DNA from: Prochlorococcaceae cyanobacterium jk18x1bzbins.87
GTDB taxonomy: Bacteria > Cyanobacteriota > Cyanobacteriia > PCC-6307 > Cyanobiaceae
Direction of reading: 5' to 3'
Assembly (NCBI GenBank): GCA_022826535.1
Contig: JAJDUS010000104.1
Span: 1 to 34,730 of the forward strand
DNA length: 34,730 nucleotides
Shown one piece after another: positions 1 through 34,730 of the stretch (within the stretch, counting starts at the first letter, position 1; each line of letters opens with the position of its first letter). The position numbers and the translations under genes were made by a program. The notes under the pieces are model-generated. The model was given only the letters and a program-made list of their open reading frames with translations. It was not told where the DNA came from and did no database searches.

Positions 1-645
1 CTCTCCCGCCTCCGCCTGGGCATCGAGGCCACAAGACCTTTCCCCTTATCCAACGGCGCTTCCCTCCTCCCCGCCATGGAGATGGGTATCCGGCAAGATG
101 GCGGTGATGCAGAAACCGGTTTTGGCCTCGATCTCGGCGCCGGCATCCTCTGGAGTGACCCGGAGCGGGGCATCAGCGGTTCATTGCAGGGACGCACCCT
201 CCTGGCCCATGCACAAGAGGACTTCCAGGAGCAGGGCCTGGCACTCTCCTTCTCCTGGCAGCCCAACCCCGACAATCGCGGCCCCTCCCTCTCCATGGGT
301 CACACCATAGGCGCCACCGCAGAGGGAGGCATCGATGCCTTACTCAAACCCACCACCATGGAAGGGTACAATACCAACCCCAGCAGCGGGCAACGATTTG
401 CAGCAGAGTTGGCCTATGGCTTCCCCGCCTATAACGACCACATCACCCTCACCCCTGCCCTGGCATTGGCACTCTCCCCCACCAGCAGCAACTACAGTCT
501 CCTCTGGTCCCTGGCGCCCTACACTGAACAACAACTACAGGGCGAACCATGGCAACTCTCCCTGGCGGGTGAATGGCACCAGCACAGCACTACTACCCCC
601 GCGGTGGACCATTCCCTCAAGCTCACCTTCTCCACACTCTTCTGA
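1..645 (+). CDS. Outer-membrane beta-barrel, C-terminal part (5' end outside window)
   Basis: The reading frame is open from the first base to the stop at 643-645, so only the last 214 residues of a longer protein are present. The visible part alternates polar and hydrophobic residues in short strands separated by Gly/Asn/Pro turns, has no long hydrophobic helix, and ends in Phe (LTFSTLF), the usual C-terminal aromatic signal of barrels inserted by BamA. This is the pattern of an autotransporter translocator or similar porin-like domain; the passenger, if any, lies upstream of the window. A broken copy of the same domain lies on the opposite strand at about 10.3-10.95 kb. The gene converges on the sucrose-phosphate synthase, 48 bp away. 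The barrel call is fairly secure; autotransporter membership is inferred. Confidence 0.7.
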   Translation, partial: LSRLRLGIEATRPFPLSNGASLLPAMEMGIRQDGGDAETGFGLDLGAGILWSDPERGISGSLQGRTLLAHAQEDFQEQGLALSFSWQPNPDNRGPSLSMGHTIGATAEGGIDALLKPTTMEGYNTNPSSGQRFAAELAYGFPAYNDHITLTPALALALSPTSSNYSLLWSLAPYTEQQLQGEPWQLSLAGEWHQHSTTTPAVDHSLKLTFSTLF

Positions 646-693
646 TCCTTAACCCTTCTCAAGCCAAGAAGTCGCAATGCTGTCCCTTGGCCA

Positions 694-2823
694 TCAGCGG
701 GAGAAGAAGCGGTAGTGATCCATTCCCTCCAGGATCCCCCAGGCCTGGGGACGGCGGGCAAAGAACACACTGCGTTGGTGGCGCAGTTCATCCAGGGAGG
801 GGTCATGGTTGGCCAGAACCACACCCAGGGGTAGCCCCCGCAGCACTTCACCATCCCCATGCTGGCTGGCGGCCACCAGGATGTGCTCCAGGGGAATGCC
901 TTGTTGCAGGGCCACATGGCGGATGGCATCCGCACGGCCTGCCGCGAAGGGCAGCAGATCCAGAAACACATGGTCCACCAGCACCACCTGGGCCCGCAGA
1001 CCCTGCTCGGAGATGGCCTGGCGAATGGTGGCCACCAGACTTGGATCCTCCCCACTGAGCCAGTAGCTCAATTTATAATCGCCCTGCTGGGAGGCTGGCT
1101 GCATGGTCAGGCAGTCCTGGAACTCTGCCATGGCGTTCTCAAGGGCGCTGCGATCCCAGCCCTCGCTGATGTGGTCGCGCCAGAGAAGATCCGGACTCTG
1201 GTCCGGCCCATAGGAAATATCTGTGCCATTGCAGCAGATCCACACATCCGCGGGGGGCAGATCCAGGGCCTCCAGTTGCTCTTTGGCCTGGTGGGGTCCC
1301 ACACCTGTGAGAATGCCAAAGCTGGTGTGGGGCTGGGTGGCGTGAAGTCGCTTGTTGAGAGCCTGTAAGCTGTCCTGATCCGCCTCAGCCAGGGCGCCAT
1401 CCAGGTCACAGTAAAAAAGGCGGCGCCCCAGGCGGGCCGTCACGCCCAGCGTTTTGGCCAAGCTCAGGGCAGGTCGGGGCAGATTGTAGTCCTTGACCAG
1501 GTCGGAGCCCAGGCTCAGGTAGCGCCGGGCATGGGCCACCCAACTGTAGTGGTGCTGCACTGCCTCAAGGCCGTTTTGAGAAAACGTTTGCCAGCGCTGG
1601 GGCTGGCCCAGGAGCCGCTCAATGGAGGTGCGCAACTGGTCAATGTTGGTCACGTCCGCCAGGAGTCCGTTTTGGCAGCGGCTCAAGATGTCTCGTGGCC
1701 CTCCGTCATCCGTAGCCACCACCGGCAGGCCGCTGGCCGCAGCCTCCAGAAGGGTGAGGCCGAAGGGTTCGGTAAGGGCAGGGTTGACAAAGACGCCACC
1801 CCGCTGTGCAGCCCAACGGTAAAGCTGGGGCACCTGATCGCTGCCCAACTGCTTGGGATAAGCCACCTGGCCATAAAGGTTGTGGTAATCCACCAATTCC
1901 AACACCTGCTGGAACACCTCCCGTTGCTCTCGCTCAGCTTTGCGGATGTCCCGACGAGACCCCATCAGCAGGATGAGATTCCCCTGGCGCCGCAACCGCT
2001 CTGAACCCCCGAACGCAGCCACCAATGCAGGGATATTCTTGCGGCGATCCGCCCGGGAGAGGGCCAGCACAGGCGGCCGCTGGGGCTGGCGCAGAAACTG
2101 ACCCAGCAGGTGGTCCAACTCGGTGGATGGCGGATCCTCATCCCGGGCCGGATGGAAGCGCTCCAGGTCCACACCGGGAGCAATGACCGTGGCCAATTCA
2201 GGGTGGAAGCGTCCATAGCGGGCGTATTGATCCGTGGCCTCTTGGCGGGTGCTGGTCACCACCAGACGGCTTTGGGCCAGGGCCAACTCCTCGGCATCAA
2301 TGCGTAAGCTCATGGCGTAGGTCTTCTCGATCTGGGCCCGGGTCTGGCCAGTGCTCAACAGACGGCGCAACTTCTCCCGCCCCAGGGAATGGCCGGTAAA
2401 CAGCAGGGGAATCTCCAGCCGGCGGCTCACCAGGGCGCCCACATAGCCCGCATCGGCATAGTGGGCATGAATCCAGTGGGGACGCTGGCCGCGACGGCAG
2501 ATGTGGTGAACGAGCTCATCGGCCAGCTCGTCCAGGTGGGGCCAGAGAAGTTCTTTACGGAGGTAGCGCCTGGGCCCGAAGGGGAAACGCACAATTTGAG
2601 CGCCAGGGCAAATGGTCTCCTCCCGGCAGCTGTAATCGCTGGAAACACGACGATCCTCAATCAGTCGCGTGACCACCTCAACCCGCTCCACATCCTCCTG
2701 AGCCGCCAGGGCCTTGACCAACTCCAATACATAGAGCGTTTGCCCTCCCGTATCTGCATCACGGCCCAGCTCAGGATCCCGCGCACGAAACAGGCCGTGA
2801 AGGTGGAGTTGCAAAAGATACAA
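694..2823 (-). CDS. spsA: Sucrose-phosphate synthase, two-domain type
   Basis: Makes sucrose-6-phosphate from an NDP-glucose and fructose-6-phosphate in the cytoplasm; sucrose is a compatible solute in marine cyanobacteria. The 709-residue length matches cyanobacterial two-domain enzymes. The N-terminal GT4 domain has the family signature GRDADTGGQT near residue 20 and the donor-binding E-x7-E motif EPFGLTLLE near residue 350. From about residue 465 there is a HAD/SPP-like phosphatase domain. Its first motif reads DLDGA instead of the expected DxDxT, so the Thr is lost, and the acidic loop near the C-terminus (HGDGEVLRG) departs from GDSxND; whether it still has phosphatase activity is doubtful. 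The start is a TTG: the frame runs back to a stop with no ATG or GTG, and family alignment begins at YLLQLHLHGLF. rsmG lies 120 bp upstream on the same strand. Confidence 0.92.
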   Translation of the reverse strand: MYLLQLHLHGLFRARDPELGRDADTGGQTLYVLELVKALAAQEDVERVEVVTRLIEDRRVSSDYSCREETICPGAQIVRFPFGPRRYLRKELLWPHLDELADELVHHICRRGQRPHWIHAHYADAGYVGALVSRRLEIPLLFTGHSLGREKLRRLLSTGQTRAQIEKTYAMSLRIDAEELALAQSRLVVTSTRQEATDQYARYGRFHPELATVIAPGVDLERFHPARDEDPPSTELDHLLGQFLRQPQRPPVLALSRADRRKNIPALVAAFGGSERLRRQGNLILLMGSRRDIRKAEREQREVFQQVLELVDYHNLYGQVAYPKQLGSDQVPQLYRWAAQRGGVFVNPALTEPFGLTLLEAAASGLPVVATDDGGPRDILSRCQNGLLADVTNIDQLRTSIERLLGQPQRWQTFSQNGLEAVQHHYSWVAHARRYLSLGSDLVKDYNLPRPALSLAKTLGVTARLGRRLFYCDLDGALAEADQDSLQALNKRLHATQPHTSFGILTGVGPHQAKEQLEALDLPPADVWICCNGTDISYGPDQSPDLLWRDHISEGWDRSALENAMAEFQDCLTMQPASQQGDYKLSYWLSGEDPSLVATIRQAISEQGLRAQVVLVDHVFLDLLPFAAGRADAIRHVALQQGIPLEHILVAASQHGDGEVLRGLPLGVVLANHDPSLDELRHQRSVFFARRPQAWGILEGMDHYRFFSR

Positions 2824-2943
2824 AGGCCACCACCATGGCGAACTGTTCTTACATGATTACCGCTACAGGGAATAAAGTCCAAATCCACCAGGACAATTGC
2901 AGCAGACTGCAACAGACCTTGTGCCGTCTCCTCTCAGCACCAT

Positions 2944-3705
2944 TCACCTGTTAGCGTCAGATGTTTGCAGGGAAGAAAGTGCTGTGGCCAGGGGGTGCCT
3001 GGCCGGCACCCCCACAGCACGTGGATAGGGGACCGGGCAGGACATCTGTGGTTCCAGCACCAGCACATGGCGCTGGCCGCGCTGGCGGGGAAGCAGACAA
3101 CGCTCCCTGGCCCGGATCCGACAACCCAACTGCTGGGCTGCCCGTTGCAAGGCCTGGTGATCCTCGGCGCTCCAACGCCCCCGATACAGGAGGGCCAAGC
3201 CACAGGGACCCAGAAGGGGCGCCAGATATTCCGCCACCACCGGCGCCGCCGCCACCCCTCGCGCCACCGCCAAATCAAACCGGCCACGATGGTGGGCATC
3301 CTGGCCCAACACCTCAGCCCGTTCGCACACCACCTCCACCCGCGCCTTCAGGCCAAGGGCATTGGCCATGGCCTGGACCGCAGTGCATTTATGCTGCACC
3401 GAGTCCACCAACACCCAGTGGCTCTGCGGTAGCGCAATGGCCAGCACCAAGCCTGGAATGCCGCCGCCGGTGCCCACATCCACACCCCGCAGGGGACCAT
3501 GGAACGGGGGGTCCAGGCGGGTGAGGGGCCACAGGGAGTCCTGCACCTGGGCCACCCAATAGTCATCCCCCTCCACAAGCCTGGTGAGATTGCAGCGGCT
3601 ATTCCACTGGCGCAGTTGCTGTTGCAAGAGCACCAAGGCCTGACGCTGGGCTGGAGACAGGGGGATCAATTTCACCTTACCTTCAGGGGACAAATGGGAA
3701 AACAA
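2944..3705 (-). CDS. rsmG: 16S rRNA (guanine-527-N7) methyltransferase
   Basis: Methylates N7 of G527 in 16S rRNA using SAM. The 253-residue protein has the RsmG/GidB glycine-rich SAM loop VDVGTGGGIPGL near residue 96, then the acidic strand WVLVDS and the conserved FDLAVARGVA segment near residue 145. It ends in YPRAVGVP, as in other cyanobacterial RsmG, plus a non-conserved tail of about 20 residues. The ATG at 3705 gives a normal N-terminus. It is transcribed toward the sucrose-phosphate synthase; upstream lies the palindrome-rich patch at 3.74-4.07 kb. Confidence 0.93.
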   Translation of the reverse strand: MFSHLSPEGKVKLIPLSPAQRQALVLLQQQLRQWNSRCNLTRLVEGDDYWVAQVQDSLWPLTRLDPPFHGPLRGVDVGTGGGIPGLVLAIALPQSHWVLVDSVQHKCTAVQAMANALGLKARVEVVCERAEVLGQDAHHRGRFDLAVARGVAAAPVVAEYLAPLLGPCGLALLYRGRWSAEDHQALQRAAQQLGCRIRARERCLLPRQRGQRHVLVLEPQMSCPVPYPRAVGVPARHPLATALSSLQTSDANR

Positions 3706-3895
3706 AGATGCAAGCCAATAGCATATTCGATGTAAGTCTCAAAACACCAGGGCACCACGAAAATAGGGCAGCTTCCCCCTGCGGGATGTTGTCTCACCAT
3801 GGGAAAGTCAGTCCTGGAGAGAGGTTGCCTGGACCAGCAGACGTTTCCATGGGAGGAGGGATGCAATTTTTCGTGGTGCCCACCAGGGACACACC

Positions 3896-3992
3896 GGGAA
3901 ACCCCTTTCCGGCTCAGTCCTGGCTTTTGAAAAGCCTTGCTGTAAGAGAGGAGTGAGAGTCTTCTGTGACAGCGTTTTGAAGTTTTCCAGGG
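3896..3992 (-). repeat. Mini-element copy A (inverted)
   Basis: This 97-bp stretch is, on the minus strand, nearly the same as 5868-5965 inside the IS5-type transposase, with about ten differences. Both carry the central palindrome GGCTTTTGAAAAGCC. Copies in opposite orientation in unrelated places mark this as a mobile small repeat. Confidence 0.8.
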
Positions 3993-4023
3993 TGTTCCTG
4001 GTGAATTGAGGTGATTGAAGAAA

Positions 4024-4067
4024 TGACACCAGAAGGAATTTTTTCCAGGAAAATTTTCCTGGTGTCA
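4024..4067. repeat. Long hairpin with perfect 18-bp palindrome
   Basis: TGACACCAG at 4024 pairs with CTGGTGTCA ending at 4067, and inside it lies the perfect palindrome CCAGGAAAATTTTCCTGG (4045-4062). It could be the end of a small mobile element or a bidirectional terminator between the divergent-looking flanks; there is no clear U-tract to favour the terminator. Confidence 0.6.
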
Positions 4068-4385
4068 CTTTGGGATGGCGCTTCAACAATTTCAGTGAAC
4101 TATCCGGTGTTGGGGAGCCGATACTTGACTTGCCATTTGCCCATTGGGAGGATGTTTAGCCTATGGGGGCATTGGGCTACTTTGTGTGGACACCACATCC
4201 AGAACGCCCCCAGGGCCAGCAGGTCTCAACTCTTAAAACTGTCCCATGCCAGCCTCTGGCGACGCCACTGGAACCCATCCCACCCATGACCGGACACGGA
4301 ACATTCGTGGTTGAGACAGGGGTGCCCATGGTGTGCTGGTATGGTTGCGCAGCAGGACGACCATTTCACCCCGGACGGCATGGGA
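4068..4385. other. Intergenic, nothing recognised
   Basis: About 320 bp between the hairpin and the stop of the pseudouridine synthase. Short open frames exist on both strands but none has recognisable protein character, and no RNA gene signature was seen. Confidence 0.5.
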
Positions 4386-5126
4386 TTACTGCCCCTTCTT
4401 CTCCAGTAGGAGGTCCATGTCATCGGTGGCCAGCCAGCGCCAGGCGCCGCTCGTCAGGGAACCCAATGGCAAGGCGCCAAGCGCCAAACGCTGCAGACGC
4501 CGTACCGGATGGCCAAGCTGGTGAGCAATGCGCCGAATCTGACGCTTCCGCCCTTCCCGCAACACAATCCGCAAACAGCTTCCCTGGGCAGTGCGGTGCT
4601 CCAGTTCAATCTGGGCGGGCCTGGTGCGGTGACCATCCAGCACCAGCCCGGACCGCCAGGCTGCCAGACTGGCCCCGTTGGGGATCCCCTCCAGCCAGAC
4701 CCGGTAGGTCTTGCTGTGGCCATGGCGGGGGTGGGTGAGGCGCAGGGCCAGATCACCGTCATTGGTGAGCAGCAGGGCGCCTTCGCTATCCCGGTCCAGC
4801 CGTCCCACGGGATAGAGCCCTTGTCTTGCAGCGGGGGACAACAGGTCCAGCACAGTGGGGCGGCCATGGGGATCGCGGCAGGTGCAGAGCACCCCAGGGG
4901 GTTTGTGGAGGAGCAGGGTGCGGCGTTGCTGCTGCTGGGCAGCCGCCAAGTGGAGCAGTTGGCCATCCAGGGTGATGGAGTCCACCCCCACCACAGCCCG
5001 GTCCCCAGGTCGTGCGGGTTGGCCGTTGAGATGGAGGCGGCCGGCTTTGAGGAGGGCATCAGCCTGGCGGCGAGACAGAACCCCAGCCCGGGACAGGAGC
5101 TTTTGCAAACGTTCAGGGGCGGTCAT
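4386..5126 (-). CDS. rRNA pseudouridine synthase, RsuA/RluB/RluE family
   Basis: Isomerises specific uridines in rRNA to pseudouridine. An N-terminal S4 RNA-binding domain (about residues 4-60, RLQKLLSRAGVLSRRQADAL) is followed by the RsuA-type catalytic domain with the active-site motif GRLDRDSEGALLLTNDGD, whose second Asp is the nucleophile, and the later REGRKRQIRRI motif typical of this subfamily. Length (246 residues) is normal. I chose the ATG at 5126 (MTAPERLQ), where family similarity begins; an in-frame ATG at 5147 would add seven residues. The exact target position (23S or 16S) cannot be read from sequence. An IS5-type remnant lies just upstream. Confidence 0.9.
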   Translation of the reverse strand: MTAPERLQKLLSRAGVLSRRQADALLKAGRLHLNGQPARPGDRAVVGVDSITLDGQLLHLAAAQQQQRRTLLLHKPPGVLCTCRDPHGRPTVLDLLSPAARQGLYPVGRLDRDSEGALLLTNDGDLALRLTHPRHGHSKTYRVWLEGIPNGASLAAWRSGLVLDGHRTRPAQIELEHRTAQGSCLRIVLREGRKRQIRRIAHQLGHPVRRLQRLALGALPLGSLTSGAWRWLATDDMDLLLEKKGQ

Positions 5127-5346
5127 GGGGGACAATCCACTGGCCATTCCACAATGACAAGAACCTGACCAGCAATTTTCAGGCTACTGACCTCAACTGG
5201 AATCATGGCCACAGCACCCATATGGTATATTGAAACAAGTATGTTAAGAAAGTCTGGAAAACCCCAAAGGGACCCCTGCTCTCCCCCCAGCCGCCTGAGG
5301 ATGGTTAGACTAAGTGTGAATGGGGATGGAAGGACAGGTGGAATCA

Positions 5347-6442
5347 AGGAGCAGCAGTTAGGGTTCAGCGACTGGGAGCGTAGCGCTGTGAGGAAGTAGA
5401 CCAGGAAAGAGAAGCTCCTCTGTGAGATGGAGGCAGTGCTGCCGTTCTCAACTCTGGTGAAGATGATGCAGCCTTTCTATCCGCAAGTGGGACCACAAGG
5501 CAGAAGACCCCCCTATGGGTTGGAGACCATGCTACGGATTCACCTGATGCAGAACTGGTGGTCCCTGAGGGACGACACCATTGAAGACGCCCTGATTGGC
5601 ACCGGCGCCATCCGCCGCTTCGCCGGGATTGATCTTGCCAAAGATAACATTCCGGATACCACCACCATCTTGGCGTTCCGCCATGTTGTGGAACAGCATC
5701 ACTTGGCCAAGGAGATCTTCAAGACGGTGGAGCAGTACTTGGAAGAGAAGGGCCTGCTGCTGCGGGAGGGCACAGTAGTAGATGCCACCATCATCCATGC
5801 TCCCACCTCCACAAAGAATGAGAAGAGGGACCGGAAACCACAGATGCACCAAACCCGTAAAGGAAAGCCTGGAAAACTTCAAAGCGCTTCCACAGAAGAC
5901 TCTCAACTCCTCCTCTTACAGCAAGGCTTTTGAAAAGCCAGGACTGAGCCAGAAAGGGGTTTCCCAGTGTTTCCTCAAGGGAACCAGTGGTTCTTTGGCA
6001 TGAAGATGCAGATTGGGTGGATAAGGATTCCGGTTTGATCCACTCTGTATCCACCACAGCGGCTCATGTCAGTGATGTAGTGGTGGCAGCAGAGCTATTG
6101 CATGGAGAAGAGAAGGTGCTCTATGGGGATGCTGGCTACCAAGGTCTTGAGAAGCGAGAGGAGATGACAGGACGAGAGGTGGACTGTCGTATCGCCATGG
6201 GGCCAGGGAAGCGCCGCCACCTGTCTGATGATGGAGAAGGGGCCGTACAACGGTGGATAGAGCGTGCCAAGGCCCATGTCAGAGCCAAGGTGGAGCATCC
6301 CTGACCGGTGCTCAAGCAGCAGTTTGGGTTTCGGAAAATCAGGCGACGGGGCCTGGCCAAAGACCACAGCAAGGTGATGGTGTTAGGGACCCTGACCAAC
6401 TTATTCTTGGGGAGGAAGAAGTTATTAGGGATGGTAACATAG
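5347..6442 (+). pseudogene. IS5-family DDE transposase, multiply disrupted
   Basis: Similarity to IS5-type transposases starts at KEQQLGFSDWERSAVRK, passes an in-frame stop at 5397-5399, and continues with MEAVLPFSTLVKM, the LRIHLMQNWWSLRDD segment, the catalytic-type GTVVDATII segment with its first Asp, and MHQTRKG. There a 113-bp foreign piece interrupts the gene. It resumes at NQWFFGMK, loses one base near 6012-6017, continues with VDKDSGLIHSV and LYGDAGYQG (second Asp region), hits another in-frame stop at 6302-6304 after VEHP, and ends in LTNLFLGRKKLLGMVT. The element therefore cannot make an active enzyme. The last 17 residues are repeated in the remnant at 11.16 kb. Confidence 0.88.
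5864..5976 (+). repeat. 113-bp mini-element (copy B) inserted in the transposase
   Basis: Removing this piece, together with one copy of the flanking 4-bp repeat AAGG (5860-5863 and 5977-5980), restores the transposase sequence TRKG-NQWFFG exactly. That is what a transposition event with a 4-bp target duplication leaves. The ends are imperfect inverted repeats (CCTGGAAAAC against ACTGGGAAAC), and the middle has the palindrome GGCTTTTGAAAAGCC. Copy A lies inverted at 3896-3992 and a more diverged relative at about 14.87-14.98 kb. It has no coding capacity, so it must be moved in trans. Confidence 0.8.
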
Positions 6443-6597
6443 GAGGAGTGTGTCAGCCCATTGTTCTGAGACCGCTATCAAGCCCAAGCAGGGCCATTCC
6501 AAGGACAATATACAGTGGTTTGACCCTCAAGAAGCTCCTTGAGAGAGACAAGAGAGCAGCTCCACTAATTACCCTCCTGGTTGATACGGTTTCCCAG
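6391..6597 (+). repeat. IS5-type element right part, copy 1
   Basis: About 207 bp that is roughly 90% identical, same orientation, to 11164-11369. It begins inside the transposase C-terminus (CCTGACCAACTTATTC) and runs about 155 bp past the stop codon. The well-kept tail beyond the gene is longer than IS5 elements usually have. Confidence 0.85.
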
Positions 6598-6604
6598 CGG
6601 TTCC

Positions 6605-8005
6605 TTAAGTCCCTGATCTGATCATTTTCCGGCAAAGAACAAATGTACCCCGCTCTTCTTGGCAACTCCAGCCCAAGCCTTGGATATGGGTCATGATGGC
6701 CACAGTATGCTGTTGGCTCAACTTGCCTGGGCTGTCAGGATTCAGCAAAACAACATCCAACTGAACCAGTTGTTCCGTGGTTGGGAGCCGATCACGACTT
6801 TGCTTTAGGGACTGTACCAGTGATCGATGACTTAAATGGGGAATCAGATAATCATGTGTTAAGACTGCGGAACTGTCAGATATGTTGGCAATAACCTGTT
6901 GAGCCGTTTGCACTTGATCTACTCTTGATAGATAGCGGTCAAAGAAATATCCCGGCTTGGCCAACAGTGCCCAAGACAGGGTTGCCCACAAATAACACAA
7001 CCAAAGCCGTTGTGCAAGCCAGAGCCGACCCTGGCGCAGGTCGGCAGTCAGGCCATCCATACTGGCCACAACCAAAAGAACAGCCAGGGGAAGATTGTAG
7101 TGATGGACAACATCCTGCTGGGATTCCCAGGAGGAGAGGCTATTTGCAATCAGCAGAGGTAGTGTTGCCGCAAGCAAGGGGAGGGAAGGGCGGCGCCAAT
7201 AGAAGGCCAGAGGTAAGATGAGCAGAAACAGATAGAAGAGAATATTCACCCAATCCAAGGCCCCGAGAAACTCCATTGGGCTGAATAGTGCATTCCGGAG
7301 ACTATCGCCAACATCATTGCCAAGATGTCGATACCGCCCAAGGGCTCCTGGCCCAACGCCGTTATTGAGGACGGGATACAGACCCTTGGCCAGCAACAAG
7401 AGCCAGCCTGCCCCCAGCACCAGCGCTTCCACAGCCCAGCGCCAGCGCCGGCGCCAGGCCTGCTCCAGGGACAGGCCCACCACAATCAGACCGAGCCCAT
7501 CCCGGCAGCCCATCATGAGCAACAGAGAGAGGAGCCAAAGCCAACGCCGCTCAGCACGGTTGGCCCAAATGGCCAAGGCCAGCAGGGGCATGGCCCAGGT
7601 TTCCGGACGGAAATCAACAACAAAGCTGGCATTAAATACGACTGGCTGGAGCCACCACAACCCACAAATCAGCCACCGCTCCCGTGGCTTCAGGCCTGCC
7701 TGCACACCCAAATGCCACAGGGGCCAAGCTGTAAGAATCAACCCCAGCGCCTGGGTGAGAAATAACCAGTGTACCGATGGAGCCAGCCAGTATAGCGGGG
7801 CAATGGCATAGAACATCCAAGCCCCATGGTTGCCCATGTGGTGTAGCCCCAGGAGGGTGGAACGGGGCTCCAGCCCTTGGCTCATCTGCCAGGCCACTTG
7901 GTCATAGATCCCCAGATCCCAGCCGGCACTGTGGAGCAAGGCGTGCCTGAGCGCCTGCAGACCGTAAAACAGACCAACCAGCAGCGCGGAGACCAGCCAG
8001 AACAT
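6605..8005 (-). CDS. DUF2079 polytopic membrane protein
   Basis: A membrane protein of about 466 residues with roughly ten hydrophobic segments through the first 390 residues and a soluble C-terminal part. The N-terminal motif GWDLGIYDQVAWQ followed by LGLHHMGNHGAWMF is the hallmark of DUF2079, a family related to GT-C glycosyltransferases whose substrate is not known. I prefer the ATG at 8005 (MFWLVSALLVG), directly before the first membrane helix; the frame stays open to 8083, but that extension (MIHFPILF...) is not conserved in character. The final residues lie against the right end of the IS5 element, so the natural C-terminus may have been slightly altered. A possible ArnT-type glycosyltransferase is divergent at 8378. 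Confidence 0.82.
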   Translation of the reverse strand: MFWLVSALLVGLFYGLQALRHALLHSAGWDLGIYDQVAWQMSQGLEPRSTLLGLHHMGNHGAWMFYAIAPLYWLAPSVHWLFLTQALGLILTAWPLWHLGVQAGLKPRERWLICGLWWLQPVVFNASFVVDFRPETWAMPLLALAIWANRAERRWLWLLSLLLMMGCRDGLGLIVVGLSLEQAWRRRWRWAVEALVLGAGWLLLLAKGLYPVLNNGVGPGALGRYRHLGNDVGDSLRNALFSPMEFLGALDWVNILFYLFLLILPLAFYWRRPSLPLLAATLPLLIANSLSSWESQQDVVHHYNLPLAVLLVVASMDGLTADLRQGRLWLAQRLWLCYLWATLSWALLAKPGYFFDRYLSRVDQVQTAQQVIANISDSSAVLTHDYLIPHLSHRSLVQSLKQSRDRLPTTEQLVQLDVVLLNPDSPGKLSQQHTVAIMTHIQGLGWSCQEERGTFVLCRKMIRSGT

Positions 8006-8112
8006 CCTTGGCGGGCCTTGGCAGTGGATGGCGGCAGGGTTTGTCTGAGGTTCTGTCACGAACAGGATGGGAAAATGAATCAAGCGGGGACCGCTGGCCC
8101 AGCTTGAGAAGC

Positions 8113-8280
8113 TTAGGCCTTGATGGGGAGCAGCACTTCCCCCACCGCTCTCACCTCTGCGCTACTCCCCTGGATTTCAGCCTTCAGCTCATCAAATCGC
8201 CTGCTCTGTCCAGCTCCAGGATCATCAAACCGTTTGTCCAGCTTGTGTACCCAAAGGTCGTACCACCACGCAGAAAAGAT
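8113..8280 (-). pseudogene. Remnant of a small coiled-coil protein
   Basis: On the minus strand a frame reading WWYDLWVHKLDKRFDD, then SRRFDELKAEIQ and AVGEVLLPIKA, ends at a stop at 8113-8115. Repeated KRFDxL/RFDELKAEI units are typical of short coiled-coil proteins behind a membrane anchor. No convincing start codon or membrane segment precedes it, so it looks like a 3' remnant. Identification is tentative. Confidence 0.35.
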
Positions 8281-8377
8281 CTGCTTTGGGAGGGGCGTGG
8301 GAATTTTCTGTGGACCCGTCTTGAGAGTATCCAGGCTTTCCGTGGCGTAGCGTTCACCTGCCTCCCTTCAAGAACAG

Positions 8378-10012
8378 ATGCGCCTCCGCCGGCCTCGCCC
8401 CTGGGCTGTGCCGCTACTGCTCTGGCTCTTGACCTGTGTCCTCTGGCTTCCCTGGTTGGGCAATGTTCCACTACGGGATTGGGATGAAGCCGGCATTGCC
8501 CGTACAGCCCTAGAGTTTGCCCAGGTGGCGGATCTCAATGGCCTATTGCCCACCCGCTGGGGAGAGCCCTATTTGAACAAGCCCCCAGGGCTTCACCTCC
8601 TGGTTGCCTTGGCCATTCGTCTTGGTGGGACCCATGAAGCCGTGCTGCGCCTGGTGCCAGCAGTGCTGAGCACCACAGCCATTCCTCTGGTGGCGCTTAT
8701 CCAACAGGAGCTGGTGCTTCAATCCCGGCGATCCAGTGGTCAGCTTCCCGGATCTTTTGCTGGCGAGGGTCTGGCCACGGCACTGATCTTGATGACCACA
8801 TTGCCCATGGCCCGCCATGGGCGGTTGTTGATGCTGGATGGGGCGCTGATCTCTGCCACGCTGTTGCTCTGGTGGAGCCTGCTGCTCGGGAGACATCCCT
8901 GCCGTGGAGCTGGCCTGGCTGGCTTGGCCTGTAGCGCCCTGTTGCTACTCAAGCCCCCGGCCGCCCTGGCGTTTCTGGTGGTTGGCCTGGCGGCAGCACT
9001 GTTGGCAGGGCAGCCCGTGGGAGGACGGGGATTGTGGTCAGTCCTTGTTCAACCCGCCCATCCCTGCTGGCGCCAGGCCTGGAGTTGCGGTCTGTTGGCC
9101 ACTGTGCCCGGTTTGGCGTGGCATGGATGGCACTTTCACCAGCGGGGCGATGGGGCTCTGGTGATGTGGGGGCGGCAAGGGTTTGGCCGGCTGGTGGAGA
9201 CCCTTGAAGGCCATCATCAGGGCTGGTCTGTTCCTGCGTTTGAATTATTGAAAGGAGGTTGGCCCTGGTTCTTGCTATTGCCCTTGGGGTTGCATTTGGC
9301 CTGGCGTCAGCGGAAACACCCCTCAGGTCGGTGGCGGCTCAGCATTTTGGCGGGCTGCCTGGCAGTGGTGCTGTCCCTCAAGACCCAACTGCCCTGGTAT
9401 AGCCATATCCTCTGGCCCCCACTGGCCTGCGTGGAAGGCCCAGCCCTGGCACGACTCTGGCGGGAGCGCCATAGGGGTCAATTGGGGGCCCCTCTGTTGC
9501 TGCTGGGGTTGGTGGTGCTGCTGGCCACTGTTCTGCAGGTGCTGGCCGTTGTTGATGGCTTACCCCTTGTTCCACTTCTCTGGGCCGGTGCGGCGTTTAC
9601 ACTGTCTGGCGTCCTGTTGCTGGCCAGGGGGGCGGCTCGCTGGGCCCTGGGGTTGGTCCTGGTGGGCTGGTGGCTGGCGCTGTTTTGCTTCTGGTCCACA
9701 CCCACCTGGCTATGGGAGTTGAATGAACACTGGCCCACCCGTCCGGTGGGACTGGTGGTGCGCACACTCCCCGCCGAGTTCCCGGTATTCGTTGCAGGCA
9801 CTGGCCGCCCGTCCCTCTCCTGGTATGGGGGGCGCCTGGTTCAGCCCAGACCTGCTCAGCCCCCGTTCCCCCACCATCTGGTGATTCCCGGGGAGGAACC
9901 GCTGGTGGGCTGTCGTCTCCAAGCACTGTTCCCCCCATCCCAGCCTCCTGGCCAACAGAAGGCTGTCGGTGTACAATGGTGCGACCGGGAAGCGTTCAAT
10001 GGTTCCCATTGA
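8378..10012 (+). CDS. ArnT/PMT-type (GT83) membrane glycosyltransferase
   Basis: A 544-residue membrane protein. After the first transmembrane helix comes RDWDEAGIARTALEF, the acidic first-loop motif shared by ArnT and PMT-2 enzymes, and then WGEPYLNKPPGLHLLV, where the NKPPG motif binds the polyprenyl-phosphate sugar donor in this fold. About 11 further hydrophobic segments follow, then a C-terminal soluble part from about residue 455. Such enzymes move a sugar from a lipid carrier to lipid A, protein or another envelope acceptor on the periplasmic side. The acceptor cannot be told from sequence. The ATG at 8378 sits directly before the first helix. Its neighbour, the DUF2079 protein, belongs to a related fold, so both may act in envelope glycosylation. 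Confidence 0.86.
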   Translation: MRLRRPRPWAVPLLLWLLTCVLWLPWLGNVPLRDWDEAGIARTALEFAQVADLNGLLPTRWGEPYLNKPPGLHLLVALAIRLGGTHEAVLRLVPAVLSTTAIPLVALIQQELVLQSRRSSGQLPGSFAGEGLATALILMTTLPMARHGRLLMLDGALISATLLLWWSLLLGRHPCRGAGLAGLACSALLLLKPPAALAFLVVGLAAALLAGQPVGGRGLWSVLVQPAHPCWRQAWSCGLLATVPGLAWHGWHFHQRGDGALVMWGRQGFGRLVETLEGHHQGWSVPAFELLKGGWPWFLLLPLGLHLAWRQRKHPSGRWRLSILAGCLAVVLSLKTQLPWYSHILWPPLACVEGPALARLWRERHRGQLGAPLLLLGLVVLLATVLQVLAVVDGLPLVPLLWAGAAFTLSGVLLLARGAARWALGLVLVGWWLALFCFWSTPTWLWELNEHWPTRPVGLVVRTLPAEFPVFVAGTGRPSLSWYGGRLVQPRPAQPPFPHHLVIPGEEPLVGCRLQALFPPSQPPGQQKAVGVQWCDREAFNGSH

Positions 10013-10313
10013 CCACCGGCTGTCCTGGGATAGAAGCCCCGTCCTGAAGGAAGGCTTTCCCCGTGCTGCACTCTGGACGCAAGGCATCAGCCTCCCCCTC
10101 GCCGCTGGTCTGGCGGTGAGGCTAAACGGATGTGGAGCCTATGGAACCCCAGTTCCGGATCATGCGCCTTGAAAAAGGGGCCAATGGGCCAGCGACTTGG
10201 CTGTGCAGTGATCATGCCGCTGAAAGCAGCTCCTGGCGCCCTGGGGGGGCTGCCCCCCAACAGCAGACGGGTATGAGACAATGTTGAGACCCCTTGTCTT
10301 CAGAAGGGTAAGG
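10013..10313. other. Intergenic, nothing recognised
   Basis: About 300 bp between the glycosyltransferase and the broken barrel gene. It contains GAAGCCCCGTCCTGAAGG near 10032, slightly like the right-end stem of IS200/IS605 elements, but without a second supporting feature. Confidence 0.4.
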
Positions 10314-10950
10314 ATCAGAAAAGTAAGGAGAAGCGCAGCTTGAGGAAATGGTCCACCGGCGAGGTAGCGGTGTTGTGCTCCTGCCGCTCCCCTGCCAGGG
10401 AGACTTGCCAAGGATCAGCTTGGGCTGGCTCGGCATGGGGCACCAAGGACCAGAGGAGGCTGTCGTTCCTGCTGGTGGGGGAGGGGCCAGTGCCACTGCC
10501 GGAGTGAGGGTGAGTTGGTCGTTGTGGGCGGGGAAGCCATAGGCCAACTCCGCTTCAAACCGTTGCCCACTGCTGGGGTCAGCATCCAGCGCCTCCATGG
10601 TGGTGGGGTTCAACAGGCCATCCATGCCGCCTGCTGCCGTGGCACCCATGGCGTGGCTCAGGGAGAGGGAGGGACCGCGATTGGAGCGATTGGGTTCCCA
10701 GGAGAAGGAGAGGGCCAGGCCTTGTTCCTGGAAGTCTCTTCCCTATGGGCGAGGAGGGTGTGTCCCTTCAACGCACCGCTGATGCCCCGTTCCAGAGCCT
10801 GCCAGAGAATGCCAGCGCCTAGATCCAGACCAAAGCCGGATTCTGCATCCCCACTGTCTTGCCAGATGCCCAGCTTCCATGGAGGGGAGGAGGGAAGCGC
10901 CGTTGGATAAGGGGAAAGGTCTGATAGCCTCGATTCCCAATTCACATCAC
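10313..10950 (-). pseudogene. Beta-barrel C-terminal domain, frameshifted copy
   Basis: Read in order across three frames of the minus strand, this stretch matches the barrel at 1-645 almost end to end: GIEAIRPFPLSNGASLL, then SGFGLDLGAGILW and GISGALKGHTLLAH, then GLLNPTTMEALDADPSSGQ and AELAYGFPAHNDQLTLTPA, and finally DHFLKLRFSLLF with a terminal Phe before the stop. At least three frame changes separate the pieces (near 10875, 10735 and 10470). Similarity stops at about 10950, so the copy lacks the upstream part of the protein too. It is a dead, inverted duplicate of the barrel module. Confidence 0.82.
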
Positions 10951-11163
10951 CGTCGTTCACATTCACTGCGGCGGCGGACGGACTGCCTAACGCTATCGTC
11001 ACCATTAAAAATTGGGAAACAAGACGGGAGGAATCCGCAACGACGGCAGCAGGATCAATGGCATCAGCAAGCTTGTCATAGAGGCGGGCGTTAATGAGTC
11101 AGGATCACCGCTTGGTCCTGATGCACAACAGTTGGATGCTCATTCCAGGGAGCCTCTCCAATC

Positions 11164-11369
11164 CCTGACCAACTTATTCTTGGAGAGGAAGAAGTTATTA
11201 GGGATGGTAACATAGGAGTAGTGTGTCAACCCACTGTTCTGAGACCGCTATCAAGCCCAAGAAGGGCCATCTCAAGGGCAATATACAGTGATTTGACCCT
11301 CAAGAAGCTCCTTGAGAGAGAAAAGAGAGCAGTTCCACTGATTACCCTCCTGATTGATACGGTTCCCCA
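11164..11369 (+). repeat. IS5-type element right part, copy 2 (solo remnant)
   Basis: About 90% identical to 6391-6597 and in the same orientation, but with no transposase body before it: the stretch 10951-11163 shows nothing recognisable. This is the residue of a second IS5-type element after deletion. The IS427-type element follows 62 bp downstream. Confidence 0.82.
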
Positions 11370-11430
11370 ACAGAATCAGAGCTCTGGGAAAGCAGTAGGT
11401 AACCCCAGCTCTGGGGATAAGGAGGCCTTA

Positions 11431-12293
11431 GGATCAGGACCCATGATGTGAGGAGTGATCCTCTCAGTACAGAGGAACTCCCAAGCAGACATCAGGAAGA
11501 TGAGTGATGACTCAAGTTGTTTTGGCTGGGCGAAGAGCAGGTTGCACGTATCCGCGCCTCCTTCCCCAGGGAACAGGGTGTGAAGCGGGTGGATGGCAGG
11601 AAGGTATTGAGCGGCATCGTCCATGGACCCAGAGTGGCTGGCGGTATGTGGATGCCCCAGCTGCCGATGAACCCCACAAAAAAACCTTACGACCATTTCC
11701 ACTGTTGGTCAGACAACAGTGCCTTTGACATGATCTCTTCCAAGTTGACAGAATCTGACCCCACAGAGCCACCTGATCCCATAGAGCCAGATGTGCTGAT
11801 GATTGACGCCACTGACAGACATCAAAGTCCATCGCACGGCCTCCAGCCCCAATAAGGGGAGCTGAAACCGGCTTGATCAGCCGGATCAAGGGAGACATAA
11901 CCAGCAAACTCCATGTGGTCTGCGATAGCAAAGTGTTGTCCCCTGCATTTGCACCTGAGGAAAGGGCAGGCGTGACTTCACTGGCGCTGCTGTGCTGCTG
12001 AGGAACCTGCCGCCTGCCGCCGCAGTGATGGGCGGGCGGCAAAGGATATGACAGGGACAAAATCCGTAAGACGCTGGCACAGCAGGGCATCTCCCCTTGC
12101 ATCCCATCTCACCCTAGCCCCAAGAAGACCGTCCATTACAGCAAAACATTTTACCAAATGCGCCACAAAATCAAGAATCTATTTTCCTTACTGAAGAACC
12201 GGCGGCGTATTGCAGCATGTGATCACTGCACTCCATCTTCCGCTCTGCCATTCTCCTGGCCACTATTGTCGTTTTCTGGAATGAGCCTGATCC
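11431..12293 (+). mobile_element. IS427-type (IS5 superfamily) element, copy 1, decayed
   Basis: Left end GGATCAGGACCCATGATG at 11431 and right end AATGAGCCTGATCC at 12280-12293 are inverted relatives, and both match the ends of a second element at 16955-17813 (863 and 859 bp long). Inside lies a broken transposase: GEEQVARIRASFPREQG and VDGRKVLSGIVHG, then VLMIDATD (first catalytic Asp), a GDITSKLHVVCDS segment, GYDRDKIRKTLAQQGISPC, and MRHKIKNLFSLLKNRRRIA with the final catalytic-Glu region altered. The pieces are spread over several frames with internal stops, so the element is inactive. Confidence 0.82.
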
Positions 12294-12343
12294 TGGACCA
12301 GGCTCAGATCCTTGCCCATCTCTCTCCCCACTCACCTGAACTC

Positions 12344-13163
12344 ATGCCCATCTGCATGCGTCACCTGTTGGCCAGTTCTGCTGTGGCTGGTCTTCTCGTT
12401 CTCCTCCCTGTGGGAGATGCCAACGCACAGGACAACAGGAACACTTGGGGCTGGGGTACAGCAGGGGGGGGGGGTGATGTTAAGCTTCATTGCAATTGCA
12501 GCAGCAGGAGGTGCAGTGGGCGGCAGTAGCATCACCAGTTGGCTGTTGTTGCAGCGCAAAGGTAAACGAGACGATGAAGTAATGGAACTTGACCTTAAGC
12601 AAGTGAATAACAATATCAAGATATTGGACAAAAAATTAACAAAACTAGAAATGGAAATTATTCAGAGATTGAGTCCTACCCTAGAAAGTAAAACAGACTC
12701 AGAGAGCGCAGTGAACATGGGAGATCACGAAAAATTGCCTCTTCCTCGCATAAACAAAGACCCACTGGCCCGAGCAGACGAAGAGCTAATGAAGATTGAA
12801 AGAAAAGTACGTGAGATGGAGATAAAGATCAAACGTATTCCTGGTGATGAGCTCATGTCCACAGGAGATGCTGTTAGGCATCTGCTTCACGTAGAGGTGA
12901 AAGAAGCCGTCGAAAAAATCATATCTATAACTGGTATTTCAGATTCACAGATACCACCATATCCAGGAATTTTAGATAATATGAGCATTGCTAAGCGCTG
13001 GCTAAAGAATACCCGAGAAGTTCTTGATATGCATAATCCAAGCAAACCAAGTCGCAAGCAAGTCAAGAGCTATGAACGAAATAATGTTAATCGCAACCCT
13101 AATATGCCAGACCAAGACTATGGATTAGATCCCCAGAATCCTTGGGAGATATCAAAAGGCTAG
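12344..13163 (+). pseudogene. Conserved-leader coiled-coil membrane protein, member 1 (out of frame at a G11 tract)
   Basis: The frame from ATG 12344 (or 12356) gives a signal peptide, MRHLLASSAVAGLLVLLP then DANAQ, and QDNRNTWGWGTA, and then runs into eleven consecutive G at 12464-12474. Past the tract the related frame is the next one: MLSFIAIAAAGGAV membrane segment, LLLQRKGKRDD positive stop-transfer, and a charged coiled-coil tail to 13163. Removing one G (or adding two) joins both parts into about 272 residues that align with member 3 through IKILD-KKL. After that the tails differ. The tail is clearly richer in A+T than the neighbours. This may be a phase-variable gene in the OFF state, a true pseudogene, or a homopolymer miscall. 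Function unknown; the topology suggests a membrane anchor with a cytoplasmic coiled coil. Confidence 0.72.
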
Positions 13164-13197
13164 GGCGGGTCATCAAAAGGCCAGAGGGTTGCAATTG

Positions 13198-13458
13198 TCA
13201 GGTAGAGGGCAACGAGAAAGGGAATTGTCCTCTTGCCGTAGGGCTTGGCAATGGCTCAGAATGGCTTGATCTGCCCAAGGTGATGATCCCCTGATGAGAT
13301 GAACCATAAGTCTTGGCCACTCCCTTGCAGAGGGCATGGATCTTGCTGCTTAAGCAACCTCGTGAGCGGTCAGAAGGGTCTTTGCCCGGCAGAAGGTCTT
13401 TGCTGGACTCCCGCTGAGCATTGGCAAGGCTGGAGCGATTCATAGATGCAAGCCCCAC
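13198..13458 (-). pseudogene. IS5-superfamily transposase fragment (IS1031-like)
   Basis: The minus strand encodes NRSSLANAQRESSKDLLPG, then GDRSRGCLSSKIHALCKG, close to the GRSRGGLSTKIHA block that follows the first catalytic Asp in IS1031-type transposases. Only about 85 residues remain, and the part after the KIHALC block has lost resemblance. It sits between member 1 and the truncated member 2 of the conserved-leader family. Confidence 0.6.
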
Positions 13459-13577
13459 TGCTGCGCCCTGGTAGCCTGTGAACCACTCCCTCCTCTAGCG
13501 GGACAACTCCTATTTTGCTTGCACGCCCTAGGCTGGCCTCAGTTCTTGTCCGTCTTCTTCCCCACTCACCCGAATTC

Positions 13578-13740
13578 ATGCGGCTTCCCATGCGTCACCT
13601 GTTGGCCGGTTCTGCTGTGGCTGGTCTTCTCTTTCTCCTCCCCGTGGGGGATGCCAATGCACAGGACAACAGGAACACTTGGGGCTGGGGTGCAGCAGGA
13701 GGTGTTGTGTTAACCTTCACTGCAGGCGGTGCAAGCAAGA
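13578..13740 (+). pseudogene. Conserved-leader family, member 2 (leader only)
   Basis: ATG 13578 begins a third copy of the leader: MRHLLAGSAVAGLLFLLP, DANAQDNRNTWGWGAAGG and VVLTF. After about 54 residues the similarity ends at GGASK, exactly where the IS427-type end sequence AATGAGCCTGACCC begins (13741). The frame then runs on out of phase through the start of member 3 to a stop at 13922. This is a leader-only fragment cut at an IS end. Confidence 0.72.
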
Positions 13741-13786
13741 ATGAGCCTGACCCTAAACTAAGCTCTTTCCCCACTCACCTGAACTC

Positions 13787-14851
13787 ATGCCCATCTCCAT
13801 GCGTCATCTATTGGCCAGTTCTGCTGTGGCTGGTCTTCTCGTTCTCCTCCCTGTGGGAGATGCCAACGCACAGGACAACAGGAATACTTGGGATTGGGGT
13901 GCAGCAGGGGGTGTGGTGTTAAGCTTCATTGCAATTGCAGCGGCAGGAGGTGCAGTGGTCGGCAGTAGCACCACTAGTTGGCTTTTGTTGCAGCGCAAAA
14001 GTAAACGAGATGATGCAGTTAATGAAAAGCTAGAAAATGTATTAAATGACATTAACAGATTGACTAGTGCTGAAGCAGAATTGAATAGTAGTATCAAGAT
14101 ATTGGACACGAAATTAAATGGCGTTAATGAGTTGACTAGTACTCTGGAAAAGAAAATTGATAATCTCAGGAATGAAAATGAGGCCCTAAACGATCTTGAG
14201 CAGGAGCAGGAGAAATTTCAGGAGCTTCTAAGGAAATGTGAGGATGAGAAAGGATCACTAGATAAGGAAAAGATTGAATTACAAAAAATACTAAAAGACC
14301 AAGAATCAAATATAGATAAACAATGGAAAATCATGAAAGATAATTGTAAAGAAGATGAAAAGAAGAATCAAAAGATAAACTCTATTAATTATCTAAAATT
14401 GATCAAATCTTCCAAATCTGTTAGTTGTTATGATTGTTTGAACGCAATCAAGAAATTATTGCCTGACTCTTTAAAAATATTACCAGAGGCTGATAAATCA
14501 GCTAAGGATCATGAGAAATTTACAAATATTGATCAACTCTTTGAACTGCTTTGGAAGCTTGGCACTGACTTCCAAGAGCGAATGCGGCCAGAGGGATCAC
14601 GCTCATCTGAAATTGTCCAAGCTGTCTTTAGTAAAGGACAATATGCTCCCTATTCCAGCAAAAAGAACAAAGGCGGCAAACGTAAATGTCCTACTGTTAA
14701 ATACAAAGGAAAGACTATAGAAATGGATGAGCACCTGAAAATAGGTGGTGGTGGAGAGGGAGCACCAGAGAACTCTTGTCTACGTATTCATTTCTCTTGG
14801 GATGTCGAAAGCAAAAAGGTTTTGATTGGCCATTGTGGGAAGCACCTTTAG
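13787..14851 (+). CDS. Conserved-leader coiled-coil membrane protein, member 3 (intact)
   Basis: A 354-residue protein of unknown function. Residues about 5-28 are a signal peptide with a DANA-Q type cleavage site. A short Trp-containing segment (QDNRNTWDWGAA) precedes a Gly/Ala-rich hydrophobic helix (VVLSFIAIAAAGGAVVG) and the positively charged LLLQRKSKRDD, which would place the rest in the cytoplasm. From about residue 75 to 195 a long, highly charged coiled coil follows, then a Lys-rich part with Cys residues (SVSCYDCLNA), and a compact C-terminal stretch ending CLRIHFSWDVESKKVLIGHC-GKHL. That last motif recalls uncharacterised bacterial proteins I cannot name. The DNA of the tail is much more AT-rich than the neighbours. 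The start could also be the ATG at 13799; no Shine-Dalgarno sequence is evident. Confidence 0.8.
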   Translation: MPISMRHLLASSAVAGLLVLLPVGDANAQDNRNTWDWGAAGGVVLSFIAIAAAGGAVVGSSTTSWLLLQRKSKRDDAVNEKLENVLNDINRLTSAEAELNSSIKILDTKLNGVNELTSTLEKKIDNLRNENEALNDLEQEQEKFQELLRKCEDEKGSLDKEKIELQKILKDQESNIDKQWKIMKDNCKEDEKKNQKINSINYLKLIKSSKSVSCYDCLNAIKKLLPDSLKILPEADKSAKDHEKFTNIDQLFELLWKLGTDFQERMRPEGSRSSEIVQAVFSKGQYAPYSSKKNKGGKRKCPTVKYKGKTIEMDEHLKIGGGGEGAPENSCLRIHFSWDVESKKVLIGHCGKHL

Positions 14852-14865
14852 AGACTCCCCAAGAA

Positions 14866-14976
14866 TTAAAGCCTGAAAAATTCTCTCTGGCTGAGTTCGG
14901 GCCTTATGAGAAGCCCTTGCTACGAGAGACGCGAGGATTACAAGGGCTTCAAAAAAACGGCCGCACGGCTCTTTCC
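14866..14976 (-). repeat. Diverged relative of the mini-element (copy C)
   Basis: GGCTGAGTTCGGGCCTTATG and the following AGAAGCCCTTGCTACGAGAG resemble the same part of copy A (GGCTCAGTCCTGGC, GAAAAGCCTTGCTGTAAGAG) at roughly 70% over about 55 bp, including the central inverted repeat. Resemblance fades outside that core. The rest of the 234-bp gap before clpR shows nothing. Confidence 0.45.
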
Positions 14977-15085
14977 AAGCTCAGCAGTCTCGATGGGGAG
15001 CCTCCCACCCTCAAAGGGGAGGAATCCCCCCATGGCGACCAGGCACCATGGGCGCCCCTCAACTCGCTAGGCTACCCCCAATGGA

Positions 15086-15808
15086 ATGCGCAAAAGCACG
15101 ATGCCTCGAGGAGTGACCACTCCCATCACCCAGACCATCTCCACCGCCTATGAGACGGCAGAGGCCAGTGTGCTGCGAACGCCACCGCCTGATCTTCCCT
15201 CCCTGCTGCTGCGGGAGCGGATCATTTACCTGGGCCTGCCCCTCTTTTCCGATGACCAGGTGAAGCAACGACTGGGGCTGGACGTGACCGAACTCATTAT
15301 TGCCCAGTTGCTCTATCTGGAGTTTGACCAGCCGGACAAGCCCATTTTCTTCTACATCAATTCTACGGGCACCAGTTGGTACTCCGGTGAGGCCATTGGT
15401 TTTGAGACCGAGGCCTTTGCCATTTGCGACACCCTCCGCTACGTCAAGCCACCGGTCCACACCATCTGCATCGGTCAGGCCATGGGCACTGCCGCCATGA
15501 TTCTGTCCGCCGGCGCCAAGGGGTATCGGGCCGCTTTGCCCCATGCCTCCATCGTCCTTCACCAGCCCCGCAGTGGCGCCCGGGGCCAGGCCAGCGATAT
15601 CCAGATTCGCGCCCAGGAGGTGCTGCAGAACAAGCGCACCATGCTGGAAATTCTGGCCGCCAACACGGGTCATACCGTGGAGGAGTTGGGCCGGGATTCC
15701 GACCGCATGACCTATATGACAGCCACGGAAGCCAAGGACTACGGCCTGATTGACCGGGTGCTCACCAGCAGAAAGGAACTGCCCGCAGCACCTCCTCCAA
15801 CCCCCTAG
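15086..15808 (+). CDS. clpR: ClpR, inactive Clp protease subunit
   Basis: A ClpP-fold subunit of the Clp protease core that lacks its own catalysis. At the nucleophile position, where ClpP3 next door has GQAASMGAF, this protein has GQAMGTAAM, putting Gly134 in place of Ser. The His is kept (LHQP, about residue 159), and the catalytic Asp position holds Met208 (DSDRMTYM). In cyanobacteria ClpR assembles with ClpP3 into a mixed ring that works with ClpC. The gene lies 35 bp upstream of clpP3 in one operon. The start may instead be ATG 15101 or GTG 15113; the first 30 residues are poorly conserved in this subunit. Confidence 0.92.
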
Positions 15809-15843
15809 CCCCACTCGTTTCTCCCCTCACCACCTCTTGTCCC

Positions 15844-16440
15844 ATGCCCCTCGGAACCCCTAGCGTCCCCTATCGCTTGCCCGGCAGTCAATTTGAACGC
15901 TGGGTCGATATCTACACCCGCCTTGGGGTGGAGCGGATCCTGTTTCTGGGCTCTGAAGTCACCGATGCGGTGGCCAATGCCCTGGTGGCCCAAATGCTGT
16001 ACCTGGACTCCGATAACACCAAACCCATCTACATCTATATCAACTCACCAGGTGGTTCCGTCACGGCCGGCATGGCCATCTACGACACCATCCGCTACGT
16101 GAAATCCGATGTGGTGACCATCTGTGTGGGGCAGGCCGCCAGCATGGGGGCGTTTCTCCTGGCCGCCGGCACGAAGGGGAAGCGCTCGGCCCTTCCCCAC
16201 AGCCGCATCATGATCCACCAGCCCAGCAGTGGCGCCCAGGGGCAGGCCAGCGATATTGCCATTGAGGCCAAGGAAATCCTCCGCAACCGGGACAGTCTCA
16301 ATCAGGAGTTGGCCGCCATGTGTAACCAACCCGTGGAGAAGGTGGCCAAAGACTCGGACCGGGACTTCTTCATGGGTGCAGCAGAAGCCAAGGACTATGG
16401 CCTGATTGATCGGGTTATTGCCCACCCCAGCGAGGCGTAG
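15844..16440 (+). CDS. clpP3: ATP-dependent Clp protease proteolytic subunit, ClpP3 type
   Basis: Serine protease subunit of the Clp core. The full catalytic triad is visible: Ser100 (GQAASMGAF), His125 (MIHQPSSG) and Asp174 (SDRDFFMG). Length (198 residues) is standard. Pairing with clpR immediately upstream is the conserved cyanobacterial arrangement, which is the basis for the ClpP3 label. A GC-rich inverted stretch just after the stop (about 16450-16470) could act as a terminator. Confidence 0.94.
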
Positions 16441-16549
16441 CGGCTGCCCCGAACGGGCGGGGGCGCCCATGGATCCTTAAGAATAGTTCATTGACCATGG
16501 AACGCCAGGGGTGAGGCTGGTAGAAGAAAGGCAACTCAACTGATTTTCC

Positions 16550-16954
16550 GTGGATTCCAAAACCGCCTTTGCTGCCGTTGCCCATTGCGCTGTATACGCT
16601 GATCTGGAGACCAGCGATATGGAGCTAACCGCGTTTGTTAATGAGCTGACGGCTCGCCACCCCTACAAGACCATGGAGAAGGCCGAATGGGATTCTCTGA
16701 TCGATGAGTTGTGGGACCGGCGCCGCAAAGATGGGTCAGGAATCCTACTGGCCGAAGCAACGATAGCCTTGAGCCTTGAGCAGCGGCTCACCGCCTTTGC
16801 CGTGGCCTGCAAAATCGTCGCCAGCGATGGGGAGATTAACGATGACGAGGCCGGATTTCTCATCAATCTCGCTGAGACCATTGGCCTCACGAGGGAGGCA
16901 GTTACTGGCATTGTCACAACGATGAAGGTTCTCTGCCGGGAGGTTTTGCCCTAG
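16550..16954 (+). CDS. TerB-like domain protein, copy 1
   Basis: A 134-residue, probably cytoplasmic protein. Its C-terminal half, from RLTAFAVACKIVASDGEINDDE to INLAETIGL, fits the TerB/DjlA all-helical fold with its acidic metal-binding type loop (SDGEINDDE). The molecular role of this fold outside tellurite-resistance operons is unclear, and no ter genes are nearby. The start is a GTG (VDSKTAFAAV); the paralogue at 18024 starts the same way with TTG. The stop codon abuts the end of an IS427-type element. About 65% of residues are shared with copy 2. Confidence 0.78.
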   Translation: MDSKTAFAAVAHCAVYADLETSDMELTAFVNELTARHPYKTMEKAEWDSLIDELWDRRRKDGSGILLAEATIALSLEQRLTAFAVACKIVASDGEINDDEAGFLINLAETIGLTREAVTGIVTTMKVLCREVLP

Positions 16955-17813
16955 GGTCAGGACTCATCACCAGAAGAGGCCAATGGCGGCCAGGAGGATG
17001 GCGGAGCGGAAGACGTGGGCGCAACGGTGGTGGCGGGTTGCAATGGGCCGTCAGTCCTGCTGTCGGGAAAAGAGCGTCTCGATTGTGTGAGGCCTGCGAT
17101 ACGGCCTCTTGTGGTCATGGACTGGCTGCTTGGGGCAGCGACGGGGCGGGAGGCAAGGCGTGATGCCCTGCCGGGCCAGCATCTTGCGGATTTTGTTGCT
17201 GTCATACCCTTGATCCCCCATCACCGCAGCACCAGGCGGCAGGTCTTTGTGTACCCCATCAGCACCAGTGAAATCGCTGCATTGCCCTTCTCTCAGGTCC
17301 AGCCGCAGAGGACAACCTTTCCTGTGACAAACCCCATGGAGCTTGCTGGTCATGCCCCCCTTGGTGCGGCCCATCAGAGGGGGGTCAGACCCCCTTGTTG
17401 AGGCTGGACGCCCTGGGATGGGCTTTGAGATCGGTGGCGTCAATCCTCAGCACCTCTGGCTCTGCGGGATCGGGTGGTTCTACGGCATCGGATGCTGACA
17501 ACTCAGAAAAGATCAGGTCACAATACCCTTGTCCGACCAGCGGCGGAAGTGGTTGTCGGGGATTTTGTGGGGACCATAGGCCGCCGGGGCATCCATCCAG
17601 CTCAGATCGCTCCGGGTCACGTCGATGATGCCGCTCAACACCTTTCTGTCACCTACCCGCTTCACACCACGTTCCTTGGGAAACAAGGGGCGGATGCCTG
17701 CAACTTGCTCCGCACTGAGCCCAAACAACTGGGCCATCAACTATTCTCCCGGTGCTCTCTTAGGGCGCTCTCTCGCCTGAGCGGGCCACTCCTCACATGA
17801 TGGGCCCTGATCC
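16955..17813 (-). mobile_element. IS427-type element, copy 2, decayed
   Basis: The ends are inverted repeats: GGTCAGGACTCATCA at 16955 on the plus strand and GGATCAGGGCCCATCA reading in from 17813 on the minus strand, matching copy 1 at 11431-12293. The transposase runs on the minus strand: LSAEQVAGIRPLFPKERG, KVLSGIIDV and WMDAPAAYGPHK, then GRTKGGMTSKLHGVCH, QCSDFTGADGVHKDLPP, MGDQGYDSNKIRKMLARQG and HTIETLFSR with the Glu region. Frame changes near 17430 and 17515 and loss of the first catalytic Asp region leave it inactive. The insertion is immediately after the stop of TerB-like copy 1, between the two paralogues. Confidence 0.85.
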
Positions 17814-18023
17814 CAATGCATTGAGTTCCACAAGATGATCAGGTGTCTTCGCCCTTGATGGCTGTCTTGGGGCGATGGGTCATGGAAGAGTGCCAAGGAT
17901 TCCCACATCCCAACCCAGCCAGGCGCCAATGGTCATAGATCCTTAACAGTGGTTCCTGGATCATGGCAAGCCAAGGGCAAGGCAGCTAAAGCGAAATGCA
18001 CTCAACTTGTCTTTCTGTTTTCC

Positions 18024-18428
18024 TTGGACACCAAAACTGCTTTTGCCGCCGTTGGCCATTGCGCTGTGTGGTCCGATCTGGACACCTGCGATGTGGAGAG
18101 GAACGTGTTTTTTGAGGAACTGAACGCTCGCCACCCCTACAACACCATGGATGAGGCGGAGTGGACCACTCTCGTTGATCAACTGTGGGACCGGCACCGC
18201 AAGGACGGACGAGCAGCCCTTTTGGCCGAAGCCACCACCACCTTGAGCCCTGGTCAGCGGCTCACCGCCTTTGCCGTGGCCTGCAAAATCGTCGCCAGCG
18301 ACCGGCAGATCAACGATGATGAGGTGAGCTTTCTGATCCGTCTTGCCAAGAGCATCGGTCTCAATCTCCTGGAGAGTCGCACCATCCTCAGCGTGATGCA
18401 AATTCTCTGCATGGATGCCCTGGCCTGA
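18024..18428 (+). CDS. TerB-like domain protein, copy 2
   Basis: A 134-residue paralogue of the gene at 16550: LDTKTAFAAVGHCAVWSDLD at the start, LTAFAVACKIVASD in the TerB core, and the acidic loop here reading SDRQINDDE instead of SDGEINDDE, so the Gly is replaced. The TTG at 18024 aligns with the GTG of copy 1; the frame is open further upstream to 17949 but without similarity. The duplication extends beyond the gene on both sides: ATCATGGCAAGCCAAGGGC upstream resembles the DNA before copy 1, and TGCATGGAATTCCACAG downstream matches the DNA left behind the IS after copy 1. Confidence 0.78.
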   Translation: MDTKTAFAAVGHCAVWSDLDTCDVERNVFFEELNARHPYNTMDEAEWTTLVDQLWDRHRKDGRAALLAEATTTLSPGQRLTAFAVACKIVASDRQINDDEVSFLIRLAKSIGLNLLESRTILSVMQILCMDALA

Positions 18429-18524
18429 GTGCATGGAATTCCACAGGGCGGCCCAGGTCTCTTCCCTGGAGACGCCAGCACTGCTTAGGATCATCAATCC
18501 TCCACTTGGGTCCGGTTCCTTTCG

Positions 18525-19520
18525 ATGGCCAAGCTTTTTTACAACAACGACGCTGACCTCTCGGTCTTGAACGCAAAGACGGTGGCCATCATCGGCTATG
18601 GCTCCCAGGGCCATGCCCATGCCCTCAATCTCAGAGATAGTGGGGTGAAGGTGATTGTGGGTCTCTATGAGGGGAGCCGCTCTGCAGCCAAGGCGCAGAC
18701 GGATGGCCTGGAGGTGGTGTCGGTCCAGGAGGCCGCAGCACGGGCAGACTGGATCATGCTGTTGCTGCCCGATGAACTTCAGAAGCAGGTCTATGAAGCG
18801 GCCGTGGTCCCCAGCCTCACCGCGGGCAAAGTGCTCAGCTTTGCCCATGGCTTCAATATCCGCTTCCAACTGATTGTGCCGCCCACAGATGTGGATGTGG
18901 TGATGATTGCCCCCAAGGGGCCGGGCCATACGGTGCGCTGGGAATATGAAAATGGCCAAGGGGTCCCGGCCCTCTTTGCCATTGCCCAGGATGCATCCGG
19001 CCAGGCCCGCACCCTGGCCATGGCCTATGCCAAAGGCATCGGCGCCACCCGAGCGGGTATCCTGGAAACCAGCTTTAAGGAAGAGGCGGAGACAGACCTG
19101 TTCGGGGAGCAGGCCGTACTCTGTGGCGGTCTGAGCGCCTTGGTGAAGGCCGGCTTTGAAACCTTGGTGGAAGCAGGCTATCAGCCGGAGTTGGCCTACT
19201 TCGAATGCCTCCATGAGGTGAAGCTGATTGTGGATCTGATGGTGAAGGGCGGCCTCACGGCCATGCGGGATTCCATCTCCAACACCGCTGAGTACGGTGA
19301 TTACGTCAGTGGACCCCGCTTAATCACGGAGGACACCAAAGCGGAGATGCGGCGGCTGCTGGCGGAAATCCAGGACGGCAGCTTTGCAAAGAAATTTGTG
19401 GCGGAGTGCGACGCGGGCAAGCCCCAGATGCAGGCCATGCGGAAACAGGATCAAGACCATCCCGTGGAAGCAGTGGGCCAACGCCTCCGCGCCATGTTCA
19501 GTTGGTTGAAGGCTGCCTGA
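18525..19520 (+). CDS. ilvC: Ketol-acid reductoisomerase (class I)
   Basis: Second step of branched-chain amino acid synthesis: isomerises and reduces 2-acetolactate (or acetohydroxybutyrate) with NADPH and Mg2+. The Rossmann loop [13 protein letters not shown] is near residue 25; the catalytic FAHGFNI (His) and [11 protein letters not shown] (Lys) follow near 107 and 130. The metal ligands are visible in [17 protein letters not shown] and in [15 protein letters not shown]. Length of 331 residues is exactly class I. The ATG at 18525 gives [13 protein letters not shown], as in other cyanobacteria. cobD starts 21 bp after the stop. Confidence 0.97.
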
Positions 19521-19541
19521 CGCTATTGCGGTTGGGTTGCT

Positions 19542-20525
19542 GTGTCCCCCCTGGTGGGCTGGTACCTGGTGCTGGCCGCCAGCGGGCTGGATTGGCTGGT
19601 GGGGGATCCTCTGGCCTGGCCCCACCCTGTGCAGGTCATGGGCTGGGGAATCAGCCGGCTGCGCCATAGGCTGGAGTCCTGGTGCGGCCGCCAGCCCCGC
19701 CGCCTCCAACTGGCTGGTGTGATCCTGGTGGCCGCCCTGGCACCGTTGGCCATGGGGGCGGGAATGGTCCTGGAGTGGAGCGCACGCCGCTGGCCCCTTT
19801 GGGGCCTCCCCTGTCTCGTCCTGGCCATGGCCAGTTGTCTGGCGGGCCGAAGCCTGCGGCAACGGGTCATGGCTGTGGTGGATCAACTGGAGCCCTCCCC
19901 CGATCTGCCCGCAGCCCGTCAGGCCCTGGCCAGGATTGTGGGACGGGACGTGACACACCTGAGCCGCCGCCACATCCTGCGGGGCGCCGCGGAAAGCGCC
20001 AGCGAGAATGCCGTTGACGGGGCCTTTGCCCCCCTGTTCTGGATGGGGGTGGGGGTGGCGCTCCAGGTCCTATGGGGGGAGGAGGCGCCGGGACCGCTGG
20101 CCATGGGCTGGGGCTTCAAGATGGTGAGCACCATGGATTCCATGGTGGGCTATCGCCATGGAACCCTGCGCTGGCTGGGGACCGCCGCGGCCCGTCTGGA
20201 GGATGGGATGGTGTGGCTGCCCTGCCGCCTGGCGGTGCTGAGCCTGGGGGTCCTTCTGGGGCGGCCATGGTGGTTGTTGGCCATGGCGCAGCGGGAGGGG
20301 GCGGCGGATCCGTCCCCCAATGCCAGTGTCTCCATGGCGGCCTATGCCCATGCCGTTGGCGTCCGGTTGGGTGGGCGCAACCGCTATGGCCAGGAAGAAC
20401 GGGATAAGCCCCCGTTGGGTTCAGGTCATCCGGAGCCCCAACCAGCCAGTGTCTTGGCCATGCTGCGCCTGACCCGTCAGGGGCTGCTGCTGTGGTTGAT
20501 GATGGTGGCGGTACTCAGTTGCTGA
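19542..20525 (+). CDS. cobD: Adenosylcobinamide-phosphate synthase (CobD/CbiB)
   Basis: Membrane enzyme that joins the aminopropanol arm to adenosylcobyric acid in cobalamin synthesis. The N-terminal LDWLVGDPLAWPHPVQVMG and the central RDVTHLSRRHILRGAAESA-SENAVDG stretch are the two family signatures, and FAPLFW follows as expected. Several hydrophobic segments fit a polytopic inner-membrane protein of 327 residues. The start is GTG at 19542 (VSPLVGWYLVL). It follows ilvC by 21 bp and is probably co-transcribed. Marine Synechococcus make their own (pseudo)cobalamin, so the gene is expected. Confidence 0.93.
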   Translation: MSPLVGWYLVLAASGLDWLVGDPLAWPHPVQVMGWGISRLRHRLESWCGRQPRRLQLAGVILVAALAPLAMGAGMVLEWSARRWPLWGLPCLVLAMASCLAGRSLRQRVMAVVDQLEPSPDLPAARQALARIVGRDVTHLSRRHILRGAAESASENAVDGAFAPLFWMGVGVALQVLWGEEAPGPLAMGWGFKMVSTMDSMVGYRHGTLRWLGTAAARLEDGMVWLPCRLAVLSLGVLLGRPWWLLAMAQREGAADPSPNASVSMAAYAHAVGVRLGGRNRYGQEERDKPPLGSGHPEPQPASVLAMLRLTRQGLLLWLMMVAVLSC

Positions 20526-20557
20526 GGGCGCTGGCGCGCCTGGATTTCAGTGCCCTC

Positions 20558-20733
20558 AGCTCTGGATCAGGGGCCATGGGGGGAAAGCCTCTGTGGGAGA
20601 GGGCTGTTATGCTCCAGCAGGCTCCTCAGCCTGGGACAAGGCAGTGTCCCCAGGGCCACCACCAGGGAGGGGGGAATCTTCCCAAATCGGCCATCACCCG
20701 ATTCAGGATCCGTGTCGTTCACACAAGGGGAAG
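20558..20733 (+). repeat. Structured intergenic repeat, copy 1
   Basis: From CAGCTCTGGATCAGGGG to GTGTCGTTCACACAAGGGG this 176-bp stretch matches 24547-24757 in the same orientation. It folds into several short hairpins: CAGGCT-CCTC-AGCCTG, GGGACA-AGGCAG-TGTCCC and AATCGG-CCATCAC-CCGATT. It could be a small RNA gene, a MITE, or both. It lies between cobD and an IS982-type remnant. Confidence 0.65.
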
Positions 20734-20773
20734 GCCCCTCAGAAAGGCCCTGGTTTGGTGCTGTTCGCTGCCT

Positions 20774-21480
20774 TGATGGATGACTGTGCCCAGCTCTGCC
20801 AGGACTGGCAGCAGCATCACTTGATCCCCTCAGACCGTCAGCGCCAGCGACCAGGCAAGCTCTCCCTCGGCGAGGTGCTCTTCAATGGTGGCGCTCTTCC
20901 CTCTCTCCCCCGACAAGGACCTCAAGCATTTCTGCCGCTATGGGGTGGGGCCGGGGTCCGCCACCCTTTGCTGAGCTTTCCCGGCACCAGCAGGTTTGTG
21001 GTCCTGCTAGGGCTGGCCCAACGGGTGCCAGCCCTATGGGCGGGTTCTTTGGCTTCAAGCTCCATCTGCCCATCAACCACCGGGGCCAGATCATGGCCTT
21101 CAAGATCACAGGGGGCAATGCGGGATGCCCGCCAACCGTTGGAGCCCATGACGGTGCTCTACGGGGCAAGTTCGTCGGCAATACGAGGATACATTGTCAA
21201 GCCCCTCATGCAACGCCTATGGCAGCAGGGTCTGAATCTGCTCACTGGCTGCTGCACCATGAAGAACCTCCTCCTCCCTCTGCTGGACAAGCGACTGCCG
21301 AGAAAACGATCCGGCATTGAAACCCTCTTTGCCACGCTGAGGTCAGAGATGGGGCTGGAGCACAGCCGCCACTGCTCTCTCATCAATGGCTTTGTCCATC
21401 TCCTCTCCTGCCGGGCGGCCTGCTCCCTCTGGCCCCAACCAGGGTCAACATTGGCACAGTCGCCATCCCTGATCGCTCTT
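20774..21480 (+). pseudogene. IS982-family transposase, frameshifted
   Basis: Pieces in different frames line up with IS982 transposases in the right order: an N-terminal CAQLCQDWQQHHLIPS and KLSLGEVLF, then DKDLKHFCRYGVG, then MGGFFGFKLHLPINHRGQIM-AFKITGGN (the strongly conserved FGFKLH block), and finally MKNLLLPLLDKRLPRKRSGIE and LRSEMGLEHSRHCSLINGF. At least two frame changes (near 20885 and 21185) and a missing first catalytic Asp region show it is dead. Clear terminal repeats were not found. Confidence 0.82.
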
Positions 21481-21502
21481 GACCTTATCCGGAACTGGGG
21501 GT

Positions 21503-22234
21503 TCAGTAGGCACCATTGTCCTTGGGGAAGAGCACCACCCCCACGGTGCGCCAGAGAATCGCCAGATCCAACAGGAGGGATCGTCGCGAAATGTACCGCA
21601 AATCCAGGGCAACTCGCTGGGCATAGGTGAGGTTGTTGCGCCCTGATACTTGCCAGAGCCCCGTCAAGCCTGGCCGCACGGACAACACCTGATCAATTGC
21701 CTCCCCATAGCGCTCCACCTCCGCCCGCACAATGGGGCGTGGCCCCACCAGGCTCATCTCACCCCGGAGAATATTGAGAAACTGGGGCAACTCATCCAGG
21801 CTGGTGCGCCGCAGCATGCGCCCCACAGGGGTGATGCGGGGATCATTTTTGAGCTTGAAGCGATGATGAAAATCTTCCCGAAGCCGAGCAGAGTTTTTCA
21901 AAGTGGTACGCAATTGGCGATCCGCCCCCTGCACCATGGTGCGAAACTTGATGCAGCCAAAAAGCTTGTGATTCCACCCCAATCGGCGCTGTACGTAGAA
22001 GAGTCCCCCGGGGGAACTGCACCAGACTGCCAGCGCCACCACCAGGAACAGGGGGGCACCCATCCCCAGGGCCAGGCCAGCCACCGTGATGTCCATCAGG
22101 CGCTTGAGCCGTTGACTGCGGAGCAACCGCCCCGCCATGGCACCCCACCATGGTGTTGCCCGGGGTGCTGGCCACCAGGACCGGCCATGGACAGGGGGCT
22201 GACCATCCACACGCGGCAGCACCCGGATGTCCAT
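21503..22234 (-). CDS. Polyprenyl-phosphate sugar-1-phosphate transferase (WbaP/ExoY type)
   Basis: Starts an envelope polysaccharide by moving a sugar-1-phosphate from its nucleotide onto undecaprenyl phosphate at the inner membrane. A single hydrophobic hairpin (about residues 50-75, [20 protein letters not shown]) is preceded by SQRLKRLMD, and the bacterial sugar transferase domain follows with [44 protein letters not shown] and [13 protein letters not shown]. At 243 residues it is the short, catalytic form without the large WbaP N-terminal part. ATG 22234 (MDIRVLP) is preferred; ATG 22249 is also in frame. The GT4 gene ends 12 bp upstream, so the two form an operon. Confidence 0.93.
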
Positions 22235-22261
22235 GGGGCAACAGAACATGGCCAGGCCAGC

Positions 22262-23449
22262 CTAAAGGACCTGTGGAAAACGAGGACCATCCACTTGGAA
22301 CTGCCGCCAGCTCCTGGCCAGTTGTCCCTTCATCCGCGCCCGAAACCGCTGCCCGGAAAATCCCTCAGCCTGCTGCCGCAGTCGCTCCGTTGGCAACTGT
22401 CGCCACAGGCGCTGATCTTCAAAGTGGCGGATGGCCTCCGCCAGCACCCAGGGGCAGGGGCGATCAAACAATAACCCTGTGGCGGTGGCTGGATCCTGGC
22501 GATGACAGCGCACAGAATCCAGGAGACCCCCTTGTGCCAGGGCGATTACAGGGGCACCAGCGGCCATGGCCTCCACCGGCGAGATGCCGAAGTCTTCCAC
22601 ACCGGCATGGACCAGAGCCCGGCAACGGGCCAGCAGATCCTCTACTTGGTGGGCGCTTTGCCATCCCAGAAGCTGGACGGTTGGGCCCGCCTGCCGCCGC
22701 AGCCGTTTTTGTTCAGGGCCATCCCCCACCACCAACAGGGGCAACCGGCAACGGTTAAAGGCCTCCACCACCAGGTCCACCCGCTTGTAGGCCACCAAGC
22801 GCCCCAGACACAGGTAAAACGCTTCCCGGGGCTGTTGCCAGTGGAAACGCTCCACCGCCACTGGGGGATGAATCACCACGCTGCGCCGCCGCCAGCAACG
22901 CCAAATGCGCCGCGCCGTAAAACGGGAATTGGCCACCAGCACGTCCACCCGCTGGGCACTGAGGTGGTCCCATTGGCGCAGTTGATGGAGTTGCCAGTGG
23001 ATCCACGGTCCCAACGGTCCCTTGGCCAGGGCATTCTGGTGCAGATAGACGTTCATCTGATCCCAGGCATAGCGGGGCGGGCTATGCACATAGCTCACGT
23101 GAAGCTGGTCAGGTCCGGTGAGCACCCCCTTGGCCACCAGATGGCTGCTGCTCACCACCAGCCCATGGCCACTCAGATCCAACTGTTCCACCGCCATCGG
23201 CAGGAGGGGCAAGTAGAGTTGCACACGGCGTACACCCCAGGGAAGCCGCTGAATAAAGCTGGTGGTGACAGAGCGGCCAGCCAGCCAGCTCCCTGGCCGC
23301 CGGGACTCCCCATCCACCAGGGCATAGAGCTGGGGCGCCAGCAGCTGATCCAACTCCCGCACCACCGCCTCAGCCCCCCCCGCTGCCCAGGGGCTGAACC
23401 ATTCGTGGACCAGGGCAACAGAGTTTGGCGAAGAAGACAACACCGCCAT
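22262..23449 (-). CDS. GT4 glycosyltransferase
   Basis: Retaining sugar transferase of the GT-B fold for envelope glycan assembly. It begins VALVHEWFSPWAAGGAEAV, the usual acceptor-side start, continues with LHVSYVHSPPRYAWD, a motif seen in mannosyl/rhamnosyltransferases of this family, LGRLVAYKRVDLVVEAF at the start of the donor domain, and the E-x7-E motif EDFGISPVE near residue 310. I chose ATG 23449 (MAVLSSSPNSV); the frame is open to 23566 but that stretch contains a 15-bp tandem duplication (GESGL twice) and looks non-coding. It precedes the sugar transferase in the same operon. Confidence 0.91.
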   Translation of the reverse strand: MAVLSSSPNSVALVHEWFSPWAAGGAEAVVRELDQLLAPQLYALVDGESRRPGSWLAGRSVTTSFIQRLPWGVRRVQLYLPLLPMAVEQLDLSGHGLVVSSSHLVAKGVLTGPDQLHVSYVHSPPRYAWDQMNVYLHQNALAKGPLGPWIHWQLHQLRQWDHLSAQRVDVLVANSRFTARRIWRCWRRRSVVIHPPVAVERFHWQQPREAFYLCLGRLVAYKRVDLVVEAFNRCRLPLLVVGDGPEQKRLRRQAGPTVQLLGWQSAHQVEDLLARCRALVHAGVEDFGISPVEAMAAGAPVIALAQGGLLDSVRCHRQDPATATGLLFDRPCPWVLAEAIRHFEDQRLWRQLPTERLRQQAEGFSGQRFRARMKGQLARSWRQFQVDGPRFPQVL

Positions 23450-23470
23450 GGGCAAACCGCTGCCAACCGT

Positions 23471-23500
23471 AAGGCCGGATTCCCCAAGGCCGGATTCCCC
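23471..23500. repeat. Tandem 15-bp duplication
   Basis: AAGGCCGGATTCCCC occurs twice without a gap, between the divergent starts of the GT4 gene and the DNA methyltransferase. It probably lies in the GT4 leader and could alter spacing of control signals. Confidence 0.9.
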
Positions 23501-23610
23501 ACCCTGGTCCAAGGGCTGGCCCTGCCGGGCCATAGGCTGAATTCCCTCAATGCAATGGCTTGCCATGGGGCTGGCCCAGGACCGTGGAGCAAGATGGGCC
23601 GGCAGGGATT

Positions 23611-24477
23611 ATGCAGGGGGATTCCCTGGAATTGATTCGGGCAGTACCGTCGGAATCGGTACACCTGATCCTCAGCGATATTCCCTATGGGATCGGCGCC
23701 GACCATTGGGATGTGCTCCACCGCAACACCAATTCCGCCTATCTGGGGCGCAGTCCTGCCCAACAGTCCGCAGGCGCTGTGTTTCAACGGCGGAGGAAGC
23801 CCATTAATGGCTGGTCGGAGGCGGATCGCCGGATTCCCCAGGAGTATGGGCAGTGGTGTGGCTCTTGGGCGCCCCAGTGGTACCGGGTGCTCAAGCCAGG
23901 GGCCAGCGCCCTGGTGTTTGCCGGGCGGCGCCTAGCCCACCGCTGCGCTTGCGCCCTGGAAGATGCCGGCTTCTGCGTCAAGGACAGTTTGGCGTGGCTG
24001 CGGGGTAAGGCTCCCCACCGGGCCCAGCGCCTCAGCCTCATCTATGACCGGCGTGGTGAGCAGGAGGCCAGTGCCCAATGGCAGGGTTGGCGGGTGGGCA
24101 ACCTACGGCCCACCTATGAGCCCATTCTGTGGTTCATCAAACCCTACAAAATCGGTGCCACCATCGCCGACAATGTGCTGAGACATGGTGTGGGGGCCTA
24201 TTGCCAGGATGGCTTTCTCAGGTATACCAACACCCCGGAGAATGTGTTAGAAGCCAGTTTGCCCTCGGCGGAGGCGGGCTTTCACCCCACCCCAAAGCCC
24301 CTGCGGCTACTGCAAGCTCTGATTGCCTTGACCACCCGTGAGGGTCAGTTGGTGCTGGATCCCTTTGCAGGTAGCGGCTCCACCCTGGTGGCCGCCCAAA
24401 GCCTGGCCCGCCGCCACCTGGGGTTTGAAGCACAAGCAGAGTATGTGGCCATCTGCAAACAGCGGTTGCGGGGGTGA
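23611..24477 (+). CDS. DNA methyltransferase, N6-adenine/N4-cytosine, beta class
   Basis: Transfers a methyl group from SAM to an exocyclic amino group in DNA. The catalytic motif IV (D-I-P-Y in LILSDIPYGIGADHWD) is near the N-terminus and the SAM-binding motif I (VLDPFAGSGSTL) near the C-terminus, preceded by HPTPKPLRLLQALI; this order defines the beta class, with the recognition region between. At about 289 residues it is a solitary enzyme: no restriction endonuclease gene follows. The DPPY motif is here DIPY, an accepted variant. Start is uncertain: ATG 23611 (MQGDSLELI) fits family alignments, but GTG 23584 or TTG 23560 are in frame. The target sequence cannot be read from the protein. 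Confidence 0.9.
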   Translation: MQGDSLELIRAVPSESVHLILSDIPYGIGADHWDVLHRNTNSAYLGRSPAQQSAGAVFQRRRKPINGWSEADRRIPQEYGQWCGSWAPQWYRVLKPGASALVFAGRRLAHRCACALEDAGFCVKDSLAWLRGKAPHRAQRLSLIYDRRGEQEASAQWQGWRVGNLRPTYEPILWFIKPYKIGATIADNVLRHGVGAYCQDGFLRYTNTPENVLEASLPSAEAGFHPTPKPLRLLQALIALTTREGQLVLDPFAGSGSTLVAAQSLARRHLGFEAQAEYVAICKQRLRG

Positions 24478-24546
24478 TTGGAGGAGCTTTTGAGAGATTG
24501 GACAAGACACGGGCTGTGGCCCTATTACGATTCGATAACATTATCC

Positions 24547-24757
24547 CAGCTCTGGATAAGGGGTCATCAGAGGAGGGGGGAACCACGCGGCGTGATCCCC
24601 TCCATGAGGGCAAAGTCTCTGTGGGAGGGAGCTGTTCTGCTCCAGTAGTTTTCTCGGCATAGGACAAAGCAGTGTCCCCAGGCATCCCATCAGGGAGCGG
24701 GGATCTTCCCAAATCGGATATAATCCAATTGAGTATCCGTGTCGTTCACACAGGGAC
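24547..24757 (+). repeat. Structured intergenic repeat, copy 2
   Basis: Matches 20558-20733 from CAGCTCTGGATAAGGGG to GTGTCGTTCACACAGGGA, with about 40 extra bases near the left (GGGGGGAACCACGC, then GCGTGATCCCC, itself a hairpin). The stems are kept with changes: AGGACA-AAGCAG-TGTCCC and AATCGG...CCAATT, and GGAGC-TGTTCT-GCTCC is added. The rest of the 24478-24840 gap shows no gene. Confidence 0.65.
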
Positions 24758-24840
24758 TGAATATATACGATGATGGTCACCATGATCCGGACCACAGTCC
24801 GTGGCTGGTTTTTTTGCTGGTGTGATCCGCTCCCTGGAAG

Positions 24841-25109
24841 GTGTTGGACCGGCGCAGCCAACAACTGCTGATCCGCCTCCCGGCCCGGGTTGCCGCTGGG
24901 CAAACCCAGGCCGAGTTATTCAAGCCGGGAGATCTGGAAGCCTGGTTTGCCATCTCGTCCACCACGGCCCAGGAGTGGCTCAAGACCTGGCAGGGGCAGG
25001 GCTGCTGCAGCCTGCCAAGGCGGGCCAGCACATTCGCACCTGGCAGCTGACGGAGCCATGGGCCAACTGGGTGTTAAGCCAACCGAACCAACAGGAAGAA
25101 GACAACTGA
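24841..25109 (+). pseudogene. Small helix-turn-helix protein, one-base frameshift
   Basis: GTG 24841 opens a frame reading LDRRSQQLLIRLPARVAAG and FKPGDLEAWFAISSTTAQEW-LKTWQGQG, a clear helix-turn-helix pattern. At about 24999-25004 one G is missing from a G run; restoring it continues GLLQPAKAGQHIRTWQLTEP and WANWVLSQPNQQEEDN to a stop at 25109, as a winged-helix would. The joined protein is about 90 residues. I do not recognise the family. It lies between the methyltransferase and the truncated methylase, so it may have been the regulator of that locus. Confidence 0.55.
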
Positions 25110-25214
25110 AACCAGGGTCCGCCCCAGCCCCATGGCGGCCCCATCTGCCCCCATGGCAGGATTACCTCACCAATAAGCCAACGCGACTCCCTCCACACTC
25201 CAGATTTGATTGCC

Positions 25215-26742
25215 ATGCCCCGGCCGGTCCTCCCCCAAACTGAAAGCGCACCAGGAATGGCTAGGCTATCCGCAGCCGGTGGGTCTGGTGGTGGCCCTGG
25301 CGACCATACAGGCCGCCGGCTGGGTGTTGACCCGCAGCGGCAGTGATCTCATTGAGCGACAACAGCGCTATCGTGATGCCCTTGAACCCCTCAATCCCAG
25401 TGGGGACGCTGAGCTGGAAGACAGGCTTGGGTTCTCCCGCCTGAATGATCTGTTGATTGAGCACCTGGGCTGGAGCGATGGCCAGATCCAGGGCGACCCT
25501 CCCCAGCTTGAGCCCTACAGCAGGGAGCCGCCAGGGCTCGGTGAAACCCTGAAGCCCACCGCCGTGGTCGCCGCTGTGACAGGCCATGGGACGCAGATGC
25601 TGATGAACGCCTTGCCGCCGCTGATGCCGCTGGACCAGAAGATCAGCCATGGGGACCATCTATGGCGGGTAACGCCACAAGAGCGTTTTGAGCGATTATT
25701 GCGGGAAACCGGCGTCGAAGCAGGGCTGCTGTTCAACGGCAGCCAACTGCGCTTGGTGGTGGCGCCAAAAGGGGAGAGTTCCGGTCATCTCACCTTCCCG
25801 TTGCAAGACCCGGCAGAGGTGAGCGGCCGGCTGATGTTCTCAGGCCTTGGTCTATTGCTGGGCCAGAGCCGTGTGTTTTTCGATCCCGACGGGGCCTGGC
25901 TGGCGGATGTGCTGAAGGCAAGCCGCAGCTTCCAGGCTGTGGTGAGCACCGCCCTGGCGGACCAGGTGTTGGCGGCGCTGTGGAATCTGCTGCGGGGCTT
26001 TGAGCAGGCAGGCCAGATCACCCGACATCAAGGGAAAACCCTGTTGGGTTCCATGCCGGACCAGGATCCGCAACGGCTCTACCGCGGCTTGATCACCGTG
26101 TTGATGCGGCTGGTGTCTCTACTCTACGCGGAGGAGGAGGCCTTGATGCCTGCTGACGCCATCTATGGGCAGAACTACAAAGTGAGCAGGATCTTCGCGC
26201 AACTCCAGCAAGATGCTGCAGAATTCCCCGACACCATGGAGCAACGCTACGGCGCCGGGGCCGGGCTGATGAGCCTCTGCCGGCTTGTTTTCGATGGAGG
26301 TGGGACCACGGCGGACTATCTTCCAGCACGCCGTGGGCAGCTCTTTGATCCTGAGGTGTATCCATCGCTGGAAACTCCATGGCTGAGTAATGGAGTGGTG
26401 TGCAACGTGCTGCGCAACCTGCTGCTGGTAAATGGGGAGCACATCAGCTACCGGGCCCTGGATGTGGAGGAGATTGGTTCGGTGTATGAGGGAATCATGG
26501 GGCATGCCGTGCATCCCATGGCTGGGCGCTGCATTGGCCTGAAAAGCAAACCCCAGGGCGTCAAAAAGCAGATCATCACCGTGATTAACCTTGATCAACT
26601 CCTAGTGCTGGATGGCGGCAAACGCAAAAAGTGGCTGGAGGGTCAAGCCCAGGCCAGCCTCCCCGCAAAAGCTGCCCGTGCTCTGAAAACCTGGTGCAAC
26701 CGTCCTCTCCAGCCCAGTGGCTTCCACCTCAATTTAGGATGA
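25215..26742 (+). pseudogene. Large Eco57I-type DNA methylase, N-terminal part only
   Basis: The frame carries the N-terminal region typical of very large (about 1,000-1,400 residue) Eco57I/type IIG-like methylases found in restriction and phage-defence islands such as DISARM or BREX: HQEWLGYPQPVGLVVA, LKASRSFQAVVSTALADQVL, YRGLITVLMRLVSLLYAEEE, EQRYGAGAGLMSLCRLVFDG, and YRALDVEEIGSVYEGIMG. It stops at about 510 residues, before the SAM-binding and NPPY catalytic motifs, so no methylation is possible. At the start, ATG 25215 reads MPRPVLPQTESA in one frame and the rest continues from KLKAHQEWLG in another (open from 25210), pointing to a frameshift near 25240. The stop overlaps the next start (ATGA at 26739-26742). 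Family placement is from memory of conserved blocks. Confidence 0.68.
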
Positions 26743-27908
26743 TCACACCAGCCATACCACCCCCATTGACCAGCACCACGAATTTGCGGCAGACCCCTTG
26801 GCTGAATTGGGCTGGACGTTTAGGGTTGGTGGCAGGGCTGGTGGCCGCTGGCGTATGGGGCAGCATCGCGATCCTACACCGCCCAAGCACCCGGGATCTT
26901 GATCCCTACACCGTTGTGGTGCAGCAACAGTCCCTGCGGGGCACTGTGGTGGCCACTGGCACTGTGGAGCCCATTCGCCAAGTGAACCTGAGTCCTCCCC
27001 AGCCGGGTATTGTGGCTGCCATCCATGTGGAAGAGGGGGACCAAGTGCACGAGGGTCAGGTTTTGGTGGTGATGGATGGGGGAGATTTACCCATTCGGAT
27101 CAAGGAACGCCAAGCCCTGCTCACCCAGGCGGAGGAAGAGTTGGCCCTACGGGAGGAAGAACTCATACGTCAGCATGGATTGGTGGAGGCGGGGGCTTTG
27201 AGCCAACTGGAACTGAGCCAACTGGAGAGCCGTCACCGGTCCCAGCAGAGCCAGGTATTGGCGAGCCAGCAGCGACTGCAGGAATTGCTGCAAGAGCAAC
27301 AGGAGCTGGCGGTGCAGGCCCCCTTTGATGGCCTGGTGATGGAGCGGTTTGCGGAGGCGAGGAGTTATGTCACCCCTTCGGGGACTGGTTCTGGCAGTAC
27401 CAATGCCAATGGCGCCGCCAAGACATCTCTGCTCACCATCGGCACGGGCCATCAGGTTGTGGCCGCCCTGCCGGATAACGAGGTTGGTCGCCTCCAACTG
27501 CATCAAGACGCCAAGGTGATGCTGGATGCTTTTCCCGATCAACCCCTGGATGCGCAAGTGAAAATCATCGCTCCCCGATCCCAAGTGAATGACAACGTGA
27601 TCACCTTTGACGTGACCCTGAAGCTGTTGGACAAGACCCCCCAGCTACGTTATGGAATGAGTGGGGATGTGGAGTTTTTAACGGAGAAACTTTTTCCCAC
27701 CCCTGTGGTGCCCATTGTTGCTGTTGTCACACGTTCTGGCCAATCAGGGGTTTATGTGGTGGGCAGGGATGACCAACCGACTTTTCGCTCCATTGCCCTG
27801 GGCTATTCCAGCGGAAGCAGGATCCAGGTGTTGGATGGGCTTGAGCTGGGTGAGCGTGTGTTTATCGACTGGCCCTCCTGGGCCCGCCAGCCCAGGGGAA
27901 GAGACTGA
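26739..27908 (+). CDS. HlyD/MacA-type periplasmic membrane fusion protein
   Basis: A 389-residue adaptor for an efflux pump of the ABC (MacB-like) or RND type. One N-terminal membrane helix (LGLVAGLVAAGVWGSIAIL, about residues 29-47) is followed by the beta-barrel/lipoyl halves: GTVVATGTVEPIRQVNLSP and EEGDQVHEGQVLVVMDGGD, then a long Gln/Glu/Leu-rich coiled-coil hairpin (about residues 125-190), the second lipoyl half (VQAPFDGLV), and a barrel domain with YGMSGDVEFL. No pump subunit gene is present on either side: the methylase remnant overlaps its start by 4 bp and the phycoerythrin operon converges after it. The overlap suggests that it is now translated by coupling to the remnant. Confidence 0.87.
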   Translation: MITPAIPPPLTSTTNLRQTPWLNWAGRLGLVAGLVAAGVWGSIAILHRPSTRDLDPYTVVVQQQSLRGTVVATGTVEPIRQVNLSPPQPGIVAAIHVEEGDQVHEGQVLVVMDGGDLPIRIKERQALLTQAEEELALREEELIRQHGLVEAGALSQLELSQLESRHRSQQSQVLASQQRLQELLQEQQELAVQAPFDGLVMERFAEARSYVTPSGTGSGSTNANGAAKTSLLTIGTGHQVVAALPDNEVGRLQLHQDAKVMLDAFPDQPLDAQVKIIAPRSQVNDNVITFDVTLKLLDKTPQLRYGMSGDVEFLTEKLFPTPVVPIVAVVTRSGQSGVYVVGRDDQPTFRSIALGYSSGSRIQVLDGLELGERVFIDWPSWARQPRGRD

Positions 27909-27946
27909 ACCGGGAAGCTGGCGGGGACGGACCAGAAGGGGTTTCT

Positions 27947-28708
27947 TTAGCCGGTGACGCGGATCGTGCGAACGCGACCGCCACGACGCTGAATGCTCTG
28001 CAACTGCCGACTCAAATTGGCAAATTGAACCTGGACCGCCTGGGCAGCACGACGATTTGTGGCGCTGTTCCCCGGCAGGTCATAGGTGACCTCATAGCGG
28101 GTGATGCGGTTGTCGTACTGGTTATTGGCAACCCGGGGCGGATTGGCCTTGGCGGGCAGTTTGGCCGCAATCTGGCGCACCTGGGCCATTGTGGGTGCTC
28201 TGTCGCTGCTGGCCCGGCCACGATCCAGATTCAAGGTGAGCAGATAGTCCCTATTGCTTTGGAACTGGCTGCTGTCAACCCGTGGACAGGGAACCTTGTT
28301 TTCCCCAAAAGCACTACTGTATTCCTCGCTATCAATGTAGGAGAGGATTTCAGCATCGTAGCCATGGGTGTTGTAGATGAGCACATGCTCAGCAATCTCC
28401 TGCTGATTCCGAGGTGAACGCCCCAGGAAATGCTTGAAGTTCAGTTCAATGAATCGATACTGACTATTGCGGGCGAAGAATAGATTCCTGTAGGTCTCTG
28501 AAAGACCAACTGCCATCACAAATTCCCGAACTGTGATGCTGCCGTTGCGCAACTGGGATTCAGCCTTCTTGCAACGTTCAAAGCTGTTGATGTGAGCATT
28601 GCCCAGAACTTGACGGTAGGTTGCGGCGAACACATCCTGGAGTTCCGTGTCTGAGCGATCCTTAAACAACTCCGACTTCAATTCGTCGGCAAGCCAAAGA
28701 GGGGACAT
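27947..28708 (-). CDS. Phycobilisome rod linker with CpcD-type cap domain
   Basis: Holds phycoerythrin hexamers in the rod. A single PBS linker domain occupies about residues 20-145 (VFAATYRQVLGNAHI, ESQLRNGSITVREFV, FIELNFKHFLGRSP, YIDSEEYSSAFG) and a CpcD-like domain forms the C-terminus (RYEVTYDLP ... RQLQSIQRRGGRVRTIRVTG). At 253 residues it is close to CpeD/CpeE-class linkers, but I cannot assign the exact one. It is the last gene of the phycoerythrin operon, 82 bp after the double linker, and converges on the HlyD gene. Confidence 0.88.
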   Translation of the reverse strand: MSPLWLADELKSELFKDRSDTELQDVFAATYRQVLGNAHINSFERCKKAESQLRNGSITVREFVMAVGLSETYRNLFFARNSQYRFIELNFKHFLGRSPRNQQEIAEHVLIYNTHGYDAEILSYIDSEEYSSAFGENKVPCPRVDSSQFQSNRDYLLTLNLDRGRASSDRAPTMAQVRQIAAKLPAKANPPRVANNQYDNRITRYEVTYDLPGNSATNRRAAQAVQVQFANLSRQLQSIQRRGGRVRTIRVTG

Positions 28709-28790
28709 GGTGATTTAGGGGAATAGGGGGAATGGGAAGGCTGCACCTGGCAGAAACCATGGTGCAGGGGAGAGGCGGCAGAGCAGGAGA

Positions 28791-30275
28791 TCAGTTAATC
28801 TCCGTGAGACTGACGATCCGGCCACTGTCGCGGTGGATAAACGCCAGTTGGCTGGTGATGTTGTCACCGGACACCACATAGGTGGTGGTGGCAAGGCGCC
28901 GGCGGCCGCCGGCCCGCTGGCTGCGGACAACAATGCGGAAGCGCTTACCAGGCGCATCAACTGAGCCGCTGCTGGCATTGCTGCGGGTGGCAACGGCCAG
29001 GCTTGATGCTCCAGCAATCGTGTCGACTGTGGTGGAACCACTGCGCACACCATCACTGCCGGCATAGCCGGGCACCAATGCCAGCGTGCGATTGAAGTTG
29101 GCCTGGCTGCGGCCCTCTCCACTGCTCACACCCCGCAGATAGGGCACCACATCGTCTCCAAACACATGGCCATACTCGTCGCTATCCACCAGCCAGTCAA
29201 TGGCGGCATCGTAACCAGCGGTGATGACCCGGTCCAGTTGGGCGCCCATCTCAGCTTGGCTTTCCGGACTGCGACCCAGGACATGCTTATAGTTCACCTC
29301 CACAAACCGATAGGGGGCCATGACTTCAAAGAAGCGGCTGCGGTAGAGGGGTGTTTTGCACAGTCCACGAACAAACTCCCGTACACTGAGCTCCCCGCTG
29401 AGGAATTGGGATTCCAGCGTTTGGGGCCGCTCGGTTTCCATCAGATGGGGATTCCCCATCACGTGACGATAAAGCTGCCGCAGCAGGGTGGTTTTATCCA
29501 TGGCGCTGTCATTGGCTTGGCGCAGGTAGCGGGGCTGGACCCGCTCGCCTACACCAAAGCCACCGTAGGGACTGCTGTTGACGGGAACGGACTGGGGACC
29601 CGTGGTGACCCGGGCAAAATTGGAAAGCTTGGGCAGAGGCCGCCCCTGGCTGGGCAGGGAAATGGCATAACTGGGGTAGCCCAGCAACTCGGCCATGGTG
29701 CGGCTGCTGCGACCCATGGAGAAGTCGCTGGCGGCAGCGCCACCACTGAGGCGGAAGGTCTTGTTAAAGGTATCTTGAGCAAAGCCCACCAAGCTGTTGA
29801 TGGAGCGCAAGTAGGGGACAGTATCCTCCCCAAAGGCTTCCTGGTACTCGTCACTATTGACGTAGCTGCTGATTTCCGCTGCATAGCCCTTCTCCCGCAA
29901 CAGCTTCACGTGGGTGCTCACTTCCGCCTCACTGGCTGGGGGGCGACCCAGGAAGTGCTTGTAGTTGAGTTCCACAAAGCGGTGGGGGCTGGTGGAATCC
30001 AGGAAGAGCCGCCCATAGGCACTGGATTGTCCCAGGGCCTCTACAAAGCCCTTCACCGTTAAGTTGCCCTGGCGCAACTGGGATTCGGCGGTGCTGAGGC
30101 GATCCACTTCAAACAGACCAACTCCGCCAAAGACCTGACGATAGGCACTGTTGATGACTGCGTCCAGATTATCGCGGCTGGGACCCAAACGAATTGGATC
30201 AACGTCCAGATCGCGAGCCACGCCAAAAGAATACTTCTGGGTGCGTTGATCAGAAAGGCTAGTGAGAGAACTCAT
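28791..30275 (-). CDS. Phycobilisome rod linker with two PBS linker domains (fusion)
   Basis: A 494-residue linker with two complete PBS domains: about residues 20-150 (AYRQVFGGVGLFEVDR, HRFVELNYKHFLGRPP, YVNSDEYQEAFGEDTVPYL) and about 250-385 (LYRHVMGNPHLMETERP, YRFVEVNYKHVLGRSP, LVDSDEYGHVFGDDVVPYL), then a CpcD-like cap at about 435-494 (KRFRIVVRSQRAGGRRRL ... RDSGRIVSLTEIN). One such protein can bridge two hexamers. The start MSSLTSLSDQRTQKYSFGV resembles CpeE-class linkers. Double linkers are known in marine Synechococcus, but I cannot match this one to a named type. The gene lies 52 bp after cpeC. Confidence 0.9.
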   Translation of the reverse strand: MSSLTSLSDQRTQKYSFGVARDLDVDPIRLGPSRDNLDAVINSAYRQVFGGVGLFEVDRLSTAESQLRQGNLTVKGFVEALGQSSAYGRLFLDSTSPHRFVELNYKHFLGRPPASEAEVSTHVKLLREKGYAAEISSYVNSDEYQEAFGEDTVPYLRSINSLVGFAQDTFNKTFRLSGGAAASDFSMGRSSRTMAELLGYPSYAISLPSQGRPLPKLSNFARVTTGPQSVPVNSSPYGGFGVGERVQPRYLRQANDSAMDKTTLLRQLYRHVMGNPHLMETERPQTLESQFLSGELSVREFVRGLCKTPLYRSRFFEVMAPYRFVEVNYKHVLGRSPESQAEMGAQLDRVITAGYDAAIDWLVDSDEYGHVFGDDVVPYLRGVSSGEGRSQANFNRTLALVPGYAGSDGVRSGSTTVDTIAGASSLAVATRSNASSGSVDAPGKRFRIVVRSQRAGGRRRLATTTYVVSGDNITSQLAFIHRDSGRIVSLTEIN

Positions 30276-30327
30276 GGGGGCAAGTGGAGGAGAAGGGATT
30301 TAGGGATTTGGTGCAAAAATAAGGAAG

Positions 30328-31206
30328 TCAACTCACAGGTGTAATACTGGCAATCTTTCCGCGCTCCTTATGGATGCGCTGGAACTGCTCGGAGAGCTTG
30401 GCAAAGGGCACATAGAAAACCTGATTGCTCTTGCGATAGCGGGAGATTCTGGCCACACCTGGGGCATTGTAGCCCGTGACCTCCACACGAAACACTTTGC
30501 CCTCATCGCTTGCGCCAACACCGAGGCGGGACCGGGGTTCAGTGGGTCGTGTTGTGGGACGGAAGGCAAACCCTTGACTATTCATGCCTGAAGGGGCCAC
30601 AACCGGCAGGGGCTGATTTAGATAAGCTGCCCGGCCCAACTTTGAGTTGATGCCTGACAAATCTCCCTTAAGGTCGCTGCTGGAAGCGCCACGCATAAAC
30701 TGGAACATCCAGGTGAACTCCCGCATACTCTTTCCTGGTCCGGACTTCCAACCATGGAGATAGGGAACTGTATCCTCCCCAAAGCGCTGCTGGTATTCGT
30801 TGCTATCGATAAAGGAGTCAATGTCTGCATCGTATCCCTGACGATCCAGGCGGTTGGCATGCTCGCGCATCTCTGCAAAAGAGTCAGGGGAACGGCCCAA
30901 TAAGTGTTTAAAGGTTAGCTCAATGTAGCGATATCGATTACAAGAATCGAAGAAGCGGCTGCGATAGAGATCACTCTTGGCCACGGTGCGCACAAACTCG
31001 CGCATGCTGATGCGGCCCAGCTTAAATTGGGATTCAGCGACAACTTGTCGCTCGCTATCCATGACATAGGCATTGCCAAGCACCTGTCGATAGGCAGCAG
31101 AGAGGAGGTTTTCCCGCTCTTCGTTGTTGCTGGCTTGGTATTTTTGTTGAGGCGGGGTCGATTCGAAGCGCTCGATGCCAAGGAGAGAGGCTGGACCAAA
31201 GGTCAT
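30328..31206 (-). CDS. cpeC: Phycoerythrin rod linker CpeC
   Basis: Links phycoerythrin hexamers in the phycobilisome rod. The start MTFGPASLLGIERFESTPP, the PBS linker domain (AYRQVLGNAYVMDSERQVV, YRYIELTFKHLLGRSP, FIDSNEYQQRFGEDTVPYL), the segment MFQFMRGASSSDLKGDLSG and the C-terminal CpcD-like domain (KVFRVEVTGYNAPG ... IHKERGKIASITPVS) together match CpeC as I know it from marine Synechococcus. Length of 292 residues fits. There is no Cys in the first 60 residues, so it lacks the chromophore site found in MpeC. It follows the alpha-subunit gene by 167 bp, with a strong hairpin in between. Confidence 0.88.
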   Translation of the reverse strand: MTFGPASLLGIERFESTPPQQKYQASNNEERENLLSAAYRQVLGNAYVMDSERQVVAESQFKLGRISMREFVRTVAKSDLYRSRFFDSCNRYRYIELTFKHLLGRSPDSFAEMREHANRLDRQGYDADIDSFIDSNEYQQRFGEDTVPYLHGWKSGPGKSMREFTWMFQFMRGASSSDLKGDLSGINSKLGRAAYLNQPLPVVAPSGMNSQGFAFRPTTRPTEPRSRLGVGASDEGKVFRVEVTGYNAPGVARISRYRKSNQVFYVPFAKLSEQFQRIHKERGKIASITPVS

Positions 31207-31318
31207 GGAAGGAGAGCCGTGTTGTGAGAGCGGAAGCTTACCGCTTGAAGGAGAGTGGTCAAAGCTTAGGGGGCAAATCCTGGCGCCACGGAGAACATGG
31301 CTAAATTGTTACGAAGCC

Positions 31319-31348
31319 CAGGAGAGAGGGGCTAGTTCCCTCTCCCCC
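31319..31348 (-). terminator. Hairpin between the alpha subunit and cpeC
   Basis: On the minus strand GGGGGAGAGGGAACTAGCCC and the following CTCTCTCC fold into a stem of about 9-10 bp with a 6-base loop. It stands right after the alpha-subunit gene and before the linkers, the place where phycobilisome operons use partial termination or RNA stabilisation to make more pigment protein than linker. There is no long U-run, so a stabilising role is as likely as termination. Confidence 0.6.
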
Positions 31349-31373
31349 AGACTTCACCTCCTGGTGGGGAAAG

Positions 31374-31871
31374 TCAGCCCAAGGAGTTGGCCACGTAGTC
31401 GAGGGCAGCGTTGTACTCTGCCAGAGCCTGGGCGCTCATGTCACGGGGAGCACAACCGCGGTTGCGCAGGGTGTTGAGCCCATAGACATAGGTGGCAGGG
31501 TCAATGCTGAGGGCTGCATAGACCTCCTTGGCGCCGTTGATGGCCAGTTCATCAAGGGGGCCAGTGCCGCCGGTGACCAAAGCGTAGTTGATCAGGCGCA
31601 AGTAGTGAACAAAGTCACGCTTGCACTTGTCCTTACCCTCGGTGTCGCAGACCCGGGGCTGGCGGCCTAGGTTCCCTTGGGGGTTAACCTTGTAGACCGC
31701 ATCAACCGCTTCCTGGGCCACGGCATCGTAATTGGCGGCCAGCTTTTCGGCAGCCTCCATGCGGGCGGCGGCCCGCTCCAGGGAACCGCGGACAGACTCC
31801 AGGTCAGAAGAGCTGGGGAAACGAGCAGCGTTATCTGCTGCTGCAATCACTGTGGTGATGGTGGATTTCAT
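31374..31871 (-). CDS. mpeA: Phycoerythrin alpha subunit, class II type (three bilin cysteines)
   Basis: Light-harvesting biliprotein of the phycobilisome rod. The 165 residues contain Cys at 75 (RVCDTEG), 83 (KDKCKRD) and 140 (RGCAPRDM). Ordinary phycoerythrin alpha chains have only the last two; the extra one at 75 and the local sequence [20 protein letters not shown] and [10 protein letters not shown] are hallmarks of phycoerythrin II (MpeA), which binds three bilins. The start [13 protein letters not shown] is standard. It follows the beta gene by 52 bp in the conserved beta-alpha order. Confidence 0.9.
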
Positions 31872-31923
31872 CGCAAAAGCCTAGGAAAGTGTGAGTGTCG
31901 GAAATTCAGTGATGGCTGTGCCT

Positions 31924-32529
<606 letters not shown>

Positions 32530-32641
32530 TTAAAGAGGGAGGGATCTCTCAACGGACACCACCAAACTATATGCTCCGCTTTTCTCCAAGATCCCTTGCC
32601 CAGTCCCAGGCAACATAAAAGTTCACCAAACAGAAAGTCAC

Positions 32642-32657
32642 ATTCCCGGAAGGGAAT
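32642..32657. promoter_or_regulatory. Inverted repeat upstream of the phycoerythrin operon
   Basis: ATTCCC-GGAA-GGGAAT is a perfect inverted repeat 155 bp before the start of the beta gene, in the only intergenic region able to hold the operon promoter. It is a candidate operator for a dimeric regulator. I could not pick a convincing -35/-10 pair, although CATATAGTT at about 32567-32575 (minus strand) could serve as a -10. Confidence 0.4.
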
Positions 32658-32764
32658 TGTCACGTCTTTAGCAAGTTTGCAAGACATGGCTTTTGGATGT
32701 CACCGCTAACCATCTGTTGGTTCCATGGGCTGGGATGCGGAGAGACCTGCTAAGGATCCACCGG

Positions 32765-33340
32765 CTAGGACCCTTGCCCCGGTCTTGAGGATTCACGGGA
32801 GACTGGGCGTTGCCCCTGACAGGCCATCAGCCAGGCAGGAAGGCTCACCACACCTGCGGCCACCACAATGGCCACAGAACCCAGAAGACCAGCAACCAGG
32901 GTCGCCGCAACGGTTGCGGTTCCCAGCAGGACCATGAGCCAACAGGCCACAGGGGTATGGCCCAGCCGCTGCAATCGCCAGATGGCTCCAGCCAGGGGAA
33001 GCCCAGCCAGAGCCGCAGGCCAGAGGGACAACCACGCCATCAGTGGGGGGATCTGCTGACGCAAAAGGGCACTCAGAAGGATGCCGGCCGGTAACCAGCC
33101 CAAGGCCAACATCAGTGGCAACAGCTTGGATGCCACAGCAGGAATTGCGTGCGCTGCCCCCGAACCTAGAAGCTTGAGCCCAGCAACTGCAACCGCTGAT
33201 TCGACGGAGGCAGCCCTGGTGCAGAGGGCATAGTCCAAACGTCTCCCCGAGGGGAAACCGGATCTGCGGGGCGCCTGGCATCCGGTTCGTCCTGGCAGCG
33301 AGATGGGTGGGATGGCCCTCCAGTGCTGGTTCCCATGCAA
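32765..33340 (-). CDS. Small membrane protein, unknown function
   Basis: The last 125 residues form four hydrophobic helices (KLLPLMLALGWLPAGILLSA, LSLWPAALAGLPLAGAI, ACWLMVLLGTATVAATLV and VAIVVAAGVVSLPAWLMA) with short loops and Arg/Gln-rich ends, a plausible integral membrane protein. The first 45-50 residues are rich in Pro, Arg and Gly and do not look like protein, so the true start is probably near 33200, without a clear ATG. No family recognised. It lies upstream of the phycoerythrin operon on the same strand. Confidence 0.42.
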   Translation of the reverse strand: MHGNQHWRAIPPISLPGRTGCQAPRRSGFPSGRRLDYALCTRAASVESAVAVAGLKLLGSGAAHAIPAVASKLLPLMLALGWLPAGILLSALLRQQIPPLMAWLSLWPAALAGLPLAGAIWRLQRLGHTPVACWLMVLLGTATVAATLVAGLLGSVAIVVAAGVVSLPAWLMACQGQRPVSRESSRPGQGS

Positions 33341-33439
33341 TCTGAAGATGGGGGGCAGTCATGGCGGGCATGGTTTCCTGCTGCCACGGGGATCGGTGGC
33401 TGGCTGATCCTCCGGAGCAGCCTGCTCCCTTGGCGAGCG

Positions 33440-34672
33440 TCAAGGCCTCTTCTCCGGCAAGGACCCCTGGGCAGAAGCAGAAATGGTGGTGGTCACCAGA
33501 TCAGCCAGAATCCTGTTGGCCGCACCACCGGGGTGAAGGTTATCGGCAAACAGATGGGTTGAGTTGGCGCCTTGTTCATAGGTGTAAGGATAACCATACT
33601 CATCGTTGGCAGGCCCACATGCATCATTAAAAATTTTCAATTCAGAAAATCCTGAATTGAAGAGAGGTGTCTGGTGACATGCTGCTTGTGTGACGTTTGT
33701 CAATCCATAGCTCTCTGGATCCCTTGCAATATCTTGAACAAGACTATAAACATCAATAGCAACCGTTCCATGATCTAATCTTTTAAGGCCATCAATCAGT
33801 GTTTGGTTAAACTCATCCACAGCATTTTCATTGACAACAGTACTGAGCCTGCCCAGATCTGGATCCCTTGAAACCAAGCTTGAGATTAGAGTTTCAAGGG
33901 AAGCCGGAGGATTGGACAATGCCTCGGAAATTTGCCTCACACCGGGCGCAAGGCCTACAGGAGGCATATTGAGAACGACAATCTTCTTGGCACCCTTGGC
34001 CTGTAGGAATTTAATTCGCTCCAAATAATCTAATGCTGCTTCCTTTGAAATCCTACGCAGATTATTGAGGTGGTCAGAGAGTATATGCACACTCTCGGTG
34101 ATGGCGAAGGGGGATCCCAGGCCCAAGGCTTGTCCCACAGCCGTCAACGATCCCTGAGGTCCTACAAGGCCAAGGTCATTTGAACCACCCCACACAATGT
34201 AGAGTGAATCCGGATCAGCCCTTCCATAGGCTTCAAAATGCTTCATCATTTGATCTTTAACTGATCCCTGTTCGTTGCATCCTTTTGTTGAGCTGGGCTC
34301 TGTGCTGATGCAAGCACCACCCATGGCATAGTTCGTCCCTCCCGTCTCCAGGGACCGGTGTTCCCCTGTTCCCCCGTAGAACCGCTCAACATGCTGGGTC
34401 CAAACCCAATCAGGATTGGTGGAGAAGTTTGTGCCTTCCGGATATGGAAGATGGGGCAGCGCTTCCCGGTTCTGCTGGTTCTGCAGATCTGCCGCATTGC
34501 CCGAGTCGCTCAGGCTATCGCCAAACACAATCACGGCATGGAAGGGTTGCGCCGGGACAGCACTGGCCAGCGTGCAGAGCGTTGCCAGTAAAGCAGCAGC
34601 CCCGCGGCCGAGTCCCCTGACTCCGCCATGGGCCAGCAGCCGGCCTGGGGTTCCATGCCCTCCTCTCTTCAT
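33440..34672 (-). CDS. Secreted GDSL/SGNH-family esterase
   Basis: A 410-residue hydrolase with a signal peptide (about residues 1-41, RGAAALLATLCTLASAVPAQ). All four SGNH blocks are visible: the nucleophile in VFGDSLSDSGN (Ser53), the Gly in NYAMGGA, the Asn in IVWGGSNDLG, and the Asp-x-x-His pair in DNLHPGGAAN (about 377 and 380). The arrangement matches the passenger domain of EstA-like autotransporter lipases, but translation ends about 20 residues after the catalytic His, so there is no barrel. It may act freely in the periplasm, be secreted, or be the cut-off passenger of a former autotransporter. Its middle and C-terminal part is visibly more AT-rich than the surroundings. Confidence 0.9.
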   Translation of the reverse strand: MKRGGHGTPGRLLAHGGVRGLGRGAAALLATLCTLASAVPAQPFHAVIVFGDSLSDSGNAADLQNQQNREALPHLPYPEGTNFSTNPDWVWTQHVERFYGGTGEHRSLETGGTNYAMGGACISTEPSSTKGCNEQGSVKDQMMKHFEAYGRADPDSLYIVWGGSNDLGLVGPQGSLTAVGQALGLGSPFAITESVHILSDHLNNLRRISKEAALDYLERIKFLQAKGAKKIVVLNMPPVGLAPGVRQISEALSNPPASLETLISSLVSRDPDLGRLSTVVNENAVDEFNQTLIDGLKRLDHGTVAIDVYSLVQDIARDPESYGLTNVTQAACHQTPLFNSGFSELKIFNDACGPANDEYGYPYTYEQGANSTHLFADNLHPGGAANRILADLVTTTISASAQGSLPEKRP

Positions 34673-34730
34673 GGGGGAGCGCCTTGGCTTGTGGGGAAGG
34701 GATTGGTGGTGTGGGGGGCGGAGCAGCAGC

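Follow-up and report, generated by a model that had tools for sequence, protein, structure and literature searches.

The 113-bp element that lies within an IS5-type transposase gene of the cyanobacterium jk18x1bzbins.87 very probably belongs to a genus-specific family of MITEs that is mobilised in trans by IS5-family transposases of the same genome. Its identity as a MITE, which had been suggested in a first-pass annotation of this DNA, is supported by the number of its copies, by their terminal inverted repeats and 4-bp duplications, and by the empty sites, and the family is a new one, ordinary in kind and most likely IS5-driven. The window (the whole stretch of 34,730 nucleotides that was analysed) is contig C25 of a genome of 2,490,333 bases in 145 contigs; it has a GC content of 58% and encodes phycobilisome linker proteins, a cyanobacterial mark. 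The presence of a 113-bp insert in the transposase gene, already described in the first-pass annotation, was borne out, and its interval was corrected to 5862-5974. The locus contains the following features:

5244-5247, plus strand: left duplication TTAA of the window insertion sequence (IS), an exact pair with the right flank
5248-6604, plus strand: degraded IS5-type IS hosting the MITE (about 1240 bp without it), delimited by an end scan and end comparison
5427-5933, plus strand: 5' part of the IS5-type transposase gene (NF033581 transpos_IS5_4, E 4e-42 over 5427-5855; PF05598 DUF772, E 8e-15)
5858-5861, plus strand: left target duplication TAAA of the MITE, placed by the family-wide duplication register (the uninterrupted sites at C131, C72 and C64 read GTAAAGGG there)
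5862-5974, plus strand: MITE copy of 113 bp, with ends GGAAAGCCTGGAAAAC... and ...GTTTCCCAGTGTTTCC (profile E 3e-35, all 111 model positions)
5925-5939, no strand assigned: central palindrome GGCTTTT-G-AAAAGCC, with its centre base at 5932
5975-5978, plus strand: right target duplication TCAA, with one mismatch to TAAA, placed by comparison of flanks and empty sites
5987-6304, plus strand: 3' fragment of the same transposase (NF033581, E 1.2e-21 over 5990-6304)
6605-6608, plus strand: right duplication TTAA of the window IS, an exact pair with the left flank

Both pieces of the interrupted gene are NF033581 transposase (E 4e-42 and 1.2e-21), which assigns the IS to the IS5 family. Its ends are GAAAGTCTGGAAAACCCC (left) and, as reverse complement, GGAACCGCTGGGAAACC (right), the left one being shorter than the family end by one G. 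Among five ISs with both ends visible, only the window IS has an exact duplication (TTAA/TTAA); three of the four bases are alike at C110, and the flanks at C131, C109 and C90 are unmatched.

The palindrome GGCTTTTGAAAAGCC, also noted earlier, was found in the element and supplies the TGA at 5931-5933 that stops the 5' frame of the transposase. The claim that deletion of the insert restores the transposase held in part: when 117 bp (the element and one duplication) are removed, the frame is joined again over the insertion point as ...TRKGNQWFFGMK..., but further stops are present downstream. Reading is regained at the insertion point only, without a working gene, and because of these additional stops in the joined frame the interrupted IS copy looks like a pseudogene regardless of the MITE. 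The 117-bp insert is frame-preserving, and the copy at 5862-5974 exceeds the 111-bp model of the family by 2 bp. The predicted empty site is matched over 42 bases, with up to nine substitutions, at 20 other places in the own-genome stretches searched (selected for MITE or transposase matches), and three of these matches (C131, C72 and C64) are identical to the prediction.

Copies, ends and target sites of the family

Dozens of copies are dispersed over many contigs of the genome. A search of the whole genome with the element, with scores computed for 40 of the 78 initial candidates, found at least 58 places: 40 long matches (the element itself included) and 18 short ones, which are the palindrome read on the opposite strand. 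A 35-base core with up to three mismatches gave 45 genome matches and none for its reversed control, and the two end patterns gave 40 and 38, against none for controls. The copies are mostly 110-115 bp long, too small for a transposase gene, and their flanks differ among many contigs. A profile search in 218,080 bases of own-genome DNA, a non-random sample since it was chosen for MITE or transposase matches, recovered 66 pieces, of which 55 are nearly complete. The window holds four pieces, namely the copy described above and the following three:

3887-3997, minus strand: second MITE copy, inverted (98 of 107 columns identical, profile E 4.8e-35), with flanks CCAG/CTGG
8269-8341, minus strand: decayed MITE remnant, left two thirds (28.2 bits with the sister profile, 23.1 bits with the own profile)
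14867-14940, minus strand: decayed MITE remnant, right half (20.4 bits with the sister profile, 17.0 bits with the own profile)

The first of these is the inverted copy previously reported 1.9 kb from the element, now confirmed and with its full extent defined; no target duplication was found in its flanks (CCAG/CTGG). A diverged copy had also been reported near 14.9 kb, and it is real (20.4 bits, when the best of 50 window shuffles reached 10.3 with the sister profile and 9.8 with the own profile), but it represents half an element only. The remnant at 8269-8341, absent from the earlier account, is nearer to the sister-species type than to the own type, and it too scores above the best of these shuffles. 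Its match with the sister profile covers 8273-8341, and that of the 14.9-kb remnant covers 14868-14928.

Outside this genome the family is sparse. The own-genome consensus matches nine of ten genomes of the genus, with zero to four significant matches in each sister genome, against dozens in its own, although such a search would undercount diverged sister copies; sister matches of at least 100 bases are 72-87% identical to this consensus. When the best four candidates per genome were scored with a sister consensus, nine of 201 family genomes matched, all within the genus, and none of the 191 family genomes outside the genus did. No match was found in the phage records searched with the element, and in a wider contig scan a 21-base core gave two single matches (Phaeodactylibacter and Robiginitalea), about what chance would give by estimate, not by control. 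The family would then be approximately as old as the genus and would have expanded in the jk18x1bzbins.87 species.

The family ends were defined as GGA...TCC and its consensus duplicated site as the 4-bp YTAR. With this register, 14 of 52 copies have an exact 4-bp pair, against 3.3 expected (z 6.3) and no more than 10 in any of 2000 shuffles, and 133 of 208 positions of the flanking 4-mers match, compared with 97.2 (sd 5.7) in shuffled pairings. The AAGG duplication initially assigned to the element was a register error, the actual 4-bp site being TAAA (5858-5861) and TCAA (5975-5978): in the AAGG register 108 of 208 positions match and exact pairs fall to eight of the 52 copies (3.6 expected, z 3.6), which led to its rejection. 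The apparent AAGG is due to the fact that element and target alike continue with GG past the site. A shift of the register by one base still gives z 5.3 or 4.5, an effect expected from overlap, but only eight or six exact pairs. A scan of duplication length in 55 copies gave z 6.3 at 4 bp; the other lengths reached -1.4 (2 bp), 1.5 (3 bp), no more than 1.4 (5-9 bp) and 2.3 (10 bp). An exact duplication is lacking in 38 of the 52 own copies, and in sister-species copies exact 4-bp pairs are present in six of 17 rows (two rows are the same locus). The terminal inverted repeats are imperfect in the own genome (GGAAAGCCTGGAAAAC and GGAAACACTGGGAAAC) and perfect over 17 bp in the sister copies L113 and L121. 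An extension of the target to CC-YTAR-GG was discarded, as it becomes weak once abutting copies are taken out (44 copies).

IS5-type ends and mobilisation

According to the first-pass annotation, the IS5-type ends do not match those of the element, a statement that the comparison with the rest of the family overturned: the termini of the window IS are identical to those of some MITE copies over 22 bp at the left and 17 bp at the right. The left end coincides in 22 of 22 bases with the copies at C64, C19 and C8, and the right end in 17 of 17 bases, plus one duplication base, with those at C59 and C8. The ISs at C133 and C97, both with CTAG as left flank, start with GGAAACACTGGAAAACCTC immediately after it and are identical over 19 bases to the sister copies L111, L113, L120 and L121. 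The IS5_4 transposase (NF033581) has 67 matching pieces in the genome, many of them short, the longest open frames among them being of 324 aa (C48), 289 aa (C90) and 276 aa (C72). The visible end of the C48 IS, GGAACCTCTGAATAAG, differs from the MITE-matching ends, and the C133 transposase frame, in an IS visible at its left end, is 236 aa long. Elsewhere in the genus, a 328-aa IS5_4 frame is present at C24 of genome G004. Full-length IS5-type elements with matching ends are the putative autonomous partners of the MITE, and the earlier doubts about its parent and its ends are largely resolved. An origin by internal deletion from the tested ISs was rejected: with a best E of 0.065, the MITE interior showed no resemblance to any of 13 sequences taken from 12 loci of IS5 type.

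The element (about 111 bp, with no transposase gene) would be one copy of the genus-specific family, and its ends, of the type GGRAANNCTGGRAAAC, would be recognised by IS5-family transposases produced from full-size ISs. The transposase would excise or copy the MITE and then insert it at 4-bp YTAR-like targets, duplicating them, and the copy at 5862-5974 would have inserted into a transposase gene carried by an IS with the same end type. Both mobilisation in trans and the transposase lineage responsible are what we infer from the sequences compared.

It is very unlikely that the repeat is instead a conserved non-mobile unit (a small RNA, a protein-binding site or a REP-like site) spread by recombination, with only an incidental likeness to IS ends. 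An interior conserved between species (the 72-87% identity of the sister matches of at least 100 bases) and the palindrome in the middle of the element would fit such a unit, but it is contradicted by the 4-bp duplications, the empty sites and the ends identical to IS ends, as well as by an Rfam search of 3700-6800 that found nothing at E of 1 or below and by DNA folding without excess (z -0.45, 0.03 and -1.15 for the own consensus and the two window copies). The sister consensus does fold strongly as DNA (z -5.0), because of its long terminal repeats. An RNA gene was rejected on the basis of the absence of Rfam matches and of excess folding of the own consensus. That a different IS family supplies the transposase, sharing ends and target with the MITE by chance, also seems highly improbable: a DDE_Tnp_1_3 transposase is encoded in the window as well (20593-21630) and many of the IS5-type copies are fragments, but IS5-type ends already match the MITE, in an end comparison confined to IS5-type elements, and YTAR is the site that IS5 is reported to duplicate (excerpt of PMC10359306). 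That the insert is a product of local rearrangement or gene conversion limited to the locus at 5862-5974, as an inverted copy only 1.9 kb away might suggest, has a negligible probability and was ruled out by the dozens of copies (40 long and 45 core matches) with differing flanks across many contigs.

Abutting insertions and the palindrome centre

Two features are less ordinary than the MITE itself: its abutment on IS5-type ends at 4 bp, and a palindrome centre base that switches between C and G mainly where the arms are perfect. Among the 110 flanks of 55 MITE copies, 10 have an IS5-type end that begins exactly 4 bp away. Offsets 0-3 and 5 yielded no such end, and the remaining offsets, up to 41, yielded three; in the same stretches the background rate is about 5e-4 per position (with an author-chosen threshold and a score matrix that combines six typed IS ends with the ends of MITEs). 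The abutting copies are located at C41:29883, C19:7956, C109:40777, C90:1440, C91:1280, C72:17695, C69:2478, C133:14130, C127:1857 and C93:712. Those at C90, C91 and C127 have their other flank in common, so that the ten cases amount to about eight events. The abutting MITE and IS5-type end look as if they had one duplication in common.

Transposase remnants, searched with four reference proteins, lie within 240 bp of at least 16 of the 55 copies, and on both sides of at least four. At C127 a second MITE in opposite orientation occupies the same transposase site as the window insertion, and at C109 an IS and its abutting MITE lie jointly between two TTAA. Two MITEs are split at CAAG by IS5-type ends (C77:13013-13861, GGAACCTCTGAATAAG; C70:9649-9711, GGAAACGCTGGAGAACC); a palindrome-seeking IS, suspected from these split copies, was dismissed, the insertions at CAAG just before the palindrome being ordinary nesting. 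Insertion scars of the MITE/IS5-type family are probably good targets for the family, and the exact 4-bp spacing from IS5-type ends suggests that each scar is itself a favoured target.

Among the 48 copies that were aligned, 27 carry G at the palindrome centre, 20 carry C and one carries A, when the median of 75 interior columns is two variants among the 48 copies. Perfect arms are found in 19 of 20 C-centre copies versus 12 of 27 G-centre copies (Fisher p 4e-4), and outside the arms C and G copies are equally diverged (mean 5.0 and 4.8 changes, with six variable columns excluded). No association was found between the centre and the variable terminal columns 4, 6, 7, 18 and 21 (Fisher p 0.5-1), and it is weakly associated with column 58 (p 0.03) and also with column 85, which belongs to an arm (p 0.01). 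The centre carries no tree signal (14 changes, when shuffled labels average 15.3), whereas columns 4, 6 and 18 at the termini follow the tree. A tentative and rather doubtful explanation is that the centre is a one-base flip-flop, in which perfect arms would allow repeated C/G inversion via a hairpin or template switch and mutated arms would lock it, mostly at G. This explanation is weakened by column 99 (A/G), which is equally erratic (15 changes versus 14.2); besides, the arm test was post hoc, and in a draft assembly read-level hairpin artefacts could mimic switching.

Comparison with known systems

The present family adds to the known MITEs one with a clear candidate parent in a presumed sponge-symbiont Synechococcus. 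Genome size, GC content and draft state point to the 'Ca. S. spongiarum' type, and a literature search by titles and abstract openings found no MITE report for this group. Its dozens of copies, against zero to four in sisters, make it a case for studying a MITE expansion that hits its own helper. Nezha, judging by its title alone in the reference list of PMC10969869, is also a cyanobacterial MITE. In Porphyromonas gingivalis, BrickBuilt and MITEPgRS likewise have terminal repeats common to several IS5-family ISs, and one BrickBuilt copy has its terminal repeat in common with an adjoining MITE, but according to the excerpt of PMC4596501 these elements differ in their ends (GAGAC...), in a variable duplication length and in the minisatellite interior of BrickBuilt. 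IS711 of Brucella likewise uses a YTAR target, although it duplicates TA only, and it is reported to favour Bru-RS, a short palindromic repeat found in that genome too (as stated in the excerpt of PMC2266754); Bru-RS and the jk18x1bzbins.87 MITE are likened here by description, not by sequence.

A close analogue is the pair formed by MITEPsy1 and ISPsy2 (IS5 family) in Pseudomonas syringae. MITEPsy1 is described in the excerpt of PMC3189936 as a non-autonomous element of 100 nt that duplicates CTAG or YTAA; its terminal repeats, 18 nt long, closely resemble those of an IS5-family IS, and its mobility was demonstrated by trapping. The likeness is one of description rather than alignment, host and sequence being different. 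The same source gives six intact copies of MITEPsy1, compared with dozens of the jk18x1bzbins.87 MITE, which, unlike MITEPsy1, is found inside and beside IS5-type elements and whose mobility is deduced, whereas MITEPsy1 was trapped.

What the first reader, a model, noticed from the sequence alone, without database searches (positions are those of the whole stretch)
12464..12474. Eleven-G tract at the leader/anchor junction: possible ON/OFF switch
Eleven consecutive G follow the leader of member 1 and place the membrane anchor and tail one base out of frame; ten G would restore it. The intact member 3 has GCAGGGGGTGTG at the same place, so the tract has grown. Long G runs in the 5' coding part of surface genes are classic slippage sites. 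Most such switches are known from pathogens, not cyanobacteria.
Basis: partly seen in the sequence, partly recalled or inferred. Interest (0 to 1): 0.6.

Follow-up and report, generated by a model that had tools for sequence, protein, structure and literature searches.

The report
G-tract frameshift in a duplicated gene
In a sponge-associated cyanobacterium, a run of eleven Gs has knocked one copy of a small gene family out of frame; the break is real and easily reversible, but comparisons suggest ordinary DNA slippage in a spare gene copy rather than a built-in ON/OFF switch.

Summary
There are exactly 11 G at 12464-12474, between a signal-peptide leader (ATG 12344) and a membrane anchor plus coiled-coil tail. 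The leader frame ends after 61 codons; the anchor/tail frame is open for 228 codons after the tract.

The genome is a "Candidatus Synechococcus spongiarum"-type sponge symbiont. The leader family is confined to this genus (5 of 10 species; 0 of 390 other Cyanobiaceae sampled).

Three results weaken the "surface-gene switch" reading. (1) The tract is not conserved: paralogues and congeners have 0-5 G there. (2) Tracts of 10 or more G/C are common in this genome (35), and 12 conserved genes (IlvA, ChlB, TauE, BioF, MoaA and others) carry them in frame. So homopolymer length is probably assembled correctly, and long tracts are not dedicated switches. (3) Two congeners fuse the same leader/anchor to a PIN(-TRAM) nuclease, and intact member 3 ends in a domain matching candidate anti-phage protein HEC-07. 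The tail is therefore probably cytoplasmic.

A congener shows the same accident: acetate kinase frameshifted by an 11-C tract that eight other species lack.

Best reading: a recent, reversible slippage frameshift in a redundant paralogue. A true contingency locus is not excluded; it needs raw reads or strains.

The parts
12464..12474 (+). 11-G homopolymer that shifts the frame between leader and anchor
   Evidence: Direct reading; pattern search; listed among 35 tracts of >=10 in the genome
12344..12529 (+). Member 1, leader ORF as assembled: signal peptide MPICMRHLLASSAVAGLLVLLPVGDANA|QDNRNTWGWGTAGGG, then out-of-frame residues and stop (61 aa)
   Evidence: Translation; leader and anchor 91% DNA identity with member 3 over 12320-12587
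12477..13163 (+). Member 1, anchor + coiled-coil + unique tail (228 codons, open). ATG 12477 is a possible independent start; the same codon is GTG in member 3, G004, G005 and G009
   Evidence: Translation; junction table; tail without homologue in 300 Cyanobiaceae apart from the coil part; AF2 model, low confidence, helices 32-69, 96-120, 126-152, 169-186, 193-204
13578..13733 (+). Member 2: leader and start of anchor only, running into IS-derived/upstream sequence of member 3 (truncated copy)
   Evidence: 80% identity to residues 2-52 of member 3; alignment
13787..14851 (+). Member 3: intact paralogue, 354 aa; leader, anchor, long coiled coil, C-terminal domain matching PADLOC HEC-07 / NsnC
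   Evidence: ORF; hmmscan PADLOC E=6.7e-14 full length, 9.1e-14 for the C-terminal 154 aa alone
11425..12294 (+). IS5-type transposase remnant directly upstream of member 1; homologous (72%, opposite orientation) to 16953-17819
   Evidence: blastn; weak Pfam PF13340 hit for 11517-11852
15086..16440 (+). ClpP-type proteases (clpR-like 15086-15808 and clpP 15844-16440) directly downstream; same neighbour order in G009 and G005
   Evidence: ORFs; G009 and G005 loci; names from my reading of the sequences

Best explanation
Member 1 is a tandem paralogue in a small, genus-restricted family of membrane-anchored coiled-coil proteins with exchangeable C-terminal domains. After the duplication a short G-run at the leader/anchor junction grew by replication slippage to 11 G, which put the anchor and tail one base out of frame. 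As assembled, member 1 makes at most a short leader peptide and is OFF (shown: sequence and frames). Because the tract is long and the rest of the frame is open, the lesion is probably young and can revert by the same slippage (inferred). Most likely this is a mutational by-product tolerated because member 3 next door is intact and the family is dispensable across species, not a switch kept by selection (inferred).
For: The tract, the frames and the intact paralogue were confirmed. No equivalent tract exists in paralogues or congeners: 5 G in member 3 and G004, 4 G in G009, none in G005. The family is dispensable: present in 5 of 10 species of the genus and absent from 390 other Cyanobiaceae. 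A second member of the family is also broken between leader and anchor by another kind of lesion: G009 has an in-frame TGA there with 316 open codons beyond. Member 2 is truncated. Long tracts are a general feature: 35 in G000, 36 in G009, 1 to 23 in the other congeners; 12 conserved genes hold them in frame. The same accident occurs in a housekeeping gene of a congener: G009 ackA has an 11-C tract that breaks the TPLEGL motif, whereas eight other species of the genus have 2-4 C there and an intact frame.
Against: No further stop or indel has accumulated in 228 codons, as expected for a very recent event or for a frame still in use. Leader and anchor diverge from member 3 with similar proportions of silent changes (3 silent/4 replacement and 5/5), so the anchor has not visibly decayed. 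A second 11-G tract in this genome lies in frame inside the signal peptide of an ankyrin-repeat protein (L105), an arrangement typical of contingency genes.
Confidence: 0.52

Rival explanations
1. A true contingency locus: slippage of the G tract reversibly switches member 1 ON (10 or 13 G) and OFF (11, 12 G), and selection (phage, host) maintains the tract.
For: Length, position in the 5' coding part and intact downstream frame. Tract-length diversity among copies of a poly-G repeat in the same genome (12-15 G) suggests G tracts change length here. Ankyrin signal-peptide tract of 11 G. Member 3's tail resembles candidate anti-phage proteins, a class in which switching would make sense (inference).
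Against: Tract not conserved in any relative or paralogue; equally long tracts in housekeeping genes; tail probably not surface-exposed. The paper search found no described cyanobacterial example, which is weak evidence because the library is partial.
Confidence: 0.2
2. The break does not silence the tail: translation starts again at ATG 12477, directly behind the G-run, giving a leaderless anchor-tail protein, so the tract only decides whether the leader is attached.
For: All five aligned junctions have ATG or GTG at this codon (GTG in member 3, G004, G005, G009; ATG only in member 1), with a G-rich stretch just 5' in most. G009's member has a stop before the same codon and a 316-codon open frame after it.
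Against: A GTG here is simply the conserved valine before LSF. The G-run lies very close to the ATG for a ribosome-binding site. Intact members in G004, G005 and G000 keep the leader in frame. No expression data.
Confidence: 0.13
3. Assembly or sequencing error: the real tract has 10 (or 13) G and member 1 is intact.
For: G homopolymers of 11 are error-prone; the genome is a fragmented assembly (145 contigs) and the reads were not available.
Against: Twelve tracts of 10-12 G/C in conserved genes are all in frame (the S24 peptidase), and a check of other tract-flanking frames found no conserved domain split by a tract, only transposase remnants. Had lengths been miscalled often, some of these would be broken.
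Confidence: 0.12
4. RNA polymerase slippage on the G tract yields a fraction of in-frame mRNA, as for poly-A tracts of insect endosymbionts.
For: Precedent in Blochmannia and Buchnera at poly-A/T tracts (PMC3017870).
Against: In transcriptome-wide data from E. coli and Buchnera all insertions within homopolymer runs were in A/T runs, none in G/C (PMC5574713).
Confidence: 0.03

Closest known systems
Homopolymer contingency loci (poly-G/poly-C phase-variable genes of Neisseria, Helicobacter, Campylobacter)
   Same: Long G tract in the 5' coding part, one-base frameshift, intact frame beyond
   Different: No evidence of length variation; tract not conserved; comparable tracts sit in housekeeping genes; product probably cytoplasmic-facing, not surface-exposed
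Homopolymer frameshifts in symbiont genomes (Blochmannia, Buchnera poly-A/T; PMC3017870)
   Same: Single frameshift in a homopolymer in an otherwise intact symbiont gene
   Different: G/C tract in a 58% GC genome (window value), where transcriptional rescue is less likely; the gene has an intact paralogue
PIN-TRAM membrane proteins (neighbouring gene in G004 and G009)
   Same: G005 and G004 members of the leader family carry tails 39% and 33% identical to its PIN(-TRAM) part
   Different: Member 1 and member 3 tails are not PIN domains
PADLOC HEC-07 / NsnC candidate anti-phage proteins
   Same: C-terminal 154 aa of member 3 (E=9e-14); a homologous domain ends 533-aa and 528-aa proteins on Pseudomonas plasmids
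   Different: N-terminal halves differ; member 1's own tail does not match; function of the domain unknown to me and untested

Membership tests
Homopolymer contingency (phase-variable) locus | Homopolymer of about 8 or more in the coding 5' part whose unit change alters frame | tested here: met
   11 G at 12464-12474, frames on either side
Homopolymer contingency (phase-variable) locus | Tract kept at the same place in paralogues or related species | tested here: not met
   5, 5, 4 and 0 G in member 3, G004, G009, G005
Homopolymer contingency (phase-variable) locus | Tract longer than genomic background / special to the gene | tested here: not met
   35 tracts of >=10 in the genome, many in housekeeping genes
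Homopolymer contingency (phase-variable) locus | Length differs between cells or strains and alters expression | not testable with these tools
   No reads and no second genome of the same species available; the genome contigs pattern scan returned only SP3 (G005) and SB0668_bin_13 (G004)
Homopolymer contingency (phase-variable) locus | Product is surface-exposed or otherwise under diversifying selection | tested here: inconclusive
   Topology inferred cytoplasmic from PIN-TRAM tails and basic residues after the anchor; defence-like tail in member 3
Ordinary pseudogene | Accumulated stops, indels or relaxed constraint after the first lesion | tested here: not met
   228 codons open; none of 20,000 base shuffles of the unique tail is stop-free. 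A recent lesion would also pass.
PIN-TRAM nuclease (member 1 itself) | PIN domain in the tail | tested here: not met
   No Pfam or NCBIfam hit above cut-off; low-confidence all-helical model

The most novel reading that the evidence does not exclude
A cyanobacterial sponge symbiont uses slippage at poly-G tracts in leader or signal-peptide regions (this gene, and the ankyrin-repeat gene with 11 G in its signal peptide) to switch membrane-anchored defence-type or host-interaction proteins ON and OFF.
Probability: 0.15. Interest if true: 0.7.

Novelty: new member of a known kind. Interest (0 to 1): 0.33.

Why it matters
If the tract varied between cells it would be, as far as the papers searched show, the first slippage switch described in a cyanobacterium, in an animal symbiont and in a gene family with nuclease or defence-type tails. 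As it stands it is a clean example of homopolymer frameshift in a symbiont genome, with internal controls (12 in-frame tracts) that make a read-level test straightforward.

Tried and rejected
A protein scan of genome contigs found no relative; a DNA-pattern scan found only two congeners, so no same-species strain comparison was possible. RNA structure around the tract is ordinary (z = -0.66). Promoter/terminator scan: no promoter-like site on the + strand near member 1; the + strand terminator-like hits lie inside the leader of all three copies and are coding. Codon-usage scoring could not rank the AT-rich tails: antisense frames scored as well but held stops. Structure models were low confidence and a PDB fold search gave nothing below E = 1. 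Phage records: no match.

Full report
OBSERVATION. The window is a whole contig (G000:C25, 34,730 bp) of a 2.49-Mb, 145-contig genome. Eleven G lie at 12464-12474. The leader frame from ATG 12344 ends at 12529 after 61 codons; the anchor/tail frame is open from 12477 to 13163. Member 3 (13787-14851) is intact with GGGGGTGTGGTG at the same place; member 2 (13578-13733) is a truncated copy. Members 1 and 3 are 91% identical over 12320-12587.

ANATOMY. Leader: a signal-peptide-like segment with an AxA site (DANA|QDN). Then a short polar stretch, a hydrophobic anchor (about 39-57 of member 3), basic residues, a coiled coil and a variable tail. In G005 and G004 the tail is 39% and 33% identical to the PIN(-TRAM) part of the gene that sits next door in G004 and G009. 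Pfam hits to PIN are below cut-off, so the pairwise comparison carries this point. In member 3 the tail is a domain matching PADLOC HEC-07/NsnC; G009's tail gives a weaker NsnC hit. The same domain ends hypothetical proteins on Pseudomonas plasmids. Member 1's own tail has no homologue found and a low-confidence all-helical model. clpR/clpP-type genes follow directly in G000, G005 and G009; IS5-type remnants flank the copies in G000.

IS THE TRACT SPECIAL? Genome-wide there are 35 G/C runs of 10 or more (lengths 10 to 17). Runs of exactly 7 number 495; extrapolating the decline gives roughly 16 expected at 10 or more, so long runs are about twofold in excess (hand estimate). Eleven conserved genes carry a tract inside a Pfam domain and in frame: IlvA (12), ChlB, PucC, CysS, a Na/H exchanger, BioF, MoaA, a PstA-like permease, CoaX, TauE (11) and a biotin/lipoate ligase (gene names beyond the Pfam domain are my reading). 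An S24 peptidase holds one just before its domain, also in frame. Frames on either side of the remaining tracts show no conserved domain split, only transposase remnants. So tract lengths in this assembly appear reliable and long tracts are not reserved for switches. A dispersed repeat with a poly-G core (CGCTGC-Gn-ATAGTAC) shows n of 12 to 15 in different copies, suggesting that G tracts change length in this lineage, although the copies may be old.

PARALLELS. G009's family member has an in-frame TGA (at the TGG of the other members) between leader and anchor and 316 open codons after it. G009 acetate kinase has an 11-C tract in the TPLEGL motif that shifts the frame, with both halves otherwise intact; eight other species of the genus have 2-4 C and an intact gene there. 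So frame-breaking homopolymers hit unrelated, cytoplasmic genes in this genus. This favours a general mutational process over a locus-specific switch.

AGE OF THE LESION. Member 1 and member 3 differ by 3 silent and 4 replacement changes in the leader and 5 and 5 in the first 35 anchor codons, so the anchor is no more decayed than the leader. About 4.5% of single substitutions in the frame would create a stop. At roughly 5% divergence on the member 1 branch this predicts only one or two stops had the frame been free since duplication, so the absence of stops is weak evidence.

MECHANISM AND RIVALS. Replication slippage at homopolymers and its reversibility are established for contingency loci generally (PMC10710837). 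Transcriptional rescue is known for poly-A/T in symbionts (PMC3017870), but in E. coli and Buchnera insertions in runs were confined to A/T (PMC5574713), making rescue at G11 unlikely. Internal initiation at ATG 12477 is possible; the codon is GTG in the other four aligned members. A 99-genome survey found poly-G/C runs generally under-represented in genes (PMC2831843).

VERDICT. Observation confirmed; "surface-gene switch" only partly supported. Most likely a recent, revertible slippage frameshift in a redundant copy of a dispensable, genus-restricted family. Contingency switching remains possible and is testable from reads.

Noticed in passing
L105 (G000:C114:9778-9788, minus strand): An 11-G tract lies in frame inside the predicted signal peptide (MAKFALVFFLVAALGGGVRQVQA) of a 198-aa ankyrin-repeat protein, a better-shaped contingency candidate than the assigned one.
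   Followed up: partly
L130 (G009:C43:72492-72502), with a partial second copy at G009:C43:68719-68729: Acetate kinase gene of a congener is frameshifted by an 11-C tract in the TPLEGL motif; eight other species of the genus have 2-4 C and an intact frame.
   Followed up: yes
L133, L136, L139, L141, L143, L144 (G000) and L134, L137, L140, L142 (G008): Dispersed repeat of about 110 bp with a poly-G core (CGCTGC-Gn-ATAGTACAGAGTTACTGG) of variable length, apparently outside conserved genes; nature unknown.
   Followed up: partly
window 13787-14851; G005:C70 (L016); G004:C183 (L017); G009:C40 (L018): Genus-restricted family with a constant leader/anchor and exchangeable tails (PIN-TRAM or HEC-07-like) next to clpR/clpP or a PIN-TRAM gene; possibly effector or defence proteins.
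   Followed up: partly
L018 (G009:C40:93215-93217): In-frame TGA between leader and anchor in G009's member, with 316 open codons downstream.
   Followed up: yes
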